Assembly (NCBI GenBank): GCA_001544595.2
Contig: FCOH02000001.1
Span: forward strand, 62,001 to 126,000
Source of the DNA: Caballeronia peredens
GTDB lineage: Bacteria; Pseudomonadota; Gammaproteobacteria; Burkholderiales; Burkholderiaceae
Length of the DNA stretch: 64,000 nt
Direction of reading: 5' to 3'
The notes under the pieces are model-generated. The model ran no database searches, was not told the DNA's origin, and saw only the letters and a list, made by a program, of their open reading frames with translations. Positions within the stretch are counted from its first letter, which is position 1. Every line of letters begins with the position of its first letter. The translations under genes were made by a program, and so were the position numbers. Shown here in pieces: positions 1 through 64,000 of this stretch.

Positions 1-650
1 CGATCACGGCGCTGCTCATTATCATCTTCCGCGACTCGCTGCTCGGCTTCGTCGCCAGTATCCAGCTCGCTGCCTACGACATGCTGCGCGTCGGCGACTG
101 GATCGAAGTGCCGGGCTTCGTCGCCGACGGCACTGTCATCGATATCGCATTGAACACGATCAAGGTGCGCAACTTCGACAACACCATCGTGATGTTGCCG
201 AGCCAGCTTCTGCTGACGAACAGCGTGAAGAACTGGCGCGGCATGGTCGAGACGGGCGCGCGGCGCCTGAAGCATGCGATTCACTTCGACGTGGACACGA
301 TCTGCTTTCCCGACGACGCGCTGCTCGCGCGCCTGCGCGAAGTCATCGAACGGCCGCTTGCGTCCCGCGACGACGAGCGCCGCACGAACCTCGGGCTATA
401 TCGCCGCTATCTGAGTGGATATTTTCGCGATCATCCGGCGGTGCGGCGCGACCTGCCGGTCGTGATCCGTCAGGTGCAGTCGACGGCGCCGATCGTCGCG
501 CTGGAGATTTATCTCTATATCGATGAAATACGCTGGGAAGCGTACGAGAACCTGCAATCCGACATGCTCGATCATGCTTACGGCGTCGTGCCGCTGTTCG
601 GCTTGCGCTGCTGGCGGCCGGAATGCGCGGCGTCCACCAGGCCCACTTGA
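1..650 (+). CDS. Mechanosensitive ion channel (MscS/YbdG-type), 3' part
   Basis: The gene enters from outside the window; its reading frame is open from base 3, giving about 215 C-terminal residues. The visible part begins in the pore-lining helix region and continues into the beta domain with the motif MLRVGDWIEVPG followed by ADG-VIDIALNTIKVRNFDNTI. This is characteristic of the MscS family and closest in style to the E. coli miniconductance channel YbdG. Members are inner-membrane channels that open under membrane tension during osmotic downshock. The C-terminal cytoplasmic domain ends at a TGA four bases before the stop of the convergent LysR gene. Start, N-terminal membrane helices and operon context are not visible, so the subfamily is inferred from the beta domain only. 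Confidence 0.85.
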   Translation, partial: ITALLIIIFRDSLLGFVASIQLAAYDMLRVGDWIEVPGFVADGTVIDIALNTIKVRNFDNTIVMLPSQLLLTNSVKNWRGMVETGARRLKHAIHFDVDTICFPDDALLARLREVIERPLASRDDERRTNLGLYRRYLSGYFRDHPAVRRDLPVVIRQVQSTAPIVALEIYLYIDEIRWEAYENLQSDMLDHAYGVVPLFGLRCWRPECAASTRPT

Positions 651-654
651 CTGA

Positions 655-1527
655 TTACGCGGGCTCGCCGAGCAATTCGCGCAGCACGTTCAGCGCGGCC
701 GAGAAGTGCCCCTTGCGCCACACGAGCAGCGTGTCCACGCGGCCGAGATCGCCGATCGAATGCAAATCGACTTCGCCGTCCAGACGCGCCAGTTCCAGCA
801 CCGAGCGCGGCGCCACCGCGACGCCCGCGCCCGCCGCCACGCACGCGACAATCGCGTGATACGAGCCGAGTTCCAATACCCGCGTCGGGCGGATTCCCTG
901 CAACTTGTACCAGCGCGTCGCGTATGAGCGATAGGCGCAGCCGCGCTCGAACGCGACCAGCGTGAGTCCGGCGGCATCGTGCGCCGTTTCCGCCGGATGC
1001 TGGCCGCGCGGCGTGAGCAGCACGAGTTCCTCGTGGAAAACCGGCACGGATTCGAACTGCTCGGCGGGCAGCGCGTCCGGCTCGATCGGCCGCGCCATCA
1101 GCGCCGCGTCCAGTTCGAACGTGCGCACGCCGTCGATGAGCGCGCGCGTCACGCCCGTCGCCAGCTCCAGCGTCACTTGCGGCCAGCGCTGATGGTAGGT
1201 CGCCAGCACACGCGGCAGGCGGCTCGCGGCGGTGCTTTCCATCGTGCCGAGCCGCAGGCGGCCTTGCGGGCGATTTTCGCTGACCGCGTGGCGCGCTTCA
1301 TCGGCGAGCGCGAGCAGACGCTCCGCGTACGGCAGAAGCGTTTCGCCGGCAGGCGTGAGCACGAGACGCCGGCCGTCGCGGATGAAAAGATCGACGCCGA
1401 GCGTTTCCTCCAACTGGCGGATGCGCGTCGTCACGTTGGACTGCACGCGATTGAGCTTCGCCGCCGCGCGCGTCACGCCGTTTTCCCGGACGACAGCCCG
1501 GAAGATGGTCAGTGCCGACAGATCCAT
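655..1527 (-). CDS. LysR-family transcriptional regulator
   Basis: Encodes 290 residues, the usual LysR length. The N-terminal winged helix-turn-helix occupies about residues 1-60 (pattern F-R-A-V-V...G-V-T-R-A-A-A-K-L...Q-S-N-V-T-T-R-I), followed by a LysR substrate-binding domain from about residue 90. It is divergent from an MFS transporter gene, with 96 bp between the two starts. This is the standard layout in which a LysR protein represses itself and controls the neighbour, so the MFS gene is the likely target. The intergenic region contains a small inverted repeat ATGA-N5-TCAT at 1546-1558 that could be part of its site. The effector is unknown. Confidence 0.92.
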   Translation of the reverse strand: MDLSALTIFRAVVRENGVTRAAAKLNRVQSNVTTRIRQLEETLGVDLFIRDGRRLVLTPAGETLLPYAERLLALADEARHAVSENRPQGRLRLGTMESTAASRLPRVLATYHQRWPQVTLELATGVTRALIDGVRTFELDAALMARPIEPDALPAEQFESVPVFHEELVLLTPRGQHPAETAHDAAGLTLVAFERGCAYRSYATRWYKLQGIRPTRVLELGSYHAIVACVAAGAGVAVAPRSVLELARLDGEVDLHSIGDLGRVDTLLVWRKGHFSAALNVLRELLGEPA

Positions 1528-1623
1528 GATCTCTCGAAAAGATTGATGACATCTTCATTATTCATTTTTCAAGATGCATCGGTCAAGCTAGGATCGGCGC
1601 ATCGGTCCTTCTGATTTCCGCTC

Positions 1624-2820
1624 ATGGCTACGCCTGCTCACGCTTCATCGCCGTCCGTTCATCCCGCGCGACATGCCGCGTTCGCGTGCGCCGTCGCGCT
1701 CGCGGTGGCGCTGGGCGTCGGGCGCTTCGCGTTCACGCCGCTGTTGCCGCTGATGCTGAACAGCGGCTCGCTCGACATCCGTCATGGCGGCTGGCTCGCG
1801 TCGGCCAATTACGCCGGGTATCTGATCGGCGCGCTGTCGTGCGCGGCGATCCGCGTCGATCACGCGCGCATGGTGCGGCTCGCGCTGGCATCGACGATCG
1901 TGCTGACGCTCGCGATGGGCCTCATCCATCTGTTCTGGCTGTGGGCCGCGATCCGTTTCGCGGCGGGCGTCGTCAGCGCGTGGGCGTTCGTGTTCGCGTC
2001 GCAGTGGGGCTTGCGGCGGCTCGCCGAACTCGACGCGCACGGCCTCGGCGGCGTGATCTACGCGGGACCGGGCGTCGGCATCATCGCGACGGGTTTGCTG
2101 GGCGCCGCCGCCGCCGCGGCCGAAGTCCCGCCGCCGTGGGTGTGGACCGGCTTCGCGGCGTGCTCGTGCCTCGCGGTGGCGATCGTCTGGAAAACCTTCG
2201 CGCATGTCGCGCCCGCCGCGCGTGGCGGCGGCCGTGTCCCCGAGCACGCGACGCCCGCGTCCGCGCGCGCCGATTCGGCGTGGCTCATCGGCCTCTACGG
2301 GCTGGCGGGATTCGGCTACATCATCACCGCGACGTTCCTGCCGGTCATCGCGCGGCAGGCGTTGCCGGGGTCGTCGTGGCCGGATCTGTTCTGGCCTGCG
2401 TTCGGGCTGGCGCTGATGGCGGGCGCACTCGGCGCCGCGCGGCTGCCGCTGAACTGGGACAACCGGCTGCTGCTGGCCGCGTGCTACGTCATCCAGGCGC
2501 TCGGAATATGGCTGGGCATCGAGTTCCCGACTGCGCTCGGCTTCGGGCTCGGGAGCCTGCTGCTCGGCCTGCCGTTCACCGCGATCACGCTGTTCGCGAT
2601 GCGGGAAGCGCGCCGGTTGCGCGGCGACGCCGCCGCCGGCCTGATGGGTTACGCGACGGGCTCCTACGGCCTGGGGCAGATCATCGGGCCGCTGGTCGCC
2701 GCGCCGATCGCCGCGCATACCGGGTCGTTTTCCATCGCGTTATGGATCGCCGTGGCGGCGCTGGCGCTGGGCGCGGCGGGACTGGCCTTCCTCGGCACGC
2801 GCCGCAGCGCGCAGTCGTAG
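1624..2820 (+). CDS. YbfB/YjiJ-family MFS transporter
   Basis: A 398-residue hydrophobic protein with about 12 predicted membrane segments. It carries the conserved start of the YbfB/YjiJ (DUF1228) branch of the major facilitator superfamily: ALGVGRFAFTPLLPLML at the first helix, then the GGWLASANYAGYLIGAL pattern. Substrates for this branch are mostly uncharacterised, although many members sit beside LysR regulators, as here. It is probably an inner-membrane exporter or importer of a small organic molecule controlled by the divergent LysR protein. The ATG at 1624 follows the divergent promoter region directly and no better start is seen. Confidence 0.9.
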   Translation: MATPAHASSPSVHPARHAAFACAVALAVALGVGRFAFTPLLPLMLNSGSLDIRHGGWLASANYAGYLIGALSCAAIRVDHARMVRLALASTIVLTLAMGLIHLFWLWAAIRFAAGVVSAWAFVFASQWGLRRLAELDAHGLGGVIYAGPGVGIIATGLLGAAAAAAEVPPPWVWTGFAACSCLAVAIVWKTFAHVAPAARGGGRVPEHATPASARADSAWLIGLYGLAGFGYIITATFLPVIARQALPGSSWPDLFWPAFGLALMAGALGAARLPLNWDNRLLLAACYVIQALGIWLGIEFPTALGFGLGSLLLGLPFTAITLFAMREARRLRGDAAAGLMGYATGSYGLGQIIGPLVAAPIAAHTGSFSIALWIAVAALALGAAGLAFLGTRRSAQS

Positions 2821-2857
2821 CTTTCCCGCCGCGCGCCGCGCGCCGCGCGTCCCGTTC

Positions 2858-3661
2858 CTAGCGTTCGGCGCGCGTATAGCGTTCGGCGGGCGTGCTGGTC
2901 GAAAGCTCCGGCGCCATTGCCTGACGCGCCGCTTCGTACGCCTCCCATTTCGCGCCGTCATGCAGCGACGGAATCGTCACGAGTTCGTTGCGATCGAAGC
3001 CGACGAGCGCTGCATCGACCATATCCGTCGCCGACATCACGATCGCCTGGTCGAGATTTTCGAGCGGCAGGCCGCCGCTTTCCCAGAAATCCGTGGCGGT
3101 CGCGCCCGGCAGCACGGCCTGAATGCGCACGCCCTTGCCCGATAGTTCGCGATGCAACGACTGGCTGAACGCCAGCACGAACGCCTTGGTGCCGCCATAC
3201 ACGCCGTTCAGGATCTCCGGCGCGATACTCACGATCGACGCGATATTGATCACCGCGCCCTTGCCGCGCGCGACGAACCCGGGCACTGCCGCATACGTCA
3301 GACGCGTCAGCGACGTGACGTTCAGTTCGATCATGCGCGTCATTCTCTCGACGTCGCTGTCGAGCAGGGACGTATGCGTGCCGACGCCCGCGTTGTTCAC
3401 CAGCAGCGTGATGCTCGCGTCGTCCTTCAGTTTCGCTTCGACGGCGGCGAGCGCGGCGCGGTCGTTCAGATCGGCATCGAGAATTTCGACGCTGCGGCGC
3501 GTCTCGTTGGTGATGCGCTCGGCGAGCGCCGCCAGCCGGTCGCGATTGCGCGCGACGAGAATCAGGTCGTAGCCACGCCGCGCGAGGCGCTCCGCGTAGA
3601 CCGCGCCGATGCCCGAAGATGCGCCCGTGACGAGCGCCGTGCCAAGGTGTTCCTGCGTCAT
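2858..3661 (-). CDS. SDR-family NAD(P)-dependent oxidoreductase
   Basis: 267 residues, classical short-chain dehydrogenase/reductase. The nucleotide-binding motif TGASSGIG lies at about residues 13-20, NNAG near residue 90, and the catalytic tetrad with Ser and Y-G-G-T-K around residues 145-165. All key residues are present, so it should be active, reducing or oxidising a carbonyl/alcohol substrate that cannot be named from sequence. It is divergent from a GlxA-type AraC regulator (gap of 114 bp), a recurrent pairing in Burkholderiaceae where the regulator controls the SDR gene. Confidence 0.9.
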   Translation of the reverse strand: MTQEHLGTALVTGASSGIGAVYAERLARRGYDLILVARNRDRLAALAERITNETRRSVEILDADLNDRAALAAVEAKLKDDASITLLVNNAGVGTHTSLLDSDVERMTRMIELNVTSLTRLTYAAVPGFVARGKGAVINIASIVSIAPEILNGVYGGTKAFVLAFSQSLHRELSGKGVRIQAVLPGATATDFWESGGLPLENLDQAIVMSATDMVDAALVGFDRNELVTIPSLHDGAKWEAYEAARQAMAPELSTSTPAERYTRAER

Positions 3662-3775
3662 GATTTCACTCCGTTGGATACGAATGGTGGATTGCGTGAG
3701 TGAATTGTGGTCCGGTTTGACGGTGTCGCAAATGACGTATATCGTACTGATTCAGGACATCGGCGGAGACGCGGC

Positions 3776-4723
3776 ATGCATCGCATCGGATTTTTGTTGA
3801 GTGACGGTTTTCAGGTCATGGCGCTCGCGTCGCAATCGGTGTTCGAATACGCGAACGCCACGGCGGGCGTCGAGTTCTATCGCATCGAAAATTATTCGAT
3901 GACCGGCGGCGAGGTGCGCTCGTCGCTGGGCATGAAGGTCGATACGCGCGCCGTCAGTTCCCGCACGGCGATGGACACGTGGATCGCCGCGGGCGTGAAC
4001 TCGCCGCTGACCACGCCGCCGCCCGCCGAACTGCTCGCGTTTCTGCGCCGCGCGAGCACGCGTTCGCGGCGCATCGCGGGAGTCTGCACGGGCGGTTTCG
4101 TGCTGGCCGAGGCGGGGCTGCTTGCAAACCGGCGCGCGACCATGCACTGGGCGTTCGCGCGCGACTTGCAGCGGCTCTTTCCCGACGTGCGCGTCGAGGA
4201 AGACCGCATCTATATCGTCGATGGTCCGGTGTGGACTTCGGCAGGCATGACCGCCGGTCTCGATCTCACGCTCGCGATGGTCGAAAAAGACCTGGGCGCG
4301 GACGTGGCGCGCTCGGTCGCGCACAAGCTCGTGATGCATCAGCGGCGCGCGGGCGGGCAGTCGCAGCATTCGGAAATGCTCGATCTCGCGCCGAAGTCGG
4401 ACCGCATCCAGAATGCGCTGAATTACGCGCGCAAGAATCTGAACCGGCCGCTGACGGTCGAGGAACTCGCGGGCGAAGCGCATTTGAGCCCGCGCCAATT
4501 CAGCCGCGTGTTCACGCAGGAGACGGGACAATCGCCGGCGAAGGCGATCGAAGGACTGCGGCTGGAGGCGGCGCGCCTGATGATCGAAAAGAGCCGTCAT
4601 TCGCTCGAGACCATCGCGCACGAAACAGGCTTCAGAGACCGGCGTCACATGCGCGAGGCGTTCATGCGCGGCTTCGGCCTGCCGCCGCAGGAAGTGCGGC
4701 GCGAAGCACGCGCGCAGGCGTGA
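3776..4723 (+). CDS. GlxA-family transcriptional regulator (DJ-1/PfpI plus AraC HTH)
   Basis: 315 residues from the chosen ATG at 3776, which begins with the domain core (HRIGFLLSDGFQ) and has a GGAGA-type ribosome site just upstream. An upstream in-frame start at 3707 would add 23 residues unlike the family. Residues 3-165 form a DJ-1/PfpI glutamine-amidotransferase-like sensor domain with the nucleophile-elbow sequence GVCTGGFVLAEAG (Cys104). Residues about 220-305 form a double helix-turn-helix AraC domain (LTVEELAGEAHLSPRQFSR). Such proteins are cytoplasmic activators; the divergent SDR gene is the likely target. Ligand unknown. Confidence 0.9.
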   Translation: MHRIGFLLSDGFQVMALASQSVFEYANATAGVEFYRIENYSMTGGEVRSSLGMKVDTRAVSSRTAMDTWIAAGVNSPLTTPPPAELLAFLRRASTRSRRIAGVCTGGFVLAEAGLLANRRATMHWAFARDLQRLFPDVRVEEDRIYIVDGPVWTSAGMTAGLDLTLAMVEKDLGADVARSVAHKLVMHQRRAGGQSQHSEMLDLAPKSDRIQNALNYARKNLNRPLTVEELAGEAHLSPRQFSRVFTQETGQSPAKAIEGLRLEAARLMIEKSRHSLETIAHETGFRDRRHMREAFMRGFGLPPQEVRREARAQA

Positions 4724-4775
4724 GGGCTGATACGCTACACCGTTTTCACGCAACCACGCATCACGAGGACACGCC

Positions 4776-6008
4776 GTGCTGAAGATCGATCCGGACCGCT
4801 TGCTGAACGACCTCAGACGACTGCGCAGTTTCGGCGCGACCGGGCCCGGCGTCGTGCGTCTGTCGCTGTCGCCGGTGGATATGGATGCGCGCCGCTGGCT
4901 CGCTGAGCGCATGAACGAAGCGGGTTTGTCCGCATCGATCGACGGCGTCGGCAGCGTGTTCGGCCGCTCGCGCAACGACGGCCCCGCGCTATTGATCGGC
5001 TCGCACACGGACACGCAGCCCACCGGCGGCTGGCTCGACGGCGCACTGGGCGTCATCTACGGTCTGGAGATTGCGCGCGCGCTCGCCGAATGCGACGAGA
5101 CGCGTCATCTCGCGGTAGACGTCGCGTCGTGGATCGACGAAGAGGGCACGTTTTCGGGCTTTCTCGGCAGCCGCAGCTTCGTCGGCGAAGCCATCGACGA
5201 ATCGATCGGACGCGCGCGCAATCGCGAAGGCATCCTGCTCGGCGACGCGCTCGCGCAAGCCGGGCTCGCGGGCGTGCCGCGCGTGCGCCTTGACAGGACG
5301 CGCCACAAGGCGTACATGGAGCCGCACATCGAGCAGGGCGGACGGCTGGAGGCGCACGGCAAGTCGATCGGCGTGGTGACCACCATCGTCGGCATACGCG
5401 AGCTCACGTTGCGCTTCACGGGGCAGCGCAATCACGCGGGCACCACGCCGATGTCGATTCGCCGCGATGCGGGCGCGGCGCTCGTCGCGTTCATCGCGCG
5501 CATGAATGAAGTGTTCAAACAACTCGCCGATGCCGATACCGTGTGGACGGTCGGACGTATCGAACTCGATCCGGGCTCGTTCAGCGTGGTGCCGGGCGCG
5601 GCCGACATGGACCTGCAATTCCGCGATGCCAGCGCGGAGCGTCTGCGCAAGATGGAAGCAGCGCTTGCCGCCTTGATCCGCGATTTCAACGCGCAGGAAA
5701 ACGCAAGCGTCGTGATACTCGCCGCCGAGCCGCCCGAAGAACCGGTGACCATGGACGCCGCGCTGCAGGCGCATCTCGCGACCGCCGTCGATGCGTGCGC
5801 GCCGGGACAATGGGAGCGCATGCCGAGCGGCGCGTCGCACGATGCGCAGGTCATCGCGCATCATGTGCCGGCGTGCATGCTGTTCGTGCCGAGCATCGGC
5901 GGCGTGAGTCACGACTTTATCGAGGACACGGCCGACGCGCATATCGTGCTCGGCTGTGAAGTGGCGGCGAACGCGGCGGCGCGGATTCTGCGGAGCATGC
6001 GGACCTGA
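4776..6008 (+). CDS. M20-family Zn-dependent carbamoylase/hydantoinase-type amidase
   Basis: 410 residues, the normal length for N-carbamoyl-L-amino-acid hydrolases and allantoate amidohydrolases. Metal-ligand motifs are all visible: SHTDTQPTGGWLDGALG (His77, Asp88), WIDEEG (Glu122/123), EPHIEQG (His184) and GVSHDFIED near residue 380. The enzyme hydrolyses a carbamoyl or ureido amide bond in the cytoplasm. N-carbamoyl-amino acids, ureidoglycine/allantoate or beta-ureidopropionate are the possible substrates and the sequence does not decide between them. It starts with GTG behind a GAGGA ribosome site. The amidohydrolase downstream (32 bp gap) is probably cotranscribed. Confidence 0.9.
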   Translation: MLKIDPDRLLNDLRRLRSFGATGPGVVRLSLSPVDMDARRWLAERMNEAGLSASIDGVGSVFGRSRNDGPALLIGSHTDTQPTGGWLDGALGVIYGLEIARALAECDETRHLAVDVASWIDEEGTFSGFLGSRSFVGEAIDESIGRARNREGILLGDALAQAGLAGVPRVRLDRTRHKAYMEPHIEQGGRLEAHGKSIGVVTTIVGIRELTLRFTGQRNHAGTTPMSIRRDAGAALVAFIARMNEVFKQLADADTVWTVGRIELDPGSFSVVPGAADMDLQFRDASAERLRKMEAALAALIRDFNAQENASVVILAAEPPEEPVTMDAALQAHLATAVDACAPGQWERMPSGASHDAQVIAHHVPACMLFVPSIGGVSHDFIEDTADAHIVLGCEVAANAAARILRSMRT

Positions 6009-6040
6009 CCGAGCTGATCCGTACAACGGGCGAGGCAATC

Positions 6041-6952
6041 ATGAACGACGAAACGCTTGTGATTCTCGATTGTCATCAGCATTTCTACGATGCCGCGCAT
6101 CTGCGCTATCCCGTCTTCGAGCAGCGCAGCGCGGGCTTCGAAGCGCTCGTCGGCGATTACGCCGCCATGCCGCGCGTCTATCTTCCCGCTGACTACGCGC
6201 GCGATACGCAAGGCTTCGACGTCGCCGCGACCGTGTGGGCCGAGTTCATATCCGCCGATTCATCCGGCGAAGTGCGGTGGGCGAGCGCGATGCTGGATGG
6301 CGCCGCGCAGCCCGCAGGCATGATCGCGGTGATCGATTTCTCGGCGCCGGACGTCGAACGCACGCTGGACGCTTACGCGTCGATCGAACGCATACGCTGC
6401 GTGCGTCAGCATATGGCCTGGCATCCGTCGAATGCTTCGTTGCGTTTTGCGTCGCGGCCCGATCTCATGACCGATGCACAGTGGCTGCGAGGCATCGGCT
6501 CGTTGAACGGACGCGCTTTCGTGTGCGAGCTCGAAGTCTTCGCACCGCAGTTGTGCGACCTCGCGGCGGTCGTGCGCGCACATCCGGCGATTCAGTTCGT
6601 CCTGCCCGTGATGGGCTGGCCGCTGGACCTGTCGAACGAGGGCCGGGCCGCGTGGAAGCGCGATCTCGCCGCGCTGGCCGCGTGCCCGAACGTCGCGCTG
6701 AAGATCTTCGGTCTGGAATGCATCTTCGGCATTCACTGGACACTCGACGAAGCGCGTCCGTGGATGCTCGATGCAATCGACTGTTTCGGGCCGGCGCGCA
6801 GCATGTTCGCGAGCCACATGCCGATTGCGAGACTCGCGTGCAGTTTTCAGCAACTCTACGATTCGTATATGCAAACTATCGACGCGTTCTCGCCTGCGGA
6901 AAAGCGCATGATGCTGCATGACACGGCGGCGCGAATCTATCGCATGGCATAA
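6041..6952 (+). CDS. Amidohydrolase_2-family TIM-barrel hydrolase
   Basis: 303 residues with the amidohydrolase-2 opening motif LDCHQHFYD (metal-binding His12 and His14), a mid-protein HMAWHPS segment and a C-terminal MFASHMPIARL segment carrying a further metal or active-site histidine. The family includes 2-pyrone-4,6-dicarboxylate and L-rhamnono-lactone-type lactonases as well as decarboxylases. Here it follows a carbamoylase by 32 bp and likely works in the same cytoplasmic pathway, hydrolysing a lactone or cyclic amide. Substrate assignment would be a guess. Confidence 0.82.
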   Translation: MNDETLVILDCHQHFYDAAHLRYPVFEQRSAGFEALVGDYAAMPRVYLPADYARDTQGFDVAATVWAEFISADSSGEVRWASAMLDGAAQPAGMIAVIDFSAPDVERTLDAYASIERIRCVRQHMAWHPSNASLRFASRPDLMTDAQWLRGIGSLNGRAFVCELEVFAPQLCDLAAVVRAHPAIQFVLPVMGWPLDLSNEGRAAWKRDLAALAACPNVALKIFGLECIFGIHWTLDEARPWMLDAIDCFGPARSMFASHMPIARLACSFQQLYDSYMQTIDAFSPAEKRMMLHDTAARIYRMA

Positions 6953-7065
6953 ATGGCGACGACGATACGCGCCGCGGCGACATCGATCGATTCGTTACCC
7001 GACATTGTCTCGATTGGCGAAACGCCACCCGACACCCCGATTACGACGTTGCTGGACTGCAAGCC

Positions 7066-7080
7066 TTAAAGCGCCTTTAA
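7066..7080. promoter_or_regulatory. Inverted repeat TTAAAG-CGC-CTTTAA upstream of the exchanger gene
   Basis: Perfect 6-bp arms around a 3-bp centre, AT-rich in an otherwise GC-rich 174-bp gap, 46 bp before the exchanger start. It could be an operator or the core of a promoter. The binding protein is not known and there is no adjacent dedicated regulator. Confidence 0.35.
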
Positions 7081-7126
7081 TGACCGATGTACTGCTGCGT
7101 GGTTGCGCCCACCCACAGGAGACGGC

Positions 7127-8716
7127 ATGGATGCAGTCCGAACCTTCCTCGAAAATCAGTCGCTGTTCGCGCTCTTTCTGACCATCGCGCTGGGCTATCT
7201 GATCGGCGAGATCAACATCAAGGGCGTGGCACTGGGTTCCGGCGCCGTGCTGTTCGTCGGACTCGCACTCGGCGCGTTCGCGCCGAAGTCCGCGCCGCCC
7301 GCGTTGCTCGGCACGCTCGGCCTGCTGCTGTTTCTCTACGGCATCGGCATTCAGTACGGCGCGCAGTTCTTCCGCGGCCTCACGAGCCGCGACGGCATGA
7401 AAGCCAATGCCGCCGCATGTCTCGGCGTGATCATCGCGGGCTTCGTGTCGTGCGGCTTCATCTCCTTCGGCACCACGCTCGCCGATGCACTCGGTATGTT
7501 CGCGGGCAGCGGTACCAGCACGGCGAGTCTGCAGGTCGCGATCGCGTCGATGAAAAGCAACGACGCGGCGGTCGCCTACAGCGTCGCGTATCCGTTCGGC
7601 GTCGCGGGACCGATATTGTTTCTCTACGTGCTGAACGTCGCGCTCAAGATGAAGATTCAGAAGCCGCCGGCGAAAGTGCTCGAAACGGCCGAGATCGCGT
7701 TGACCAACCCGGGTCTCTACGGTCTCAGGCTGGCGGAACTGGCGAGCCGCTTGCCCGAGGGCGTGGCGATCGCGGCGGTGCGGCGCGCGCACCACAATCA
7801 GTTGCCCACCGACGACTTCACGCTGCAATCCGACGACGTGCTGCTCGCCACGGCCACCGACCGCCGCCTGCTCGACCGGACCACGGCGCTGTGCGGCGAA
7901 CTGCAGCCGGGAAGAATGGCGAGCCATCGCGAAGACCTCGACTATATGCGCGTGTTCGCGTCGAATGCGTCCGTGGTCGGAATGGCGATCGGCGACATCC
8001 GCTTTCCAGCGGGCGTGAATTGCGCGATCGCGCACGTGCGCCGCGGCGACGCCGATCTCCTCTCGACGCCCGATCTGATTCTCGAAGCGGGCGATCGCGT
8101 CGGCCTGCTCGTGAACCGCGCGCATCAGGCGACCGTCCGCGCGTTCTTCGGCGACTCGATCAAGACCACGGCAGATCTCAGTTTCATCTGCCTCGGCATC
8201 GGCGCGGCCGCGGGGCTTCTGGCCGGCGCGCTGCCGCTGCCGGTGCCCGGTCTCGGTGCATTCAGCCTCGGGCTGGCGGCCTTGCTGCTGGTGGCGCTGT
8301 GTCTGGGCAAGCTGCGCCGCAGCGGCCCGTTCGTCTGGGTCATGCCGCTCTCGGCGAATCTCGTGCTGCGCAATCTCGGCCTCACGATCTTTCTTGCGCA
8401 AGTCGGCATTTCGTGCGGGCCGAAGTTCGTCGCGACGGTGGGCACGGCCGGGCCGCTTCTGCTGCTTTATGGCGCGATCACGCTTCTGGTTCTGGTGGGC
8501 GTCACGGCCGTGTGCTGCCTGTGGATTTTCAGGCTGCCGTTCGATACGTCCGTGGGCGTGATCTGCGGCGCGACCGGCAACCCGGCGATTCTCGCGTTTG
8601 CGAATCGCATCGCGCCGACGGATCAACCCGACATCATGTACGCGATGATCTTTCCGTCCATGACCATCGTCAAGGTGTTGTTCGTGCAGATCGCGATATC
8701 GTTGGCGGGCAGTTGA
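7127..8716 (+). CDS. Aspartate:alanine exchanger-family (AspT/YidE-like) transporter
   Basis: 529 residues from the ATG at 7127, which has AGGAG six bases upstream; a TTG eight codons earlier is less likely. The architecture is that of the AAE family: an N-terminal membrane half (about residues 5-160, repeated glycine-rich segments such as GLALGAFAP), a central pair of TrkA-C (RCK-C) cytoplasmic domains (about residues 190-350), and a C-terminal membrane half with the repeat GICGATGNPAILAFANR. The family exchanges amino or dicarboxylic acids across the inner membrane. Placement 17 bp ahead of a D-lactate dehydrogenase suggests a link to acid export or electrogenic exchange under oxygen limitation, but that is inference. 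Confidence 0.85.
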   Translation: MDAVRTFLENQSLFALFLTIALGYLIGEINIKGVALGSGAVLFVGLALGAFAPKSAPPALLGTLGLLLFLYGIGIQYGAQFFRGLTSRDGMKANAAACLGVIIAGFVSCGFISFGTTLADALGMFAGSGTSTASLQVAIASMKSNDAAVAYSVAYPFGVAGPILFLYVLNVALKMKIQKPPAKVLETAEIALTNPGLYGLRLAELASRLPEGVAIAAVRRAHHNQLPTDDFTLQSDDVLLATATDRRLLDRTTALCGELQPGRMASHREDLDYMRVFASNASVVGMAIGDIRFPAGVNCAIAHVRRGDADLLSTPDLILEAGDRVGLLVNRAHQATVRAFFGDSIKTTADLSFICLGIGAAAGLLAGALPLPVPGLGAFSLGLAALLLVALCLGKLRRSGPFVWVMPLSANLVLRNLGLTIFLAQVGISCGPKFVATVGTAGPLLLLYGAITLLVLVGVTAVCCLWIFRLPFDTSVGVICGATGNPAILAFANRIAPTDQPDIMYAMIFPSMTIVKVLFVQIAISLAGS

Positions 8717-8733
8717 ACGACAAGGGGAACGAC

Positions 8734-9729
8734 ATGGAAGTGGCCATATTCAGTTCGACGCCTTACGAGCGCGAGTTTCTCGACGCGGCGAACAAGGCGA
8801 CGAATCACAAGCTCCGGAATTTCGAGGAAACGCTCGACATGGACAACGTCGATCTCGCCGCCGGCTTCGGCGCGATCTGCATCTTTGTCAATGACCGGGC
8901 GAACGCCGAAGTGCTGGAAGCGCTGCACAAAGGCGGCACGCGCCTGATCGCGCTGCGCTGCACGGGCTTCAACAACGTCGATCTGCACGCCGCGGCGCGG
9001 CTGGGTCTGAAAGTGGTGCGCGTGGTCGACTATTCGCCCAACTCGGTCGCGGAGCACGCCGTCGCGCTGTTGCTCGCGATCAACCGCAAGGTGCATCGCG
9101 CGTACAACCGCACGCGCGATTCGAACTTTTCGCTCGACGGCCTCATCGGTTTCGATCTGTACGGCAAGACCGTGGCGGTCGTCGGCACCGGCAAGATCGG
9201 CTGCGTGTTCGCACAGATCATGCTCGGTTTCGGCTGCGACGTGATCGGCTTCGATCCCTATCCGTCGCCGCAGTTCGAAGCGCTCGGCGGGCGCTATGCG
9301 ACGCCCGGCGAAATCGGCGCGAGGGCGGACATCATCGCGCTCTTTTGCCCGCTGACGCCCGCGACGCATCACATCATCAATTCGGAGACGCTCAAGCGCG
9401 CGAAGCCGGGCGCGTTGCTCATCAACACGAGCCGCGGCGCGCTGATCGATACGGAGGCTGTCATCGAAGCGCTGAAGACCGGGCAACTGGGCGGACTCGC
9501 GATCGATGTCTACGAACAGGAAGCGGACCTCTTCTTTCGCGACCTGTCCAGCGAAATCATCACCGACGATGTCATTCAGCGTCTCGTGTCGTTTCCCAAT
9601 GTGATCGTGACGGGGCATCAGGCTTATCTGACGCGCGAAGCATTGACGACCATCTGCGAAACGACGATGCAAAGCATCACGGCGTTCGAAAAGAACGAGA
9701 AGCTGGAAAACGAGGTGAAGGCGGCCTAG
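8734..9729 (+). CDS. ldhA: D-lactate dehydrogenase (2-hydroxyacid dehydrogenase)
   Basis: 331 residues, matching fermentative D-lactate dehydrogenases. Catalytic-domain signature CTGFNNVDL, Rossmann motif VVGTGKIG at about residues 149-156, the TSRG arginine segment, YEQEADLFFRD (the D-LDH hallmark near the catalytic Glu) and TGHQAYLT with the catalytic His. It reduces pyruvate to D-lactate with NADH in the cytoplasm. The ATG follows AAGGGGAAC at 8722-8730; the reading frame is also open upstream but only as overlap with the exchanger gene. Proximity to pta/ackA-like genes suggests a micro-oxic overflow module. Confidence 0.92.
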   Translation: MEVAIFSSTPYEREFLDAANKATNHKLRNFEETLDMDNVDLAAGFGAICIFVNDRANAEVLEALHKGGTRLIALRCTGFNNVDLHAAARLGLKVVRVVDYSPNSVAEHAVALLLAINRKVHRAYNRTRDSNFSLDGLIGFDLYGKTVAVVGTGKIGCVFAQIMLGFGCDVIGFDPYPSPQFEALGGRYATPGEIGARADIIALFCPLTPATHHIINSETLKRAKPGALLINTSRGALIDTEAVIEALKTGQLGGLAIDVYEQEADLFFRDLSSEIITDDVIQRLVSFPNVIVTGHQAYLTREALTTICETTMQSITAFEKNEKLENEVKAA

Positions 9730-9735
9730 CGAAAC

Positions 9736-9770
9736 ATCGGGTTCACCAAGGGGATCGGGTTCACCAAGGA
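9736..9770 (+). repeat. 18-bp-period tandem duplication of ATCGGGTTCACCAAGG
   Basis: A 16-base unit occurs at 9736-9751 and again at 9754-9769, between the ldhA stop and the start of the glycine-zipper gene. Each copy carries a CCAAGG/AAGGA Shine-Dalgarno-like end; the second copy lies at ribosome-binding distance from the ATG at 9777. It looks like a recent slippage duplication of the leader. Confidence 0.8.
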
Positions 9771-9776
9771 GTCACC

Positions 9777-10250
9777 ATGAAAGCAAGGAGCGTACGGACG
9801 GGCTGCGTCATTGTGCTGGCTGCGATTGCGCTGGACGCCATCGCGCAAGGCAAGCCGATCGCGTATCCGGCCAAGGGGCAAAGCGCACAGCAGCAGCAAA
9901 ACGACGACGGCGCGTGCTATAGCTGGGCGAAGAGCAACACGGGCATCGATCCGGCGACTGCATCGGCGGCGCCGCCTCCGCAGGGCGGTGCGGCGGTCGG
10001 CGGCGGACAGCGCGTGGGCGGTGCGGCGCGCGGCGCGGCGGGCGGCGCGGCCATCGGCGCGATCGCGGGCGATGCCGGCAAGGGCGCGGCGGTCGGCGCG
10101 GTCGCCGGCACGATGGCGGGCGGCGCGCGGGCGCGGCAGGAAAAACGCGCACAGCAGGCGAATGCGCAGGCGCAGAGTCAGGGCGCGATGTCCACGTACT
10201 ATCGCGCTTGGGCGGCGTGCATGCAGGGACGCGGCTACTCGATTCAATAA
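9777..10250 (+). CDS. Glycine-zipper family exported protein
   Basis: 157 residues with an N-terminal signal sequence (basic start MKARSVRTG, hydrophobic core, cleavage likely after the AIAQG region). The centre, about residues 62-115, is a Gly/Ala-rich glycine zipper with repeated G-A-x-x-G-A pattern (GGAAIGAIAGDAGKGAAVG), typical of envelope-associated glycine-zipper proteins. Two cysteines lie at the ends of the mature part (GACYSW and AACMQGRGY) and might form a disulfide. Function is unknown; the family is usually periplasmic or outer-membrane-associated. Confidence 0.8.
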   Translation: MKARSVRTGCVIVLAAIALDAIAQGKPIAYPAKGQSAQQQQNDDGACYSWAKSNTGIDPATASAAPPPQGGAAVGGGQRVGGAARGAAGGAAIGAIAGDAGKGAAVGAVAGTMAGGARARQEKRAQQANAQAQSQGAMSTYYRAWAACMQGRGYSIQ

Positions 10251-10308
10251 CGTCACGCGCGATGCATCGACAGCGCCGCGCAGCGCACGACCTGTGGAGG
10301 AACGCTCG

Positions 10309-10566
10309 ATGGCTGATCTCTGGGTAGGCAATGTCGAAGAGTCGACGACCGACGACGAAATTCGGCAGTTTCTCTGCCACTATGGCTTTCCTCCGTTCGA
10401 TTCGATCAAGCGCGTCCCCGGCACCGGCGAGCGTCCGGCGGCGGTCGTCAGTTTCGATACGGTCGAAGCACACGTGCTGCGCATGTTTCAGCCGCGCATC
10501 CACAACATGTTCTGGAAGGACCGCACGCTCGTGGCGCAGGTCATGCCCGGGCGCAACGAAACCTGA
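10309..10566 (+). CDS. Small RRM-domain RNA-binding protein
   Basis: 85 residues forming a single RNA recognition motif: beta-1 RNP2-like LWVGNVEEST at the start, helix with TTDDEIRQFLCHYGFP, and a beta-3 RNP1-like strand around AAVVSFDTVEA. The canonical aromatic residues of RNP1 are partly replaced, so affinity may be low. Small RRM proteins in beta-proteobacteria are thought to act as RNA chaperones or in cold/stress response. It has a strong GGAGG ribosome site at 10297-10301. The gene lies between two metabolic modules and may be transcribed alone. Confidence 0.82.
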   Translation: MADLWVGNVEESTTDDEIRQFLCHYGFPPFDSIKRVPGTGERPAAVVSFDTVEAHVLRMFQPRIHNMFWKDRTLVAQVMPGRNET

Positions 10567-10641
10567 CCGTGTCGCGAGAACGCAGCAATGCAAGACGACA
10601 ATGACGTCAGGGAATCGCGGCGCGCGTGCGCAAGCGAGCGC

Positions 10642-10663
10642 CGCTCGGGCATGTGCCCGAGCG
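10642..10663 (+). terminator. 10-bp perfect hairpin between RRM and pta genes
   Basis: CGCTCGGGCA and its exact complement are separated by 2 bases, followed by the short T-rich TTCTT. It sits 75 bp after the RRM stop and 40 bp before the phosphotransacetylase start, so it may terminate the RRM transcript or act as an attenuator. The weak T tract keeps this uncertain. Confidence 0.5.
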
Positions 10664-10702
10664 TTCTTGGCGCTGCGCCGGATCGGGCGCAGTGGAGGTG
10701 AA

Positions 10703-11641
10703 ATGGAACACACTCACGAAAAGTATCAGCGGCTCATCGACGTATGCCGCACGCTGCCGCCGCTCACCGTGGCGGTGGCGCATCCGTGCGACCGGACATC
10801 GCTCGAAAGTGCGGTGAAGGCGGCCGAAATGGGGCTGATCGCGCCGCTGCTCGTCGGACCGCGCGAGCGCATCCGCGAAGTCGCGGAGCAATGCGGCCTG
10901 AACATCGCGGGCTTTCCGGTCGTCGATGCGCCGCACAGTCATGCCGCCGCGCAAAAGGCCGTCGAACTGGTGCGCGAAGCGCGGGCCGAAGCGCTCATGA
11001 AAGGCAGCCTGCACACCGACGAAGTCATGGCCGCGGTCGTCAGCCGCGAGGGCGGTCTGCGCACGGCGCGGCGCGTGTCGCACTGCTTCATCATGGACGT
11101 GCCCGGTCACGAGAACGTGCTCATCATCAGCGACGCGGCCATCAACATCGCGCCGACGCTCGCCGAGAAGGTCGACATCGTGCAGAACGCGATCGAACTC
11201 GGGCACGCGCTGCGCTTCGAGGAAGTGCGCGTCGCCATTCTGTCGGCGATGGAAACGGTCAACCCCAAAGTGCCGTCGACGCTCGAAGCGGCGGCGCTCT
11301 GCAAGATGGTCGACCGGCATCAGATCACGGGCGCGCTCGTCGACGGCCCGCTCGCGCTCGACAACGCCATCGATCTCGAGGCGGCGCGCACGAAGAAGAT
11401 CGATTCGCCCGTCGCGGGGCGCGCGAACGTGCTGATCGTGCCCGATCTCGAAGCGGGCAACATGCTCGCGAAGAGCCTGTCGTTTCTCGCGGGCGCGGAC
11501 GCGGCGGGCATCGTGCTCGGCGCGCGCGTGCCGGTCATCCTGACGAGCCGCGCCGATTCGCTGCAATCGCGGCTGGCGTCGTGCGCGGTCGCATCGCTCG
11601 TGGCGTCGAAACGCCGCGAACAAGCGCAACTGGGCGGGTGA
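10703..11641 (+). CDS. Phosphate acetyl/butyryltransferase
   Basis: 312 residues, the short single-domain PTA_PTB form. The core carries KAAEMGLIAPLLVGPR, MKGSLHTDEVMAAV and a conserved C-terminal GADAAGIVLGARVPVILTSRAD signature. It interconverts acetyl-CoA and acetyl phosphate (or butyryl equivalents) in the cytoplasm. A start at 10703 is supported by TGGAGGTGA immediately upstream. Four bases separate its stop from the acetate kinase start, so the pair forms the phosphotransacetylase-acetate kinase pathway for acetate formation with ATP gain. Annotation pipelines often call this branch a bifunctional enoyl-CoA hydratase/phosphate acetyltransferase; no MaoC-like domain is present here. Confidence 0.9.
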   Translation: MEHTHEKYQRLIDVCRTLPPLTVAVAHPCDRTSLESAVKAAEMGLIAPLLVGPRERIREVAEQCGLNIAGFPVVDAPHSHAAAQKAVELVREARAEALMKGSLHTDEVMAAVVSREGGLRTARRVSHCFIMDVPGHENVLIISDAAINIAPTLAEKVDIVQNAIELGHALRFEEVRVAILSAMETVNPKVPSTLEAAALCKMVDRHQITGALVDGPLALDNAIDLEAARTKKIDSPVAGRANVLIVPDLEAGNMLAKSLSFLAGADAAGIVLGARVPVILTSRADSLQSRLASCAVASLVASKRREQAQLGG

Positions 11642-11645
11642 TTAC

Positions 11646-12848
11646 ATGGCCGACGTCATTCTGGTACTCAACGCGGGCTCCTCGAGCATCAAGTTCAGCG
11701 CGTTCGACGTGGAACGCGGCGAACTCGCGCTCGTCACGCGCGGGCAGGTCGAAGGGCTGTTCGACTCGCCGCATTTCGTCGCCTTCAATGCGGACGGCGA
11801 AAAGACCGGCGAGCATGCCTGGGGCGACGGCGTGCGGCTCGAACACGCCGATGCGATCGCGTACCTCGGCGCGTACTTGCGCGGCCATGGCGCGGGGCAT
11901 CGGCTGATCGGCGTGGGGCATCGCGTCGTGCATGGCGGCATGCATTTCACGAAGCCGGTGCTGACGAGCGCGGAAGTCATCGACGAACTCGACAGGCTCA
12001 CGCCGCTCGCGCCGCTGCATCAGCCGCACAATCTGAAGCCGATCCGCATCATCGCCGAACGCAATCCGGCAATGCCGCAGGTCTCGTGTTTCGACACGGC
12101 CTTTCATGCGACGCAGAATCCGCTCGCGCAAGCGTTCGCGCTGCCTGCGTCGATCACGAGAAAGGGCGTGCGACGCTACGGCTTTCATGGGCTGTCGTAC
12201 GAATACATCGCGAGCGCGCTGCCGCAGATCGCCCCCGAAGCCGCGCGCGGGCGCACGGTGGTCGCGCATCTCGGCAACGGCGCGAGCCTGTGCGCGATGT
12301 CCGCGGGAAAGAGCGTCGCGTCCACGATGGGTTTCACCGCCCTCGACGGCCTCATGATGGGCACGCGCAGCGGCAGTCTCGATCCGGGCGTCATCCTCTA
12401 TCTGCTCGACGAGCTCGGCATGAACGCGCGCGAGATCGAAGACCTGCTGTATCGCCGCTCGGGACTGCTCGGCGTATCCGGCATCTCGGGCGACATGCGC
12501 GCGCTGCTCGCGAGCAGCGAAGAATGCGCGCGCTTCGCCATCGATCTGTACGTGTATCGCATCGCCCGCGAACTCGGTTCGATGGCCGCCGCGCTGCAAG
12601 GGCTCGACGCCTTGGTCTTCACGGCGGGCATCGGCGAACATGCGGCGGAAGTCCGCCGGCGCGTATGCGAGGAAGCGCAATGGTGGGGCATCGAACTCGA
12701 TGCGCGCGCGAACGAAGGCAGCGGCCCGCGCATCAGCACGGCGTCGAGCAAGGTGAGCGCGTGGGTGATTCCCACCAACGAGGAACTGATGATCGCGCGT
12801 CACACGCTGGCGCTGATCGACCCCGCGCGCGCATCGCGGGATGCGTGA
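11646..12848 (+). CDS. ackA: Acetate kinase
   Basis: 400 residues, the typical acetate kinase length. ASKHA-fold motifs are intact: LVLNAGSSSIKF at residues 6-17, GHRVVHGG, SCFDTAFHAT (catalytic Asp), HLGNGAS, and the signature GIGEHAAEVR near the C-terminus. It converts acetyl phosphate plus ADP to acetate plus ATP. The gene follows the phosphotransacetylase by 4 bp and is convergent with the pqi/RND operon, whose last stop lies 18 bp further on. Confidence 0.95.
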   Translation: MADVILVLNAGSSSIKFSAFDVERGELALVTRGQVEGLFDSPHFVAFNADGEKTGEHAWGDGVRLEHADAIAYLGAYLRGHGAGHRLIGVGHRVVHGGMHFTKPVLTSAEVIDELDRLTPLAPLHQPHNLKPIRIIAERNPAMPQVSCFDTAFHATQNPLAQAFALPASITRKGVRRYGFHGLSYEYIASALPQIAPEAARGRTVVAHLGNGASLCAMSAGKSVASTMGFTALDGLMMGTRSGSLDPGVILYLLDELGMNAREIEDLLYRRSGLLGVSGISGDMRALLASSEECARFAIDLYVYRIARELGSMAAALQGLDALVFTAGIGEHAAEVRRRVCEEAQWWGIELDARANEGSGPRISTASSKVSAWVIPTNEELMIARHTLALIDPARASRDA

Positions 12849-12866
12849 CTCGTTTTACTTCGGGCG

Positions 12867-13451
12867 TTAGGGCAGCGGGTTTCGTTCGATCGCCGCCGCG
12901 ATGTCCCGGCTCACGCTCGCGAGCGCGCGGCTGTGCGCGGCGACGAGCGCATCGAAGTCCGGGCCCGTGACGGGCTCGCGCACGAGCGAGCGGCCGTTCA
13001 GCGCGTTGTCGTCGCCGAAGCGGCGCACGGACCATTGCGCGTCGATCGCCACGGCATCGCCGGGAACAGATTCGAATTGCTGGATATCGACGCGCACGCG
13101 ATACGCCTGCGGGTCCGCGATCGCGCGCGATGCCACCGCCACGCGGTCCGAGCCGAGCAGCAACGCGAGATCGCCGGCGATAGCGTCCGCCACGCTGCTC
13201 CTGAGCGGCTCGCCCCAGCGCGCGTATTCGTTGAGCGCCACTTCGTTGTTCGTGTTGCGCGTGACGATCTGCGGACGATCGACGAGATCGGGCACCGTCA
13301 CCGGCCCGACGATCACGGGCCGCTGCGAGGTGCGCGCGGCCGCCGCGCTCAGCGACGGATCGGCGCTCAGCCGGTAAAAGCTCGCGCGGGGCGAAGTGCA
13401 TCCGGTCAGGATCGCCACGACCGGGACGAGTAACACCAGAACGGGCCGCAT
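12867..13451 (-). CDS. pqiC: PqiC: outer-membrane lipoprotein of the Pqi lipid-transport system
   Basis: 194 residues. The start has a lipoprotein signal (VPVVAILTGC, with Cys18 the likely lipidated residue) followed by a DUF330/ABC-type auxiliary domain (PVIVGPVTVPDLVDRPQIV). In E. coli, PqiC anchors the PqiB needle at the outer membrane. Its ATG overlaps the pqiB stop as TGATG, so it is translationally coupled. It is the last gene of a six-gene operon that begins with an RND pump. Confidence 0.9.
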   Translation of the reverse strand: MRPVLVLLVPVVAILTGCTSPRASFYRLSADPSLSAAAARTSQRPVIVGPVTVPDLVDRPQIVTRNTNNEVALNEYARWGEPLRSSVADAIAGDLALLLGSDRVAVASRAIADPQAYRVRVDIQQFESVPGDAVAIDAQWSVRRFGDDNALNGRSLVREPVTGPDFDALVAAHSRALASVSRDIAAAIERNPLP

Positions 13452-15052
13452 CACTTCTTGTCCTCCGGCTTGCCGCGCAGCAGCGCTTCCGGATGCTGCT
13501 GCAGATAATCCGCGAGACTGCGGAACGATGCCGCCGTGCGCGTCAGTTCGCGAACCGCTTCGGCCGTGTCCTGTTGCAGGCCCGAATCCGGCATGAGCGT
13601 CGAGTGCGCCGCATCGAGCGCGGCGCGCGCGGCCGAAAGCGTCGACGCGGCTTGCGGCACGACCTGCGTATCGATGTTGCGCATCAACTGGCTCGTGCTG
13701 TTCAGAGTCTGGCGCGCGCTCGCGGTGAGCTCTTCGATCGGCAGCTTGTCGATGCGCGTGATGATGCGGTTCATCGAGTCCTGCAGCGATTCGAGGCCGC
13801 TCGGCGTCGTCGGCATTTCGGGCGGCGAACGCTCCCAGTCGATGCTCGCCTTCTTCGCGCCGGGGAAGAAATCCATCGCGACATAGAGCTGGCCCGTCAG
13901 CAGGCTGCCCGTGCGCAACTGGCCGCGCAGTCCGCGCTCGACCAGCAGATCCGCGAGCGCATGGCGATCCGTGGCCATCCGGCCGCCCTTCGGCTCGGAC
14001 GCGAAGCGCGACGTGAAGCGCTCCGGATAGATCCTGACTTCGACCGGTATGCTGATGCGCTTCGTGACCGGATCGAAGCGCGTATAGATCGCCGCCACTT
14101 CGCCGATCGGAATGCCGCGGAATTCCACCGGCGCGCCCACGGCGAGGCCGCGCACCGAGCCTTCGAATGCGAACACGTAAGTGTCGACGATGCGCTCCTG
14201 CACGCGCAGCGCTTCCGTGCGCGTCGGAAACAGGTTGAAGACCGTGTCGGCGGGCGCTTCGGCCCAGCTGAGCGACACGGCGGGCGTCTCGAACGCGAGT
14301 CCGCCGATCAATATGGACACGAGCGATTGCGTGTTGACCTTGAGGCCGTCGGTGCTGAGCGACACGTCGATGCCGCCCGCCTGCCAGAAGCGCGAATCGG
14401 CGTTCACGTAGCGATCGTACGGCGAGTTGACGAACACGTGCAGCGTGACGCCGCTGCCGTCCTTGTCGAGTTCGAACGACGTCACCTGGCCCACTTGCAG
14501 ACGCCGGAAGTAGACCGGCGTTCCGATATCGACCGAGCCCAGGTCCGTCGCCTTCAGGACGAACTGGCGGCCGGGCACGTCGCTCGCGAAAACCGGCGGC
14601 GTTTCGAGGCCCGTGTAGTCGCGCTGGTCGCGTTTCGCATGGCCGATATCCATGCCGATATACGCCCCCGACAAGAGCGTGCTGATGCCCGACACCGAGC
14701 CGCCCGCCACGCGCGGCCGCACGACCCAGAAGCGCGTGTCCTCGACGAGCATGTTGGTGGCGTCGCGCGAGAGTTCCGCCGTGGCGATCACGCGCTTGTA
14801 GTCCTTCGACAACGCCACCGACTTCACGAGCCCGATGTCCACGTCCTTGAACTTGATCTTCGTCTTGCCCGCTTCGAGCCCTTCGCCGCTCTTGAAGGTG
14901 ATCGTGACGGTCGGGCCCTGTTGCAGCACGGATTGGACGGCGAGCCAGACGCCGACCGCCACCGCGATGGCGGGCACGATCCAGATCCATGGAATGCGCC
15001 AGCGCTTGCGCGGCACGACTTCAGCATCGGGCATGTCGTCGGGCGTGCTCAT
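13451..15052 (-). CDS. pqiB: PqiB: MCE-domain intermembrane transport protein
   Basis: 533 residues with one N-terminal membrane anchor (about residues 20-40, IPWIWIVPAIAVAVGVWLAV) and three consecutive MCE/MlaD domains in the periplasm (starting near residues 48, 165 and 290; the third carries RGLAVGAPVEFRGIPIGEV). PqiB forms a hexameric tunnel for lipids between the inner and outer membrane. Its start overlaps the pqiA stop as ATGA and its stop overlaps the pqiC start. Confidence 0.93.
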   Translation of the reverse strand: MSTPDDMPDAEVVPRKRWRIPWIWIVPAIAVAVGVWLAVQSVLQQGPTVTITFKSGEGLEAGKTKIKFKDVDIGLVKSVALSKDYKRVIATAELSRDATNMLVEDTRFWVVRPRVAGGSVSGISTLLSGAYIGMDIGHAKRDQRDYTGLETPPVFASDVPGRQFVLKATDLGSVDIGTPVYFRRLQVGQVTSFELDKDGSGVTLHVFVNSPYDRYVNADSRFWQAGGIDVSLSTDGLKVNTQSLVSILIGGLAFETPAVSLSWAEAPADTVFNLFPTRTEALRVQERIVDTYVFAFEGSVRGLAVGAPVEFRGIPIGEVAAIYTRFDPVTKRISIPVEVRIYPERFTSRFASEPKGGRMATDRHALADLLVERGLRGQLRTGSLLTGQLYVAMDFFPGAKKASIDWERSPPEMPTTPSGLESLQDSMNRIITRIDKLPIEELTASARQTLNSTSQLMRNIDTQVVPQAASTLSAARAALDAAHSTLMPDSGLQQDTAEAVRELTRTAASFRSLADYLQQHPEALLRGKPEDKK

Positions 15053-16365
15053 CGCGGGGCCTCGCGCTCAGGCTTTGGCTGCGGCTGTGAATCCCAGATC
15101 AGCCGCGGATCGAACGACATTGCGGCGAACATCGTCAACACGACGACGGCGCCGAACGCGATGGCCGCAGGGCCGGCCTCGATCGTCGCCATCGCGCTGA
15201 ACTGCACGAGCGCGACGAGTACGGCGATCACGTAGATATCGAGCATCGACCAGCGTCCCACCAGTTCGACGACGCGGTAGATGCGCGCGCGCTGCGCGCT
15301 CTGCTGCGACATGCGCAGATTCGCGGTCGCGGCGAGATAGGCAATGGCGAGGATCTTGAGCATCGGCACGGCGACGCTCGCAATGAACACGATCACCGCG
15401 AGCGGCCACGATCCCGAGTGCCACAGATACGCGACGCCGCTCATGATCGTGTCCTTCTGCGCGCCGAACAGCGAGCTCGTGTTCATCACGGGCAGCAGGT
15501 TGGCGGGGATGTAGAGGATCGCCGCCGCGATCAGATACGCCCACGTGCGCGACAGGCTGCCCGGCTTGCGCAGATGCAGGCGCGCGCCGCAACGTGGGCA
15601 AATCAGATGCCCGTGACGCTGTATGCCGGGCGTGCAGAGTCCGCAGTCGTGGCAGACGCAGATGCCGCATGCCGCCGCCGTGCGCCCGCGTAGCGGCGCG
15701 TCGGTGGGCACGGCGGGCGGCGCACCTACGATGCGCAGCCACATCGCGCGCTCGTCGAATGCCGATGCCGCCGCGACGAGCACCAGCATCAGCGCGGCGA
15801 GCGACCACAGCGCCGGTCCCGTCACCACCGACGCGATGTGCGCAAGCTTCACGACCGCGACCAGCAGGCCCAGCATCAGCACTTCGGTCATGCCCCAGTT
15901 GCGCGCGATGCGCAGCATGCGGAACACGGCGTCGGCGCGATACGGCCTGCGCTTCAGATGCAGCGGCAGCAGCAGCCAGACCATGCCGAGCGCCTGCAAC
16001 GCGGGCATGATCACCGTCGTGATGAGGATGAGACCGGCGAGCGGCCACATGCCGTCGCGATACAGCACGCGCACCGCGCCGATCAGCGTGGTTTCGACGA
16101 GATCGCCGTTCACCGCGAGACCCACGATCGGAAACGCGTTCGAGATGAGCCACAGCACGCACGCGGCCAGCGCGAAAGCGAGCGCGCGGTCGAAGCCGCG
16201 TCCGCGGCGCCGGTAGAGCACGGCGCGGCAGCGGCAGCAGCGCAGTGTGCCGCCCGGCGGCACCGCGGTTTCGCGCTGCAGCAGATCGCACTCGTGACAC
16301 GCGGTCAGCACGCGATCGCCCGCGGGATCGCGTCCGAAGGCCGTGCCGGATGTCGTCGTGTTCAT
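15049..16365 (-). CDS. pqiA: PqiA: inner-membrane protein of the Pqi system
   Basis: 438 residues made of two PqiA domains, each with a zinc-ribbon-like four-cysteine cluster (CHECDLL...CCRCRAVL near residues 23-50, and CHDCGLC...CPRCGARL near 235-262) followed by groups of four membrane helices. PqiA is the inner-membrane partner of PqiB; the family is paraquat/SoxRS-inducible in enterics. The ATG overlaps the stop of the preceding outer-membrane efflux gene by ATGA, which directly couples Pqi translation to the RND pump. Confidence 0.93.
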   Translation of the reverse strand: MNTTTSGTAFGRDPAGDRVLTACHECDLLQRETAVPPGGTLRCCRCRAVLYRRRGRGFDRALAFALAACVLWLISNAFPIVGLAVNGDLVETTLIGAVRVLYRDGMWPLAGLILITTVIMPALQALGMVWLLLPLHLKRRPYRADAVFRMLRIARNWGMTEVLMLGLLVAVVKLAHIASVVTGPALWSLAALMLVLVAAASAFDERAMWLRIVGAPPAVPTDAPLRGRTAAACGICVCHDCGLCTPGIQRHGHLICPRCGARLHLRKPGSLSRTWAYLIAAAILYIPANLLPVMNTSSLFGAQKDTIMSGVAYLWHSGSWPLAVIVFIASVAVPMLKILAIAYLAATANLRMSQQSAQRARIYRVVELVGRWSMLDIYVIAVLVALVQFSAMATIEAGPAAIAFGAVVVLTMFAAMSFDPRLIWDSQPQPKPEREAPR

Positions 16366-17828
16366 TGCACCGTCTTTGCCGCGCCGGCGGGAGGCGTCGC
16401 CGTCTGCTGCGTGGTGAGTTTGTCCGCCTCCATGATCCAGCCGCCGCCCATCACCTTGTAGAGCGTGACAAACGACACGAGCGCGGCCGCCTGCGTCTGC
16501 GTCAGTGCGAGTTGCGCGTTGAAGAGGCTGCGTTCTGCATCGAGCACTTCGATGTAGCTCGTGTAGCCGCCTTCGTAGCGCGCCCGCGCAAGCCGCGAAT
16601 AGATCGAGAGCGCCGTCACCTGACGGCCCTGTATTTCGAGTTGTTCGTGCAGCTTCTGCGACGAGATGAGCGCGTCATCGACTTCCTGGAACGCCACCTG
16701 AATCGCCTTCTGATACGTGAGCAGCGCCGCCTGTTGCTGCGCCTCGGCCGTCTGCACCTGACCGGAGATGTTGCCCGCCGTGAAGATCGGCTGCGTCACC
16801 TGACCCGCGAAGGCCCACACGCGCGACGGTCCCGTGAACAGCGACGAGAACTGGCCGCTCGCGGTGCCGAGCAGGCCGGTCAGGGAAATCTGCGGAAAAT
16901 ACAGCGCGCGCGCCGCGCCGATGAGCGCATTCGCCGCGATCAGATCCTGTTCCGCCTGAAGCAGATCGGGCCGCCGCTCCAGCAGGTCGGACGGCAGGCC
17001 CGCCGGAATCACGGGCGTCGCGAGGTCGCCGAGCGGGCGGCCGCGCAGGATCGGTCCGGGATTCTCGCCGAGCAGCACCGAGAGCGCGTCTTCCGTCTGC
17101 GCGATCTGCGTCTCGATCTGCGGAATCGTCGCGAGCGAGGCTTCGTACTCGGACTGACTCTGCGCGAGTTCCATCTGCGAGACTTCGCCGCCTTCGAAGC
17201 GCAACGTGAACACGTGCACCGATTCGGCGCGGCTCTGCGTCGTGGCCTTGGCGATATCGAGTTGCTTGTCGAGGCTGCGCAGATTCAGATACGACGACGC
17301 CACCGACGCCACCAGCGAGAGAATCGTCGCGCGCCGGCCTTCGATGCTCGACAGCAGATTCGCGCGCGCGGCTTCGGTGAGCCGCCGGTTGCGGCCGAAC
17401 AGATCGATTTCCCACGCGGCCGAAACGGACAATTCGAAGCTGTTGTAGACGGGCCCGAAGCCGTTGAGCGGCTGCGGCCCGGCCTGCGATGCGCGCTGCC
17501 GCGCCGCCGTTCCGCCCGCGGAGATCTGGGGGAAAAGCGCGGAACGCGTCGTGACGAACTGGCCCATGAACTGTTCGACGCGCGCCGCCGCGACCTTCAC
17601 GTCCTTGTTGTTGGCGAGCGCGGTCGAGATCAGCTCGTCGAGAACGGGGTCCTGATACTGCTTCCACCATTCGGAGTTGGCCGTGTCGGAGACTTCGGCC
17701 GCGGCGAAGCGGAACGTCGCGGGCGTTTCCACCGGCTGACGCGAATAGTTCGGACCGAGCAGGCAGCCGCCGAGCGACAACACGGCGGCGACGCCCGCGA
17801 AAGTGGAGATGAGCCGTTCGCGCCGCAT
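16362..17828 (-). CDS. Outer-membrane efflux lipoprotein (NodT/OprM family)
   Basis: 488 residues. Lipoprotein signal ending LSLGGCLLGPNYSRQPV (lipobox Cys22) then two OEP/TolC repeats (about residues 70-260 and 285-470) with the family signatures WWKQYQDPVLDELI and LLERRPDLLQAEQDLI. It forms the trimeric outer-membrane duct of a tripartite RND pump. It starts 1 bp after the RND permease stop and its own stop overlaps the pqiA start, placing it in the middle of the operon. Confidence 0.93.
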   Translation of the reverse strand: MRRERLISTFAGVAAVLSLGGCLLGPNYSRQPVETPATFRFAAAEVSDTANSEWWKQYQDPVLDELISTALANNKDVKVAAARVEQFMGQFVTTRSALFPQISAGGTAARQRASQAGPQPLNGFGPVYNSFELSVSAAWEIDLFGRNRRLTEAARANLLSSIEGRRATILSLVASVASSYLNLRSLDKQLDIAKATTQSRAESVHVFTLRFEGGEVSQMELAQSQSEYEASLATIPQIETQIAQTEDALSVLLGENPGPILRGRPLGDLATPVIPAGLPSDLLERRPDLLQAEQDLIAANALIGAARALYFPQISLTGLLGTASGQFSSLFTGPSRVWAFAGQVTQPIFTAGNISGQVQTAEAQQQAALLTYQKAIQVAFQEVDDALISSQKLHEQLEIQGRQVTALSIYSRLARARYEGGYTSYIEVLDAERSLFNAQLALTQTQAAALVSFVTLYKVMGGGWIMEADKLTTQQTATPPAGAAKTVQ

Positions 17829-17829
17829 G

Positions 17830-20800
17830 TCAGTGTCCTTTGTCCGGAGCGGACGGCGTGGCGTCGGGGCCGCTGCCCGGCGGCTTTTGCGCGTGTGCTG
17901 CGTCGGGTGCGTCGGCAGCGGCGGCGGGCGTGGCGCCGCCTTTCTTTTCCTTGCGCGCGGACATCGTTTCCAGACCCCAGAAGAACATCGGGATGAAGAA
18001 GACGGCGATGACCGTCGCGCCGAGCATCCCGCCGATCACGCCCGTGCCGATCGAATGCCGGCTGTTGGCGGACGCGCCCGTCGCGATCGCGAGCGGCACG
18101 CAGCCGAGAATGAACGCGAGCGAGGTCATCACGATCGGGCGCAGGCGTTCTTCGGCGGCCGTCATCGCCGCGTCGTAGATGGATTTGCCCGATTCGCGGT
18201 TCAGCACGGCGAACTCGAAGATGAGAATCGCGTTCTTCGCCGCGAGCGCGACGAGCATCGTGAGGCCGATCTGAAAGTACACGTCGTTATTCAGGCCGCG
18301 CAGCAGGATCGCGAGCAGCGCGCCGAAGATCGCGAACGGCACCGCCATCAGCACGCCGAACGGCAGGCTCCATTTCTCGTATTGCGCAGCGAGGATCAGG
18401 AAGACCATGATCAGGCCGAATATGAAGACGAGCGCCGACGAACTGCCCGACTGCTTCGCTTCATAAGCCTCGCCGCTCCACGCGATGCCGTACTCCGACG
18501 GCAAATCCTTCGCGATATCTTCCAGCGCCTGAATGACCTGTCCGGACGCGTAGCCAGGCGCGGCGTTCGCCGTGATCTTGACGGCCGGGAAATTGTTGAA
18601 ACGCGTGATGAGGTCGGGCCCGGTCACATAGCGCGTCGTGACCATGGACTTGAGCGGCACCATCTCGCCGGTCTTGCTTTTCACGAAAATCTGCGTCAGG
18701 TCGTCCGGCTTCAGCCGGTATTGCGGCTCCGCCTGCAGAATCACCTGCCAGAGCCGGCTCGATCGATTGAACTGCGACACGTAGAGCGAGCCGAACATCG
18801 TCTGCATTGCGCTATAGACGTCCTCGACAGGCACGCCGAGCGTTTCGGCCTTGTCGCGATCGACACTGGCAAGCAGCTGTTGCGACGATGCGTTGAAGGT
18901 CGAGGTGACGCCCGTCAGTTCCGGCCGCGCCTTCGCCTTGGCGACGAAATCGTCCACGATGGCCGCGAACTGTCCGATGGTCGCGTCACCCTTGCTCTGG
19001 ATCCACATTTCGGTGCCGCCCGTCGTGCCGAGGCCCGGAATCGACGGCGGATTGAGCGGCACGACGATGCCTTCGCGGATCTGCGAGAGATGCTTGTAAG
19101 CGTCGACGAGCACGGCGCGCGCGTTCTGCGTGCGGATATTGGCGGAGCTGTAGCGATCCTCGAAACTCTTGAAGCCGACGAAGAACGTGGACGAATTGTT
19201 CTTGTTCTGGCTGTCGAGAATGCTGAAGCCGTCCACCGTCGTGATGCTGCCGACTGCCGGCTGCTTCATGAAGTATTCGGTGACGCGCTCGGACACCGCG
19301 CCGGTGCGGTCGAGCGACGCGGCATCCGGCATGATGACGGCGCCGAGCAGATAGCCCTGATCCTCGGGCGGCAGGAACGCGGTGGGAATGTCGCGCATCA
19401 TCACGACGGCGAGCGCGATCATGCCGGCGAACAGCAGCAGCGCGATGAAGAACCGTTTGATCACGAGCCGGACCATGCGCGTATAGCCGTGCGTCATGCG
19501 TTCGAACTGCCGGTCGAACCAGCGGAAGAAGCCTTTTTTCTCGTGATGGCCGGGTTTGAGCAGGATTGCGGCCAGCGCCGGCGACAAGGTCAGCGCGACG
19601 ATGCCCGACAGCACCACCGATATCGCGATCGTGATGGCGAACTGCTTGTACATCTGCCCGGTGATGCCGCTCAGGAACGCCACCGGCACGAACACCGCAC
19701 ACAGCACGAGCACGATCGCGACCACCGGTCCGGCAACTTCGTCCATCGCTAGCTTGGCGGCGGTCTTCGGGTCGAGCTTGTGCACGTTCATGTTGCGCTC
19801 GACGTTTTCGATCACGACGATCGCATCGTCCACGACAATCCCGATCGCGAGCACCATGCCGAACAAGGTCAGCATGTTGATGGAGAAGCCGAGCGCTGCC
19901 ATGCCCATGAACGTGCCGACGATCGACACCGGCACAGCCAGCACCGGAATCAGCGTGGCGCGCAGGCTTTGCAGGAAGACGAACACGACGATCACCACGA
20001 GCACGACCGCTTCGAAGAACGTATGCACGACGTCCGAAATGGATGCACGCGTGAATTCGGTCGTGTCCATCGCGATCTGATAGTCGATACCCTGCGGGAA
20101 CGTCTTCTTCATTTCGGCGAGCGCCGCGCGCACCTGCTTCGACACGTCGAGCGCGTTCGAGCCCGGCTGCTGATAGACGGCGAGCACCGTTGCGGATTTG
20201 CCCTGGAAGCGGCTGCGGATCGAATAGTCTTTCTGACCGAGTTCGGCGCGGCCGACGTCTTTCAGGCGCACGATCGCGGCGCCGCCCGATTGCGCGCGAA
20301 TGATGATGTTCTCGAATTCGGCGGGTTCCGTCAGCCGCCCGGTCGTGGTCACCGCGAACGACTGCTCGACGGGCGCGCCCGTCGGCGACTGGCCGAGGCG
20401 GCCGACCGCGAACTGCTGGTTCTGATTGGCGACGGCGCGCTGCACGTCGCTCGCGGTGATGCCGAGCTGCGCCATGCGGTCGGGCTTGAGCCAGATGCGC
20501 ATCGCGTAGTCGGGTGTGCCGAAAATGCTCGACTGATTCGCGCCGGGAATGCGCTTCAGCGCGTCCAGGACATAGACGTTCGCATAGTTGGCGATATACG
20601 TCGCGTCGTAGCGATCGTCGGGCGAATAGATCGCGATCACCATCATGAAGGCCTGCGACTTCTTCTGCACCTGCACGCCTTGCGCCGTCACGGATTGCGG
20701 CAGTTGCGGCATCGCGAGATTCACGCGGTTCTGCACGTCGACCTGCGCGAGTTCCGGGTTCGTGCCGATCTGGAAGTACGCGTTGATGGTCAGATTGCCC

Positions 20801-21060
20801 GTCGACGAACTCGACGAGCTCATGTAGATCATGTTGTCGGCGCCGTTGACCTGCTGCTCGATCGGCGCGGCCACGTTGTTGGCGACGACATCGGCGCTCG
20901 CGCCCGGATACGTCGCGGAAATGGTGATCTGCGGCGGCGTGATGTCGGGATACTGCGCCGTCGGCAGCGCGAGCATGGTCAGCGCGCCGCCGAGCGTGAT
21001 GATGATCGAGATGACCGAGGCAAAGATCGGGCGGTCAATGCAGAAATGTGAAATGTTCAT
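17830..21060 (-). CDS. HAE1-family RND multidrug efflux permease
   Basis: 1076 residues, full length for an inner-membrane RND transporter. The N-terminus has a first membrane helix and the porter-domain signature TYPGASADVVANNVAAPIE; helix 4 carries GIVVDDAIVVIENVERN, with the paired aspartates of the proton relay, and the later TM10 segment AAKNAILIFEFA carries the relay lysine. It exports hydrophobic or amphiphilic drugs with proton influx. It is flanked by its periplasmic adaptor (56 bp upstream) and outer-membrane duct (1 bp downstream). The substrate range cannot be read from sequence. The first helix differs from MexF/BpeF in wording, so I leave the symbol empty. Confidence 0.95.
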   Translation of the reverse strand: MNISHFCIDRPIFASVISIIITLGGALTMLALPTAQYPDITPPQITISATYPGASADVVANNVAAPIEQQVNGADNMIYMSSSSSSTGNLTINAYFQIGTNPELAQVDVQNRVNLAMPQLPQSVTAQGVQVQKKSQAFMMVIAIYSPDDRYDATYIANYANVYVLDALKRIPGANQSSIFGTPDYAMRIWLKPDRMAQLGITASDVQRAVANQNQQFAVGRLGQSPTGAPVEQSFAVTTTGRLTEPAEFENIIIRAQSGGAAIVRLKDVGRAELGQKDYSIRSRFQGKSATVLAVYQQPGSNALDVSKQVRAALAEMKKTFPQGIDYQIAMDTTEFTRASISDVVHTFFEAVVLVVIVVFVFLQSLRATLIPVLAVPVSIVGTFMGMAALGFSINMLTLFGMVLAIGIVVDDAIVVIENVERNMNVHKLDPKTAAKLAMDEVAGPVVAIVLVLCAVFVPVAFLSGITGQMYKQFAITIAISVVLSGIVALTLSPALAAILLKPGHHEKKGFFRWFDRQFERMTHGYTRMVRLVIKRFFIALLLFAGMIALAVVMMRDIPTAFLPPEDQGYLLGAVIMPDAASLDRTGAVSERVTEYFMKQPAVGSITTVDGFSILDSQNKNNSSTFFVGFKSFEDRYSSANIRTQNARAVLVDAYKHLSQIREGIVVPLNPPSIPGLGTTGGTEMWIQSKGDATIGQFAAIVDDFVAKAKARPELTGVTSTFNASSQQLLASVDRDKAETLGVPVEDVYSAMQTMFGSLYVSQFNRSSRLWQVILQAEPQYRLKPDDLTQIFVKSKTGEMVPLKSMVTTRYVTGPDLITRFNNFPAVKITANAAPGYASGQVIQALEDIAKDLPSEYGIAWSGEAYEAKQSGSSSALVFIFGLIMVFLILAAQYEKWSLPFGVLMAVPFAIFGALLAILLRGLNNDVYFQIGLTMLVALAAKNAILIFEFAVLNRESGKSIYDAAMTAAEERLRPIVMTSLAFILGCVPLAIATGASANSRHSIGTGVIGGMLGATVIAVFFIPMFFWGLETMSARKEKKGGATPAAAADAPDAAHAQKPPGSGPDATPSAPDKGH

Positions 21061-21116
21061 TGGCCTCTTCCGCGCGACATGCTTCCCGATGGGCTTTCGA
21101 TAGTCGTCTGATCAGA

Positions 21117-22376
21117 TCACTGTCCGGCCCCGCCGCTTTCGGTCTTCGTCTGGCCGGCCGACGCCTGCGCGCCGGACGCCGGCGCATCGCCCGCGGCGGG
21201 CGCGCCCGTGACGCGGATCTGCGACTCGGCCGAGACGCGGATCGCGCCATCGACGACGACGCGCTCGCCCGCCCTGAGGCCGTTCGTGATGAACCAGTCG
21301 TCGCCATGCCACTCGCCGACTTCGACCACGCGCTGATGCGGCTTCGACTGCTGGTCGAGCACCCAGACGAAATGGCTCTTCGCGCCCTGCAGCACGGCGC
21401 GCTGCGGCACGAGAATCGCGTTGGGCCGAAGCGCGCCCGAGACGCGCGCCTTCACGAACTGGCCGGGCCGCAACGTGCCCTTCGCATTGGTGAACACCGC
21501 GCGCACCAGGAACGTGCCCGTCTCGGTGCTGAACGCCGGATTCGTGAAGTCGATGCGACCCGTCTGCGGATACACAGAGCCGTCCGCCTGAATGATGGTC
21601 ACGTCGAACTTGTTCTCGGGCGGAAAGCGCAGCAGACCTTTCTGGATCTGGTCGCGGTAAGTCAGCAACTCGTTTTCGGAGATGCTGAAGTTCACCCACA
21701 TCGGGTCGAGCTGATAGACGTACGTGAGCAGGCCGCCCTGCGTCGGCGTCACATAACTGCCTTCCTGCTGGCGCGCGAAGCTCGACAGCCCCTTGAGCGG
21801 CGAGCGGATCGTCGTGTAGCTCAGGTTCAACTGCGCGGTCTGCACTTCGCCCTGCGCGGAGATCACCGCGGCTTCAGCCTGTTTCTCGTTGCCGAGGGCG
21901 TCGTCGAGATCCTTCTTGCTCAACGCGTTCATCGCGGCGAGCGGCTTCACGCGCGCGAGATTCTGCTGCGTGACGTAGAGCCGCGCCTGCTGCTGGGCGA
22001 GCGCGCCCTTGGCGGTTTGCAGCGCGGCTTCGAACGGACGCTTGTCCATGATGAACATCACCTGGCCGGCATCCACGAGCGAGCCTTCCGTGTACGTGCG
22101 CTTTTCCAGGAAGCCGTCGACGCGCGCGCGGATTTCCACTTCGCGTGAACTCTGCGTCTGCGCGGTGAATTCGAAGTCGACGGGCGTCGTCTGCGCGGTG
22201 ACCGTCACCGCCGTGACATCGACGGGAGGCTTCTGCGCTTCGGGCGGCGGCTTCTTGCACGCGGCGAGCGAGAGCAGCGCGACCGCCGCGACAGACGCGA
22301 AACGCCGCGCGCGCATCGGGCGCGACGCTCGGGCGAACCAGCCGCAGTCCAGTATCCGTTCCGACACGAACGCCAT
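21117..22376 (-). CDS. RND periplasmic adaptor (MFP) lipoprotein
   Basis: 419 residues from the ATG at 22376, chosen because GAGGGAGG lies at ideal distance upstream; a start 22 codons earlier lacks this. The N-terminus is a basic, hydrophobic signal with lipobox LSLAAC (Cys near residue 40). Then come barrel-sandwich/lipoyl halves (TAQTQSSREVEIRARVDGFL; SPLKGLSSFARQ), a coiled-coil hairpin between them (about residues 110-180), and a C-terminal membrane-proximal domain. The C-terminal tail is Ala/Gly/Ser-rich. First gene of the RND-pqi operon. Confidence 0.93.
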   Translation of the reverse strand: MAFVSERILDCGWFARASRPMRARRFASVAAVALLSLAACKKPPPEAQKPPVDVTAVTVTAQTTPVDFEFTAQTQSSREVEIRARVDGFLEKRTYTEGSLVDAGQVMFIMDKRPFEAALQTAKGALAQQQARLYVTQQNLARVKPLAAMNALSKKDLDDALGNEKQAEAAVISAQGEVQTAQLNLSYTTIRSPLKGLSSFARQQEGSYVTPTQGGLLTYVYQLDPMWVNFSISENELLTYRDQIQKGLLRFPPENKFDVTIIQADGSVYPQTGRIDFTNPAFSTETGTFLVRAVFTNAKGTLRPGQFVKARVSGALRPNAILVPQRAVLQGAKSHFVWVLDQQSKPHQRVVEVGEWHGDDWFITNGLRAGERVVVDGAIRVSAESQIRVTGAPAAGDAPASGAQASAGQTKTESGGAGQ

Positions 22377-22864
22377 AGGCGCCTCCCTCTTGGGATGGCC
22401 GACAGTTGAAGAACGAAACGCGCGGAGACGCGCGCCCGCCACGGCATGCTCGCGGGTCAGCGATGACGCTTGCGGGTATGACGCCTATCCCGAAGAGCCA
22501 TTCGCCAGGCGACGGAAATTGCGCGGGACAGGACTGCTTGGCGACGTCAACGCGCGCGAGCCTGATGCTTGTGATGGGTCGTAGCTGCCTCCGATCTTGA
22601 CAATCGAGTTCTTGTAAGAGAGCCGCTGATGGTTCGACGCCGTATTGCGTGACGTAGGTGACGTGTCTACTAATAGCTGAAGACGAGCGAAAACGCCATA
22701 GCATTAGCGCGTATTCGACCGAACGGTTTTTGCAGTGGTGAGCGCTTGCTGAAAAGAAGCGCGGGATCGCGGGGCGGGTGTCGATCCGTCATATCGATTT
22801 TCGAAACGCCCGGCGCGAGTGTGTGGATGCGTGTCGCTTTTGAGTGCTCTGCGCGCCGGCCGCT
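22377..22864. other. Intergenic region between the RND operon and the MocR gene
   Basis: 488 bp without a supportable gene. It must hold the promoter of the leftward RND-pqi operon. The only clear structure is a direct repeat TGACGT-AGG-TGACGT at 22650-22664, about 275 bp upstream of the adaptor start. That is far for a simple operator but might mark the true promoter of a long leader. The 3' end of the MocR gene bounds it at 22865. No regulator gene for the pump is present here, unlike most RND operons. Confidence 0.6.
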
Positions 22865-24274
22865 TCACATCTGGCCGAACAAGGCGCGAGGCCGATCCCT
22901 CAACGTGCCCGCGAGCATTCTCAATCCGCTGACCAGTTGATCGCGGCTCTCGGCGCACGCGAGATTGATGCGCACGCCATGCTCGATCTCCGATCGATCC
23001 ACCGCGAACGCCGAGGACGGCATCACGAGGACGCCGCGCGCCTTCGCGTTGGCGGCGAAATCATCGGCGCGCCAGGGCAGCGGCAGTTTCAACCAGACGA
23101 ACATGCACGCCGGATCGGATTGCAGCAGTTCCTGCGGCAACAATTCGCGCGCGAGATCGTGGCGCGCGCGAATCTCCGCGAGTTGCGCGTTCATGATGTG
23201 CTGCGCGGTGCCGTCTTCCATCCAGACGGCCGCGATCAGCATCGACAGCGGCGCGGGCATCCACGCGGTCGTGCGCACGGCCTCCGCACACAGCGCGGCG
23301 TTGTCCTGCGGGCTCAGCAGATAGCCGAGCCGCAAGCCCGGCGCGAGGATCTTCGACGTCGCCGAGAGATGGAACGTGAGTTCGGGACACAGGCTCGCGA
23401 TCGTCGGCAGGCGTTGCGCGACGAGCGGGCCGTAGACATCGTCTTCGATGATCGCCACGCCATGACGGCGCGCGACATCGACGAGCGCCATGCGTCGTTC
23501 GAGGCTCATTGTCGTGACGGTGGGATTCTGCAGATTCGGCACCGTGAAAATGGCTTTCACCGGCATGCGCTTGCAGACGCGCTCGACCTCGTCGATGAGA
23601 AAGCCGTCGCGGTCGCTCGGAATGCCCACGATCTCGAACTGGAACACCGGCGCGAGCGCTTTCAGGCCGTAGTACGTGAGCTGGTCCGCGAGGATCACGC
23701 CGTCCGTGCCGATCAGGCTGTTGAGCACCGCATACAGGCCGTGCTGCGCGCCGCTCGTGACGACGACCTGATCCGCGGTCGGCGTGAAGCCCGGCGCGCT
23801 CATCCAGCGCGCACCGGCCGCGCGCGCCCACGACGGCCCCTGCGGCGGCTGATATTCCTGCAATTGCGCGAAACGCGGATCGCGCGGCAGTTCGGCCATC
23901 GTGCGCGCGAGGCATGTGAGGAATTCGCCGGTCGCGGGGCGGTTCACGGTCAGATCGATGACGCCGCTCCCCGCGTTCGCCGGCGCGGTCTCGACGCTCG
24001 GCATCGCGCCGCCGGTCACGAGCGAGCCGCGCCGCTTGCTGCCGATCACGAGCCCGCGCAACTGCAACTCCTTGTACGCACGCGACACGGTGGACACATT
24101 GATGCCCAGTTCGCTCGCCAGTTGCCGCTGCGGCGGCAGGCGGCTGCCCGGCGGATAGATGCCGCTGCGGATTTCCTGCTCGATGGAGCTGGATACCTCG
24201 ATGTAGGTCGATCGCTTCGTCGTGCTTTCGGCTTCGCCGTTCGCGGTCAGCGTCTGATCCTTGTCGGAAGCCAT
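22865..24274 (-). CDS. MocR-family regulator (GntR HTH fused to PLP aminotransferase domain)
   Basis: 469 residues. Residues about 22-90 are a GntR winged helix (SGIYPPGSRLPPQRQLASELG, then NVSTVSRAYKELQLRG). After a linker, residues 110-460 form a fold-type I aminotransferase domain. Its NPTVTT segment and the SATSKILAPGLRLGY segment carry the PLP-binding lysine. MocR proteins sense amines or amino acids through PLP and control adjacent transport/catabolic genes. The divergent permease-oxidoreductase-SBP-eutBC operon is the obvious target. Confidence 0.93.
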   Translation of the reverse strand: MASDKDQTLTANGEAESTTKRSTYIEVSSSIEQEIRSGIYPPGSRLPPQRQLASELGINVSTVSRAYKELQLRGLVIGSKRRGSLVTGGAMPSVETAPANAGSGVIDLTVNRPATGEFLTCLARTMAELPRDPRFAQLQEYQPPQGPSWARAAGARWMSAPGFTPTADQVVVTSGAQHGLYAVLNSLIGTDGVILADQLTYYGLKALAPVFQFEIVGIPSDRDGFLIDEVERVCKRMPVKAIFTVPNLQNPTVTTMSLERRMALVDVARRHGVAIIEDDVYGPLVAQRLPTIASLCPELTFHLSATSKILAPGLRLGYLLSPQDNAALCAEAVRTTAWMPAPLSMLIAAVWMEDGTAQHIMNAQLAEIRARHDLARELLPQELLQSDPACMFVWLKLPLPWRADDFAANAKARGVLVMPSSAFAVDRSEIEHGVRINLACAESRDQLVSGLRMLAGTLRDRPRALFGQM

Positions 24275-24573
24275 GAATCTCTGTCTCCATACAAACGGTG
24301 CTTTGTCCGCGATTTGTGCGGAAGTGAGCCGATTCTAACCCAGACTAGAGCCAGTGCAATGCCCACGTAAGCCCCAAAAATGCGTGACACCGGCTCTGCA
24401 AGAGCCGCTCCAGCTCAGCATTAGGGAAAATCCCGGCACCATACAATCGTGTTTTTAATTGCACACAAAAAATTCTTGTGTGATTCTAAGATCAGAGTTT
24501 GTCTGGTGTGCGGTGCGTTTTTGCCTTGTCCGCGCGTCGAATTCATCCGATCTTTGTCTGCAGGAGATTCCCG
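24275..24573. promoter_or_regulatory. Divergent control region of MocR and permease operon, with inverted repeat CACACAA-N7-TTGTGTG
   Basis: 299 bp between two divergent starts. At 24462-24482 a perfect 7-bp inverted repeat (CACACAA, 7-bp spacer, TTGTGTG) stands out from the GC-rich background and lies 92 bp before the permease start. A second short hairpin GGCTCT-GCA-AGAGCC is at 24391-24405. The first is a good candidate operator. MocR proteins often bind direct repeats, so another regulator such as an Lrp or GntR type is possible. Confidence 0.5.
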
Positions 24574-26022
24574 ATGTCCTTGCCTCAATCCGCCCAATCG
24601 AACCCGCCCGGCAGCCCGCCGAAACTCGGCTCGGCGCTGCGCCAGCGCCATGTCACGATGATCGCGCTCGGCGGCATCATCGGCGCGGGGCTGTTCGTGG
24701 GCAGCAGCGCGACGCTCGCCACGGTCGGCCCGGCGGCGTGCGTGTCGTATCTCGTCGCCGGCATCGTCGTGCTGATGGTCATGCGCATGCTCGGCGAAAT
24801 GGCGCTTGCGGTGCCCGGCGTCGGCTCGTTCACCGAATACGCGCGCATCGGTCTCGGCAACTGGGCCGGCTTCACGAGCGGCTGGCTCTACTGGTATTTC
24901 TGGGTGATCGTCGTCGCGGTGGAAGCGGTCGCGGGCGCCGCGATTTTGCAGCGCTGGATACCGGCGCCGGTGTGGGTCATCGGGCTCGTGCTGCTGTCCG
25001 TCATGACCGCGATCAATCTTCTCTCCGTGAAGTCGTACGGCGAATTCGAATTCTGGTTCGCGTCGATCAAGGTCGCGGCGATCATCGCGTTCATCGCGAT
25101 CGGCGCGGGCTATCTGCTCGGCTTCGGGCACACCGGCAGCGCCGCGACGCATCTCGTCGGCAATCGCGGCTTCCTGCCGTTCGGCGCGATGTCCGTGTTC
25201 GCCGCCGTGCCGACGGTGATCTTCGCGGTCGGCGGCGCGGAAATCGCGACCATCGCGGCCGCCGAATCCGACGATCCCGCCAAGAGCGTCGCCGCGATGA
25301 CGCGCTCGGTGATCCTGCGCGTCATCACGTTTTACGTCGGCTCGCTGTTCCTGATCGCGTGCATCGTGCCGTGGGGCAGCATCGTGACGGGGCACTCGCC
25401 GTTCGTCGCCGCGCTGGAGACGATGCGCATTCCCTTTGCCGCCGACATCATGAACGCGATCGTGCTCGTCGCCGTGCTGTCCGCGCTGAACTCGGGTCTG
25501 TATGTGTCGTCGCGCATTCTGTTCCGTCTCGCCGAACGCGGCGATGCGCCTAAGTCGTTGCTCAAGCTCACGCCGCACAAGGTGCCGCGTCTGGCGGTGC
25601 TGCTGTCGAGCGTGGTCGGCTACGTGGCGATCATCGCGGCGATCGTGTCGCCGCAGGGCGTGTTCCTGTTCCTCGTGAACGCATCGGGCGCGGTGATGCT
25701 GTTCGTCTATCTCGCGACGGCGCTCGCGCAGATTCGCATCCGCCGGCGCATCGAAAAGCAGGCGCCCGAGCGCCTCACGCTGAAAATGTGGCTGTTTCCG
25801 TGGCTCTCGTATGCGGTGGTTTTCGCGATCGTCGGCGTGCTCTCGGCGATGGGCGCGGACCATGAACTGCGTCCCCAACTGATGGCGAGTCTCGCAAGTC
25901 TCGCGGTGGCATCGGCGGCTTACTTGTTCGCGGCGAAGCGTCATCATCGTGAAGAAGAAAGCGAATCCGCGACGGGCTTTCTGTCCAGCGATACGCATCT
26001 TGCATGGAAGGGGCGCGACTGA
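24574..26022 (+). CDS. APC-superfamily amino acid permease (GabP/AAT-like)
   Basis: 482 residues, about 12 membrane helices, with the amino-acid transporter opening signature MIALGGIIGAGLFVGSS and, in helix 3, GSFTEYARIGLGNWAGF. It is an inner-membrane proton-coupled importer of amino acids or amines. AAT members transport GABA, aromatic and other amino acids. The downstream ethanolamine lyase makes an amine substrate attractive, but the sequence is not of the dedicated ethanolamine-permease type that I recognise. CAGGAG ribosome site at 24561-24566. Its stop overlaps the next start by one base (TGATG). Confidence 0.9.
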   Translation: MSLPQSAQSNPPGSPPKLGSALRQRHVTMIALGGIIGAGLFVGSSATLATVGPAACVSYLVAGIVVLMVMRMLGEMALAVPGVGSFTEYARIGLGNWAGFTSGWLYWYFWVIVVAVEAVAGAAILQRWIPAPVWVIGLVLLSVMTAINLLSVKSYGEFEFWFASIKVAAIIAFIAIGAGYLLGFGHTGSAATHLVGNRGFLPFGAMSVFAAVPTVIFAVGGAEIATIAAAESDDPAKSVAAMTRSVILRVITFYVGSLFLIACIVPWGSIVTGHSPFVAALETMRIPFAADIMNAIVLVAVLSALNSGLYVSSRILFRLAERGDAPKSLLKLTPHKVPRLAVLLSSVVGYVAIIAAIVSPQGVFLFLVNASGAVMLFVYLATALAQIRIRRRIEKQAPERLTLKMWLFPWLSYAVVFAIVGVLSAMGADHELRPQLMASLASLAVASAAYLFAAKRHHREEESESATGFLSSDTHLAWKGRD

Positions 26023-27254
26023 TGTCGAACGTGGCGATCATCGGTGCGGGATTCATCGGCATGGCGAGCGCGGCCTGGCTCATGCGCGACGGTCACAGCG
26101 TCACGCTGTTCGATCCGGCGGGCGTGGCGCAGGGCGCGTCGTTCGGTAACGCGGGCACGTTCGCGCCTTACGGATGCGTGCCGGTGAACAACCCGTCCGT
26201 GTTCCGCGATATCCCGCGCTTTCTGCTCTCGAACGACAGCCCGTTCAGATTGCGCTGGGGTTATCTGCCGCAACTCGCGCCGTGGCTCACGCGCTTTCTG
26301 CTGAGCTCGCGGCGCGCGAATTACGAAGCGAGTGCGACGGCGCTGGCCGCGTTGCTCTCGCGTGCGCAGGACGGTTATGCGCCGTTGCTCGACGAAGCCG
26401 GTCTTGCGCGCTTCGTGAAGCCGCGCGAGTGCCTGTATCTCTATTCGAGCGCGACTTCGTTCGATGCATCGCGTGACTCGCTTGCCCTGCGCGAAAGCCT
26501 CGGCGTCGGTTTCGATGTGCTCGACAGCGGCGCGATCCGCGAACTCGAACCGCAGCTCGCGCCGATCTTCGCGCGCGGCGTGCTGTTTCGCGATAGCTGG
26601 CATTTCACCGATCCGGCCGGCTTTCTTCAGGCGTTGTATGAACGGCTCGCTGCACGAGGCGCGCAACTCGAACGCGTGAAAGTGGACGCGATAGAACCGC
26701 AAGCACAAGGCGTTTCATTGCGCACGAACGGTGACGCGCGCCGCTTCGATCACGTGGTCGTCGCGACGGGTGCGCGCTCGCGCGAGTTCGCGCATCAATG
26801 CGGCGACAACGTACCGCTCGACACGGAGCGCGGCTATCACGTGCGCTATGCATCCGCGTCGAGCCTGATATCGCGGCCGTGCGGCTGGGCGGAACGCGGC
26901 TTCTACATGACGCCGATGAGCGACGGCATTCGCGTCGCGGGCACCGTCGAACTCGCGGGCTTCAGCGAAGAGCGCAATCGCGCGCTGCTCGATCTCGTCA
27001 CCGTATCGTCGAAGCGCGCGTTGCCCGCGCTCGGCGCGCCGGATCGCGAATGGCTCGGCTTTCGTCCGACGCTGCCCGACGGCGTGCCGGTGATCGGCGC
27101 ATCGAAGGCGAGCGAGCGCGTGATTTACGCATTCGGGCATCAGCATTTGGGTTTGACGCTTGCGGGCGTGAGCGGACGCATCGTCGCCGATCTGATCGCG
27201 CGGCGTGCGCCGCCGCTCGATCTCGCAAGCTATCGCGCGTCGCGCTTTCACTGA
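26022..27254 (+). CDS. FAD-dependent D-amino-acid dehydrogenase-like oxidoreductase (DadA family)
   Basis: 410 residues beginning with the dinucleotide fold VAIIGAGFIGMASAAWLM and the DadA-type GASFGNAGTFAPYG segment. The C-terminal part has GFRPTLPDGVPVIGAS and FGHQHLGLTLAGVSGR, the FAD-closing motif. Family members oxidise D-amino acids or secondary amines at the membrane, passing electrons to quinone. The start overlaps the permease stop by one base, so uptake and oxidation are coupled. Substrate unknown. Confidence 0.88.
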   Translation: MSNVAIIGAGFIGMASAAWLMRDGHSVTLFDPAGVAQGASFGNAGTFAPYGCVPVNNPSVFRDIPRFLLSNDSPFRLRWGYLPQLAPWLTRFLLSSRRANYEASATALAALLSRAQDGYAPLLDEAGLARFVKPRECLYLYSSATSFDASRDSLALRESLGVGFDVLDSGAIRELEPQLAPIFARGVLFRDSWHFTDPAGFLQALYERLAARGAQLERVKVDAIEPQAQGVSLRTNGDARRFDHVVVATGARSREFAHQCGDNVPLDTERGYHVRYASASSLISRPCGWAERGFYMTPMSDGIRVAGTVELAGFSEERNRALLDLVTVSSKRALPALGAPDREWLGFRPTLPDGVPVIGASKASERVIYAFGHQHLGLTLAGVSGRIVADLIARRAPPLDLASYRASRFH

Positions 27255-27277
27255 GCGCGGCACGCGTGCGCATGAAG

Positions 27278-27306
27278 TCCTCTCGCGGTGTCGCGCCGCG
27301 AGAGGA
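27278..27306 (+). terminator. 11-bp intercistronic hairpin
   Basis: TCCTCTCGCGG, a 7-base loop, then its exact complement, between the oxidoreductase and the binding-protein gene. There is no T tract, so it may serve as mRNA 3'-end protection or a partial terminator that sets different levels for the proximal and distal halves of the operon. Confidence 0.5.
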
Positions 27307-27349
27307 TCGAACGAACATGGCGCGACGTCCAACAAAGTGGAGCATGAAC

Positions 27350-28501
27350 ATGAACCGCCGCTTGATGCTTTCGAGCCTTGCCGCCTGCGTGCTGGCCGCC
27401 TATGTGCCGATGTCGCGGGCCGCCGATCCCGAAGTCGTGAAGATCGCCTTCGTCGGGCCATTGACGGGACCGGTCGCGCGTGTGGGAAAGGACTTGCAGT
27501 ACGGCGCGCAACTCGCCGTCGATGAAGAGAACGCGAAACATCCGACCGTCGGCGGCAAGCCGGTGAAATTCGAACTCGAAGTGTATGACGATCAGGCCGA
27601 CCCGCGCGTCGCGATTCAGGTCGCGCAGAAGGCGGTGGACAGCGGCATCGTCGGCGTGATCGGGCATTACAACTCGGGGTGCAGCATTCCGGCATCTACC
27701 GTGTATCACCAGGCGAATGTCGCGATGATCACGCCCGGCTCGACCAATCCGCAACTCACGAAGCAGGGCTTCAAGAACGTGTTCCGCACGATGGGTCACG
27801 ACGGCGTCGGCGGCGTGGTGGCGGGGCGTTTCGTCGTCGAGCAGATGAAGCCGAAGCGCATCGGCATCATCGATGATCGCACGGCGTTCGGGCAAGGACT
27901 TGCCGACTCCTTCGAGAAGGGCGTGAAGGAGGCGAACGGCAAGGTGATCGCGCGTGAATACACGAACGACAAGGCCGTCGATTTCCGCGCGATTCTCACG
28001 ACGATGAAGAGCCAGAATGTCGATCTGATCTTCTTCGGCGGACTCGACGAACAAGGCGCGATGCTCGTCAAGCAGATGCGCTCGCTCGGCATGACGACGC
28101 AACTGTTCGGCGCGGGCGCGCTGAAGAGCGATGCGTTCCTGCAGATCGCGGGTGCGTCGGGCAACGGCACGCAGGATCTCGAACCGGGCCCCGCGCTCGA
28201 CAAGCTGCCGTCCGCGCAGGAGTTCGGCAAGCGCTACAAGGCGCGCTTCAATCAGGATGTCGAGTTATACGCACCGTTTGCCTACGATGCCGCGCTCGCG
28301 ATGATCAAGGCTATCCACGACGCGAACTCGCTCGATCGCGGCAAGATCGTCGAGGCGCTCGCGAAGGTCAACGTGACGGGCGTCACCGGCAAGATTTCGT
28401 TCGATCCTTATGGCGATCTGATCAAGCCGCCCTACACGCTGTTTCAGGTCGAGCAAGGGCAATGGAAGAGCCTGAAGACGGTCGGCGGAAGCAGTGTATG
28501 A
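27350..28501 (+). CDS. Periplasmic branched-chain-amino-acid-type substrate-binding protein
   Basis: 383 residues from the ATG at 27350, which has GTGGAG seven bases upstream; the ATG two codons earlier is too close to that site. Signal peptide about residues 1-24 (cleavage after PMSRA). The mature protein is a Peripla_BP_6 (LivJ/LivK) fold: VKIAFVGPLTGPVARVGKD, then GVIGHYNSGCSIPAS and DPYGDL near the end. The stop overlaps the eutB ATG as ATGA. No LivHMGF permease/ATPase genes accompany it, so it either shares a remote ABC system or acts as a ligand sensor. Confidence 0.92.
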   Translation: MNRRLMLSSLAACVLAAYVPMSRAADPEVVKIAFVGPLTGPVARVGKDLQYGAQLAVDEENAKHPTVGGKPVKFELEVYDDQADPRVAIQVAQKAVDSGIVGVIGHYNSGCSIPASTVYHQANVAMITPGSTNPQLTKQGFKNVFRTMGHDGVGGVVAGRFVVEQMKPKRIGIIDDRTAFGQGLADSFEKGVKEANGKVIAREYTNDKAVDFRAILTTMKSQNVDLIFFGGLDEQGAMLVKQMRSLGMTTQLFGAGALKSDAFLQIAGASGNGTQDLEPGPALDKLPSAQEFGKRYKARFNQDVELYAPFAYDAALAMIKAIHDANSLDRGKIVEALAKVNVTGVTGKISFDPYGDLIKPPYTLFQVEQGQWKSLKTVGGSSV

Positions 28502-29877
28502 GCTTCAGCGAAACCGTAGGCGTGCGCACGTATCGCTTCGACGATCTCAAGACGTTACTGGCGAAGGCGAGCCCGCCGCGTTCCGGCGATGAACTCGCGG
28601 GCGTCGCCGCGGCGACGGAAGAAGAACGCGCGGCGGCGAAGCTGGCGTTGTCTGCGGTGCCGCTGAGTGCATTCCTCGAAGACGCGCTGATCCCGTATGA
28701 AGACGACGAGGTCACGCGCCTCATCATCGACGAACATTCGAAGGACGCGTTCGCGGCTGTGTCGCATCTCACGGTCGGCGAGTTTCGCGAATGGCTGCTG
28801 GCCGATTCGACCGATACGGCCGCGCTCGTGGCCGTATCGCCGGGACTGACGCCGGAGATGGTCGCGGCCGTCTCGAAGCTGATGCGCAATCAGGATCTCA
28901 TTCTCGCCGCGAAGAAGCGGCCGGTGGTCACGCGTTTCCGGAACACGGTGGGCTTGCCCGGGCACATGTCGGTGCGCCTGCAGCCGAATCATCCGACTGA
29001 CGACGTGCAGGGCATCGCTGCATCGATGATCGATGGCCTCATGTACGGCTGCGGCGACGCGATGATCGGCATCAATCCCGCATCGGACTCGCCGCAGGCC
29101 ATCGGCAAGCTGCTCGCGATGATGGATGCGTTCCGCGAACGCTACGACGTGCCCACGCAGACTTGCGTGCTGACACACGTGACCAACACGCTCGCGGCGA
29201 TCGAGCAGGGCGCGCCCGTCGATCTGGTGTTCCAGTCGATCGCGGGCACGCAGAAGGCGAATGCATCGTTCGGGATCTCACTTGCGTTGCTGCAGGAGGC
29301 GTATGAAGCGGGCTTGTCGCTGAAGCGCGGCACTGTCGGCGAGAATCTCATGTACTTCGAGACAGGGCAGGGCAGCGCGTTGTCGGCGAATGCACATCAT
29401 GGCGTGGATCAGCAAACCTGCGAAACGCGCGCGTATGCGGTGGCGCGCAAGTTCGAGCCATTCCTCGTGAATACGGTCGTGGGTTTCATCGGCCCGGAGT
29501 ATCTCTACGATGGCAAGCAGATCATTCGCGCGGGTCTCGAAGACCACTTCTGCGCGAAGCTGCTCGGCGTGCCGATGGGTTGCGATGTCTGCTATACGAA
29601 TCACGCGCAAGCCGATCAGGACGACATGGACAATCTGCTCACGTTGCTCGGTGCGGCAAACGTGAACTTCATCATGGGCGTGCCCGGCGCCGACGATGTG
29701 ATGCTGAATTACCAGAGCACGTCGTTTCATGACGCGCTCTATGTGCGCGAAGTGCTCGGACTGAAACGCGCACCGGAGTTCGAAGCGTGGCTGCGCGCGA
29801 TCCAGATCACGAACGGGCGCGGCATGCTGCAGGAGCGCGCGCATTGGCCCGCGCTGACCGACTGGATGAAGGCATGA
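28498..29877 (+). CDS. eutB: Ethanolamine ammonia-lyase large subunit
   Basis: 459 residues, matching the E. coli protein (about 453). TIM-barrel segments include TRFRNTVGLPGHMSVRLQPN, AMIGINPASDS, VFQSIAGTQKANASFGI and YFETGQGSALSANAHHGVDQ (active-site Glu). With adenosylcobalamin it converts ethanolamine to acetaldehyde and ammonia; the active form is a complex with EutC. No microcompartment shell genes are nearby, as expected for beta-proteobacteria. It is coupled to the upstream binding protein and to eutC by ATGA overlaps at both ends. Confidence 0.96.
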   Translation: MSFSETVGVRTYRFDDLKTLLAKASPPRSGDELAGVAAATEEERAAAKLALSAVPLSAFLEDALIPYEDDEVTRLIIDEHSKDAFAAVSHLTVGEFREWLLADSTDTAALVAVSPGLTPEMVAAVSKLMRNQDLILAAKKRPVVTRFRNTVGLPGHMSVRLQPNHPTDDVQGIAASMIDGLMYGCGDAMIGINPASDSPQAIGKLLAMMDAFRERYDVPTQTCVLTHVTNTLAAIEQGAPVDLVFQSIAGTQKANASFGISLALLQEAYEAGLSLKRGTVGENLMYFETGQGSALSANAHHGVDQQTCETRAYAVARKFEPFLVNTVVGFIGPEYLYDGKQIIRAGLEDHFCAKLLGVPMGCDVCYTNHAQADQDDMDNLLTLLGAANVNFIMGVPGADDVMLNYQSTSFHDALYVREVLGLKRAPEFEAWLRAIQITNGRGMLQERAHWPALTDWMKA

Positions 29878-30644
29878 TGAGCGTCAGCGTCAATCCATGG
29901 GACGCGTTGCGGCGTTTCACCGATGCCCGCATTGCATTGGGCCGCGCGGGCAGCAGTCTGCCGACCGCGCCGCTGCTCGCGTTCAATCTCGCGCATGCGC
30001 AGGCGCGCGATGCGGTGCATCGGCCGCTCGATGTCGAGGCGTTACGAAGCGCGTTGCTATCGAAGGGATTCGACACCGCCACGGTCGAAAGTGCGGCGCC
30101 CTCGCGCGATGTTTATCTGCGCCGTCCCGATCTCGGCCGGCGCCTGAGCGACGAAAGTGCGACATGTCTCGAATCGCACGCGACGGGCGCGGATCTCGTG
30201 TTCGTCATCGCTGACGGATTGTCGTCCAGCGCCGCTTCGATGCATGCGATACCGCTCGTCGAAAGAACGATGGCGCGGCTCGAAGGATGGCGTATCGGTC
30301 CCGTGGTCATCGCGACACAGGCGCGCGTCGCGCTCGGCGACTGCATCGGCGCAATCTTGAAGGCGCGCATGGTGGCCGTGCTGATCGGCGAACGGCCGGG
30401 GCTCAGTTCGCCCGCGAGCCTCGGCGTCTATGTCACCTTCGATCCGGTTCGCGGACGCAGCGACGCCGAGCGCAATTGCATATCGAACGTGCGCCCTGAA
30501 GGACTTGCTTACGACGCTGCTGCGTTCAAGCTCGCCTATCTGCTGAACGAGGCGCGTCTGCGCAAACTGACGGGCGTCGCCCTTAAAGACGAAAGCGCTG
30601 CGACCTTGCCCGAACGAACGACCGATCGGCTCCCGAGTGAATGA
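29874..30644 (+). CDS. eutC: Ethanolamine ammonia-lyase small subunit
   Basis: 256 residues. Conserved EutC features: FTDARIALGRAGSSLPT near the start, LRRPDLGRRL, ADLVFVIADGLSS and GERPGLSSPASLGVY, which form the cobalamin-binding interface. It completes the EutBC holoenzyme. ATG at 29874 overlaps the eutB stop by 4 bases; a second ATG follows immediately. The acetaldehyde produced would need an aldehyde dehydrogenase; the only one in the window lacks key residues. Confidence 0.95.
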   Translation: MMSVSVNPWDALRRFTDARIALGRAGSSLPTAPLLAFNLAHAQARDAVHRPLDVEALRSALLSKGFDTATVESAAPSRDVYLRRPDLGRRLSDESATCLESHATGADLVFVIADGLSSSAASMHAIPLVERTMARLEGWRIGPVVIATQARVALGDCIGAILKARMVAVLIGERPGLSSPASLGVYVTFDPVRGRSDAERNCISNVRPEGLAYDAAAFKLAYLLNEARLRKLTGVALKDESAATLPERTTDRLPSE

Positions 30645-30679
30645 CGAAGCGCAATGCTCCGCGTAAACCCCGCCAAAAG

Positions 30680-30718
30680 AAAGCGCCTCCCGTAAGAAAC
30701 GGGTAAGCGGATGCTTTT
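30680..30718 (+). terminator. Imperfect hairpin after eutC
   Basis: An outer AAAGC/GCTTT pairing encloses an inner stem CCCGT-AAGAA-ACGGG, ending in GCTTTTACC. Located 36 bp after the eutC stop and before the next transcription unit, so it may end the ethanolamine operon. The stem has internal mismatches. Confidence 0.45.
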
Positions 30719-30893
30719 ACCTTAGTCTCCAGCGCATCGAAAGCAGAACTCGCCTGAAATGCATGCGCGGCAGCACCACGCGACATCCCCGCCCGGGGAT
30801 TTCCCTATTCATACGCATCGCTGACCGTTCGCGCCTCTGCGCGAGCGCGGGCGCATTTGCAGGCTGAGAAAGACATCCATGCAGGAGACGGAA

Positions 30894-31199
30894 ATGGACC
30901 TCAAGGTCGTAGAGAAGATCAAGTCGAGCGCCGCCTACGGCGAACTGGTGCGAAAACGCTCGAAGCTCGGCTGGACGCTGACGGCGCTCGTGCTGATCGT
31001 GTATTACGGCTACGTGCTGCTCATCGCGTTCAACAAGGACTTTCTCTCCGCGAAGATGGGCGCCGGCGTGATGACCTGGGGCATGCCGATCGGGCTGTTC
31101 GTGATCGTATTCACCGTCGTCATCACGGGTCTGTATGTGCGTCACGCCAACAGCACCTACGACGAACTCACCGACAAGATCAAGCAGGAGGCCGCATGA
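30894..31199 (+). CDS. yjcH: DUF485 membrane protein YjcH
   Basis: 101 residues from the ATG at 30894 (AGGAG six bases before); an ATG five codons earlier overlaps that site. Two membrane helices (about residues 28-48 and 61-83) flank a short loop, typical DUF485. The family almost always precedes actP and is thought to be an accessory subunit of the acetate/monocarboxylate symporter. Its stop overlaps the actP start as ATGA. Confidence 0.92.
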
Positions 31200-32857
31200 A
31201 GCCGCAACGATTCCTCGCGGCAAGCACGCTTTTCGCCGCTTCCGCCAGTTCCTTCGCCGCGGGCGGCGATCTCGGCCAGGCCGTCAAGCAGGCGACCAAC
31301 TGGACCGCAATCTGCATGTTCATCGCGTTCGTGATCGCGACGCTGTTCATCACCAAATGGGCGGCGAAGAAGACGCGCTCGGCCGCCGATTTCTACACGG
31401 CGGGCGGCGGAATCACCGGCTTTCAGAACGGTCTCGCGATCGCGGGCGACTTCATGTCGGCGGCCTCGTTTCTCGGCATATCGGCGGCCGTCTACAGCAA
31501 CGGCTATGACGGACTGATCTATTCGATCGGCTTCCTCGTCGGCTGGCCGATCATCACGTTTCTGATGGCGGAGCGCCTGCGCAATCTCGGCCGCTTCACC
31601 TTCGCCGACGTCGCCGCGTACCGCTTCAAGCAGACGCCGATTCGCGCATTCGCCGCGTCGGGCACGCTGGTCGTCGTGGCGTTCTATCTGATCGCGCAGA
31701 TGGTCGGCGCGGGTCAGCTCATCAAGCTGCTGTTCGGCCTCGAATACTGGATCGCGGTGGTGATCGTCGGTGCGCTGATGATGGTCTATGTGCTCTTCGG
31801 CGGCATGACCGCGACCACCTGGGTGCAGATCATCAAGGCGTGCCTGCTGCTCGCGGGTGCTTCGTTCATGGCGTTCATGGTGCTGTGGCAGTTCAACTTC
31901 AGCCCCGAGGCGCTGTTCGCGAAGGCCGTCGACGTGCACGAGAAGAAGGACTCGATCATGGGCCCGGGCAACTTCATCAAAGACCCGATCTCGGCGATTT
32001 CCTTCGGCATCGCGCTGATGTTCGGCACGGCCGGCCTGCCGCACATCCTGATGCGCTTCTTCACCGTGCCCAACGCGAAGGAAGCGCGCAAGTCGGTGTT
32101 CTGGGCGACGACGTGGATCGGCTACTTCTACATTCTCACGTTCATCATCGGCTTCGGCGCGATCGTGATGGTGAGCACCAACCCGATGTTCAAGGACGCG
32201 GGCGGCAAGCTGCTCGGCGGGACCAACATGGCGGCGGTGCATCTGGCGAGCGCGGTCGGCGGCAACGTGTTCCTCGGCTTCATCTCGGCCGTTGCATTCG
32301 CAACCATCCTCGCGGTGGTCGCGGGTCTCACGCTCGCGGGCGCATCGGCGGTGTCGCATGATCTGTATGCGACCGTGTTCAAGAAAGGCAAGGCATCGAG
32401 CAAGAGCGAACTGAAGGTGTCACGTATCACGACGATCGTGCTCGGCTTCATCGCCGTCGTACTCGGCATCGTGTTCGAGAAGCAGAACATCGCGTTCATG
32501 GTGTCGCTCGCGTTCGCGGTAGCCGCATCGGCCAACTTCCCGGTGCTCTTCATGTCGGTGTTGTGGCGCGGCTGCACGACGCGCGGCGCGGCGGTCGGCG
32601 GCTTCCTCGGCCTGATTTCCGCCGTGCTGCTGACGGTGCTGTCGAAGGCCGTGTGGGTCGACGTGTTCCATTACGCAAGTGCGCCGTTCCCGTACGCATC
32701 GCCCGCGCTGTTTTCGATGGCGATCGGCTTCGCGGGCATTTGGCTCTTCTCGGTGACGGACCGGTCCGCCCGTGCGCGCATCGATCAGGCGGGCTTCGAG
32801 GCGCAGACCGTGCGTTCGGAAACGGGCATCGGCGCAGTGGAGGGCGCGAGTCATTGA
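31196..32857 (+). CDS. actP: Cation/acetate (monocarboxylate) symporter, SSS family
   Basis: 553 residues with a cleavable-looking N-terminal segment ([15 protein letters not shown]) and about 13 membrane helices. Sodium:solute symporter signatures: [34 protein letters not shown] and [16 protein letters not shown]. This matches ActP/MctP transporters that import acetate and other short monocarboxylates. With the acetaldehyde- and acetate-producing modules nearby it may recapture acetate, which is inference. Confidence 0.93.
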
Positions 32858-32885
32858 GCCTGAAGCGGCGATGAAGCAGCAATGA

Positions 32886-32921
32886 AGCGGCGGCGATGCG
32901 TCCTTGCGCGTCGCCGCCGCT
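32886..32921 (+). terminator. 11-bp GC-rich hairpin after actP
   Basis: AGCGGCGGCGA pairs with TCGCCGCCGCT around a 14-base loop that can form additional pairs. It is 28 bp after the actP stop. There is no U-rich tail, so termination may be Rho-assisted. Confidence 0.5.
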
Positions 32922-33041
32922 GCGCTCCGAATATACCCGGCATATCCGCGCGTAATCAAACGGCAAACGAAAATGCGTTAAGCTCGATGCAGCCCTTTTC
33001 TCATGGGGTTGCACGAAGCGCCAAACGCATTGGAGCGAGCC

Positions 33042-34499
33042 ATGGAACTGCAGTGTCCGAGTCTGTTCGAGCAATCGGCGTACATCGCCGGTGTATGGGT
33101 CGATGAAACTTCGCTGCCGCGCGTGGCTGTCACCAATCCGTCGACGCGGGAAATCATCGGTTCTGTTCCGCAAGTCACGGCGCAGCAGGTGACGGAAGCC
33201 ATCGAGTGCGCGAGCGCCGCCTTGCAGGACTGGCGCAACTGGAGCAGCCGCGAGCGCGCATCGGTGTTGCGCGAATGGGGACGGCTCGTGGAACTTCATC
33301 GCGACGATCTCGCCATCATTCTTTGCTGCGAGCAAGGCAAGCCGCTGCACGAAGCGCGCGCCGAGATCACGCAAGCCGCGAATTATCTCGACTGGTTCGC
33401 CGAGGAAGCGCGCAGAATTTACGGCGACAACATTCCCGCGCCGCGACGCAACCAGCGCATTCGCGTGCTGCATCAGCCGGTCGGCGTGTGCGGCGCGATC
33501 ACCTCGTGGACCTTTCCCGCTTCGATGGTCGCGCGGCGGGTCGGCGCGGCGCTCGCTGCGGGCTGCACGGTCATTCATCATCCCGATCCACGCACGCCGT
33601 TTTCCGCGCTCGCGCTTTGCGCGCTCGGCGAAAATGCGGGCTTGCCGCGCGGCGTGCTGTCGGTGCTGACGGGCGAAGGCGAGCCGATCAGAAGCACGAT
33701 GCTCGCGAACGGGGACGTGAGAAAGGTGTCGTTCACCGGCTCCATCGAAGAAGGCAAGCGCCTGATGACGCTGTGCTCGTCCACGGTCAAGAAGATGTCG
33801 CTCGAACTCGGCGCGAATTGCCCGTTCATCGTGTTCGGCGATGCCGACATCGACCTCGCTGTCAAAGGCGCGCTCGATGCGCGCTTCAGGCATTCGGGCC
33901 AGGCGGCCATGTGTGCGAACCGCTTCTTCGTGCACGAGGACATCCACGAGGCGTTCGTCGCGAAGCTGGTTTCGAAGGTCGCGTTGCTGAAGGTGAGCGA
34001 CGGCATGGACGAGGGCGCGCAGATCGGTCCACTCATCAGCGAGGACGCGGTGACGCGCATCGAAAGTCTCATCGGCGATGCCGTTCGCGCGGGTGCGACG
34101 GTCGCCGCGGGCGGCGCGCGCGTGAGTCCCGGTTCGCCGTTCTTCAGGCCGACGGTGCTCACCGGCGTGCAACCGGCCATGAGCGTATGCGGCGATGAAA
34201 TCCTCGGACCTATTGCGAGCGTGCTTCAGTTCAAGGACGAAGACGACGTCATCACGCTGGCGAACGATACGCGCACCGGGCTGGCGGCGTACTTCTACAC
34301 GGCGGATATCAGCCGCGCGTTCAGGGTGATGGAAGCGCTGGAATGCGGCGTCGTCGGCGTGAACGACAGTCTCGTGTTCAACGAAGTCGCGCCGTTCGGC
34401 GGCATCAAGGAATCGGGGATGGGGCGCGAAGGCGCGTCGTCGGGCGTCGAGGAATATCTCGAAGCCAAGTATGTGTGCTTCGGCAATCTCGAACCCTAA
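33042..34499 (+). CDS. GabD-like aldehyde dehydrogenase homologue lacking catalytic Cys and Asn
   Basis: 485 residues, aligned end to end with succinate-semialdehyde dehydrogenase GabD (start LFEQSAYIAGVWVD; ANDTRTGLAAYFYTADISR; NEVAPFGGIKESGMGREG). The ATG at 33042 has GGAG at good distance and matches the family N-terminus. However, three active-site positions are altered. The PWNFP motif reads SWTFP (oxyanion-hole Asn to Thr157). KPA-x-x-TP reads HPDPRTP (coenzyme-binding Lys to His180). GQTCVC reads GQAAMC (catalytic Cys to Ala289; the second Cys remains as Cys291). The general-base Glu255 is retained. It is probably not an ordinary dehydrogenase. Its end overlaps the convergent glucosidase gene by 4 bp. 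Confidence 0.9.
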   Translation: MELQCPSLFEQSAYIAGVWVDETSLPRVAVTNPSTREIIGSVPQVTAQQVTEAIECASAALQDWRNWSSRERASVLREWGRLVELHRDDLAIILCCEQGKPLHEARAEITQAANYLDWFAEEARRIYGDNIPAPRRNQRIRVLHQPVGVCGAITSWTFPASMVARRVGAALAAGCTVIHHPDPRTPFSALALCALGENAGLPRGVLSVLTGEGEPIRSTMLANGDVRKVSFTGSIEEGKRLMTLCSSTVKKMSLELGANCPFIVFGDADIDLAVKGALDARFRHSGQAAMCANRFFVHEDIHEAFVAKLVSKVALLKVSDGMDEGAQIGPLISEDAVTRIESLIGDAVRAGATVAAGGARVSPGSPFFRPTVLTGVQPAMSVCGDEILGPIASVLQFKDEDDVITLANDTRTGLAAYFYTADISRAFRVMEALECGVVGVNDSLVFNEVAPFGGIKESGMGREGASSGVEEYLEAKYVCFGNLEP

Positions 34500-37240
34500 C
34501 GCGCCATCGTCGCGTCCTCATGCAATCGCACCGCCATCACGGGTGCTTCGGGTCCGACGTGCGACAGCTTCATCAGGCGCGGCTGAAGCAGCAGCGCGAC
34601 GAGTCCGCTCCATCCCGTCTGATGCGATGCACCCACGCCGCGTCCGTCGTCGCCGTGAAAATACTCGTGAAAGAGCACGAGATCCTGCGAGCGCGGATCG
34701 GCCTGCAACATCGGATAAGCGGCCATCACGGGCCGCTTGCCGTCGGCGCCCTTGAGAAACAGCGTGGAGACGCGGCGCGACAGATCGTCGGCGATATCGC
34801 TCAATGAAGACGTGTTGCCTGAATGCGTCGGATATTCGATGCGAAAACCATCGCCATAGTAGCGATGGAATTCGTATAACGATTCGATCAGCAGATAATT
34901 GACCGGCATCCAGATCGGACCGCGCCAGTTCGAATTGCCGCCGAATACGCGCGAATCCGATTCGGCCGGCAGATAACGAACGCAGACGCGCATGCCGTCG
35001 TGATCGAACACGTAGGGCGCCTCGCAATGCACGCGGGACAGCGCGCGTATGCCATGGTCGGAGAGAAACTCGTTCGGGTCGAGCGCACGCTGCAACAGCG
35101 CCTTCATGCGATGCCCGCGCAACAACGACAGCAGCGTCGTGTTGCCCTTGCCCGGCTCGGTCCAGCGAGAGACCAGCTTGGCCAGATTCGGCCGGTGATC
35201 GAGAAACCACACGAGGCGTTCGCGCAGGCCGGGAAGATCGCCATATACGCTTTCTTCGAGCACATGCACGGCGAAGAGCGGTATCAGTCCGACGATGGAA
35301 CGAATGCGCATGGGCACGCGCGCGCCGTCTGGAAGATGCAGGACGTCATAGAAGAACTCGTCGCTGCCGTCCCACAGGCCGGTGCTGCAGACTTCGCCGC
35401 AACTCACGGCTTCGGAGATATACAGGAAGTGCTCGAAGAACTTCACCGCGATCTCCACATACGCGTCGTTCTTCATCGCCAGTTCGAGGCCTATCTGCAT
35501 GAGATCGAGCGCGTAGGACGCCATCCATGCGGTACCGTCGGCCTGATCGATGCGGCCGCCCGTCGGCAGCGGCTGCGAGCGATCGAATATGCCGATGTTG
35601 TCGAGCCCGAGAAAGCCGCCCTGAAAGATGTTGCGGTCGTCGGCATCCTTGCGGTTGACCCACCACGCGAAGTTGAGCAGCAGCTTGTGGAACATCACCT
35701 CGAGGAACGCGTGGTCGCCGATGCCCGTCATCTCGCGATCGAGTTCGTACACGCGCCACGTCGCCCACGCATGAACGGGTGGATTGGCATCGCCGAAAGC
35801 CCATTCATACGCGGGCAATTGCCCGTTCGGATGCATGTAGCGCTCCTTCACGAGCAGCAGCAACTGCTTCTTCGCGAAGTCCGGATCGATCATGGCGAAC
35901 GCGACCGCATGAAACGCGAGGTCCCATGACGCGTACCACGGGTACTCCCACTTGTCCGGCATCGACACGACATCGCCGTTGCACATGTGGCGCCAGTCCG
36001 CATTGCGGCCTTGCCTGCGGTCTTTCGGCGGCGTGGGCAGGCCCGGGTCGCCGTCGTGCCAGCGGGTGACGTCGAACTGGTAATACTGCTTGGTCCACAA
36101 CATGCCGGCGAGCGCCTGACGTTGCACGAGGCGCGCATCGGCGTCGTCGATGTCGTGCTGGAGCGTTGCGTAGAATTCGTCGGCTTCCGCCTCGCTGCGC
36201 GCGAAGCGTTGCGGCAAGTCGACGTGGGCATCGTGCGTGCCGTGTGTGCCTGAAGCGGGACGCCAGTGCAGATACATCACGGAGCGTTCGTGCGGCCCGA
36301 GTTGCAGGCACGCGTGCGCCGCGGCGCGCGTGCCACGATCGCGGCGGATCGCCGTTTCGTCGCCATCGACGAGATAGTCGTTGAAGCCATCCTTGAACGG
36401 ACCTTCGCCTTCGATGCCGAAAATGCGCCGAACGTTCGTTTCGTTCTCGCAGAAGAGCCATTCGAACGGCACCTGCGCCGACGCGCTCACGATCAGCGTG
36501 CCATACGACGGATTGTGCGCAATGACGCGCTCGCCTTCGTCCGCATGCGTCTCCAGCGCAAGCGACGGCTTGCCCCATTTGCTCGACCATGTCCATCGAT
36601 TGCGCGCCCAGAACTGCGGCAGCACGTGCAGCGTCGCGGCTTCGTCGGCGCGATTCTCTATCGTGACGCGCATCGCGATGTCGTCGGGCGTGTGCTTCGC
36701 GTATTCGACCCAGACATCGAAGTAACGGTCGTCATCGAACACGCCGGTATCGAGCACTTCATATTCGGGCTGATCCGCGCCACGCCGCTTGTTTTCGTCG
36801 ATGAGATCCTGATACGGATATGCGTCGTGAGGATACTTGTAGAGCATCTTCATGTACGAATGCGTCGGCGTGCCGTCGACGTAGAAGTACAGTTCTTTCA
36901 CATCCTCGCCGTGATTGCCCTGCTCGTTGGTGAGGCCGAAGAGCCGTTCCTTGATGATCGGATCGCGCCCGTTCCACAGCGCGAGCGAGATGCACCAGTC
37001 GAGCGGATCGTTGCCGAAGCCGGCGATGCCGTCCTCGCCCCATCGATACATGCGGCTGCGCGCATGATCGTGCGGAAAGTAGTCCCACGCGGTGCCGTAT
37101 TCGCTGTAGTCCTCGCGGACCGTGCCCCATTGACGTTCGCTGAGATACGGGCCCCAGCGACGCCATTGGTCACGTTCCGCGCCATGCAGGCGAGCGCCTT
37201 CTTTCGTTTGCAGCAGATGGATTGCGCGTAGCGGCGGCAT
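34496..37240 (-). CDS. GH63/MGH1-like glucosidase
   Basis: 914 residues, no signal peptide, so cytoplasmic. The N-terminal part (about residues 1-330) is a beta-sandwich domain beginning RWGPYLSERQWGTVREDYS and WDYFPHDHARSRMYRWGEDG. The C-terminal half is an (alpha/alpha)6 barrel with WYASWDLAFHAVAFAMIDPDFAK (candidate general acid Asp), PPVHAWATWRVYE, and GNSNWRGPIWMPVNYLLIE. This is the bacterial MGH1/GH63 type that cleaves alpha-glucosidic or glucosylglycerate/mannosylglycerate-like substrates. Exact substrate unknown. It appears to be a single-gene unit. Confidence 0.85.
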   Translation of the reverse strand: MPPLRAIHLLQTKEGARLHGAERDQWRRWGPYLSERQWGTVREDYSEYGTAWDYFPHDHARSRMYRWGEDGIAGFGNDPLDWCISLALWNGRDPIIKERLFGLTNEQGNHGEDVKELYFYVDGTPTHSYMKMLYKYPHDAYPYQDLIDENKRRGADQPEYEVLDTGVFDDDRYFDVWVEYAKHTPDDIAMRVTIENRADEAATLHVLPQFWARNRWTWSSKWGKPSLALETHADEGERVIAHNPSYGTLIVSASAQVPFEWLFCENETNVRRIFGIEGEGPFKDGFNDYLVDGDETAIRRDRGTRAAAHACLQLGPHERSVMYLHWRPASGTHGTHDAHVDLPQRFARSEAEADEFYATLQHDIDDADARLVQRQALAGMLWTKQYYQFDVTRWHDGDPGLPTPPKDRRQGRNADWRHMCNGDVVSMPDKWEYPWYASWDLAFHAVAFAMIDPDFAKKQLLLLVKERYMHPNGQLPAYEWAFGDANPPVHAWATWRVYELDREMTGIGDHAFLEVMFHKLLLNFAWWVNRKDADDRNIFQGGFLGLDNIGIFDRSQPLPTGGRIDQADGTAWMASYALDLMQIGLELAMKNDAYVEIAVKFFEHFLYISEAVSCGEVCSTGLWDGSDEFFYDVLHLPDGARVPMRIRSIVGLIPLFAVHVLEESVYGDLPGLRERLVWFLDHRPNLAKLVSRWTEPGKGNTTLLSLLRGHRMKALLQRALDPNEFLSDHGIRALSRVHCEAPYVFDHDGMRVCVRYLPAESDSRVFGGNSNWRGPIWMPVNYLLIESLYEFHRYYGDGFRIEYPTHSGNTSSLSDIADDLSRRVSTLFLKGADGKRPVMAAYPMLQADPRSQDLVLFHEYFHGDDGRGVGASHQTGWSGLVALLLQPRLMKLSHVGPEAPVMAVRLHEDATMAR

Positions 37241-37360
37241 GAAACCTCCGGTGCGAATGATCGACTCGTACGTTCAGTGCGCGAATTTCCGATCGCAGTG
37301 CTCCGATAATAAGCGGCATTTCGGGGAAGCGTACGAGCGACTGACGCGTTGCTCGCGGAT

Positions 37361-37387
37361 AAAAAAAAGCGCGGCGAGTGCCGCGCT
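37361..37387 (-). terminator. Rho-independent terminator of the dicarboxylate symporter transcript
   Basis: Read on the minus strand: AGCGCGGC, 4-base loop, GCCGCGCT, then eight T residues. Perfect 8-bp stem with a T tract, 8 bp downstream of the symporter stop at 37395. It is the clearest intrinsic terminator in the window. Confidence 0.9.
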
Positions 37388-37394
37388 GCAAAGG

Positions 37395-38807
37395 TTATCG
37401 CGTGCCCGCGCTGCCGAGGGGCAGTCCGCCCGGATGCAACTTCGCCGCCTCGGTCTCTTCCGGAAGGACATTGCCGGCAGCGAACTGCTCGTCTTCGAGC
37501 GCGGTTTCCGGATAGCGCTCAGGATAGAGATGCCGCTCGCTTGCGGCGACATCGAACGTGCGCGACCACTTCGCGATCACCACGGTCGCAAGACTGTTGC
37601 CGATGGTGTTGCAGGTCGCGATCGCCATCGACATGAAGCGATACACGCCGAAGATCAGTGCGAGCCCTTCGACGGGAAGAATGCCCGTCGACGTCACCGT
37701 CGCCGCGAATACGACAAACGATCCGCCCGACACGGTTGCCGCGCCCTTCGACGTGAGCAGCATCAGCAACAGAATGCCGATCTGATGATCCAGCGTGATC
37801 GGCACGCCGTACGCGTGCGCGATGAACATCACGCCCATTGACATGAAGATGGACGTGCCGTCGAGATTGAACGCATAGCCGGTGGGCAGCACGAGGCCGA
37901 CCGTTTGCTTCGCGCAGCCGAGCCGTTCGAGCTTGACGAGCAAACGCGGCAGCGCACTTTCCGACGAAGCCGTGCCGAGCACGATGAAAATCTCGTCCTT
38001 GATGTAGCGCAGAAAACGCCACAGGCTGAAACCCGCGAGCTTCGCGATGACGCCCATCACGACGACGATGAACAACACGACCACTGCATAGAAGCTGAAC
38101 ACGAGTTGCGCGAGAGCGATCAGCACGGCCGTGCCGTTGCTGCCCACCGAATACGCGACTGCACCGAGCGTGCCCAGCGGCGCGACTTTCATCACGAGAT
38201 TGACGAACGAGAACAGGACTTCGGAAATGAGGTCGAGTCCTTCGTTGATGCGTACGCGGCGGCGCTCCGGTATTGCGAGAATGCCGATGCCGACCATCAC
38301 CGCAAGCACGACTACCTGCAGCAGTTCACCCTTCGCGAAGGCGCCGATGAAGTTGTCCGGCACCACATGCATGACGAACTCGGTGAAGCCTTGCGGCGCA
38401 GCCTTCGCTGCGGTCACAGGCACCGAGCCGACCGTGACCGATGTCATCGCCTTGCCTGTTTGCAGCAGATTGCCCGCGAGCAGGCCGACGGCGAGTGCGA
38501 TGGTCGAGACCACTTCGAAGTAGACGATCGAACGCCAGCCTACTCGTCCCGCGCTCTTCACGTCGCCGGCCGAGGCGATGCCATGCACGATCGTGAGAAA
38601 CACGAGCGGCGCGACGCCGGCCTTGATGAGCGCGAGAAAGATGTCGCCGAGCACCTTCAGCTGGGCACCGAACCGGGGAAAGATCAGCCCGATTGCAATT
38701 CCGATCACGAGCGCCAGCAATACCTGCATGCCGAGCTTGCGATACCACGGTAACTTCTTCGGGGATGCGGCATGTGCCTCGTCGCGTGATGCGCTTTCGT
38801 TTTTCAT
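37395..38807 (-). CDS. DctA-like dicarboxylate/amino acid:cation symporter
   Basis: 470 residues, eight membrane helices plus two re-entrant hairpins. Diagnostic family motifs: SSESALPRLLVKLERLG (serine-rich HP1), VLPTGYAFNLDGTSIFM, HP2 with SKGAATVSGGSFVVFAATV, and helix 8 CNTIGNSLATVVIAKW. The typical DctA helix-8 wording is RALTN-x-x-GN; here it is IATCNTIGN, so substrate may differ from succinate/malate. The ATG at 38807 has GGAGGAG upstream; an ATG five codons earlier overlaps that site. It follows a fumarase-superfamily lyase by 26 bp and is likely cotranscribed with it as the uptake system for its substrate. Confidence 0.92.
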   Translation of the reverse strand: MKNESASRDEAHAASPKKLPWYRKLGMQVLLALVIGIAIGLIFPRFGAQLKVLGDIFLALIKAGVAPLVFLTIVHGIASAGDVKSAGRVGWRSIVYFEVVSTIALAVGLLAGNLLQTGKAMTSVTVGSVPVTAAKAAPQGFTEFVMHVVPDNFIGAFAKGELLQVVVLAVMVGIGILAIPERRRVRINEGLDLISEVLFSFVNLVMKVAPLGTLGAVAYSVGSNGTAVLIALAQLVFSFYAVVVLFIVVVMGVIAKLAGFSLWRFLRYIKDEIFIVLGTASSESALPRLLVKLERLGCAKQTVGLVLPTGYAFNLDGTSIFMSMGVMFIAHAYGVPITLDHQIGILLLMLLTSKGAATVSGGSFVVFAATVTSTGILPVEGLALIFGVYRFMSMAIATCNTIGNSLATVVIAKWSRTFDVAASERHLYPERYPETALEDEQFAAGNVLPEETEAAKLHPGGLPLGSAGTR

Positions 38808-38833
38808 CGCGTGCTCCTCCATGACTTCGATAA

Positions 38834-40204
38834 TCAAATTTCGCTCGACAGCGCAAGCGCGCGATCCACCATCTGCGGCGCGAGGCCGAGGTAGTTGGCG
38901 GGATCGGTCATGCGGTCGATCGCGGCACGGTCGAAGTGTTTTGTCACATCGGGCAGGGCGGCGAGCGCCTCGGCGAGCGTGCCGCCTGCTTCGTTGACCG
39001 TGCGGCATGCGTCGTACACGATGTCGTGCGCCTGCTGGCGTCCGGTGTAGGGCGCCATGCTCATCATCACGGCTTCCGCGACGATCAGGCCCTTCGTGAT
39101 GCCGAGGTTGTGCTTCATGCGCGCTTCATCGACGATCAGGCCGCCCAGCGCGAACTTCGCCTGATGCAGCGCGCCCGCTGTGAGAATGAAGCTCTCGGGA
39201 ATTGCGATCCATTCGGCATGCCACGGGCCGGTGGCGCGCTCGAAGTCCTGAATCATCGCGTCGATCATCAATCCCGCGTGCTGGCGCACGGCTTTGGCAG
39301 CAGCGAGCATGAGTTCGCTCGAAATTGGATTGCGCTTCTGCGGCATCGTGCTGCTCGCGCCACGTCCTTTCACGAAGGGCTCGTAGACTTCCGCGAACTC
39401 GGTGGAGGCCATGATCATGATGTCGAGCGCGATCTTGCCGAGCGAACCCGTGACCAGCGCAAGAAGGTTCACCGCTTCCGCGAAGCCGTCGCGCGCGACG
39501 TGCCATGTCGTCACGGGTACGCCGAGCCCGAGTTCCTCCGCGAGCGCCTTCTGCACTTCGAAACCCTTGTCGCCGAGCGACGCAAGCGTACCCGCCGCGC
39601 CCCCGAATTCGACGACGGCCACGCGCTTGCGCATCTGCGCCACGCGTTCCTGATGACGGTCGAACATCGCGAGCCAGATCGCGACCTTGTAGCCGAACGT
39701 CACCGGCAAGGCTTGCTGCAAATGCGTGCGTCCCGCCATCGGCGTATCGCGATGCTTCTTCGCGAGACGGCTCAGGATTGCGCGCAGTTCGCGGATATCG
39801 GTGTCGACAACATCGAGCGCATCGCGCACTTGCAGCGCGACGGCCGTATCCATGATGTCCTGCGTGGTCGCGCCCCAATGCACGAAGCGGCCGGCGTCGC
39901 CGCACATGTCGACCATCTGATGCACGAGCGGCAGGATCGGATAGCCGACGATGTCCGTTTCCTCACGCATGCGATCGAAATCGATGCGTTCGATGCTCGC
40001 TTCGCGCGCGATCACTTCCGCAGCCTCGGCGGAAATGACGCCGGCACGCGCTTCGGCCTTCGCGAGCGCCACTTCGACATCGATGTAGCGCTGCACCAGC
40101 GCGTGGTCCGAGAACAGCGCACGCATGTCCGCGGTGCCGAACGCGTCGCGGAAGAGCACGGAATCGAACACCGTGCTGGCCATGGAAGAAACGTGATTCG
40201 TCAT
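38834..40204 (-). CDS. PcaB/adenylosuccinate-lyase-family lyase
   Basis: 456 residues, class II fumarase/aspartase superfamily. Signature GASSTMPQKRNPISSEL around residues 275-290; the conserved GRTHLQQALPVTFGYKVAIW and VHWGATTQDIMDTAVALQ segments carry active-site residues. The closest branch by wording is 3-carboxy-cis,cis-muconate cycloisomerase (PcaB), but there are no other protocatechuate genes here. Partnered with a dicarboxylate symporter and a GntR regulator, it more likely cleaves or forms a C4/C5 dicarboxylic or amino-dicarboxylic acid. The start at 40204 is supported by GAGG upstream. Confidence 0.88.
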   Translation of the reverse strand: MTNHVSSMASTVFDSVLFRDAFGTADMRALFSDHALVQRYIDVEVALAKAEARAGVISAEAAEVIAREASIERIDFDRMREETDIVGYPILPLVHQMVDMCGDAGRFVHWGATTQDIMDTAVALQVRDALDVVDTDIRELRAILSRLAKKHRDTPMAGRTHLQQALPVTFGYKVAIWLAMFDRHQERVAQMRKRVAVVEFGGAAGTLASLGDKGFEVQKALAEELGLGVPVTTWHVARDGFAEAVNLLALVTGSLGKIALDIMIMASTEFAEVYEPFVKGRGASSTMPQKRNPISSELMLAAAKAVRQHAGLMIDAMIQDFERATGPWHAEWIAIPESFILTAGALHQAKFALGGLIVDEARMKHNLGITKGLIVAEAVMMSMAPYTGRQQAHDIVYDACRTVNEAGGTLAEALAALPDVTKHFDRAAIDRMTDPANYLGLAPQMVDRALALSSEI

Positions 40205-40249
40205 ACGAGACCTCTTTCGGAAGCTGAATTCAGGGAAGCGGAGCAATCA

Positions 40250-40265
40250 ATATGTCCGGACATAT
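40250..40265. promoter_or_regulatory. Perfect 16-bp palindrome ATATGTCCGGACATAT (GntR operator 1)
   Basis: Exact palindrome in the 127-bp space between the divergent lyase and GntR genes. It shares the consensus ATATGTYCGRACATAT with the second site 24 bp away (centre to centre). Paired identical-pattern palindromes next to a HutC/GntR gene are strong evidence for its operators and autoregulation. Confidence 0.85.
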
Positions 40266-40273
40266 GCACGTTA

Positions 40274-40289
40274 ATATGTTCGAACATAT
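40274..40289. promoter_or_regulatory. Perfect 16-bp palindrome ATATGTTCGAACATAT (GntR operator 2)
   Basis: Second exact palindrome, differing from operator 1 only at the central C/T and G/A pair, 43 bp before the GntR start. The 24-bp centre spacing is a little over two helical turns, suitable for two dimers on nearly the same face. Confidence 0.85.
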
Positions 40290-40331
40290 CGGGCAAGCTA
40301 TGATTTACCCCAATCACCGAAAACCACTCGA

Positions 40332-41072
40332 ATGGCAGCAATGAACAGACCGCACTTTGCCGATATCGCGCGCGAACTGACCGAGGGCATCGCGTCGGGG
40401 CGCTTTCCTGTCGGCTCTTATCTGCCGACCGAACTGGAATTGCGCGATCACTATCAGACCAGCCGCCACACGGTGCGCGCTGCACTGCACGAATTGCAGC
40501 AACTGGGGCTCGTGTCGCGGCGCAAGAACGCGGGCACGCGCGTGGAGGCCACGCAGCCGCGCAATGACTTTCGTCCGTCGCTCGAATCCGTCGACGATCT
40601 CGTGCAGTTCGGCACCGAGCATCTGCGCCTCGTGCAATCGACGCAGCAGATCGTTGCGTCCGCGAAGCTCGCGAAAACGCTGCGATGCGCCCCAGGCGCG
40701 CCGTGGCTGCGCATTTCCAGCTTGCGTATCGATGGCGACAAGGACAGTCCGCCCATCGGCTGGACCGATGTGTATATCGAGCCGCAATACGAGGAGGTTG
40801 CGGAGGCGGCGAAGGCGCATCCGGATACGCTCGTCAGTTCGCTGATCGAGGCGCGCTATGGGCGTTGCATCGACGAGATTCAGCAAGACGTGCGCGCGAT
40901 CAGCGTGTCGGCGGAAATGGCGAAGCGTCTTCGCGTGGAAGCGGGCACGGCCGCGCTGGAAATCGTGCGGCGTTATCTGGATGCGAGCGGCGTGACGTTC
41001 GAAGTGTCGGTCACGGTGCATCCGGCCGAGCGCTTCTCCGTGTCGATGCGATTGAAGCGGTCGCAAGGCTGA
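40332..41072 (+). CDS. GntR-family regulator, HutC subfamily (UTRA domain)
   Basis: 246 residues: GntR winged helix at residues 5-75 (FPVGSYLPTELELRDHYQTSRHTVRAALHELQQLG written in pieces across the HTH), then UTRA ligand domain about residues 95-240 with the typical WTDVYIEP strand. Likely a repressor of the divergent lyase-symporter operon, released by an organic-acid ligand bound in the UTRA pocket. The two palindromes immediately upstream are its presumed operators. Confidence 0.92.
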   Translation: MAAMNRPHFADIARELTEGIASGRFPVGSYLPTELELRDHYQTSRHTVRAALHELQQLGLVSRRKNAGTRVEATQPRNDFRPSLESVDDLVQFGTEHLRLVQSTQQIVASAKLAKTLRCAPGAPWLRISSLRIDGDKDSPPIGWTDVYIEPQYEEVAEAAKAHPDTLVSSLIEARYGRCIDEIQQDVRAISVSAEMAKRLRVEAGTAALEIVRRYLDASGVTFEVSVTVHPAERFSVSMRLKRSQG

Positions 41073-41076
41073 CAGC

Positions 41077-41116
41077 CATAGGCCTGGCCTATGACGGGCA
41101 AAGGCATCCGATATTT
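41077..41116 (+). promoter_or_regulatory. LysR box plus promoter of the CitE-like gene
   Basis: ATAGG-N5-CCTAT at 41078-41092, a perfect inverted repeat with T-N11-A spacing, followed after the right arm by GACGGGCA and GATATTT; the last element (GATATT, 41110-41115) is placed as a -10 with the LysR site overlapping the -35. The same module, with identical spacing, precedes the MaoC operon. A palindrome CTGCCCGGGCAG at 41122-41133 follows in the leader and may terminate upstream gntR transcription. Confidence 0.82.
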
Positions 41117-41201
41117 GTGGGCTGCCCGGGCAGGCCTTTAAATAGCGGCTACGCGAAGCCTCATCCCGACGGCTCGTTTTCACGTGACCCGAGAGCCCGC
41201 C

Positions 41202-42020
41202 ATGCCGAAAACCGCCCGATATCGCTCGTTGCTGTTCGTCCCCGGCAATCGTCCCGAGCGCTTCGCGAAGGCGCTCGACAGAGGTGCGGATGCGGTTATC
41301 GTCGATCTGGAAGATGCCGTCGCGCCGGAAGAAAAGGACGACGCACGCCGCACAGTGGCCGCGTGGCTTGCACCTGAGCGGCCCGTTCTGCTTCGCGTGA
41401 ATGCGTGCGATACGCCGTGGTTCGAGCGCGACGCGGAACTCGGCAAGCTGGGCGGCGTGGCGGGCATCGTGTTGCCGAAAGCCGAAAGTGCGGCGGACGT
41501 CATCGCGCTGGTCTCGCTCACGAAGAACCGATTGCCGGTGTTTCCGCTGATCGAAAGCGCGAAGGGCATGTTCAACGCGCTCGAAATCGCCCGGGCGCCG
41601 TTTGTGCATCAGCTGATGTTCGGCACGCTCGATTTCTGCGCCGATATGAACATGGCGACGACTGGCAACGCCCTCGATCCGTTCCGCGCGACGCTCGCGA
41701 TGATCTCGAAAGTAGCGGGCATTCGTCCGCCCATCGACGGCGTGACGCCCGCCATCGACGATGATCGTGCGTTGCGAGACGAAACGCTCGACGGCAAGCA
41801 GCGCGGCTTTGCGGGCAAGCTCTGCATTCATCCGAAGCAGGTCGCGACGGTCAACGCATGTTACGCACCGAGCGACGCCGAACTCGTCTGGGCAAACCGC
41901 GTGCTCGATGCCTTCGGTAAGGCGAACGGCGCCGCGATTGCCGTAGACGGAAAGATGGTCGACCGGCCCGTCGTGCTGCGCGCGCAGACCATACTCGAAA
42001 GCGTGGCGAGCCGCGAGTAA
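41202..42020 (+). CDS. CitE-like CoA-ester lyase (candidate citramalyl-CoA lyase)
   Basis: 272 residues, HpcH/HpaI-CitE fold. Motifs: RSLLFVPGNRPERF at the N-terminus, VDLEDAVAPEEK, RVNACDTPW, PLIESAKGM (Mg-ligand Glu) and GTLDFCADM (Mg-ligand Asp). In itaconate catabolism the homologous Ccl splits (S)-citramalyl-CoA to acetyl-CoA and pyruvate; malyl-CoA lyase-like activity is the alternative. It is the single gene downstream of a LysR-box promoter shared with the MaoC operon on the other side of the cluster. Confidence 0.88.
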   Translation: MPKTARYRSLLFVPGNRPERFAKALDRGADAVIVDLEDAVAPEEKDDARRTVAAWLAPERPVLLRVNACDTPWFERDAELGKLGGVAGIVLPKAESAADVIALVSLTKNRLPVFPLIESAKGMFNALEIARAPFVHQLMFGTLDFCADMNMATTGNALDPFRATLAMISKVAGIRPPIDGVTPAIDDDRALRDETLDGKQRGFAGKLCIHPKQVATVNACYAPSDAELVWANRVLDAFGKANGAAIAVDGKMVDRPVVLRAQTILESVASRE

Positions 42021-42082
42021 TAGAATAGGCGACCGGCGCCGGCACATCGAAGCGCGCCCGTCATCGATACTCGCATTCGCAT

Positions 42083-43027
42083 ATGGACGTCCGTCAGCTT
42101 CGCTACTTCGTCAGCATCGTCGACTATGGCAGTCTCGGCAAAGCCGCCGAGAAACTCTATGTCGCGCAGCCATCGCTCAGTCAGCAAATGGCGCGGCTCG
42201 AAGAAGAACTCGGCGTGACGCTTCTTCTGCGCAGCAATCATGGCGTGACGCCGACCGCCGAAGGCGATGCGCTTTATCGTCATGCTCGTCTCGTGCTGCG
42301 CCAGATGGAGCAACTCAAACAGGAAGTCACGAAAGGCGCGGGCGCAGAGTCCGGCACGGTTGCGGTCGGCCTGCCGACGACGATGGCCTCGGTTCTCGCC
42401 GTGCCGCTGTTCGAGCGCATCCAGGATCGGTATCCGGGCATCCGGCTGCAATTCTTCGAAAGCCTGAGCGGCTATCTGAACGAACTGCTCGTGAACGGCC
42501 GGCTCGACATCGCGATTCTGTTTCGCGAATCCGACACGCCGGGCATTTCCGCATTGCCCGTGCTCGATGAAACGCTCTACCTGCTCGGCGAGCCGGGCGG
42601 CGATATTTCCCCACGCTCGTCGACCTGTCCGCTGGCGAAGCTTGCGGGTGTGAAGCTGGTCGCGCCGGGCGTATCGAACGGATTGCGGTTGCTGATCGAG
42701 CGCACGTTCGCGGGCGAAAATGTGGAACTGAATATCGTCGCGGATATCGACTCGCTGCCGTCGTTGCTGCTGATCGCGCATTCAGGCAGGGCATGCACGA
42801 TTCTGCCGTCGTCGGCGCTGGCGCAGTGGAACGAAGCGCGTTTGCCGAAGATGCGCAAGATCGTCGATCCGGTCATCAGGCGGCCGGCGAGCATTTGCTG
42901 GCCCAACGGCGCGCCGTTGAATTCGGCGACGGTCGCGGTTCGCGAGACGTTGATTCAACTCATCGCCGAGCAAGTCGAACGTGCGAGCTGGCAAGGCGTG
43001 ACGATGCGCGAACGTGCGCGCGTCTGA
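42083..43027 (+). CDS. LysR-family regulator of the C5-acid (itaconate-type) cluster
   Basis: 314 residues; HTH at residues 1-60 (MDVRQLRYFVSIVDYGSLGKA, then VAQPSLSQQMARLEEELGV), effector domain from about residue 90, in the Nac/CbbR-like style seen for regulators of itaconate clusters. It lies 62 bp after the CitE-like gene and convergent to the CoA-transferase operon. It is the probable binder of the ATAGG-N5-CCTAT sites upstream of both arms; a lone ATAGG half-site is at 42025-42029 just before it. Confidence 0.9.
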   Translation: MDVRQLRYFVSIVDYGSLGKAAEKLYVAQPSLSQQMARLEEELGVTLLLRSNHGVTPTAEGDALYRHARLVLRQMEQLKQEVTKGAGAESGTVAVGLPTTMASVLAVPLFERIQDRYPGIRLQFFESLSGYLNELLVNGRLDIAILFRESDTPGISALPVLDETLYLLGEPGGDISPRSSTCPLAKLAGVKLVAPGVSNGLRLLIERTFAGENVELNIVADIDSLPSLLLIAHSGRACTILPSSALAQWNEARLPKMRKIVDPVIRRPASICWPNGAPLNSATVAVRETLIQLIAEQVERASWQGVTMRERARV

Positions 43028-43040
43028 GCGTCGGACGTCT

Positions 43041-44219
43041 CTAGATTGCGCCCTCGTCGCGCAAACGTTCGATGGCGCCGGCATCGAGGCCCAGTTCGCG
43101 CAGAATGGCTTCGGTATGCTGGCCGAGCGCGGGCACGGCGTCCATGCGAGGTTCATCGGACGCGCTCAGGCCCGGCGGAAGGAGCGCGGGAATCGAACCC
43201 GCGGGCGTATCGACGCGCGTCCAGCGATGCCGTGCTTCGAGTTGCTCGTGTTGCCAGACATCGTGCATGTCGTTCATGCGCGCATTGGCGATGCCGGCCG
43301 CTTCGAGCCGTTCGATCACCTGAGTCGCGGTGAGCGGTTCGAAGGCTTCGAGAATGATGCGCGTCAGTGCTTCGCGATGCTGCGTGCGGCGGGTATTCGT
43401 GCAGAAGCGTTCATCGTCCTGCAGTGCGGGTTGACCGATCACACTCTCGCAGAACTTCTTCCATTCGCGTTCGTTTTGCAGGCCCAGCATGACGGTCTTG
43501 CCGTCGCCGGCCTGAAACGGGCCATATGGGAAGATGGTCGCGTGAGAAGCGCCCGCGGCGCGCGGCGGCGTTTGTCCGTCGATTGCGTAGTAAAGCGGAA
43601 AGCTCATCCACTCGACCATGCTTTCGAGCATGGAAACGTCGATGCGTTTGCCGCGCCCCGTCGTGCCGCGTTCGATCAGCGCCGCGAGTATGTTGCTATA
43701 CGCGTACATGCCGGCTGCGATATCGGCGATCGAACAGCCGGCCTTCGCCGGTTCGCCTTCGGAGCCGGTAACGCTCAGAAAGCCTGATTCGCTCTGAATC
43801 AGCAGGTCATAGGCTTTCTTGTCGCGCAGCGGGCCGTCGGAGCCGTAACCCGAGATATCGCACACGATCAGACGCGGATAGCGATCCTTCAGCGTGTCGT
43901 AGTCGAGACCTAGCCGTTGCGTCGCGCCGGGCGCGAGATTCTGCACGAAGACATCGGCGTCTTCGAGCAGCGTGTGCACCAGATCGAGCGCGTGCGGATG
44001 CTTCACGTCGAGCGTGAGGCTTTCCTTCGAACGATTCGTCCAGACGAAATGCGACGCCAGCCCTGACACGCGCTCGTCATAGTTGCGAGCGAAATCACCT
44101 GTTCCCGGGCGTTCGATCTTGATCACGCGCGCGCCGAGATCGGCGAGTTGCCGCGTGCAGAAGGGCGCTGCGATTGCATGCTCGAACGTGACGACCTTGA
44201 TACCCTTCAGCGGACGCAT
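43041..44219 (-). CDS. Class III CoA-transferase (candidate itaconate CoA-transferase)
   Basis: 392 residues, CaiB/BaiF family. N-terminal PLKGIKVVTFEHAIAAPFCTRQLADLGARV, nucleotide-loop region RSKESLTLDVKHP, and the catalytic aspartate Asp166 in SIADIAAGMYA. It transfers CoA from a donor such as succinyl-CoA to a carboxylic acid. Context with a MaoC hydratase and CitE-like lyase fits activation of itaconate, mesaconate or citramalate. It follows the acyl-CoA dehydrogenase by 12 bp, last gene of a three-gene operon. Confidence 0.92.
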   Translation of the reverse strand: MRPLKGIKVVTFEHAIAAPFCTRQLADLGARVIKIERPGTGDFARNYDERVSGLASHFVWTNRSKESLTLDVKHPHALDLVHTLLEDADVFVQNLAPGATQRLGLDYDTLKDRYPRLIVCDISGYGSDGPLRDKKAYDLLIQSESGFLSVTGSEGEPAKAGCSIADIAAGMYAYSNILAALIERGTTGRGKRIDVSMLESMVEWMSFPLYYAIDGQTPPRAAGASHATIFPYGPFQAGDGKTVMLGLQNEREWKKFCESVIGQPALQDDERFCTNTRRTQHREALTRIILEAFEPLTATQVIERLEAAGIANARMNDMHDVWQHEQLEARHRWTRVDTPAGSIPALLPPGLSASDEPRMDAVPALGQHTEAILRELGLDAGAIERLRDEGAI

Positions 44220-44231
44220 GACCGGCCTCCT

Positions 44232-45395
44232 TCAGAACGAGCGCGGCAAATCGAGGATATGCTCCGCGACATACGCGAGAATCAGATTCGTCGAAATGGG
44301 CGCGACCTGATAGAGACGCGTCTCGCGGAACTTGCGCTCGATATCGTATTCCGCGGCGAAGCCGAAGCCGCCGTGAAATTGCAGGCACGCATTGGCCGCT
44401 TCCCACGAGGCGTCGGCGGCGAGCAGCTTCGCCATGTTCGCCTGCGCGCCGCAATGTTGGTGCGCGTCGAAAAGCGCGCAGGCCTTGAAGCGCATCAGAT
44501 TGGCCGCTTCGATATTGACATAGGCCCGCGCGATAGGAAATTGCACGCCCTGATTCTGGCCGATGGGACGCCCGAACACGACGCGATCCTTCACGTATTG
44601 CGAAACGCGGTCGATGAACCAGTAGCCGTCGCCGATACATTCCGCCGCGATCAGCGTGCGCTCGGCGTTCAGACCATCGAGAATGTACTTGAACCCCATT
44701 CCTTCTTCGCCGATGAGGTTTTCGGCGGGAATCTCCAGATTGTCGAAGAAGAGTTCGTTGGTCTCGTGATTCACCATGTTGAGGATCGGCCGGACTTCGA
44801 GCCCGTGGCCGATCGCCTCGCGCAGATCCACGATGAAGATCGACATGCCCTCGCTCTTCTTCTTCACGTCCGCAAGCGGCGTGGTGCGCGCGAGCAGGAT
44901 CATGAGGTCGGAATGCTGAACGCGCGAGATCCACACTTTCTGGCCGTTGATCACATAGCGGTCGCCTTTCCTTTCGGCGGTCGTCTTGATCTTCGTCGTA
45001 TCGGTGCCGGTGGTCGGCTCGGTCACGCCCATCGATTGCAGGCGCAGTTCGCCCGACGCGATCTTCGGCAGATAGCGCTTCTTCTGCTCCGCCGATCCGT
45101 GCCGCAACACAGTTCCCATGTTGTACATCTGCCCATGGCACGCACCCGAGTTGCCGCCCGAACGATTGATCTCTTCCATGATGACGGACGCCTCGGTAAG
45201 ACCCAGCCCGGAGCCGCCGTATTCCTGCGGAATCAGTGCGGCGAGCCATCCCGCTTTCGTGAGGGCATCGACGAATGCTTCGGGATAACCGCGCGCTTCG
45301 TCGATCTTGCGGAAGTATTCGTTGGAGAACTGGCCGCACAGATCGCGCACGGCTTCGCGAATGTCCTGATAAGCGTCGGGTGTGGTTTCGATCAT
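44232..45395 (-). CDS. Acyl-CoA dehydrogenase of the C5-acid operon
   Basis: 387 residues with standard ACAD domains: N-terminal helical (LIPQEYGGSGLGLTEA), middle beta (MGVTEPTTGTDTTKIKT), C-terminal helical (LQFHGGFGFAAEYDIERKFRETRLYQVAPIS). The position where many ACADs carry the catalytic Glu (IYEG) reads LYQV, so the base must be elsewhere or the enzyme is unusual; the tail APISTNLILAYVAEH occurs in a recognised ACAD branch. A homologue sits in the P. aeruginosa itaconate cluster. It may oxidise a saturated side substrate such as methylsuccinyl-CoA. Confidence 0.88.
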   Translation of the reverse strand: MIETTPDAYQDIREAVRDLCGQFSNEYFRKIDEARGYPEAFVDALTKAGWLAALIPQEYGGSGLGLTEASVIMEEINRSGGNSGACHGQMYNMGTVLRHGSAEQKKRYLPKIASGELRLQSMGVTEPTTGTDTTKIKTTAERKGDRYVINGQKVWISRVQHSDLMILLARTTPLADVKKKSEGMSIFIVDLREAIGHGLEVRPILNMVNHETNELFFDNLEIPAENLIGEEGMGFKYILDGLNAERTLIAAECIGDGYWFIDRVSQYVKDRVVFGRPIGQNQGVQFPIARAYVNIEAANLMRFKACALFDAHQHCGAQANMAKLLAADASWEAANACLQFHGGFGFAAEYDIERKFRETRLYQVAPISTNLILAYVAEHILDLPRSF

Positions 45396-45422
45396 GATGT
45401 GCGAAGGGACGGGTTCGTGTTC

Positions 45423-46265
45423 TCAGGCGAGCGTGGCGCGTGCGGTCATGCCGAGCCAGCCTTCGTGGTCCTTGGACCAGAGTTCGACGGTCTTGCCGTC
45501 CGCCGATGGCTGTCCGCACAGATGCAGCATATTGCCGGCGAAACACGGTCGCTGCGCCTTGAACGAAAAGTCGATGACGACGGCATCGGGCAACTGGCGG
45601 CGCAACAGATCCATCAGCAGCGTGGCGATCAACGGCCCATGCACGACGAGCCCCGGATAGCCTTCGACCTGTGTCACGTAAGGCTTGTCGTAATGGATGC
45701 GATGCGCGTTGAAGGTCAGCGCGGAATAGCGCAAAAGGAGCGTTTCATCGGGGAGAATGTCACGCTGCCAAAGCGCGTCACGCGGCGCGGCGGCGGGTGC
45801 AGACGCGGGCGCGCCCGGCGCAACGGGCTCGCGATACACGATGTCGTGTTCTTCCTCGATTGCGGTGACATCGCCTGAGCAAATGCGATGCCCGACGGTG
45901 ACGAAGCCCAGCTTGCCTGTGCGTCCGTGCTTCTCCTTCACGTCGAGAATGCGCGATTCACGCGTGATGTCGCGGCCGACGATCACCGGCGCCGGGAAAC
46001 GCAGACGTCCGCCCGCCCACATGCGGCGAGGCAAGCCGAGGTCGGGCAGAAAGCCGCCTTTCTTCGGATGCCCGTCCTCCGCAATCAGCGACTGCCGGAC
46101 GACCGGTCTGAAGAAAATCCAGTGCCACAAGTGAGGAAGCGCGTCGCCGTCGCCGGGCGCGATGTCATGGTCGAGCGTCGCGGCGAGCGCTGCGACGGAT
46201 GTCGGCGCGACGAAATCGGCCGCGCTTTCCGTGCGCTCTCTGAATGATGCGAACGGGTCGTCCAT
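45423..46265 (-). CDS. MaoC-type hydratase (candidate itaconyl-CoA/mesaconyl-CoA hydratase)
   Basis: 280 residues, double hot-dog: an N-terminal FAS1-like dehydratase half (about residues 1-140) and a C-terminal half carrying the hydratase-2 motif FNAHRIHYDKPYVTQVEGYP and GLVVHGPLIATLL. This is the mesaconyl-C4-CoA/itaconyl-CoA hydratase type. It would convert itaconyl-CoA to citramalyl-CoA for the CitE-like lyase. First gene of the operon; GGAG eight bases before the ATG; LysR-box promoter about 85-120 bp upstream. Confidence 0.9.
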   Translation of the reverse strand: MDDPFASFRERTESAADFVAPTSVAALAATLDHDIAPGDGDALPHLWHWIFFRPVVRQSLIAEDGHPKKGGFLPDLGLPRRMWAGGRLRFPAPVIVGRDITRESRILDVKEKHGRTGKLGFVTVGHRICSGDVTAIEEEHDIVYREPVAPGAPASAPAAAPRDALWQRDILPDETLLLRYSALTFNAHRIHYDKPYVTQVEGYPGLVVHGPLIATLLMDLLRRQLPDAVVIDFSFKAQRPCFAGNMLHLCGQPSADGKTVELWSKDHEGWLGMTARATLA

Positions 46266-46347
46266 TGTGTTGTCTCCGTGGCTGGCTGCTCGGCCAGCGA
46301 ATTGTGTCTGGTACCGAAGACTTTAGGGAAACACGCGGCGGATGGGA

Positions 46348-46385
46348 AATATCAGTTTCATGTGCCCGACATAGGATGAACCTAT
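46348..46385 (-). promoter_or_regulatory. LysR box plus promoter of the MaoC-ACAD-CoA-transferase operon
   Basis: On the minus strand: ATAGG-N5-CCTAT (46385-46371), then GTCGGGCA and GATATTT, with GATATT at 46353-46348. Box, spacer length and the conserved CGGGCA and GATATTT elements match the module at 41077-41116. The distance from GATATT to the start codon is also nearly the same (82 versus 86 bp). Confidence 0.82.
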
Positions 46386-46389
46386 TGCG

Positions 46390-47298
46390 CTATGAATCGC
46401 CGCCCAAGGACTCCACGATGAAGTCGATGAATGCGCGCACTTTCGCCGCAGGCAGATGCCGCGACGGGTACAGCGCGTAAAGCGAAAAGCTGTCGCCGGC
46501 GTAATCGGGCAGCAATTCGATCAGCGTGCCGTCCGCGATCGAATCCTGCACGCCGCTCTTCTTGAAGCGCGCGATACCCGCGCCCGACAAGCATGCACCG
46601 AACATGGTCGCGACATCGGTGACGAACAGGCGCCCGGCTGGACGCGCGTGATATTGCGTGCCCTTGCGCGTATAAGTCCAGTCGAGCGGCTCGCCCGTCA
46701 TCGGACTGCGCATCTGGATGCACGCATGCTGCGCGAGGTCGGCGGGCGTCGCGGGCTCGCCGTGTTTCGCGATATACGAAGGCGACGCGACCGTCACCGT
46801 GTTCGTCGACAGCAGCTTTCGCGCGACAAGCGACGACGACGGCGGTTCGCCGAAGCGCACCGCAATGTCATAGCCCTCGGACACGAGATCGCCGAGCTGA
46901 TCGCGCGTGACGAGATCGAGCGTCACTTCCGGATAGCGCGTTAGAAAGCGCTCGAGTTGCGGCGCGAGCATCAGGCGCGAGAAGAACGAATCGACATTCA
47001 CGCGCAGGCGGCCCTTCACGACATTCGATGCATCCCCCGCGGAAGTGATGGCATCGCCGATACCCGCGAGCAATGGATTGATCTGTTCATAGAAGCGCCG
47101 GCCTTCGTCGGTCAGCTTGACGGAGCGCGTGGTTCGTTCGAGCAGGCGCACGCCGACGCTCGACTCCAGCCGGCCGACCGCGCGGCTCACGCCCGAAGGC
47201 GTGATGCCGAGCAGCACGGCCGCGCGCGCGAAGCTGCCGCTTTCGACCACCGCCGCCAGCACGCTGACATTGGCGAGCACACGTCCATCGAATCCCAT
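46390..47298 (-). CDS. LysR-family transcriptional regulator
   Basis: 302 residues from ATG 47298; a GTG two codons earlier lies too near the AGGA. HTH SFARAAVLLGITPSGVSRAVGRLESSVGVRLL at about residues 24-56, given here as the span rather than a motif copy, and an effector domain resembling the AaeR/DsdC-type 'CrgA-like' group (RLRVNVDSFFSRLMLAPQL). Divergent from an NmrA-like reductase gene (122 bp gap), which is the likely target. Confidence 0.9.
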   Translation of the reverse strand: MGFDGRVLANVSVLAAVVESGSFARAAVLLGITPSGVSRAVGRLESSVGVRLLERTTRSVKLTDEGRRFYEQINPLLAGIGDAITSAGDASNVVKGRLRVNVDSFFSRLMLAPQLERFLTRYPEVTLDLVTRDQLGDLVSEGYDIAVRFGEPPSSSLVARKLLSTNTVTVASPSYIAKHGEPATPADLAQHACIQMRSPMTGEPLDWTYTRKGTQYHARPAGRLFVTDVATMFGACLSGAGIARFKKSGVQDSIADGTLIELLPDYAGDSFSLYALYPSRHLPAAKVRAFIDFIVESLGGDS

Positions 47299-47420
47299 GA
47301 GCACGATTCCTGATTTCGAGTCATCAATGTTATGACAGGCACGCTATTTCCTCAACGAAAGCGCCGCCCTAAGATGCACTCCATCGCATCCATCCATCGA
47401 CATGCATAAGGAGTCGAAAC

Positions 47421-48281
47421 ATGTACGTCATCACAGGAATCACAGGGCAAGTGGGCGGCGCGCTCGGCAATGCGCTCCTGCACGAAGGCAAATCGGTGCG
47501 CGCTGTCGTGCGCGATGAAAAGAAGGGCGCGGCATGGGCGGCGCGCAACTGCGAAATCGCGCTCGCCGACATGACGGACGCCGACGCGCTCGCCCGCGCG
47601 TTCGAAGGCGCCGAGGGCGTGTTCATTCTTCCTCCATCGGAATTCGATCCTGCGCCGGGCTTTCCCGAAGCGCGCGAAGTGATCGATGCAGTCGTCGCGG
47701 CACTCGCGCGCGCGAAGCCGCGCAAGATCGTGTGTCTGTCGACCATCGGCGCGCAAGCTGCGCAAACCAATCTTCTGACGCAGCGCACGTTGCTCGAACA
47801 GGCGCTTCGCAAGCAGGCGATCCCCGTGACGTTTCTGCGCCCGGGCTGGTTCATGGAGAATTGCGCATGGGACGTCGCGCCCGCGCGTGACGAAGGCATC
47901 GTCCATTCGTTCTTGCAGCCGCTCGATCGTGCGATTCCGATGGTCGCCACAGACGACATCGGCCGGCTCGCCGCGAAGCTGTTGCAGGAAGAATGGCACG
48001 GCATGCGCACGGTCGAACTGGAAGGGCCGCAGCGCACGAGTCCCGAGGACATCGCCGACGCCTTTGCAGAAGTGCTCGGCAGGCCGGTGCGCGCGCAGGC
48101 CGTGCCGCGCGAAACGTGGGGCGCGCTGTTTCAGAGTCAGGGCATGAACGACCCGATGCCGCGCATTCAGATGCTCGACGGCTTCAACGAGGGCTGGATC
48201 GATTTCGAAGGCCGTAGCGAAGACATCGTCAAAGGCACGACGCCGCTTCGCGAAGTGATTCGCAAACTCGTGACGCGCTGA
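47421..48281 (+). CDS. NmrA-like NAD(P)-binding protein
   Basis: 286 residues of the atypical SDR/NmrA group. Nucleotide motif VITGITGQVGGALGNAL (TGxTGxxG) at residues 3-19; FLRPGWFMENCAW near residue 140 is a family hallmark. Members include NADP redox sensors and quinone or isoflavone-type reductases (QorB). AAGGAG ribosome site. Controlled probably by the divergent LysR gene; substrate unknown. Confidence 0.88.
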   Translation: MYVITGITGQVGGALGNALLHEGKSVRAVVRDEKKGAAWAARNCEIALADMTDADALARAFEGAEGVFILPPSEFDPAPGFPEAREVIDAVVAALARAKPRKIVCLSTIGAQAAQTNLLTQRTLLEQALRKQAIPVTFLRPGWFMENCAWDVAPARDEGIVHSFLQPLDRAIPMVATDDIGRLAAKLLQEEWHGMRTVELEGPQRTSPEDIADAFAEVLGRPVRAQAVPRETWGALFQSQGMNDPMPRIQMLDGFNEGWIDFEGRSEDIVKGTTPLREVIRKLVTR

Positions 48282-48282
48282 T

Positions 48283-48741
48283 TCAGGCGATATCGCTGAC
48301 GTGCGGAATCATCGCTGCTTGTCCGCGATAGACGCCGTCGCGATCGAACAATTGCCACACGGTCGCGCGTTCGATCCAGAAACGCTCGCCCGATTTCCTG
48401 ACGCGCACGCCGCGATATCCGGTGACGTAACCTTCGCGCGTCACCTCTTCGAGGAACGCCTGGCGCTCGCTGCGCTCGGGCGCTTCCGCCGAAAGGCGCG
48501 ACGGCAGTGAAGTCAGTTCATTCCACGTATAACCGAAGAGGCGCTGCGCGCGCAGATTGCCGTATACGAATACGGGATCGGGTTGCGTGTCGTGCGCGAG
48601 GATGCCGAAGGGCGCGTCTTCGTAAAGCCAGCGCGCAGCTTCGGCGGGTGTGTTCGCGTCGCCGGGAACCAGCGGCGTCCCCAGCAACCGTGCATAGCTT
48701 TCGCTGAGTAAGGTGAAGAAGTTGAGGTCGGTCGGCTGCAT
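48283..48741 (-). CDS. MEKHLA/PAS-domain protein
   Basis: 152 residues forming a single PAS-like MEKHLA domain: ESYARLLGTPLV, ARWLYEDAPFGILAHDTQPDPVFVY and FGYTWNELTSLPSRLSAE, then GERFWIERATVWQLFDRDG. No output domain is present. In plants MEKHLA caps HD-ZIP III proteins; in bacteria it is a stand-alone sensor of unknown ligand. It ends one base after the NmrA gene's stop, on the opposite strand. Confidence 0.85.
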   Translation of the reverse strand: MQPTDLNFFTLLSESYARLLGTPLVPGDANTPAEAARWLYEDAPFGILAHDTQPDPVFVYGNLRAQRLFGYTWNELTSLPSRLSAEAPERSERQAFLEEVTREGYVTGYRGVRVRKSGERFWIERATVWQLFDRDGVYRGQAAMIPHVSDIA

Positions 48742-48777
48742 CGTGCGGAGATGTCGAGTGAGCAGGAAGCCGCAACC

Positions 48778-49158
48778 TTACTCGTTTGCCTCGCTTTGTG
48801 CACGCTCCAGCTCGGCGTGAGCTTCGTCGACCTTGCGCTGGCGCTCGGCGATCTTCTTCGCGCTCTTGCCGTCTTCCTTCGCTTTTTGCAGATCGTGCTG
48901 ACGTTCGTCGAGCTTCTTCTGCGCCGCCGCCACTTTGCGCTGGCTAGCATTTTTCAGCGATGCTTCCGTGCAGTTGGCGTTCAGGCGCGCAAGCGCGGTC
49001 TCGAGACCATCGACACGATTCGCGTTGCCGTGCGCGCGCGCATAGGTGATTTCCTTCTCGATCGAACTGCGCTTGGCATCGCATCCGTTCGATTGAGCCG
49101 CGCAATACAGGGGATGTGCCATCGCCACGAGCAGTACGGCCTTGAATGCGAGTTTCAT
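48778..49158 (-). CDS. DUF1090-family periplasmic protein (YqjC-like)
   Basis: 126 residues from ATG 49158 (GAGG seven bases upstream). Signal peptide of about 21 residues ending PLYCAAQ, then a highly charged helical coiled-coil region (LERAQSEANE end; repeats of K/E/Q-rich QRKVDEAHAELE). Two cysteines early in the mature chain (GCDAKR, NANCTEA) fit the DUF1090 pattern. Function of YqjC is unknown, linked loosely to acid stress in enterics. Confidence 0.85.
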   Translation of the reverse strand: MKLAFKAVLLVAMAHPLYCAAQSNGCDAKRSSIEKEITYARAHGNANRVDGLETALARLNANCTEASLKNASQRKVAAAQKKLDERQHDLQKAKEDGKSAKKIAERQRKVDEAHAELERAQSEANE

Positions 49159-49189
49159 GTACGTCCTCACGAGAAGAGATGCACGACGA

Positions 49190-49286
49190 TCATTCCTTGG
49201 TCGTCAACACGCTTTCGACGTACTGGTATTCCTCGGTGTTGACGTGCGACAGCCGATACTCTACCGCCTTCTGATTGAACGAGTAG
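49190..49286 (-). pseudogene. Short C-terminal fragment of an unidentified gene
   Basis: Reading the minus strand from about 49286 to a TGA at 49190 gives roughly 31 residues with natural protein composition (ending HVNTEEYQYVESVLTTKE), but with no Met start and an upstream junction into the symporter remnant on the other strand. I do not recognise the parent family. It is best read as the tail left when its 5' part was deleted at the same junction; chance coding appearance remains possible. Confidence 0.4.
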
Positions 49287-49569
49287 GCGGCGCTCGTCGC
49301 GCTAACGGCTACACTGTCGTCTCACAACATCATTCCGGTTGCGGGCATCACGCTCATCATCGGTATCGACCGTGCTCTACGAGATTCGCGCGATCGTCAA
49401 CATGATGGGCAATGCAGTCGCGACGCTCGTGGTCGCGCGCTGGGAAGGTGTGTTCGACGTGGAGACGGCGCGCGCGGTGCTCGCCGATCCACGCGGCGCA
49501 CGCGCAGAAGAAGTGCGCCTGATGATCGAGCCCGCGCCGCATCAAGCCATGCAGGACATGCACAAATGA
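49287..49569 (+). pseudogene. Truncated and frameshifted dctA-type symporter remnant
   Basis: From 49287 the plus strand reads AALVALTATLSS, then IIPVAGITLIIGIDR, which is the HP2/helix-8 region of dicarboxylate symporters. An in-frame TAG lies directly before (49284). After GIDR a net 2-base loss shifts frame; the next frame continues LYEIRAIVNMMGNAVATLVVARWEG and about 35 tail residues to a TGA at 49569. Only the last quarter of the gene survives. Its stop overlaps the start of the following dehydrogenase as ATGA, showing the ancestral pair was an operon. It differs from the intact symporter at 37395, so it is a separate paralogue. Confidence 0.85.
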
Positions 49570-50585
49570 GCAGTTTGAATCAGGAAACGCTGACGCCCGG
49601 GGCGCTGCACGCGCTTGCTCGAGCCGCGTTGCTCGCGGCGGGTTCCACCGAAGCGAGCGCCGAGGCGACCGCCCGCGCGCTCGTTTATGCCGACATGCGC
49701 GGGCTCGCGTCGCACGGCGTCGCGCGTCTGCCGATGTATCTCGCGCAATTGCGTAACGGACGCGTCGATCCGGCCGCGGTGCCGCATGTCGTGCGCGACA
49801 AGGGCGCGGCATTTCTCGTCGATGCCGCCGACGGCCTCGCGTTCGCCGCATGCGAACTCGCCATCACTACAGGCATCGAACGCGCGCGCACGTTCGGCAC
49901 CGCGGCGGCGAGCGTCACGCGCAGTCATCACTTCGGCGCGGGCGCGCATCATCTCGAAGCCGTCGGCGCAGCGGGGCTGGTCGGACTCGCATTCAGCAAT
50001 GCGCCCGGCTCCATGCCCGCGTGGGGCGGCTCGCGGCCCTTGTTCGGCACGAACCCGATCGCAGCCGTGTTTCCGCGCGCGAACGGCCAGGCGCTCATGA
50101 TCGACCTGTCGCTCTCACAGGTGGCCCGCGGCAAGATCATGGTCGCCGCGCGCGACGGCAAGCCGATTCCCGAAGGCTGGGCGACGACCGCCGACGGCGA
50201 GCCGACCACCGACGCGCACGCCGCGCTCAGCGGCATGATGCTGCCTTTCGGCGGCGCGAAGGGCGCGATGCTGGCGTTGATGGTCGAATTGCTCGCGGCG
50301 GCGCTGGCCGGCGCGCAATTCGGCGCGGAAGCCGGTTCGTTCCTGACGGCCGAAGGCAAGCGTTCGCGCATCGGTCATCTGTTCTGGATCATCGATCCGG
50401 GCGCGCTCGCTGGTAACGATGCATATCTCGAACGCATCGAGACGCTCATCGAACTGATGCTCGTCGACGACGGCGTGCGCTTGCCCGGATATCGACGCCA
50501 CGATGTGGCCGCGCATTCGGAGCGTGAAGGCGTCGAGTTGCCCGCGTCGCTGATCGCGCAACTGCGGGCACACGCGACCGCTTAG
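49566..50585 (+). CDS. Ldh-family (type 2 malate/L-lactate) NAD(P)-dependent dehydrogenase
   Basis: 339 residues, the YlbC/ComC/MdH fold distinct from Rossmann dehydrogenases. Motifs: DMRGLASHGVARLPMYL (catalytic His region), VTRSHHFGAGAHHLE, NAPGSMPAWGG, LFGTNPIAAVFP and FGGAKGAMLALMVELL. Oxidises a 2-hydroxy acid or reduces a keto/imino acid (malate, lactate, ureidoglycolate, delta-piperideine-2-carboxylate). The former cotranscribed transporter is now a pseudogene, so expression and substrate supply may have changed. Confidence 0.9.
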   Translation: MSSLNQETLTPGALHALARAALLAAGSTEASAEATARALVYADMRGLASHGVARLPMYLAQLRNGRVDPAAVPHVVRDKGAAFLVDAADGLAFAACELAITTGIERARTFGTAAASVTRSHHFGAGAHHLEAVGAAGLVGLAFSNAPGSMPAWGGSRPLFGTNPIAAVFPRANGQALMIDLSLSQVARGKIMVAARDGKPIPEGWATTADGEPTTDAHAALSGMMLPFGGAKGAMLALMVELLAAALAGAQFGAEAGSFLTAEGKRSRIGHLFWIIDPGALAGNDAYLERIETLIELMLVDDGVRLPGYRRHDVAAHSEREGVELPASLIAQLRAHATA

Positions 50586-51811
50586 CGGCCCTTCACGATC
50601 TTTCCCGCCTGCAGCACGACCTCGATGCGCTCGCCGTTGCCGGACACCGCCTCGATATCCCTGAGCGGATTGCCGTCGACGACGAGCACGTCCGCCGTCG
50701 CGCCCGCGGTTATCGTGCCGAGCTTGCCTTTCATCCCGACGATCTCGGCGGCGATGCTCGTCGCCGAGCGCAACGCTTCGAGATTGCCGAGTACGTCCGC
50801 GCGGATCCGGAACTCGCCCGACTGGAACTCGTGCATTTCGCCGAGCAGGTCGGAGCCGAATCCCATCGGCACGCCGGCGCGCGCATAGATTTCGAGCGAT
50901 TCCCGGCCGGCCCGCTGCACCGACGCGACCTTCGCCACCGATTCCGCGGGCATGCCGTATTGCGCGCCATGCTTGGCGAGCGCGTCGTAGGTGACGAGCG
51001 TCGGCACCACGAACGCGCCGTGCTCACGCATCACGTCGGCGGCGGCTTCATCGACGAGATTGCCGTGCTCGATCGTGCGCACGCCGCAACGCACCGCACG
51101 CGCGATCGCACGGCCCGTGTAGGCATGCGCCATCACGTAGGTATTGGCCGCTTCGGCTTCAGCGACGATCGCGCGGATCTCTTCTTCCGAATATTGCGTG
51201 TTGTTGATGGGATCGGTCGGCGATGCCACGCCGCCCGACGCCATGATCTTGATCTGCGTCGCGCCCTTCTGGATTTCCTCGCGCACGGCGAGACGCACGG
51301 CATCGACGCCATCGACCACACGAGCGATCGCACCCGCGCGGAAGCAGCACGAACAGGGTTCGAGCACGTCGTTGCGAGGACGGAAATCGCCGTGGCCGCC
51401 CGTCTGCGAGAGCGCCTTGCCCGAAGGAAAAATGCGCGGCCCCGGCACGAGCCCCGTTTCGACGGCCTGCATCAGCGCCCAGTCGGCGCCGCCCGCATCG
51501 CGCACGCTCGTGAAGCCGCGCGCGAGCATCGCTTCGAGAATCGGCAGCGCGCGGATGGCCGCGAGAATATTCGGCTGCGCGGCATTCGCGCCCAGATTCG
51601 CATTCGATGCGAGCACGTGAACGTGGCAGTCGATGAAGCCGGGCATCACCGTCTTGCCCTTCGCATCGATCACGCGCGCGTTGGGACGATCGACCGGACG
51701 ATTCGTCACTTCGACGATGCGATCGTCCTCGATCACGACATGATGATGTTCGAGCAATTCGCCGCGCTCGAGATCGAGCACGTTGCCGCCCTGAATTACG
51801 ATAGTTGTCAT
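50582..51811 (-). CDS. Metal-dependent amidohydrolase (prolidase/imidazolonepropionase-like)
   Basis: 409 residues, amidohydrolase superfamily. Metal site: PGFIDCHVHVLAS (HxH), QIKIMASGGVASP (carboxylated Lys), VMAHAYTG, TIEHGNLVD and GFGSDLLGE (final Asp). Similar proteins hydrolyse dipeptides such as Xaa-Pro or N-acyl amino acids in the cytoplasm. An MHS-family transporter lies 19 bp upstream in the same direction, so the two likely import and hydrolyse one compound. Confidence 0.88.
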   Translation of the reverse strand: MTTIVIQGGNVLDLERGELLEHHHVVIEDDRIVEVTNRPVDRPNARVIDAKGKTVMPGFIDCHVHVLASNANLGANAAQPNILAAIRALPILEAMLARGFTSVRDAGGADWALMQAVETGLVPGPRIFPSGKALSQTGGHGDFRPRNDVLEPCSCCFRAGAIARVVDGVDAVRLAVREEIQKGATQIKIMASGGVASPTDPINNTQYSEEEIRAIVAEAEAANTYVMAHAYTGRAIARAVRCGVRTIEHGNLVDEAAADVMREHGAFVVPTLVTYDALAKHGAQYGMPAESVAKVASVQRAGRESLEIYARAGVPMGFGSDLLGEMHEFQSGEFRIRADVLGNLEALRSATSIAAEIVGMKGKLGTITAGATADVLVVDGNPLRDIEAVSGNGERIEVVLQAGKIVKGR

Positions 51812-51830
51812 TGCAATTACCTCGTGTGTC

Positions 51831-53135
51831 TCAGACGTTGGGCTGCGCGTCCTTGATGAAGCGCGTGCCCGCGAAGCTGATCGCCGCGGCGATCATCACG
51901 TAGATGGCGGGCGCCATGTTGCTGCCGGTACGCGCGATGAGCCAGGTGATCAGGAAGGGCGCGAAGCCGCCGAAGATCGTCACCGCGAAGTTGTAAGCGA
52001 CGGAGAGGCCGGTGGACAGCACTTTCGTCGGAAAGAGTTCTGCGAATGCGGCGAGAATCGGGCCCGTGTACGCGGCGATCAGCACGCCGAATACCGCCTG
52101 GAACACGAGCAGCGAAGCGAGTCCGGGCGCTGCGTTGATCCACGCGAACATCGGCCATGCAAGCACGAGAATCGCGATCGCCGCACCCGAGAGAAACGGA
52201 CGGCGGCCGTGTTTGTCGGCGAGCGTGCCGACGACAGGCGAGAAGCACATGATCATGAAACCGCCGACCATGCCCGCGACCAGACCCGTCGATTGCGGCA
52301 GATGCAGCGTGCGCACGGAATACGTCGGCATGTAGAAGAGCAGCACGTAGGTGCAGACCGTCCACAGAATGACCATCGAGAAGCTCGCGAAGGTTTCGCG
52401 CGGAAAGTTCGACAGGACTTCGGCGAGCGGCGACTTGGCCTTCGCTTCGTCGCTGACTGCGGCGAATGCGGGTGTTTCGTCGATATGACTGCGGATGAAG
52501 TACCCGACCGGCCCGACGATGATCCCGAGCAGGAACGGCACGCGCCAGCCCCAGCTATTGAGCGCGGCGGTATCGAGGGAAGTCGTCACGAATGCGCCGG
52601 TCGCGGCGCCCAGCAGAACCGCGAAGCCGATGCTCGACTGGATCCAGCTCGAATAGAAGGCGCGCTTCTCCGGCGGCGCATATTCGGTGAGGAAGGCCGT
52701 CGCGCCGCCCATTTCGCCGCCCGCGGAGAAACCCTGCAACAGCCGCGCCACCACGATGACGAGCGGCGCCACGATGCCCGCTTGCTCGTAGGTCGGCGCG
52801 AGGCCGATGAGTGCGGTACCGAACGCCATCAGCAGAATGGTGAGCGAGAGCGCCGCCTTGCGTCCGACCTTGTCGGCATAGACCCCGAGCACGATGCCGC
52901 CCACGGGCCGCATGAAGAAACCGACGCCGAACGTCGCGACGGTGAGCAGCACCGAGGTCAGTTCGTTGCCCGTGGGAAAGAACAGCTTGGCGATGGTGAC
53001 CGCGAAAAAGCTATAGACGGTGAAGTCGAACCATTCGAGCCCGTTGCCGAGCACCGTGGCGACGATTGCGCGCCGCCGCTGCGTTCCCAGCGAGGGGGTG
53101 GGCGATGTGGCGCGTGACGACAGTGTTCCTTGCAT
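51831..53135 (-). CDS. MFS metabolite:H+ symporter (MHS family)
   Basis: 434 residues, 12 helices, with MHS signatures ATVLGNGLEWFDFTVYSFFA at helix 1, RPVGGIVLGVYADKVGRKAAL, and LLQGFSAGGEMGGATAFLTEYAP. Family members import citrate, alpha-ketoglutarate, proline/betaine or shikimate with protons. Paired with the downstream amidohydrolase; a LysR gene lies just upstream on the same strand. Confidence 0.92.
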   Translation of the reverse strand: MQGTLSSRATSPTPSLGTQRRRAIVATVLGNGLEWFDFTVYSFFAVTIAKLFFPTGNELTSVLLTVATFGVGFFMRPVGGIVLGVYADKVGRKAALSLTILLMAFGTALIGLAPTYEQAGIVAPLVIVVARLLQGFSAGGEMGGATAFLTEYAPPEKRAFYSSWIQSSIGFAVLLGAATGAFVTTSLDTAALNSWGWRVPFLLGIIVGPVGYFIRSHIDETPAFAAVSDEAKAKSPLAEVLSNFPRETFASFSMVILWTVCTYVLLFYMPTYSVRTLHLPQSTGLVAGMVGGFMIMCFSPVVGTLADKHGRRPFLSGAAIAILVLAWPMFAWINAAPGLASLLVFQAVFGVLIAAYTGPILAAFAELFPTKVLSTGLSVAYNFAVTIFGGFAPFLITWLIARTGSNMAPAIYVMIAAAISFAGTRFIKDAQPNV

Positions 53136-53217
53136 CGGGCGATCCTCCTTCAGAAATGAGTCTCCACTTGCATGAGCACATGCTAAATACGGGAGGATTT
53201 GTTTCTGAAACGAAAGA

Positions 53218-53250
53218 TTCGCATGCTTGCATGCGCTGCGCGCATGCGAA
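53218..53250 (-). terminator. Hairpin terminator of the LysR gene at 53254
   Basis: On the minus strand TTCGCATGC and its complement GCATGCGAA enclose a 15-base loop that itself contains another GCATGC. The stem is followed by TCTTTCGTTTC. It lies 4 bp past the LysR stop, between that gene and the MHS transporter promoter. Confidence 0.5.
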
Positions 53251-53253
53251 ACG

Positions 53254-54165
53254 TCACGCGGCCTTCGGCTGTGCGCCGGCCTGTTCGATCAGCCAGCGCG
53301 TGAAAAGACGCGCCGCCTGGGATTGCGCGCGGTCGTTCGGCCACAGCACGTAGTACCCGCCGCCGTGGCTCGCCGACTCATGCGTCACGCGCATGAGCAA
53401 CCCCTGTTCGATGCACGGATCGATCATGTGTTTCCAGCCGAGCGCGATGCCCTCGCCGAGTATCGCCATCTGCACGAGTTGCGGGTAGTGATTGATGGTG
53501 ATCGTGCGCACCGACTTGGGCATATCGAGGCCGTTCTGGCGAAACAGCTCGGACCACGACATCCACTGGCGCTGCCCGTCTTCCATGACGAGCAGGGTTT
53601 CATGCGCGAGATCGGCGAGACCGGGCGTGCGGCCCGCGAGATAAGCGGGCGAGCAGACGGGGAAAACTTCTTCGTCATAGAGGCGGCGGGCGCTCAGGTT
53701 CGCGGCAATCTGCTGGCGCACGTAATAGACGCCGACATCGAACTCCGCTGGTGACATCGACGCGAGTCCGTCACGCACGATGAGACGCAGCGTCACGTTC
53801 GGATGCGCGGCGCGGAAGTGCGGCAGCAGCGGAGTGAGCCAGAGCACTGCGACGCCCGACGAGCACGCGAGCGTGAGCGCCATGTCGCCGTGATGCTTCA
53901 TCACGTCGTGCGTGGCTTCGGCGCAATGCGAAAGCATCGACTGCACCTGGCTCGCGTACCGTTCGCCCGCGATCGTGAGCCGCAGCGAGCGATGTTCCCG
54001 CACGAACAGCGAGCGGCCGAGAAATTCTTCGAGCTGCTGGATCTGCCGGCTGATCGCACTTTGCGTGAGATGAAGTTCGGCGGCGGCCTTCGTGAAGCTG
54101 GCATGCCGCACCGCCGCCTCGAACGCGACAAGACATTGCAACGGAGGAAGGGGCGCGATACGCAT
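53254..54165 (-). CDS. LysR-family (GcvA-like) transcriptional regulator
   Basis: 303 residues from ATG 54165. The GcvA-type N-terminus reads PPLQCLVAFEAAVRHASFTKA, then LHLTQSAISRQIQQLEEFLG; a C-terminal effector domain follows with LGEGIALGWKHMI. GcvA-like regulators control glycine, beta-lactamase and many catabolic genes. It is divergent from a GST gene and upstream of the MHS transporter; the target cannot be decided. Confidence 0.9.
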   Translation of the reverse strand: MRIAPLPPLQCLVAFEAAVRHASFTKAAAELHLTQSAISRQIQQLEEFLGRSLFVREHRSLRLTIAGERYASQVQSMLSHCAEATHDVMKHHGDMALTLACSSGVAVLWLTPLLPHFRAAHPNVTLRLIVRDGLASMSPAEFDVGVYYVRQQIAANLSARRLYDEEVFPVCSPAYLAGRTPGLADLAHETLLVMEDGQRQWMSWSELFRQNGLDMPKSVRTITINHYPQLVQMAILGEGIALGWKHMIDPCIEQGLLMRVTHESASHGGGYYVLWPNDRAQSQAARLFTRWLIEQAGAQPKAA

Positions 54166-54231
54166 GTTCGTTGGCTCGTGGAAGATCGTAAGACGAGTGT
54201 ACAAGGCCACTGCGCGACGCCGCGATTGCGC

Positions 54232-54255
54232 ATTTTAGATCGATCGATCTAGAAT
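54232..54255. promoter_or_regulatory. 24-bp palindrome with core TAGATCGATCGATCTA
   Basis: The 16-bp core at 54236-54251 is a perfect palindrome; with one mismatched pair it extends to ATT...AAT over 24 bp. The pattern TAGATC-N4-GATCTA resembles operators of NemR/AcuR-like TetR regulators. It lies 33 bp before the GST start and in the promoter zone, so it is probably the site of the TetR protein encoded downstream. Confidence 0.7.
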
Positions 54256-54287
54256 GCGGAATCGGTCACGACATGGAGTCGATTCGC

Positions 54288-54992
54288 ATGATCCAGTTCT
54301 ACTTCCACCCGACGCCCAATCCCGCGAAAATCGCGCTCTTTCTCGAGGAATCGGGATTGCCTTACGAACTGAAGCCGGTCGATACCAGCAAGGGCGAGCA
54401 GCATTTGCCCGAGTTTCGTGCGATCAACCCGAACGGCAAGGTGCCCGCCATCGTCGATACGGAAGGACCGGGCGGCAAGCGCGCCGTCGTGTTCGATTCC
54501 ACGGCCATCCTGCTCTATCTCGCGGAAAAGACGGGCCAGTTTCTCGGCGCGCCCGAGGATCGTCCACAACTGCTTTCGTGGCTCATGTTCGTCGCGAGCG
54601 GTCTCGGGCCGTTTTCGGGGCAGGCGGTGCACTTCCAGTACGCGGCGCCCGAAGGGCTCGACTATGCCGTGAACCGTTATCGCCGCGAGGCGGAGCGGCA
54701 CTATCAGGCGCTGGACGACCAACTGAAAGGGCGCGACTACATTGTCGGCGAAAGCTACACGATCGCGGACATGTCGGCGTGGGGCTGGCTCGATCGTGCG
54801 CCGCGCGTGTTCAGGAACAGCGAAGATCCGCTCGGCGCCTTTCCGGAAGTAAAACGCTGGTTCGCGCAGATCGACGCTCGGCCGGCGGTCGAACGTGCGC
54901 GCGCCGTGAACAAGAAGCATGCGTTCAAGACGGTCAACGACGACGAAACCAAGCGCGCGCTGTTTCCGTCGAACTATCCGAAGACGGCGTGA
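54288..54992 (+). CDS. Glutathione S-transferase family protein (YfcG/Ure2p-like)
   Basis: 234 residues from ATG 54288 (GGAG nine bases before). Thioredoxin-fold N-domain, residues 1-82 (IQFYFHPTPNPAKIALFLEE, INPNGKVPAIVD, FDSTAILLYLAEKTG), then all-helical C-domain with YIVGESYTIADMSAWGW. The NPNGKVP and DSTAIL segments fit the Nu/YfcG class, which acts as a disulfide-bond reductase or conjugates electrophiles. Sixteen bases upstream of a TetR gene, so likely an electrophile-responsive operon. Confidence 0.92.
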   Translation: MIQFYFHPTPNPAKIALFLEESGLPYELKPVDTSKGEQHLPEFRAINPNGKVPAIVDTEGPGGKRAVVFDSTAILLYLAEKTGQFLGAPEDRPQLLSWLMFVASGLGPFSGQAVHFQYAAPEGLDYAVNRYRREAERHYQALDDQLKGRDYIVGESYTIADMSAWGWLDRAPRVFRNSEDPLGAFPEVKRWFAQIDARPAVERARAVNKKHAFKTVNDDETKRALFPSNYPKTA

Positions 54993-55007
54993 ACAAGGAG
55001 TCCATGC

Positions 55008-55631
55008 ATGGCGCGTCCGCGTGAGTTCGACGAGGAAGCCGCGCTCGACGCGGCCATGGCGCAATTCTGGTCGCACGGTTACGAAGCGACCTCCGTGCGC
55101 GATCTCGCCACGGCAATGGGCATCACGTCCGCGAGTCTGTACAACGCGTTCGGCGACAAGCGCGCGCTGTACGAGCGCGCGTTCGAGCGTTATGTCGATC
55201 GGGGCTTTCGGGATCGCGTGCGGCGCTTCGAGCACGTCATGCCGCCGCGCGATGCGATCGCCGCGTTCTTCGAGGAAATCATTCAGCTTGCGATGAGTGA
55301 TCCGCATCGCAAGGGCTGTCTCATCGTCAATTCGGCGATGGAGCTGGCGCCGCACGACCGGCAGTTTCATCGCGTGCTGAGCCGCGTGCTGAAGGACATC
55401 GAAGGCTTCTTCGAGCGCTGTGTCGCGGCCGGGCAGTGCGACGGTACGATTCCGGCAAACCTGAATACCGGCGACATGGCGAAGGCGCTGCTCGCGTCGC
55501 TGATGGGCTTGCGTGTGCTCGCGCGCGTCAGTCCGCAGCGCGAGCTGCTCGAAGGCGCGGTGCGGCCCGTGCTCGCGATCATCGGCGCGAATTCGACGCC
55601 ACGGGCGAGTCGCACGCGCCGCGGCGCCTGA
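55008..55631 (+). CDS. TetR-family regulator
   Basis: 207 residues; HTH at residues 10-55 (EEAALDAAMAQFWSHGYEATS, then AMGITSASLYNAFGDKRALY), then a TetR_C_33/LmrA-YxaF-like ligand domain with the KGCLIVNSAMELAP segment common to NemR/AcuR-type sensors, Cys near residue 105 being a candidate electrophile sensor. Cotranscribed with the GST gene and probably autoregulating through the palindrome at 54232-54255. Confidence 0.9.
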   Translation: MARPREFDEEAALDAAMAQFWSHGYEATSVRDLATAMGITSASLYNAFGDKRALYERAFERYVDRGFRDRVRRFEHVMPPRDAIAAFFEEIIQLAMSDPHRKGCLIVNSAMELAPHDRQFHRVLSRVLKDIEGFFERCVAAGQCDGTIPANLNTGDMAKALLASLMGLRVLARVSPQRELLEGAVRPVLAIIGANSTPRASRTRRGA

Positions 55632-56273
55632 TCACCAGCGCAGCAATCTCGGTCCGAAGCACGCGCCGATACCCACGGGCAGCATCATGCCGATGGCATA
55701 CCACACGCTCCAGAACGCCGGACTCATCTCCGGGCAATGCAGGCAATAGGCGACCGTGGCGATCGCGCTCGCGAGCAGGCCGGCGAATGCGCCCGCGAGT
55801 CGCAGGCGCGTCGGTGCGAGGCTTTTCATCGCCCAGAAGACGGCGGGCAAGGTCGGCAATGACAAAAGCAGAATATTGAACGGGCACGTGCGCCATGACT
55901 GGCCGAGCACGATCGGCAAGCGCTCGCCCGGCGCCGCGCCTTCGACGACGAGCCAGCCTGCGAGCCACACCGCGACAAAAGGCAAGCCAACGAGCGCCCA
56001 CGCGTAACCCGCGCGTACGCCCGGCCGCCCGAGGCGCGAGACGGCGATCAACGCGCCGACCGCGACGACGAACGGGTACGCGACTTTCGCCCAGAACATC
56101 GGCGTGCGCGCGATGCTGGCGAGATCCGGCCGCACGCCGAACACGATAGCCATGAGGATTACGGAGCCGAGCGCGCCCAGCGGCAGGGCGGTCGCGAACC
56201 GCCGCGCGACGGCGCCGCGATCGACGCGCGTCACCTGATTCGAAAGCAGGCCGATGAGGTCGTCGGTCTTCAT
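55632..56273 (-). CDS. nrsF: NrsF: six-helix membrane anti-sigma factor
   Basis: 213 residues, six hydrophobic segments, DUF1109/NrsF family, starting [13 protein letters not shown]. Cys130 (SWRTCPF) and Cys180 (CLHCPEM, with Cys177 beside it) match the two cysteines important for stress sensing in the Caulobacter NrsF. It holds SigF inactive at the membrane until thiol oxidation or metal stress. The start overlaps the sigma gene stop as ATGA. Confidence 0.92.
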
Positions 56274-56815
56274 CGCAACCCCCGGATACGCGCGGCGAGC
56301 GCCTTGAGTCCGCGATGCACGCCGACTTTCACAGCGGACTCGGAAAGCCCCGTCATGCGCGCGGTTTCCGTGACGGACAGACCTTCCAGCTTCACGTGCA
56401 CGATCGGCAGGCGTTGCTTGTCGGGAAGATCATCGAGCAATTTGCCGATGTCGTGACGCGCCTGCGCGGGCTCGTCGTCGACGACGGCCAGAAACTCGGC
56501 GTGATCGTCGAGCGGATCGTTCAGGGATTCGCGGCGCGCGCGCGAGCGGAAGAAGTCCATCAGCTTGTAGCGGGCGATAGCGTGTAGCCAGGCGGTCAGC
56601 GGTTCGTCCGTGCGGTAGGTGTGACGCGCATTATGCACGGCGAGCAGAATCTCCTGAACGAGATCTTCGACGTCGGCGTGATGTTGCGGAATGCGCCTGC
56701 GCAAATAGCCTCGCAGATACCGCGTGAGCGCTTGCAGGAAATCGCGATACGCATTCTGATCGCCGCCCAGACCCGCGACAAAGAGCGCTCTCAGGCGGTT
56801 TTCCGCTTCTTGCAA
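56270..56815 (-). CDS. sigF: ECF sigma factor SigF
   Basis: 181 residues if started at the TTG at 56815, which has AGGAA eight bases upstream and gives normal ECF length; an ATG at 56938 would add 41 residues of unusual composition. Region 2 includes [23 protein letters not shown] and [17 protein letters not shown]; region 4 has [21 protein letters not shown], then [18 protein letters not shown]. It directs RNA polymerase to GTAACC-N16-CGAATT promoters found on both sides of the divergent region. Anti-sigma NrsF follows in the same operon. Confidence 0.9.
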
Positions 56816-56943
56816 GATGGTTCCTGTATAGGCAAGTCCGGGAAGACCGGGTTTTAGATCGGTCGTTTCAGAATAGCCGAAGCGGTGGTGCGCTGCAATA
56901 GCAAACGCAGGCACCGGGAGCGAGCCGTCGCGTTCCATTTCTG

Positions 56944-56982
56944 TCAGCGCGAAAGCGTGTTGAATGCCGCGCGGATTCGCAT
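56944..56982 (-). CDS. Possible 12-codon leader peptide upstream of sigF
   Basis: Directly behind the sigF promoter on the minus strand, AAGGAG precedes an ATG that encodes [12 protein letters not shown] and stops, 5 bases before the alternative sigF ATG. The ribosome site is better than that of either sigF start. It may be a true small ORF, a leader that controls sigF translation, or simply a decoy; no homologue known to me. Confidence 0.35.
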
Positions 56983-57022
56983 GATGAATCTCCTTGCAGT
57001 CTGCCTTCTTGTCTCTCCCTTT

Positions 57023-57050
57023 AATTCGTTCGTTCGTCTCGGACGGTTAC
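57023..57050 (-). promoter_or_regulatory. SigF-dependent promoter of the sigF-nrsF operon
   Basis: Minus strand GTAACC (57050-57045), 16-bp spacer, CGAATT (57028-57023). It matches the published Caulobacter SigF consensus GTAACC-N16-CGAA as I recall it, and is identical in both hexamers and spacing to the promoter on the other strand 28 bp away. It indicates autoregulation. Confidence 0.85.
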
Positions 57051-57077
57051 AGCGCGCGTGAAAATTTTCGCGGTGCT

Positions 57078-57105
57078 GTAACCGATCGCTGACTCACGAC
57101 GAATT
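57078..57105 (+). promoter_or_regulatory. SigF-dependent promoter of the cytochrome b-YedY-MrpX operon
   Basis: GTAACC (57078-57083), 16-bp spacer, CGAATT (57100-57105), 34 bp before the cytochrome b start. Same elements and spacing as the divergent sigF promoter. There is no competing sigma-70 promoter that I can see. Confidence 0.87.
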
Positions 57106-57139
57106 CACTCGTATCAGACGTTTCATCACGGTGATCGAC

Positions 57140-57769
57140 ATGCAAACGACACTTACCTCCACGCGGGAAACTGCGCGCCGCGCGCCGCCGGTTCATCCGC
57201 TGTGGCTGCGCGTCACGCACTGGCTCAACGCGTTCGCCGCGCTGATCATGATGTTTTCGGGCTGGCGTATCTATGACGCCTCGCCGGTCTTTCCGGGCTT
57301 CGTCATTCCGCCGTCCATCACGCTCGGCGGCTGGCTCGGCGGCGCGCTGCAATGGCATTTCGCCGCAATGTGGCTGCTGGTATTCAACGGCATCGCGTAT
57401 CTCGCGCTCAATCTCGCGAGCGGACGGTTTCGCAGGAAGTTTTTCCCGTTGTCGCCGCGCGCCGTGCTGCACGATCTGATCGCCGCGCTCACTGGGAAGC
57501 TGTCTCACGCGCATCTCGACCACTACAACGCGGTGCAGAAGCTGGCGTATCTCGTCGTCGTGATCGATCTGTTCGTGCTCGTGCTGTCGGGTCTCGCGAT
57601 ATGGAAATCGGTGCAGTTTCCGTTGCTGCGCGAATTGATGGGCGGTTACGACAACGCACGCATCGTCCATTTCTGTGCGATGGCCGTGATGGCGGCGTTC
57701 GTGGTCGTGCATGTCGCGATGGTCGCGCTCGTGCCGCGCTCTTTCCTGACGATGCTGCGCGGCCGCTGA
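57140..57769 (+). CDS. Cytochrome b561-type membrane subunit (YedZ-like partner)
   Basis: 209 residues, four to five membrane helices, with conserved heme-ligand histidines in the first and later helices (HPLWLRVTHWLNAFAA; LQWHFAAMWLLVFNG; HYNAVQKLAYLVVV; IVHFCAMAVMAAFVVVHVAM). Ni/Fe-hydrogenase I/b561 family. It likely feeds quinol electrons to the periplasmic molybdoenzyme encoded 17 bp downstream. First gene after the SigF promoter. Confidence 0.9.
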   Translation: MQTTLTSTRETARRAPPVHPLWLRVTHWLNAFAALIMMFSGWRIYDASPVFPGFVIPPSITLGGWLGGALQWHFAAMWLLVFNGIAYLALNLASGRFRRKFFPLSPRAVLHDLIAALTGKLSHAHLDHYNAVQKLAYLVVVIDLFVLVLSGLAIWKSVQFPLLRELMGGYDNARIVHFCAMAVMAAFVVVHVAMVALVPRSFLTMLRGR

Positions 57770-57786
57770 GCGAACGAGGACACGCC

Positions 57787-58563
57787 ATGAAATCCGACGA
57801 CAAGAAGATTATCCGCCTTGACCGCGCATCGATACTCGCGGATGCGCGCCGCGAACTCGACAATCCTTCGCGACGCCTCTTCGGCAAACGCATGCTGACC
57901 CTGGGCGGCTTGTCGCTCCTGACCGGCTGCTCGATCACCGATGACGAATCGGTCAACAAGTTCCTGACTGCGGTGTCGCGACTGAACGATCGCGCGCAGG
58001 CGCTGCTGTTCGATCCGAAACGTCTCGCCCCGACCTACACGGAGCAGCAGTTGACGCGGCCGTTCCCGTTCAACGCGTACTACGGCATCGATGACGTGCC
58101 GCATGTCGACGGCGGCGACTATCGCCTGAAGGTCGGCGGACTCGTCACGGGACAGCGCGTGTGGACATTGCCCGAGTTGTACGCACTGCCGCACGCGGAG
58201 CAGATCACGCGCCATATCTGCGTGGAAGGATGGAGTGCCATCGGGCGCTGGGGCGGCACGCCGTTCGCCGATTTCCTGCATCGCGTGGGCGCTGACACGA
58301 CGGCGAAGTACGTCGGCTTTCGCTGCGCGGACGACTACTACGAAAGCATCGACATGCCGACGGCACTGCATCCGCAGACGCTTCTCACGTTCGAGTACGA
58401 CGGCGAGCGCCTGCCCGCGAAGTACGGTTATCCGATGAAGCTGCGCATGCCTACCAAGCTCGGCTACAAGAACCCGAAGCATATCGTCGAGATGTTCGTC
58501 ACCAATACGTATCCGGGCGGCTATTGGGTCGACCAGGGTTACAACTGGTTCGGCGGTTCCTGA
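57787..58563 (+). CDS. Periplasmic molybdopterin oxidoreductase (YedY/MsrP-like), Tat-exported
   Basis: 258 residues, sulfite-oxidase fold. Tat motif SRRLFGK at residues 28-34 followed by a hydrophobic stretch and lipobox-like LLTGC (Cys48). The Mo-ligand Cys145 lies in RHICVEGWSAIGRWGG, a family hallmark, with TPFADFLHRVG and YPMKLRMPTKLGYK further on. Homologues reduce methionine sulfoxide in oxidised periplasmic proteins or peptides. With the Met-rich peptide encoded next, it would regenerate methionines oxidised by hypochlorite. Confidence 0.9.
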   Translation: MKSDDKKIIRLDRASILADARRELDNPSRRLFGKRMLTLGGLSLLTGCSITDDESVNKFLTAVSRLNDRAQALLFDPKRLAPTYTEQQLTRPFPFNAYYGIDDVPHVDGGDYRLKVGGLVTGQRVWTLPELYALPHAEQITRHICVEGWSAIGRWGGTPFADFLHRVGADTTAKYVGFRCADDYYESIDMPTALHPQTLLTFEYDGERLPAKYGYPMKLRMPTKLGYKNPKHIVEMFVTNTYPGGYWVDQGYNWFGGS

Positions 58564-58609
58564 TCGCCGTGCCGCATTCCTGTTTTTTCAACCCCGAAGG
58601 AGAAGCGCA

Positions 58610-58858
58610 ATGAAACGACTGATGACCGCAGTGCTCGCCACGATGATGACCCTCGGCGCGTCCGCCGCATTCGCGCAGGCAAGCGGCGCGATGAGCAACG
58701 ACGCCATGTCTCACGATGCCATGAGCAAGGACAGCATGAGCAAAGACGGCATGAGCAAGGGCGCGATGTCGCACGACTCGATGAGCAAGTCCAACAAGAT
58801 GAAGAAGCAGGATTCGATGAAGATGGATCATCCCGCTTCAGGCGCGATGTCGCAGTAA
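58610..58858 (+). CDS. mrpX: Methionine-rich pentapeptide MXKDX repeat protein (MrpX-like)
   Basis: 82 residues: signal peptide of 22 (ending SAAFA), then a 60-residue mature chain of degenerate pentapeptides of type AMSHD/SMSKD/GMSKG. Eleven methionines, no Cys or Trp. TIGR02953-type family. In Azospira suillum PS such a peptide scavenges hypochlorite and is recycled by YedY1 under SigF/NrsF control. AAGGAG ribosome site. Confidence 0.92.
   Translation: MKRLMTAVLATMMTLGASAAFAQASGAMSNDAMSHDAMSKDSMSKDGMSKGAMSHDSMSKSNKMKKQDSMKMDHPASGAMSQ
58691..58800 (+). repeat. 15-bp-period tandem repeat coding MXKDX pentapeptides
   Basis: About seven imperfect copies of a 15-base unit with common ATGAGCAA(G/A)GAC core. 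Repeat slippage could change the number of methionines between strains. Confidence 0.75.
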
Positions 58859-58865
58859 CGCGAAG

Positions 58866-58885
58866 GGCCGGGCACGCGCCCGGCC
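58866..58885. terminator. Bidirectional hairpin GGCCGGGC-N4-GCCCGGCC
   Basis: Perfect 8-bp stem in the 33-bp space between the convergent mrpX and SDR genes, 7 bp after each stop. No long T run on either side; position supports a shared terminator. Confidence 0.6.
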
Positions 58886-58891
58886 TCGGCC

Positions 58892-59662
58892 TTACACCGA
58901 TTTGACTTCGCCGCCGTCCATTCGCAACGTGCTGCCGGTCATCCATTTTGCCGCGGGCGAGACGAGGAACGCCATCAACTCGGCAATCTCTTCCGGCGTG
59001 CCGTATCGCGCGATCCCGGCTTCGGCGGGAAAGCGCGCTGTCGCTTCTTCAACGGTCATGTCGTGCAGCGGCGCCCAGTGTTCCAGATAGGAGCGCCGGC
59101 GGCCCGTCATCACCGGACCCGGCAGCACGCTGTTGACCTGCACGCCGTCCGCGATGCCGCGATCGGAAAACGCCTTCGCCAATGCGACGATCGCCGCGTT
59201 GATCGTTCCGACCGCCGCGTATGGCGCCTTCGGAAACAGCGCCGAGTTGCCCGACATCAGCACGACCGATCCCGCAGACGCTTTCAGTGAAGGCCACGCC
59301 GCGACGGTCAGCCGCCGCGCGCCGTGAAGCTTCAAAGCGAGGCCGGCGTCCCATTGTTCATCGGTCATGTCGAACAGATCGATTTGCGGCACCGCGCCCG
59401 CGATGTTGAGCAGCGCATCGATACGCCCGAAGTTCGCGAGCGTCTCGTCGACGACCATCTGCGCGGCTTCGGGTTGCGCAAGATCGATGTCGATTGCAAG
59501 CGTCCGCGCGCCGGCTTTCTCGACGGCGTCCGCCGTCTCCTCGAGATTGGCGCGATTGCGCGCGACAAGCACGATCGATTCGAAATCCTTGGCGAGCCTG
59601 ATTGCAGTCGAGCGGCCGATTCCCTGACTCGCGCCCGTGACGATGGCGACGTTGGTGGACAT
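58892..59662 (-). CDS. SDR-family protein with Lys missing from the catalytic YxxxK
   Basis: 256 residues, short-chain dehydrogenase fold. VTGASQGIG at residues 8-16 is standard; NNAG is NIAG (86-89). The active-site segment reads APYAAVGTINAAI: Tyr148 is present but the lysine four residues later is Gly152. Since this Lys lowers the Tyr pKa and binds the nicotinamide ribose, activity is likely reduced or altered. The C-terminal MTGSTLRMDGGEV is typical. Third gene of the operon with the zinc-free alcohol dehydrogenase homologue and an alpha/beta hydrolase. Confidence 0.88.
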   Translation of the reverse strand: MSTNVAIVTGASQGIGRSTAIRLAKDFESIVLVARNRANLEETADAVEKAGARTLAIDIDLAQPEAAQMVVDETLANFGRIDALLNIAGAVPQIDLFDMTDEQWDAGLALKLHGARRLTVAAWPSLKASAGSVVLMSGNSALFPKAPYAAVGTINAAIVALAKAFSDRGIADGVQVNSVLPGPVMTGRRRSYLEHWAPLHDMTVEEATARFPAEAGIARYGTPEEIAELMAFLVSPAAKWMTGSTLRMDGGEVKSV

Positions 59663-59677
59663 GTCTTCTCTCCCGGT

Positions 59678-60649
59678 TCAGTGAACGACGACCATCTTGC
59701 CGTTCGCTTCGTTGGCTTCCATCACGCGATGGGCTTCGTGAATCTCGTCGAAGGACAACACGCGCGACGGCTTTGCGTCGAAACGGCCCGCGGCGACGTC
59801 CGCCGCAATGGATTGCAACGGCACATCCGACAGCGGGAAGCCCGGCGTGCCGAAGACGAAGCTGCCGAAGAAACTCAGATACACGCCGCTCGACATTTGC
59901 AGCAGCGGATTGAAATCGGCAATCGGTGCGAGACCGCCGAGCCAGCCCGCGAGACAGGCGCGGCCGCCGCGACGCAGCATTGCAAGCGAATCCAGAATCG
60001 TGCTGTTGCCGACGAGATCGAGCACGGCGTCGATCTGTTTCGTCTCCGCAATCCGCTTGCTCAGTTCCGGACCTTCAAGCTCGACGCGCACGACGCCCAT
60101 CGCTTCGAGCTTCGCGAAGCGGGCTTCGTTACGCGACGTCGCGATCACCTTTGCGCCCGCGTTCACCGCGAGATTCACGGCCGCCTGTCCGAACGATGAA
60201 GTCGCGCCGCGAATCACGACCGTTTGGCCTGCCTCGATTTCGAGGTTGCGAAAGAGGCACGTCCACGCGGTCGCATAGGTTTCGGGAATCGCGGCGAGCT
60301 CGGCCCACGTGAGATCCGATTCGATCAGCGCGACATTCGAAACCGGCGCACGCGTGAATTGCGCATAGCTGCCGTTGATCGTGCGGCCGAGTCCGCCCAT
60401 CAGCGCGGCCACTTTTGCGCCGACGGGAAACTCGCCGCCCGGACACGACTTCACGATGCCCACGCATTCGATGCCGCTCACCTTCGCCGCTTCGGCCCAT
60501 TCGCCGCGCCGCATATGCATCTCGGCGTGATTGATGCCGAACGCTTTGATCTCGATAACGACATGTCCTTCGAGCGGTTCCGGCTCGGGGATATCCGCAT
60601 AAACGAGGCTGTCGAGACCGCCGAACTTTTCCAGAACGATTGCACGCAT
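59678..60649 (-). CDS. Zinc-independent MDR-family alcohol dehydrogenase/quinone reductase
   Basis: 323 residues from ATG 60649 (AGGAG upstream). GroES-like N-domain (INHAEMHMRRGEW) and Rossmann domain with GATSSFGQAAVNLAVNAGAKV. The zinc-ligand cysteines of classical ADHs are not evident, so a quinone oxidoreductase or enoyl reductase type is likely, NADPH-dependent. Operon member between hydrolase and SDR genes. Confidence 0.9.
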   Translation of the reverse strand: MRAIVLEKFGGLDSLVYADIPEPEPLEGHVVIEIKAFGINHAEMHMRRGEWAEAAKVSGIECVGIVKSCPGGEFPVGAKVAALMGGLGRTINGSYAQFTRAPVSNVALIESDLTWAELAAIPETYATAWTCLFRNLEIEAGQTVVIRGATSSFGQAAVNLAVNAGAKVIATSRNEARFAKLEAMGVVRVELEGPELSKRIAETKQIDAVLDLVGNSTILDSLAMLRRGGRACLAGWLGGLAPIADFNPLLQMSSGVYLSFFGSFVFGTPGFPLSDVPLQSIAADVAAGRFDAKPSRVLSFDEIHEAHRVMEANEANGKMVVVH

Positions 60650-60693
60650 GATGTTTCTCCTTTGGTGGATGAGCGCAGTGACGTGTGCGCGTT

Positions 60694-61548
60694 TTATCGG
60701 GCGAGAAATTCGCCGATGGCCGCCGCGATCTGCGTCGCGTGCGTTTCGAGCGCGAAGTGGCCCGTATCGAAGAAGCGCACGTCCGCATGCGGGATGTCGC
60801 GCCTGAAGGCTTCCGCGCCCGGCGGCAGGAAGAACGGATCGTTCTTGCCCCACACGGCGAGGAATTTCGGTTGATGCTCGCGGAAATAAGCCTGAAATGC
60901 GGGATAGAGCGCGACGTTGCTGCGATAGTCGCCGAACAGATCGAGCTGCACTTCATGTGCGCCCGGGCGGCTCATGTAGTAGTCGTCGAGCGAATAGCCG
61001 TCGGGGGAAACGGCCGATGCATCCGCCACGCCGTGCGTGTATTGCCACTTCGTCGTTTCCTTCGTGAGCAGCGCGCGCAGCGCATCGCGATTCGCTTGCG
61101 ACGGCTCCTGCCAGTACGCGCGAATCGGATTCCAGCCGTCGCTCAATCCCTCTTCATACGCGTTGCCGTTTTGCGAAACGATAGCCGTGATCCGCTCCGG
61201 ATGCCTGAGCGCGAGACGAAAGCCCGTCGGCGCGCCGTAATCGAACACGTAGACCGCGTAGCGATCGAAGCCGATCACTTCCGTGAAGCGGTCGATCACG
61301 TTGGCGATGTTCTCGAACGTATAGGCAAATGTGTCGCGGCTCGGCATATCCGAGAGGCCGAAACCCGGAAGGTCCGGCGCGACGACATGAAACCGGTCGG
61401 CGAGCAGCGGAATCAGGTCGCGGAACATGTGGCTCGAACTCGGAAAGCCGTGCAGCAGGAGCAGCCTGGGCGCGTCGTTCGGACCGGCTTCACGATAGAA
61501 GACGTCGAAGCCGTCGACGTCGATATGGCGATGCGCAATGGTGGACAT
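60694..61548 (-). CDS. Alpha/beta hydrolase, haloalkane dehalogenase/epoxide hydrolase type
   Basis: 284 residues from ATG 61548 (GGAG eight bases upstream); an ATG two codons earlier is too close. LLHGFPSSSHMFRDL gives the oxyanion HG motif; the nucleophile elbow is VFDYGAPTG with Asp, not Ser, as in dehalogenases and epoxide hydrolases; acid Asp in WGKNDPFF and catalytic His in DTGHFALE. Probably cleaves an ester, epoxide or C-halogen bond. First gene of the operon, divergent from a CGNR regulator. Confidence 0.9.
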   Translation of the reverse strand: MSTIAHRHIDVDGFDVFYREAGPNDAPRLLLLHGFPSSSHMFRDLIPLLADRFHVVAPDLPGFGLSDMPSRDTFAYTFENIANVIDRFTEVIGFDRYAVYVFDYGAPTGFRLALRHPERITAIVSQNGNAYEEGLSDGWNPIRAYWQEPSQANRDALRALLTKETTKWQYTHGVADASAVSPDGYSLDDYYMSRPGAHEVQLDLFGDYRSNVALYPAFQAYFREHQPKFLAVWGKNDPFFLPPGAEAFRRDIPHADVRFFDTGHFALETHATQIAAAIGEFLAR

Positions 61549-61607
61549 GGGCATTTCTCCGCAGGAAAGGATGAAGGTCGTGTAACCGTTCAAATCACTG
61601 TGAGAAG

Positions 61608-61635
61608 GTTACAAACGGCGCAAGTAACTTGTCAA
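61608..61635 (-). promoter_or_regulatory. Sigma-70 promoter of the hydrolase operon
   Basis: Minus strand TTGACA (61635-61630, perfect -35), 16-bp spacer, TGTAAC (61613-61608). Its -35 overlaps the -35 of the divergent promoter, so the two polymerases compete. GTAACC/GGTTAC motifs at 61582, 61607 and 61649 surround it and are candidate regulator sites. Confidence 0.7.
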
Positions 61636-61657
61636 GAGCTTTTTTAGCGGTTACTAT
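61629..61657 (+). promoter_or_regulatory. Sigma-70 promoter of the CGNR regulator gene
   Basis: TTGTCA (61629-61634), 17-bp spacer, TACTAT (61652-61657), 34 bp before the start. GGTTAC at 61649-61654 covers the -10 and CAAGT-A-ACTTG at 61621-61631 covers the -35, both suitable for autorepression. Confidence 0.68.
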
Positions 61658-61691
61658 TCGTTCATTCCTGGAACATGCCTGACACGAAAAA

Positions 61692-62321
61692 ATGGACTAT
61701 CGCCCTGTCCCTGCGATGTTTCTCGCCGACGCGCTCGGCATCGACTTCCTGAACTCGATCGCGACGCCAGTCGACGAACCCGTCGACTGGATCGGCGACG
61801 GCGAAGGGCTGCTGTCATGGCTCGAACAAGCGGCGCTCGTACCCGTCGAGGTTCTTGCGCACATGCGTTCGCACATGACGCCCGCGGAACTCGACGAGGT
61901 CGCGGCGAAGGCGCGCGGTTTGCGCGAATGGTTCAGGGCGTTCGTGCAGAAGAGCAAGGGACGGCCGCTGACGGCCAAAGACTTGAGCGAGCTTGCGCCG
62001 CTGAACAGCGTGCTGCGGCGCGACGAGCGCTATGGTTCGATCGTCGCGGATGCAGAGTCGGCGAGCGGCCTTGCGTTCGCCATGCAGCGGCGCTATTCGA
62101 CGGCCGAATCGCTGTTGATGCCGATCGTCGAGACGCTGGCGAAACTCGTCTGCGAAGAAGACTTCACCTACGTCAAAGCGTGCGAAGGCCCGAAGTGCAC
62201 GTTATTGTTCGCCGATCACACGCGCGGGCACGCGCGGCGCTGGTGCAGCATGGCGATCTGCGGCAATCGCGCGAAGGTTGCCGCACATCGCGCGCGGCTG
62301 AGAGAAGGAAAGGGCGGCTGA
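61692..62321 (+). CDS. ABATE/CGNR zinc-finger protein, putative regulator
   Basis: 209 residues. N-terminal ABATE domain (about residues 12-150, FLADALGIDFLNSIA) and a C-terminal CGNR zinc finger with CEGPKCTLLFADHT and RRWCSMAICGNRAKV (four Cys ligands). Such proteins are predicted stress-responsive DNA-binding regulators. Divergent from the alpha/beta hydrolase operon (143 bp gap) and probably its repressor. Confidence 0.9.
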   Translation: MDYRPVPAMFLADALGIDFLNSIATPVDEPVDWIGDGEGLLSWLEQAALVPVEVLAHMRSHMTPAELDEVAAKARGLREWFRAFVQKSKGRPLTAKDLSELAPLNSVLRRDERYGSIVADAESASGLAFAMQRRYSTAESLLMPIVETLAKLVCEEDFTYVKACEGPKCTLLFADHTRGHARRWCSMAICGNRAKVAAHRARLREGKGG

Positions 62322-62360
62322 AGTCGTCCTGTCCGGTTACGTCGTTCACGAGGAGACAGC

Positions 62361-63038
62361 ATGAATCACATCAAGGCGATTGCGTTCGATCTCTACGGCA
62401 CGTTGTTCGACGTGCATTCGGTCATCGATCGATGCGAACAGCGCTTTCCGGGGCGCGGGCGCGAGATCAGCACGCTCTGGCGGCAGAAGCAACTCGAATA
62501 CACGTGGCTGCGCAGTCTGATGAACCGCTACGTGACTTTCGAGCAGGCGACGGAAGATGGATTGCGCTATACATGCCGCCATCTGAAGCTCGATCTGAAC
62601 GAAGAGACGAAGGCGGCGCTGTGCGATGCGTACCTGAAATTGCGGCCGTTTCCGGAAGTGCCGGATACGCTGTCGCGCCTCGCCGCGCGCGGGCTTAAGC
62701 TCGCGGTGCTGTCGAACGGCTCGCCGCATTCGATCGCATCGGTCGTCGGTCACGCGGGGTTGCGCGATTCATTCGATCATTTGCTGAGCGTCGATCCGGT
62801 GCGCATCTACAAGCCGCACGATCGCGCTTACGAGCTCGCGGAGTCGGCGTTCGGCCTGTCGCGCGCGGCAATACTCTTCGTTTCGTCGAATGCGTGGGAC
62901 GCAACCGGCGCACGTTACTTCGGCTTTCCGACCGCGTGGATCAACCGCGCCGGCAATACGTTCGACGAAATGGGGCAAAGGCCGGACTGGGAACTGTCCG
63001 GCCTGGATGGTTTGTCCAAGTTGTTCGATGGCGCGTAA
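62361..63038 (+). CDS. Haloacid dehalogenase, type II
   Basis: 225 residues, matching L-2-haloacid dehalogenases. Nucleophile Asp10 in [18 protein letters not shown] with the phosphate/halide-binding Ser, [12 protein letters not shown] with the catalytic Lys, and [16 protein letters not shown] with Ser, Asn and Asp of motif III. It hydrolyses 2-haloalkanoates to hydroxy acids, cytoplasmic. 39 bp after the CGNR gene and perhaps cotranscribed, which makes a halogenated-compound theme with the dehalogenase-like hydrolase plausible. Confidence 0.9.
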
Positions 63039-63044
63039 CGGCCG

Positions 63045-64000
63045 TCACTTTGCGCCTTCCGCCCGCGACGCACACAGACGCCATGTGGACGCCTTCGGCG
63101 CGTCGGCGACTTCGCGCCACCAGCGCTCGCCCCGATGCGGCGTTTCCAGGTCGAGCCGTTCGCCCATGCGCGGCGTCGCAACGACCACGCCGCGCGCGAG
63201 CGCAAGTCCCGTCACGCGCTCGAACGGCTCCTGCCACGGATGCATCGCGAGATCGAACGTGCCGTTGTGAATCGGCACGAGCCAGCGGCCGCGCAAATCG
63301 ATGTGAGCCTGCACCGTTTCCTCGGGTTGCATGTGGACGTAAGGCCATTGCGGGTCGTAGGCGCCGGTTTCGACGAACGTGACATCGAACGGTCCGAGAC
63401 GTTCGCCGATCGTCCTGAAGCCGTCGAAGTAACCGGTGTCGCCGCTGAAGAACACGCGCACGTCGTCATCGACGATGACCCACGATGCCCACAACGTACT
63501 GTTGCCGTCGAAGAGGCTGCGGCCGGAGAAATGCTGCGCAGGCGTTGCGGTGAACGACAGGCCGTCGATCTGCGCGCTTTGCCACCAGTCCAGCTGACGC
63601 ACCTTCGCGGTATCGATGCCCCATTCGATCAGACGGTCGCCGACGCCGAGCGGCGTCAGAAAGACCTGCGTTGTCGCGGCGAGTGCGAGCACGGTATCGT
63701 GATCGAGATGGTCGTAATGATCGTGCGAGAGAATCACGCCGCGCAAGGGCGGCAAATCTTCGAGCGCGATGGGCGGCGCATGAAAGCGCTTTGGCCCGAG
63801 CCGCTTGAACGGCGACGCGCGCTCGGCGAAGACCGGATCGGTCAGCCAGTATTCGCCGCGCAGCTTGAAAAGCAGCGTCGAATGGCCGAGCCGATACATG
63901 CTGCGATCGGGCGCGGCGTCGAGCTGCGCGCGCGTGAGCGTGTCGACGACGGGCGCCTGCGTGGGCATCGTGTTGCGCGGCTTGTTGAACAATATGTTCC
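63045..64000 (-). CDS. Metallo-beta-lactamase-fold hydrolase (NAPE-PLD/UlaG-like), 5' end outside window
   Basis: The reading frame is open to the window edge, and homologues as I recall them have more residues before PRNTMPTQAPVVDTLTRAQL, so the start lies outside; an ATG at 63968 is an internal alternative. Metal motif SHDHYDHLDHD, then TPAQHFSGR, FFSGDTGYFDG and VPIHNGTFDLAMHPW. The family includes N-acylphosphatidylethanolamine phospholipase D and L-ascorbate-6-P lactonase. Function here is an uncharacterised hydrolase. Confidence 0.87.
   Translation of the reverse strand, partial: NILFNKPRNTMPTQAPVVDTLTRAQLDAAPDRSMYRLGHSTLLFKLRGEYWLTDPVFAERASPFKRLGPKRFHAPPIALEDLPPLRGVILSHDHYDHLDHDTVLALAATTQVFLTPLGVGDRLIEWGIDTAKVRQLDWWQSAQIDGLSFTATPAQHFSGRSLFDGNSTLWASWVIVDDDVRVFFSGDTGYFDGFRTIGERLGPFDVTFVETGAYDPQWPYVHMQPEETVQAHIDLRGRWLVPIHNGTFDLAMHPWQEPFERVTGLALARGVVVATPRMGERLDLETPHRGERWWREVADAPKASTWRLCASRAEGAK

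Follow-up and report, generated by a model that had tools for sequence, protein, structure and literature searches.

A LysR protein and a two-site promoter module predicted to control a C5-dicarboxylate regulon in Burkholderiaceae

Two neighboring operons in the window (the whole stretch of 64,000 nucleotides analyzed here) are preceded by the same LysR-type promoter sequence. The locus raises the question of whether they form one regulon, which protein reads the sequence and which substrate the encoded enzymes would serve. It is likely, in our assessment, that the LysR protein encoded between the two promoters, here LysR-A, binds a 39-bp module at both arms, and LysR-A is predicted to activate the two together.

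Genes and promoter module of the two arms

Arm B comprises the CitE-like and LysR-A genes, and arm A the MaoC, dehydrogenase and CoA-transferase genes:

41202..42020, + strand: CitE-like lyase, likely (S)-citramalyl-CoA lyase (Ccl; PDB 8khl, E 1.4e-54)
42083..43027, + strand: LysR-A, likely cognate regulator (domains, co-occurrence with the module)
43041..44219, − strand: family III CoA-transferase, likely itaconate/methylsuccinate CoA-transferase (Ict)
44232..45395, − strand: acyl-CoA dehydrogenase, likely methylsuccinyl-CoA dehydrogenase (Mcd)
45423..46265, − strand: MaoC-type hydratase, likely itaconyl-CoA/mesaconyl-CoA hydratase (Ich; PDB 8huc, E 2.8e-67)
46390..47304, − strand: LysR-B, a different LysR gene beside arm A (not conserved with the module)
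41078..41092, + strand: arm B palindromic site ATAGG-N5-CCTAT, predicted LysR recognition site (exact search; form conserved among 22 different arm B sequences)
46371..46385, − strand: arm A palindromic site ATAGG-N5-CCTAT, predicted LysR recognition site (exact search; form conserved among 33 different arm A sequences)

Since LysR-A lies on the CitE strand after a gap of 62 bp, it is probably cotranscribed with CitE. Both palindromes, of the T-N11-A type, were found by exact search where the original prediction had placed them. The window contains two exact matches to ATAGG-N5-CCTAT against a mean of 0.01 in 100 shuffles, and the 6.73-Mb genome contains exactly two, which are the two arm sites. 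From base composition, however, the bare 15-mer is expected approximately 2.4 times per genome, so that two copies are unremarkable by number. The count was therefore dropped as evidence, and the case is built on position, flanking identity and conservation. Allowing up to two mismatches in the box was uninformative (6 matches in the window, 4.4 expected).

The flanks were more telling. CGGGCA and GATATTT recur beyond the box at identical spacing, as had been claimed, and the arms are identical at 28 of the first 39 positions. A 39-bp pattern built from both arms gave two matches in the window and none in 100 shuffles with up to three mismatches; across the whole genome, with none or up to three mismatches, it found the same two places and nowhere else, which supports the proposal of one regulon with two arms. 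The near-equal distances to the start codon, given originally as 86 and 82 bp, measure 85 bp (CitE ATG at 41202) and 81 bp (MaoC ATG at 46265) from GATATTT. The operons cannot be called distant, as they lie 5.3 kb apart and are convergent, and the description of the second copy as inverted holds for the orientation of its flanks, the box being itself a palindrome.

Homologues of Ict, Mcd, Ich and Ccl all occur together at this locus, their activities being predicted from sequence. The MaoC protein also matches PDB 8khg, named itaconyl-CoA hydratase (E 1.1e-66, one of two PDB matches). In 27 isomerase-bearing clusters, selected with a floor of 80%, the dehydrogenase shares 81-91% identity with the one encoded here. 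The available text of PMC12290011 reports that clusters of this type, with dehydrogenase and isomerase, were assayed as methylsuccinate/itaconate degradation in Cupriavidus and Pseudomonas. No MmgE/PrpD isomerase was found in any of 16 LysR-A loci within the stretch fetched for each, and the window genome has only one homologue, 30% identical and elsewhere on the contig. The genes fit (R)-methylsuccinate and itaconate without the usual isomerase. Of the original assignment to an itaconate-type C5-acid pathway, the C5-dicarboxylate part stands, while itaconate is no more likely as a substrate than methylsuccinate.

The same regulon could instead serve another short branched dicarboxylate, with neither itaconate nor methylsuccinate as the inducer. 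The lack of a methylsuccinate isomerase would fit this, as would the cut-offs of the itaconate family models, which the locus proteins do not reach (NCBIfam RipC, 160.9 against 375; RipB, 20 against 340), and for C. necator the available text of PMC12290011 argues for a role of the second homologues of Ich and Ccl in other pathways. We consider such a substrate doubtful but worth keeping in mind, given that all four pathway enzyme types stand together and that the dehydrogenase is so similar to the assayed type.

By description, the P. aeruginosa PA0878-0886 and Cupriavidus necator cluster (ich, mcd, mmgE, ict, ccl) has the same four enzyme types. Our locus differs from it in lacking the MmgE/PrpD isomerase, in being split into two convergent operons and, again by description, in its LysR protein and operator. 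Among titles and abstract openings in open-licence PubMed Central there was no paper on LysR-A or its box, and the words 'LysR' and 'regulator' are absent from the available text of PMC12290011.

Predicted promoter layout and mode of control

Further promoter elements were predicted from the self-similarity of the module and from an alignment of 55 distinct arms (33 arm A, 22 arm B):

41100..41114, + strand: likely second and weaker site of arm B, AAAGGCATCCGATAT, offset by 22 bp from the first site and over the likely −35
46349..46363, − strand: arm A likely second, weaker site ACATGAAACTGATAT (module self-similarity at offset 22)
41138..41144, + strand: arm B likely −10 element, within TTTAAATAG (alignment of 22 arm B sequences)
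46320..46325, − strand: arm A likely −10 element TAAAGT (alignment of arm A sequences)

When offsets 15-31 were compared with one another, self-similarity was best at 22 (mean 6.51 of 15). TAAAGT or TACAGT occurs at index 60 in 25 of the 33 arm A sequences, and CAAATAG, CAAATGG or TGTAAT at index 60-62 in 19 of the 22 arm B sequences; the window's arm B is among the three that do not match, a T replacing the first C to leave a weak match. A likely −10 at index 60-62 in 45/55 copies would put the palindrome center near −65 of the predicted start. GATATTT as a candidate −10 was given up on the basis of this alignment; it more likely belongs to the weaker site that covers the −35, and the −10 would follow approximately 21 bp further on. 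The claim that the exact box is the recognition sequence needs amending, as the recognition unit would probably comprise the strong palindrome together with the weaker site 22 bp downstream.

In the mechanism that we propose, a LysR tetramer would place one dimer on the ATAGG-N5-CCTAT palindrome, centered about −65, and the other on the weaker site, which lies 22 bp downstream and covers the −35. Polymerase would start once the second dimer had been shifted by a C5 dicarboxylate or its CoA ester. LysR-A would in this way activate CitE and its own gene on arm B, and also the MaoC-dehydrogenase-CoA-transferase operon on arm A. The predicted layout matches that described for BhbR1 of Pigmentiphaga kullae, a footprinted LysR activator of 3-bromo-4-hydroxybenzoate genes, with a 15-bp ATA-N9-TAT site of the kind usually centered near −65 and a weak activation site that covers the −35 (PMC12016517, available text). 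The BhbR1 site lacks the GG/CC of ATAGG-N5-CCTAT, and the genes it controls are different.

LysR-A has HTH_1 and LysR_substrate domains, both above the gathering score. Its best NCBIfam models are NAC (249.6 bits, cut-off 309) and CynR (146.3, cut-off 277); it falls below both cut-offs and, unlike these proteins, is tied to one pathway and not to nitrogen control. Like ItcR of Yersinia pseudotuberculosis, it is a LysR protein associated with Ict/Ich/Ccl genes (PMC11275114, available text). Its match to the ItcR chain 7w06, however, covers residues 1-146 only (E 4.4e-14) and ranks behind OxyR and BenM chains, and similarity to ItcR over the ligand-binding domain was not found in this comparison. 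By sequence, LysR-A is no near relative of the itaconate regulator already known. The available text of PMC9636186 gives the name ItcR to 7w07 and 7w08.

According to PMC11275114, ItcR of Yersinia is a repressor that itaconate relieves, so LysR-A cannot be assumed to activate. LysR-A could act on the module mainly as a repressor released by a C5 acid, and in relatives with a divergent arrangement the palindrome is close to the lysR-A start as well, which fits autorepression. We regard this mode as unlikely for two reasons. The palindrome, near −65 relative to the predicted start, and the likely second site covering the −35 together form the layout usual at LysR-activated promoters, and no good −35 hexamer is recognizable by eye at the predicted promoters.

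Conservation of the module and co-occurrence with LysR-A

Phylogenetic footprinting, suggested as a check alongside the original prediction, was carried out on 398 Burkholderiaceae genomes and 386 genomes of the same order outside the family. A relaxed form of the pattern was present in 42 of the 398, at 68 places, with no hits for reversed-pattern controls, and in none of the 386. Since the relaxed pattern was written with a first set of loci already in view, and some of these come from the genomes scanned, finding it there is partly by construction.

As raw genome counts, with kinship ignored, a LysR-A copy of at least 65% identity occurs in 39 of the 398 genomes. The module is found in 38 of these 39, and the 39th (G105) carries both copies with one deviating base each, in agreement with the claim that the LysR at 42083 is the cognate regulator. 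Within the genus, the module is present in 12/12 genomes with LysR-A and in 1/46 without. The 23 genomes in which a 56-63% copy is the only match at E<=1e-100 include just two with the module. Four of the 42 module genomes have no close LysR-A: G011 (53%), G089 (57%), G359 (56%) and G145 (no match at E<=1e-100). The copy in G089 stands ahead of a tautomerase-like gene, showing that the module is not perfectly specific. Among 80 named CitE loci (tblastn matches shorter than half the query dropped), the module is present at all 15 that carry LysR-A and the dehydrogenase, none of which shows an isomerase gene in the stretch viewed, and absent from all 27 that carry the dehydrogenase and an isomerase. 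As the module recurs almost only in genomes that also have the LysR-A gene, LysR-A is predicted to switch on both groups.

The stop codon of LysR-B lies 4 bp from the arm A palindrome, and this neighbor might on position be the regulator of the module. In loci L005-L119, identity to LysR-B never exceeds 37%, and it was rejected on conservation; LysR-A is the protein that tracks the module, and in L017, L019 and L023 it diverges from arm A with its start 24-28 bp from the palindrome. Control by LysR-B is therefore very improbable. The chance that the two copies reflect coincidence or a recent duplication without a regulatory role is negligible despite the expected frequency of the bare 15-mer, and is already contradicted by conservation in the family, where the arms differ at unconserved positions and each keeps its own form, by the co-occurrence with LysR-A and by the absence of matches outside the family.

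Downstream genes and loss of etfBA

Locus comparisons dropped tblastn matches below 33% identity (below 30% in one further set), and the short loci from the window's own genome (L001-L004) were left out of locus and arm counts. In relatives, arm A stands ahead of MaoC/Ich, and arm B ahead of etfB-etfA-CitE or of CitE alone. For 67 module copies, some places being held twice, the nearest recognized downstream gene, 78-223 bp away, was MaoC (37), etfB (20), CitE (8) or the dehydrogenase (1); the remaining copy is at a contig edge and reads into etfB.

41183..41186, + strand: approximate scar of the etfBA deletion (leader comparison with L101 and L005)

The window leader first matches the etfB leader of L101; beyond that it matches L005, in the region of the etfA stop and the gap between etfA and citE. 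In the window, etfBA has been cleanly deleted and the promoter left on CitE. Of the 21 arm B regions that could be followed from the box as far as citE, 10 (the window and nine other segments) lack etfBA or carry it cut, with the box and citE kept. The etfB-etfA products of relatives would accept electrons from the dehydrogenase; with etfBA lost, the dehydrogenase of the window would depend on the ETF that its genome encodes at another place.

On balance, we favor a broader interpretation, in which a previously undescribed LysR activator, unrelated to ItcR, and a 39-bp two-site operator control, across Burkholderiaceae, a methylsuccinate/itaconate regulon that has no isomerase and often includes ETF genes. 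In the Caballeronia line, the regulator gene would have moved into its own activated operon, giving positive feedback, and the ETF genes would have been excised repeatedly with the promoter and frame kept on citE. If this is correct, a C5-dicarboxylate regulator not close to ItcR would have its operator and promoter layout defined, which could be put to direct use as a candidate sensor for methylsuccinate or itaconate and as a marker for finding the regulon in Burkholderiaceae genomes. It would also point to a catabolic regulon that brings along an electron-transfer flavoprotein of its own, and to a natural deletion series in which etfBA was discarded and the promoter and lyase retained.

In contrast to the P. 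aeruginosa and C. necator cluster, relatives of the window add etfBA, in some cases with an ETF-ubiquinone oxidoreductase gene beside etfB-etfA on arm B. An MFS transporter gene is sometimes added as well.

The module and its probable regulator

The original prediction placed the palindrome ATAGG-N5-CCTAT ahead of two operons, with the flanks CGGGCA and GATATTT recurring at equal spacing; the sequence confirms both boxes and, as flanks shared at equal spacing, GNCGGGCA and GATATTT. The features are as follows (ETF genes: etfB and etfA).

41078-41092, plus strand: palindrome of arm B, followed by the CitE-like lyase gene (citE, ATG at 41202) and LysR-A
41117-41202: site of etfB-etfA loss, between promoter and citE
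42083..43027, plus strand: LysR-A, a LysR gene
46385-46371, minus strand: palindrome of arm A, followed by genes for a MaoC-type hydratase, an acyl-CoA dehydrogenase and a family III CoA-transferase
46390..47304, minus strand: LysR-B, a second LysR gene beside arm A

When the two 39-bp modules (palindrome plus flanks) were aligned, 28 of 39 positions were identical. The 39-bp pattern matched twice in the window, versus none in 100 shuffles, and a scan of the whole 6.73-Mb genome with up to three mismatches returned the same two matches only. The exact 15-mer also occurs just twice in this genome, against about 2.4 copies expected from base composition; the case therefore rests on the longer module and on its conservation.

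Conservation was assessed with a relaxed 39-position pattern (MTAGG...RTAKTT), composed after viewing the loci of CitE relatives. The pattern was found in 13 of 58 genomes of the genus (20 places), in 42 of 398 genomes of the family, these 58 included (68 places, 7 of 25 genera), and in none of the 386 genomes searched from the rest of the order. A reversed-pattern control had no matches in the 398 family genomes. LysR-A at 65% identity or more was present in 39 of the 398, including a 94% partial copy in genome G057, and 38 of these 39 carry the module; the 39th, G105, has both copies, each with one base outside the pattern. Four genomes (G011, G089, G145, G359) have the module without a close LysR-A and 355 have neither (Fisher p 2e-47, kinship ignored). 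The association holds within each of g1, g11 and g20, the genera richest in module genomes. Genomes with only a 56-63% LysR-A copy have the module in 2 of 23 cases. Across loci L005-L119, nothing matched LysR-B at more than 37% identity. The original choice of the LysR at 42083 thus stands: LysR-A is very likely the predicted cognate regulator, and the comparative evidence supports well one regulon with two arms. Activation by LysR-A and a C5-acid inducer are both predictions.

Among the best 80 of 527 loci of CitE relatives (identity at least 65% for LysR-A and at least 80% for the dehydrogenase), the module was present in 15 of 15 loci with both genes, none with an MmgE/PrpD methylsuccinate isomerase in its fetched stretch. 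It was absent from 27 of 27 with dehydrogenase and isomerase and from 3 of 3 with the dehydrogenase and neither LysR-A nor isomerase. L009 is a LysR-A locus without the strict pattern, its hydratase end lying outside the fetched stretch. In seven of the 80, the stretch fetched contains an arm B copy and no LysR-A; in one of these genomes, G263, LysR-A adjoins arm A about 65 kb away.

In L017, L019 and L023, LysR-A is divergent from arm A, with 24-28 bp between its start and the palindrome. Its position in the window and the nearest relatives is downstream of citE, with both genes on one strand; there it is probably cotranscribed with citE and would be self-activated. LysR-A is not ItcR-like; ItcR chain 7w06 aligns with its first 146 residues only.

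The genes downstream were examined for 67 module copies, some places counted twice. Loci were available for 37 of the 68 family places and, in an extension, for six more. The nearest recognised 3' gene, 78-223 bp away, was MaoC for 37 copies, etfB for 20, CitE for 8 and the dehydrogenase for 1; the 67th lies at a contig edge and reads into etfB. Among those six, the G145 copy has the dehydrogenase and no other recognised cluster gene downstream, and the G089 copy (L125, 8932) instead precedes genes for a tautomerase-like protein and an MFS-like transporter, so this LysR group may serve other pathways as well.

Some distant LysR-A homologues have similar boxes ahead of their own starts: ATAGG-N5-CCTAT at -86 in G353 (59-60%; L133 8175-8189) and ATAGC-N5-GCTAT, changed at matching positions of both half-sites, at -62 in G202 (60-61%; L131, upstream of 9910). 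The homologues of G089, G359 and G010 have no ATA-N9-TAT within 220 bp upstream, and the region upstream of the G011 homologue contains ATAATTCGTACCTAT. In G323 (contigs C48 and C75) the module occurs at four places and LysR-A twice, apparently as two whole regulons.

Predicted promoter layout

When the distinct sequences of both arms (33 of arm A, 22 of arm B) were aligned, strong columns appeared at the palindrome, GGCA, TATTT or TAGTT, and then a -10-like element. In arm A this element reads TAAAGT or TACAGT; 25 of the 33 sequences have it at index 60 and one at index 61, and seven lack it. In arm B it reads CAAATAG, CAAATGG or TGTAAT, and 19 of the 22 sequences have it at index 60-62. The window's arm B, one of the three without a match, reads TAAATAG. 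Given an element at index 60-62, the palindrome would be centred near -65 relative to the predicted start. The module is most self-similar at offset 22, or two helical turns (6.51 of 15 versus 1.5-5.3 over offsets 15-31; shuffles not compared), so GGCA...TATTT is most simply read as a putative second, weak LysR site over -35. The footprinted LysR BhbR1 is described, in the available text of PMC12016517, with an ATA-N9-TAT site and a strong plus weak-over--35 arrangement, the same two-site layout as the module appears to have from its sequence. GATATTT as the -10 is opposed by the aligned element further on and by the BhbR1-type layout.

Probable pathway of the regulon

The MaoC protein had two PDB matches, at E 2.8e-67 and 1.1e-66; one of these entries is named itaconyl-CoA hydratase. 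The top PDB matches of the CitE protein were acyl-CoA lyase chains (E 1.4e-54). The window proteins missed the NCBIfam cut-offs for RipB and RipC. The window dehydrogenase shares 81-91% identity with its counterparts in the 27 isomerase-bearing loci among the best 80 of 527; these 27 were picked with an 80% identity floor. The dehydrogenase plus isomerase gene set has been assayed as methylsuccinate and itaconate degradation (available text of PMC12290011 and PMC9875883). In P. aeruginosa, according to the latter, the dehydrogenase is required for methylsuccinate and unnecessary for itaconate, and the isomerase is required only for (S)-methylsuccinate. The cluster in the window includes the dehydrogenase and no isomerase, which makes (R)-methylsuccinate and itaconate its likely substrates. 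The predicted C5-acid pathway is supported as to substrate class and is best called methylsuccinate/itaconate.

The single MmgE/PrpD match in the window genome is 30% identical and outside the window. Among 14 module genomes searched, G307 and G376 have a 67% match elsewhere in the genome, and may have both cluster types; the remaining 12 have none above 37%.

An MFS transporter gene adjoins the CoA-transferase gene in L010 (11886-13286), L008, L011, L012, L014, L019, L123, L134 and L136. It is absent there in the window. Directly upstream of arm B, window 37395-41072 encodes a DctA-like carrier, a PcaB/adenylosuccinate-lyase-like enzyme and a GntR regulator, a block that L008, and L099 from the same genome, carry at 89-92% identity; in the other loci compared it was not seen next to the module at that level.

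Loss of the ETF genes

In 21 regions, arm B was in view all the way between box and citE. Whole etfB and etfA are present in 11 (L008, L010, L011, L014, L019, L023, L031, L033, L039, L123, L136) and missing or cut in 10 (window, L006, L012, L021, L024, L027, L032, L104, L134, L135). The window leader first matches the etfB leader of L101 and next, after a jump, the region of the etfA stop and the etfA-citE gap of L005: a clean deletion. In seven of the ten the remnants keep a single reading frame, either inside the etf pair or continuing into citE. Both ends were recognised by tblastn in L024, L104 and L134, and partly by eye in L006, L021, L032 and L135. The remnants run into citE in L021 and L032, and the L032 etfA remnant scores 21.9 bits. 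Individual losses may be assembly errors, as contigs frequently break off within etfBA (L005, L007, L016, L090, L097), but the G134 and G143 assemblies comprise only 2 and 4 contigs.

The gene for ETF-ubiquinone oxidoreductase, etfQO, follows citE in L011, L018, L019 (Pfam-named), L032 and L136. One etfA match is left in the window genome, on another contig; in the 13 relatives searched the number ranges from 2 to 10, partial ones counted.
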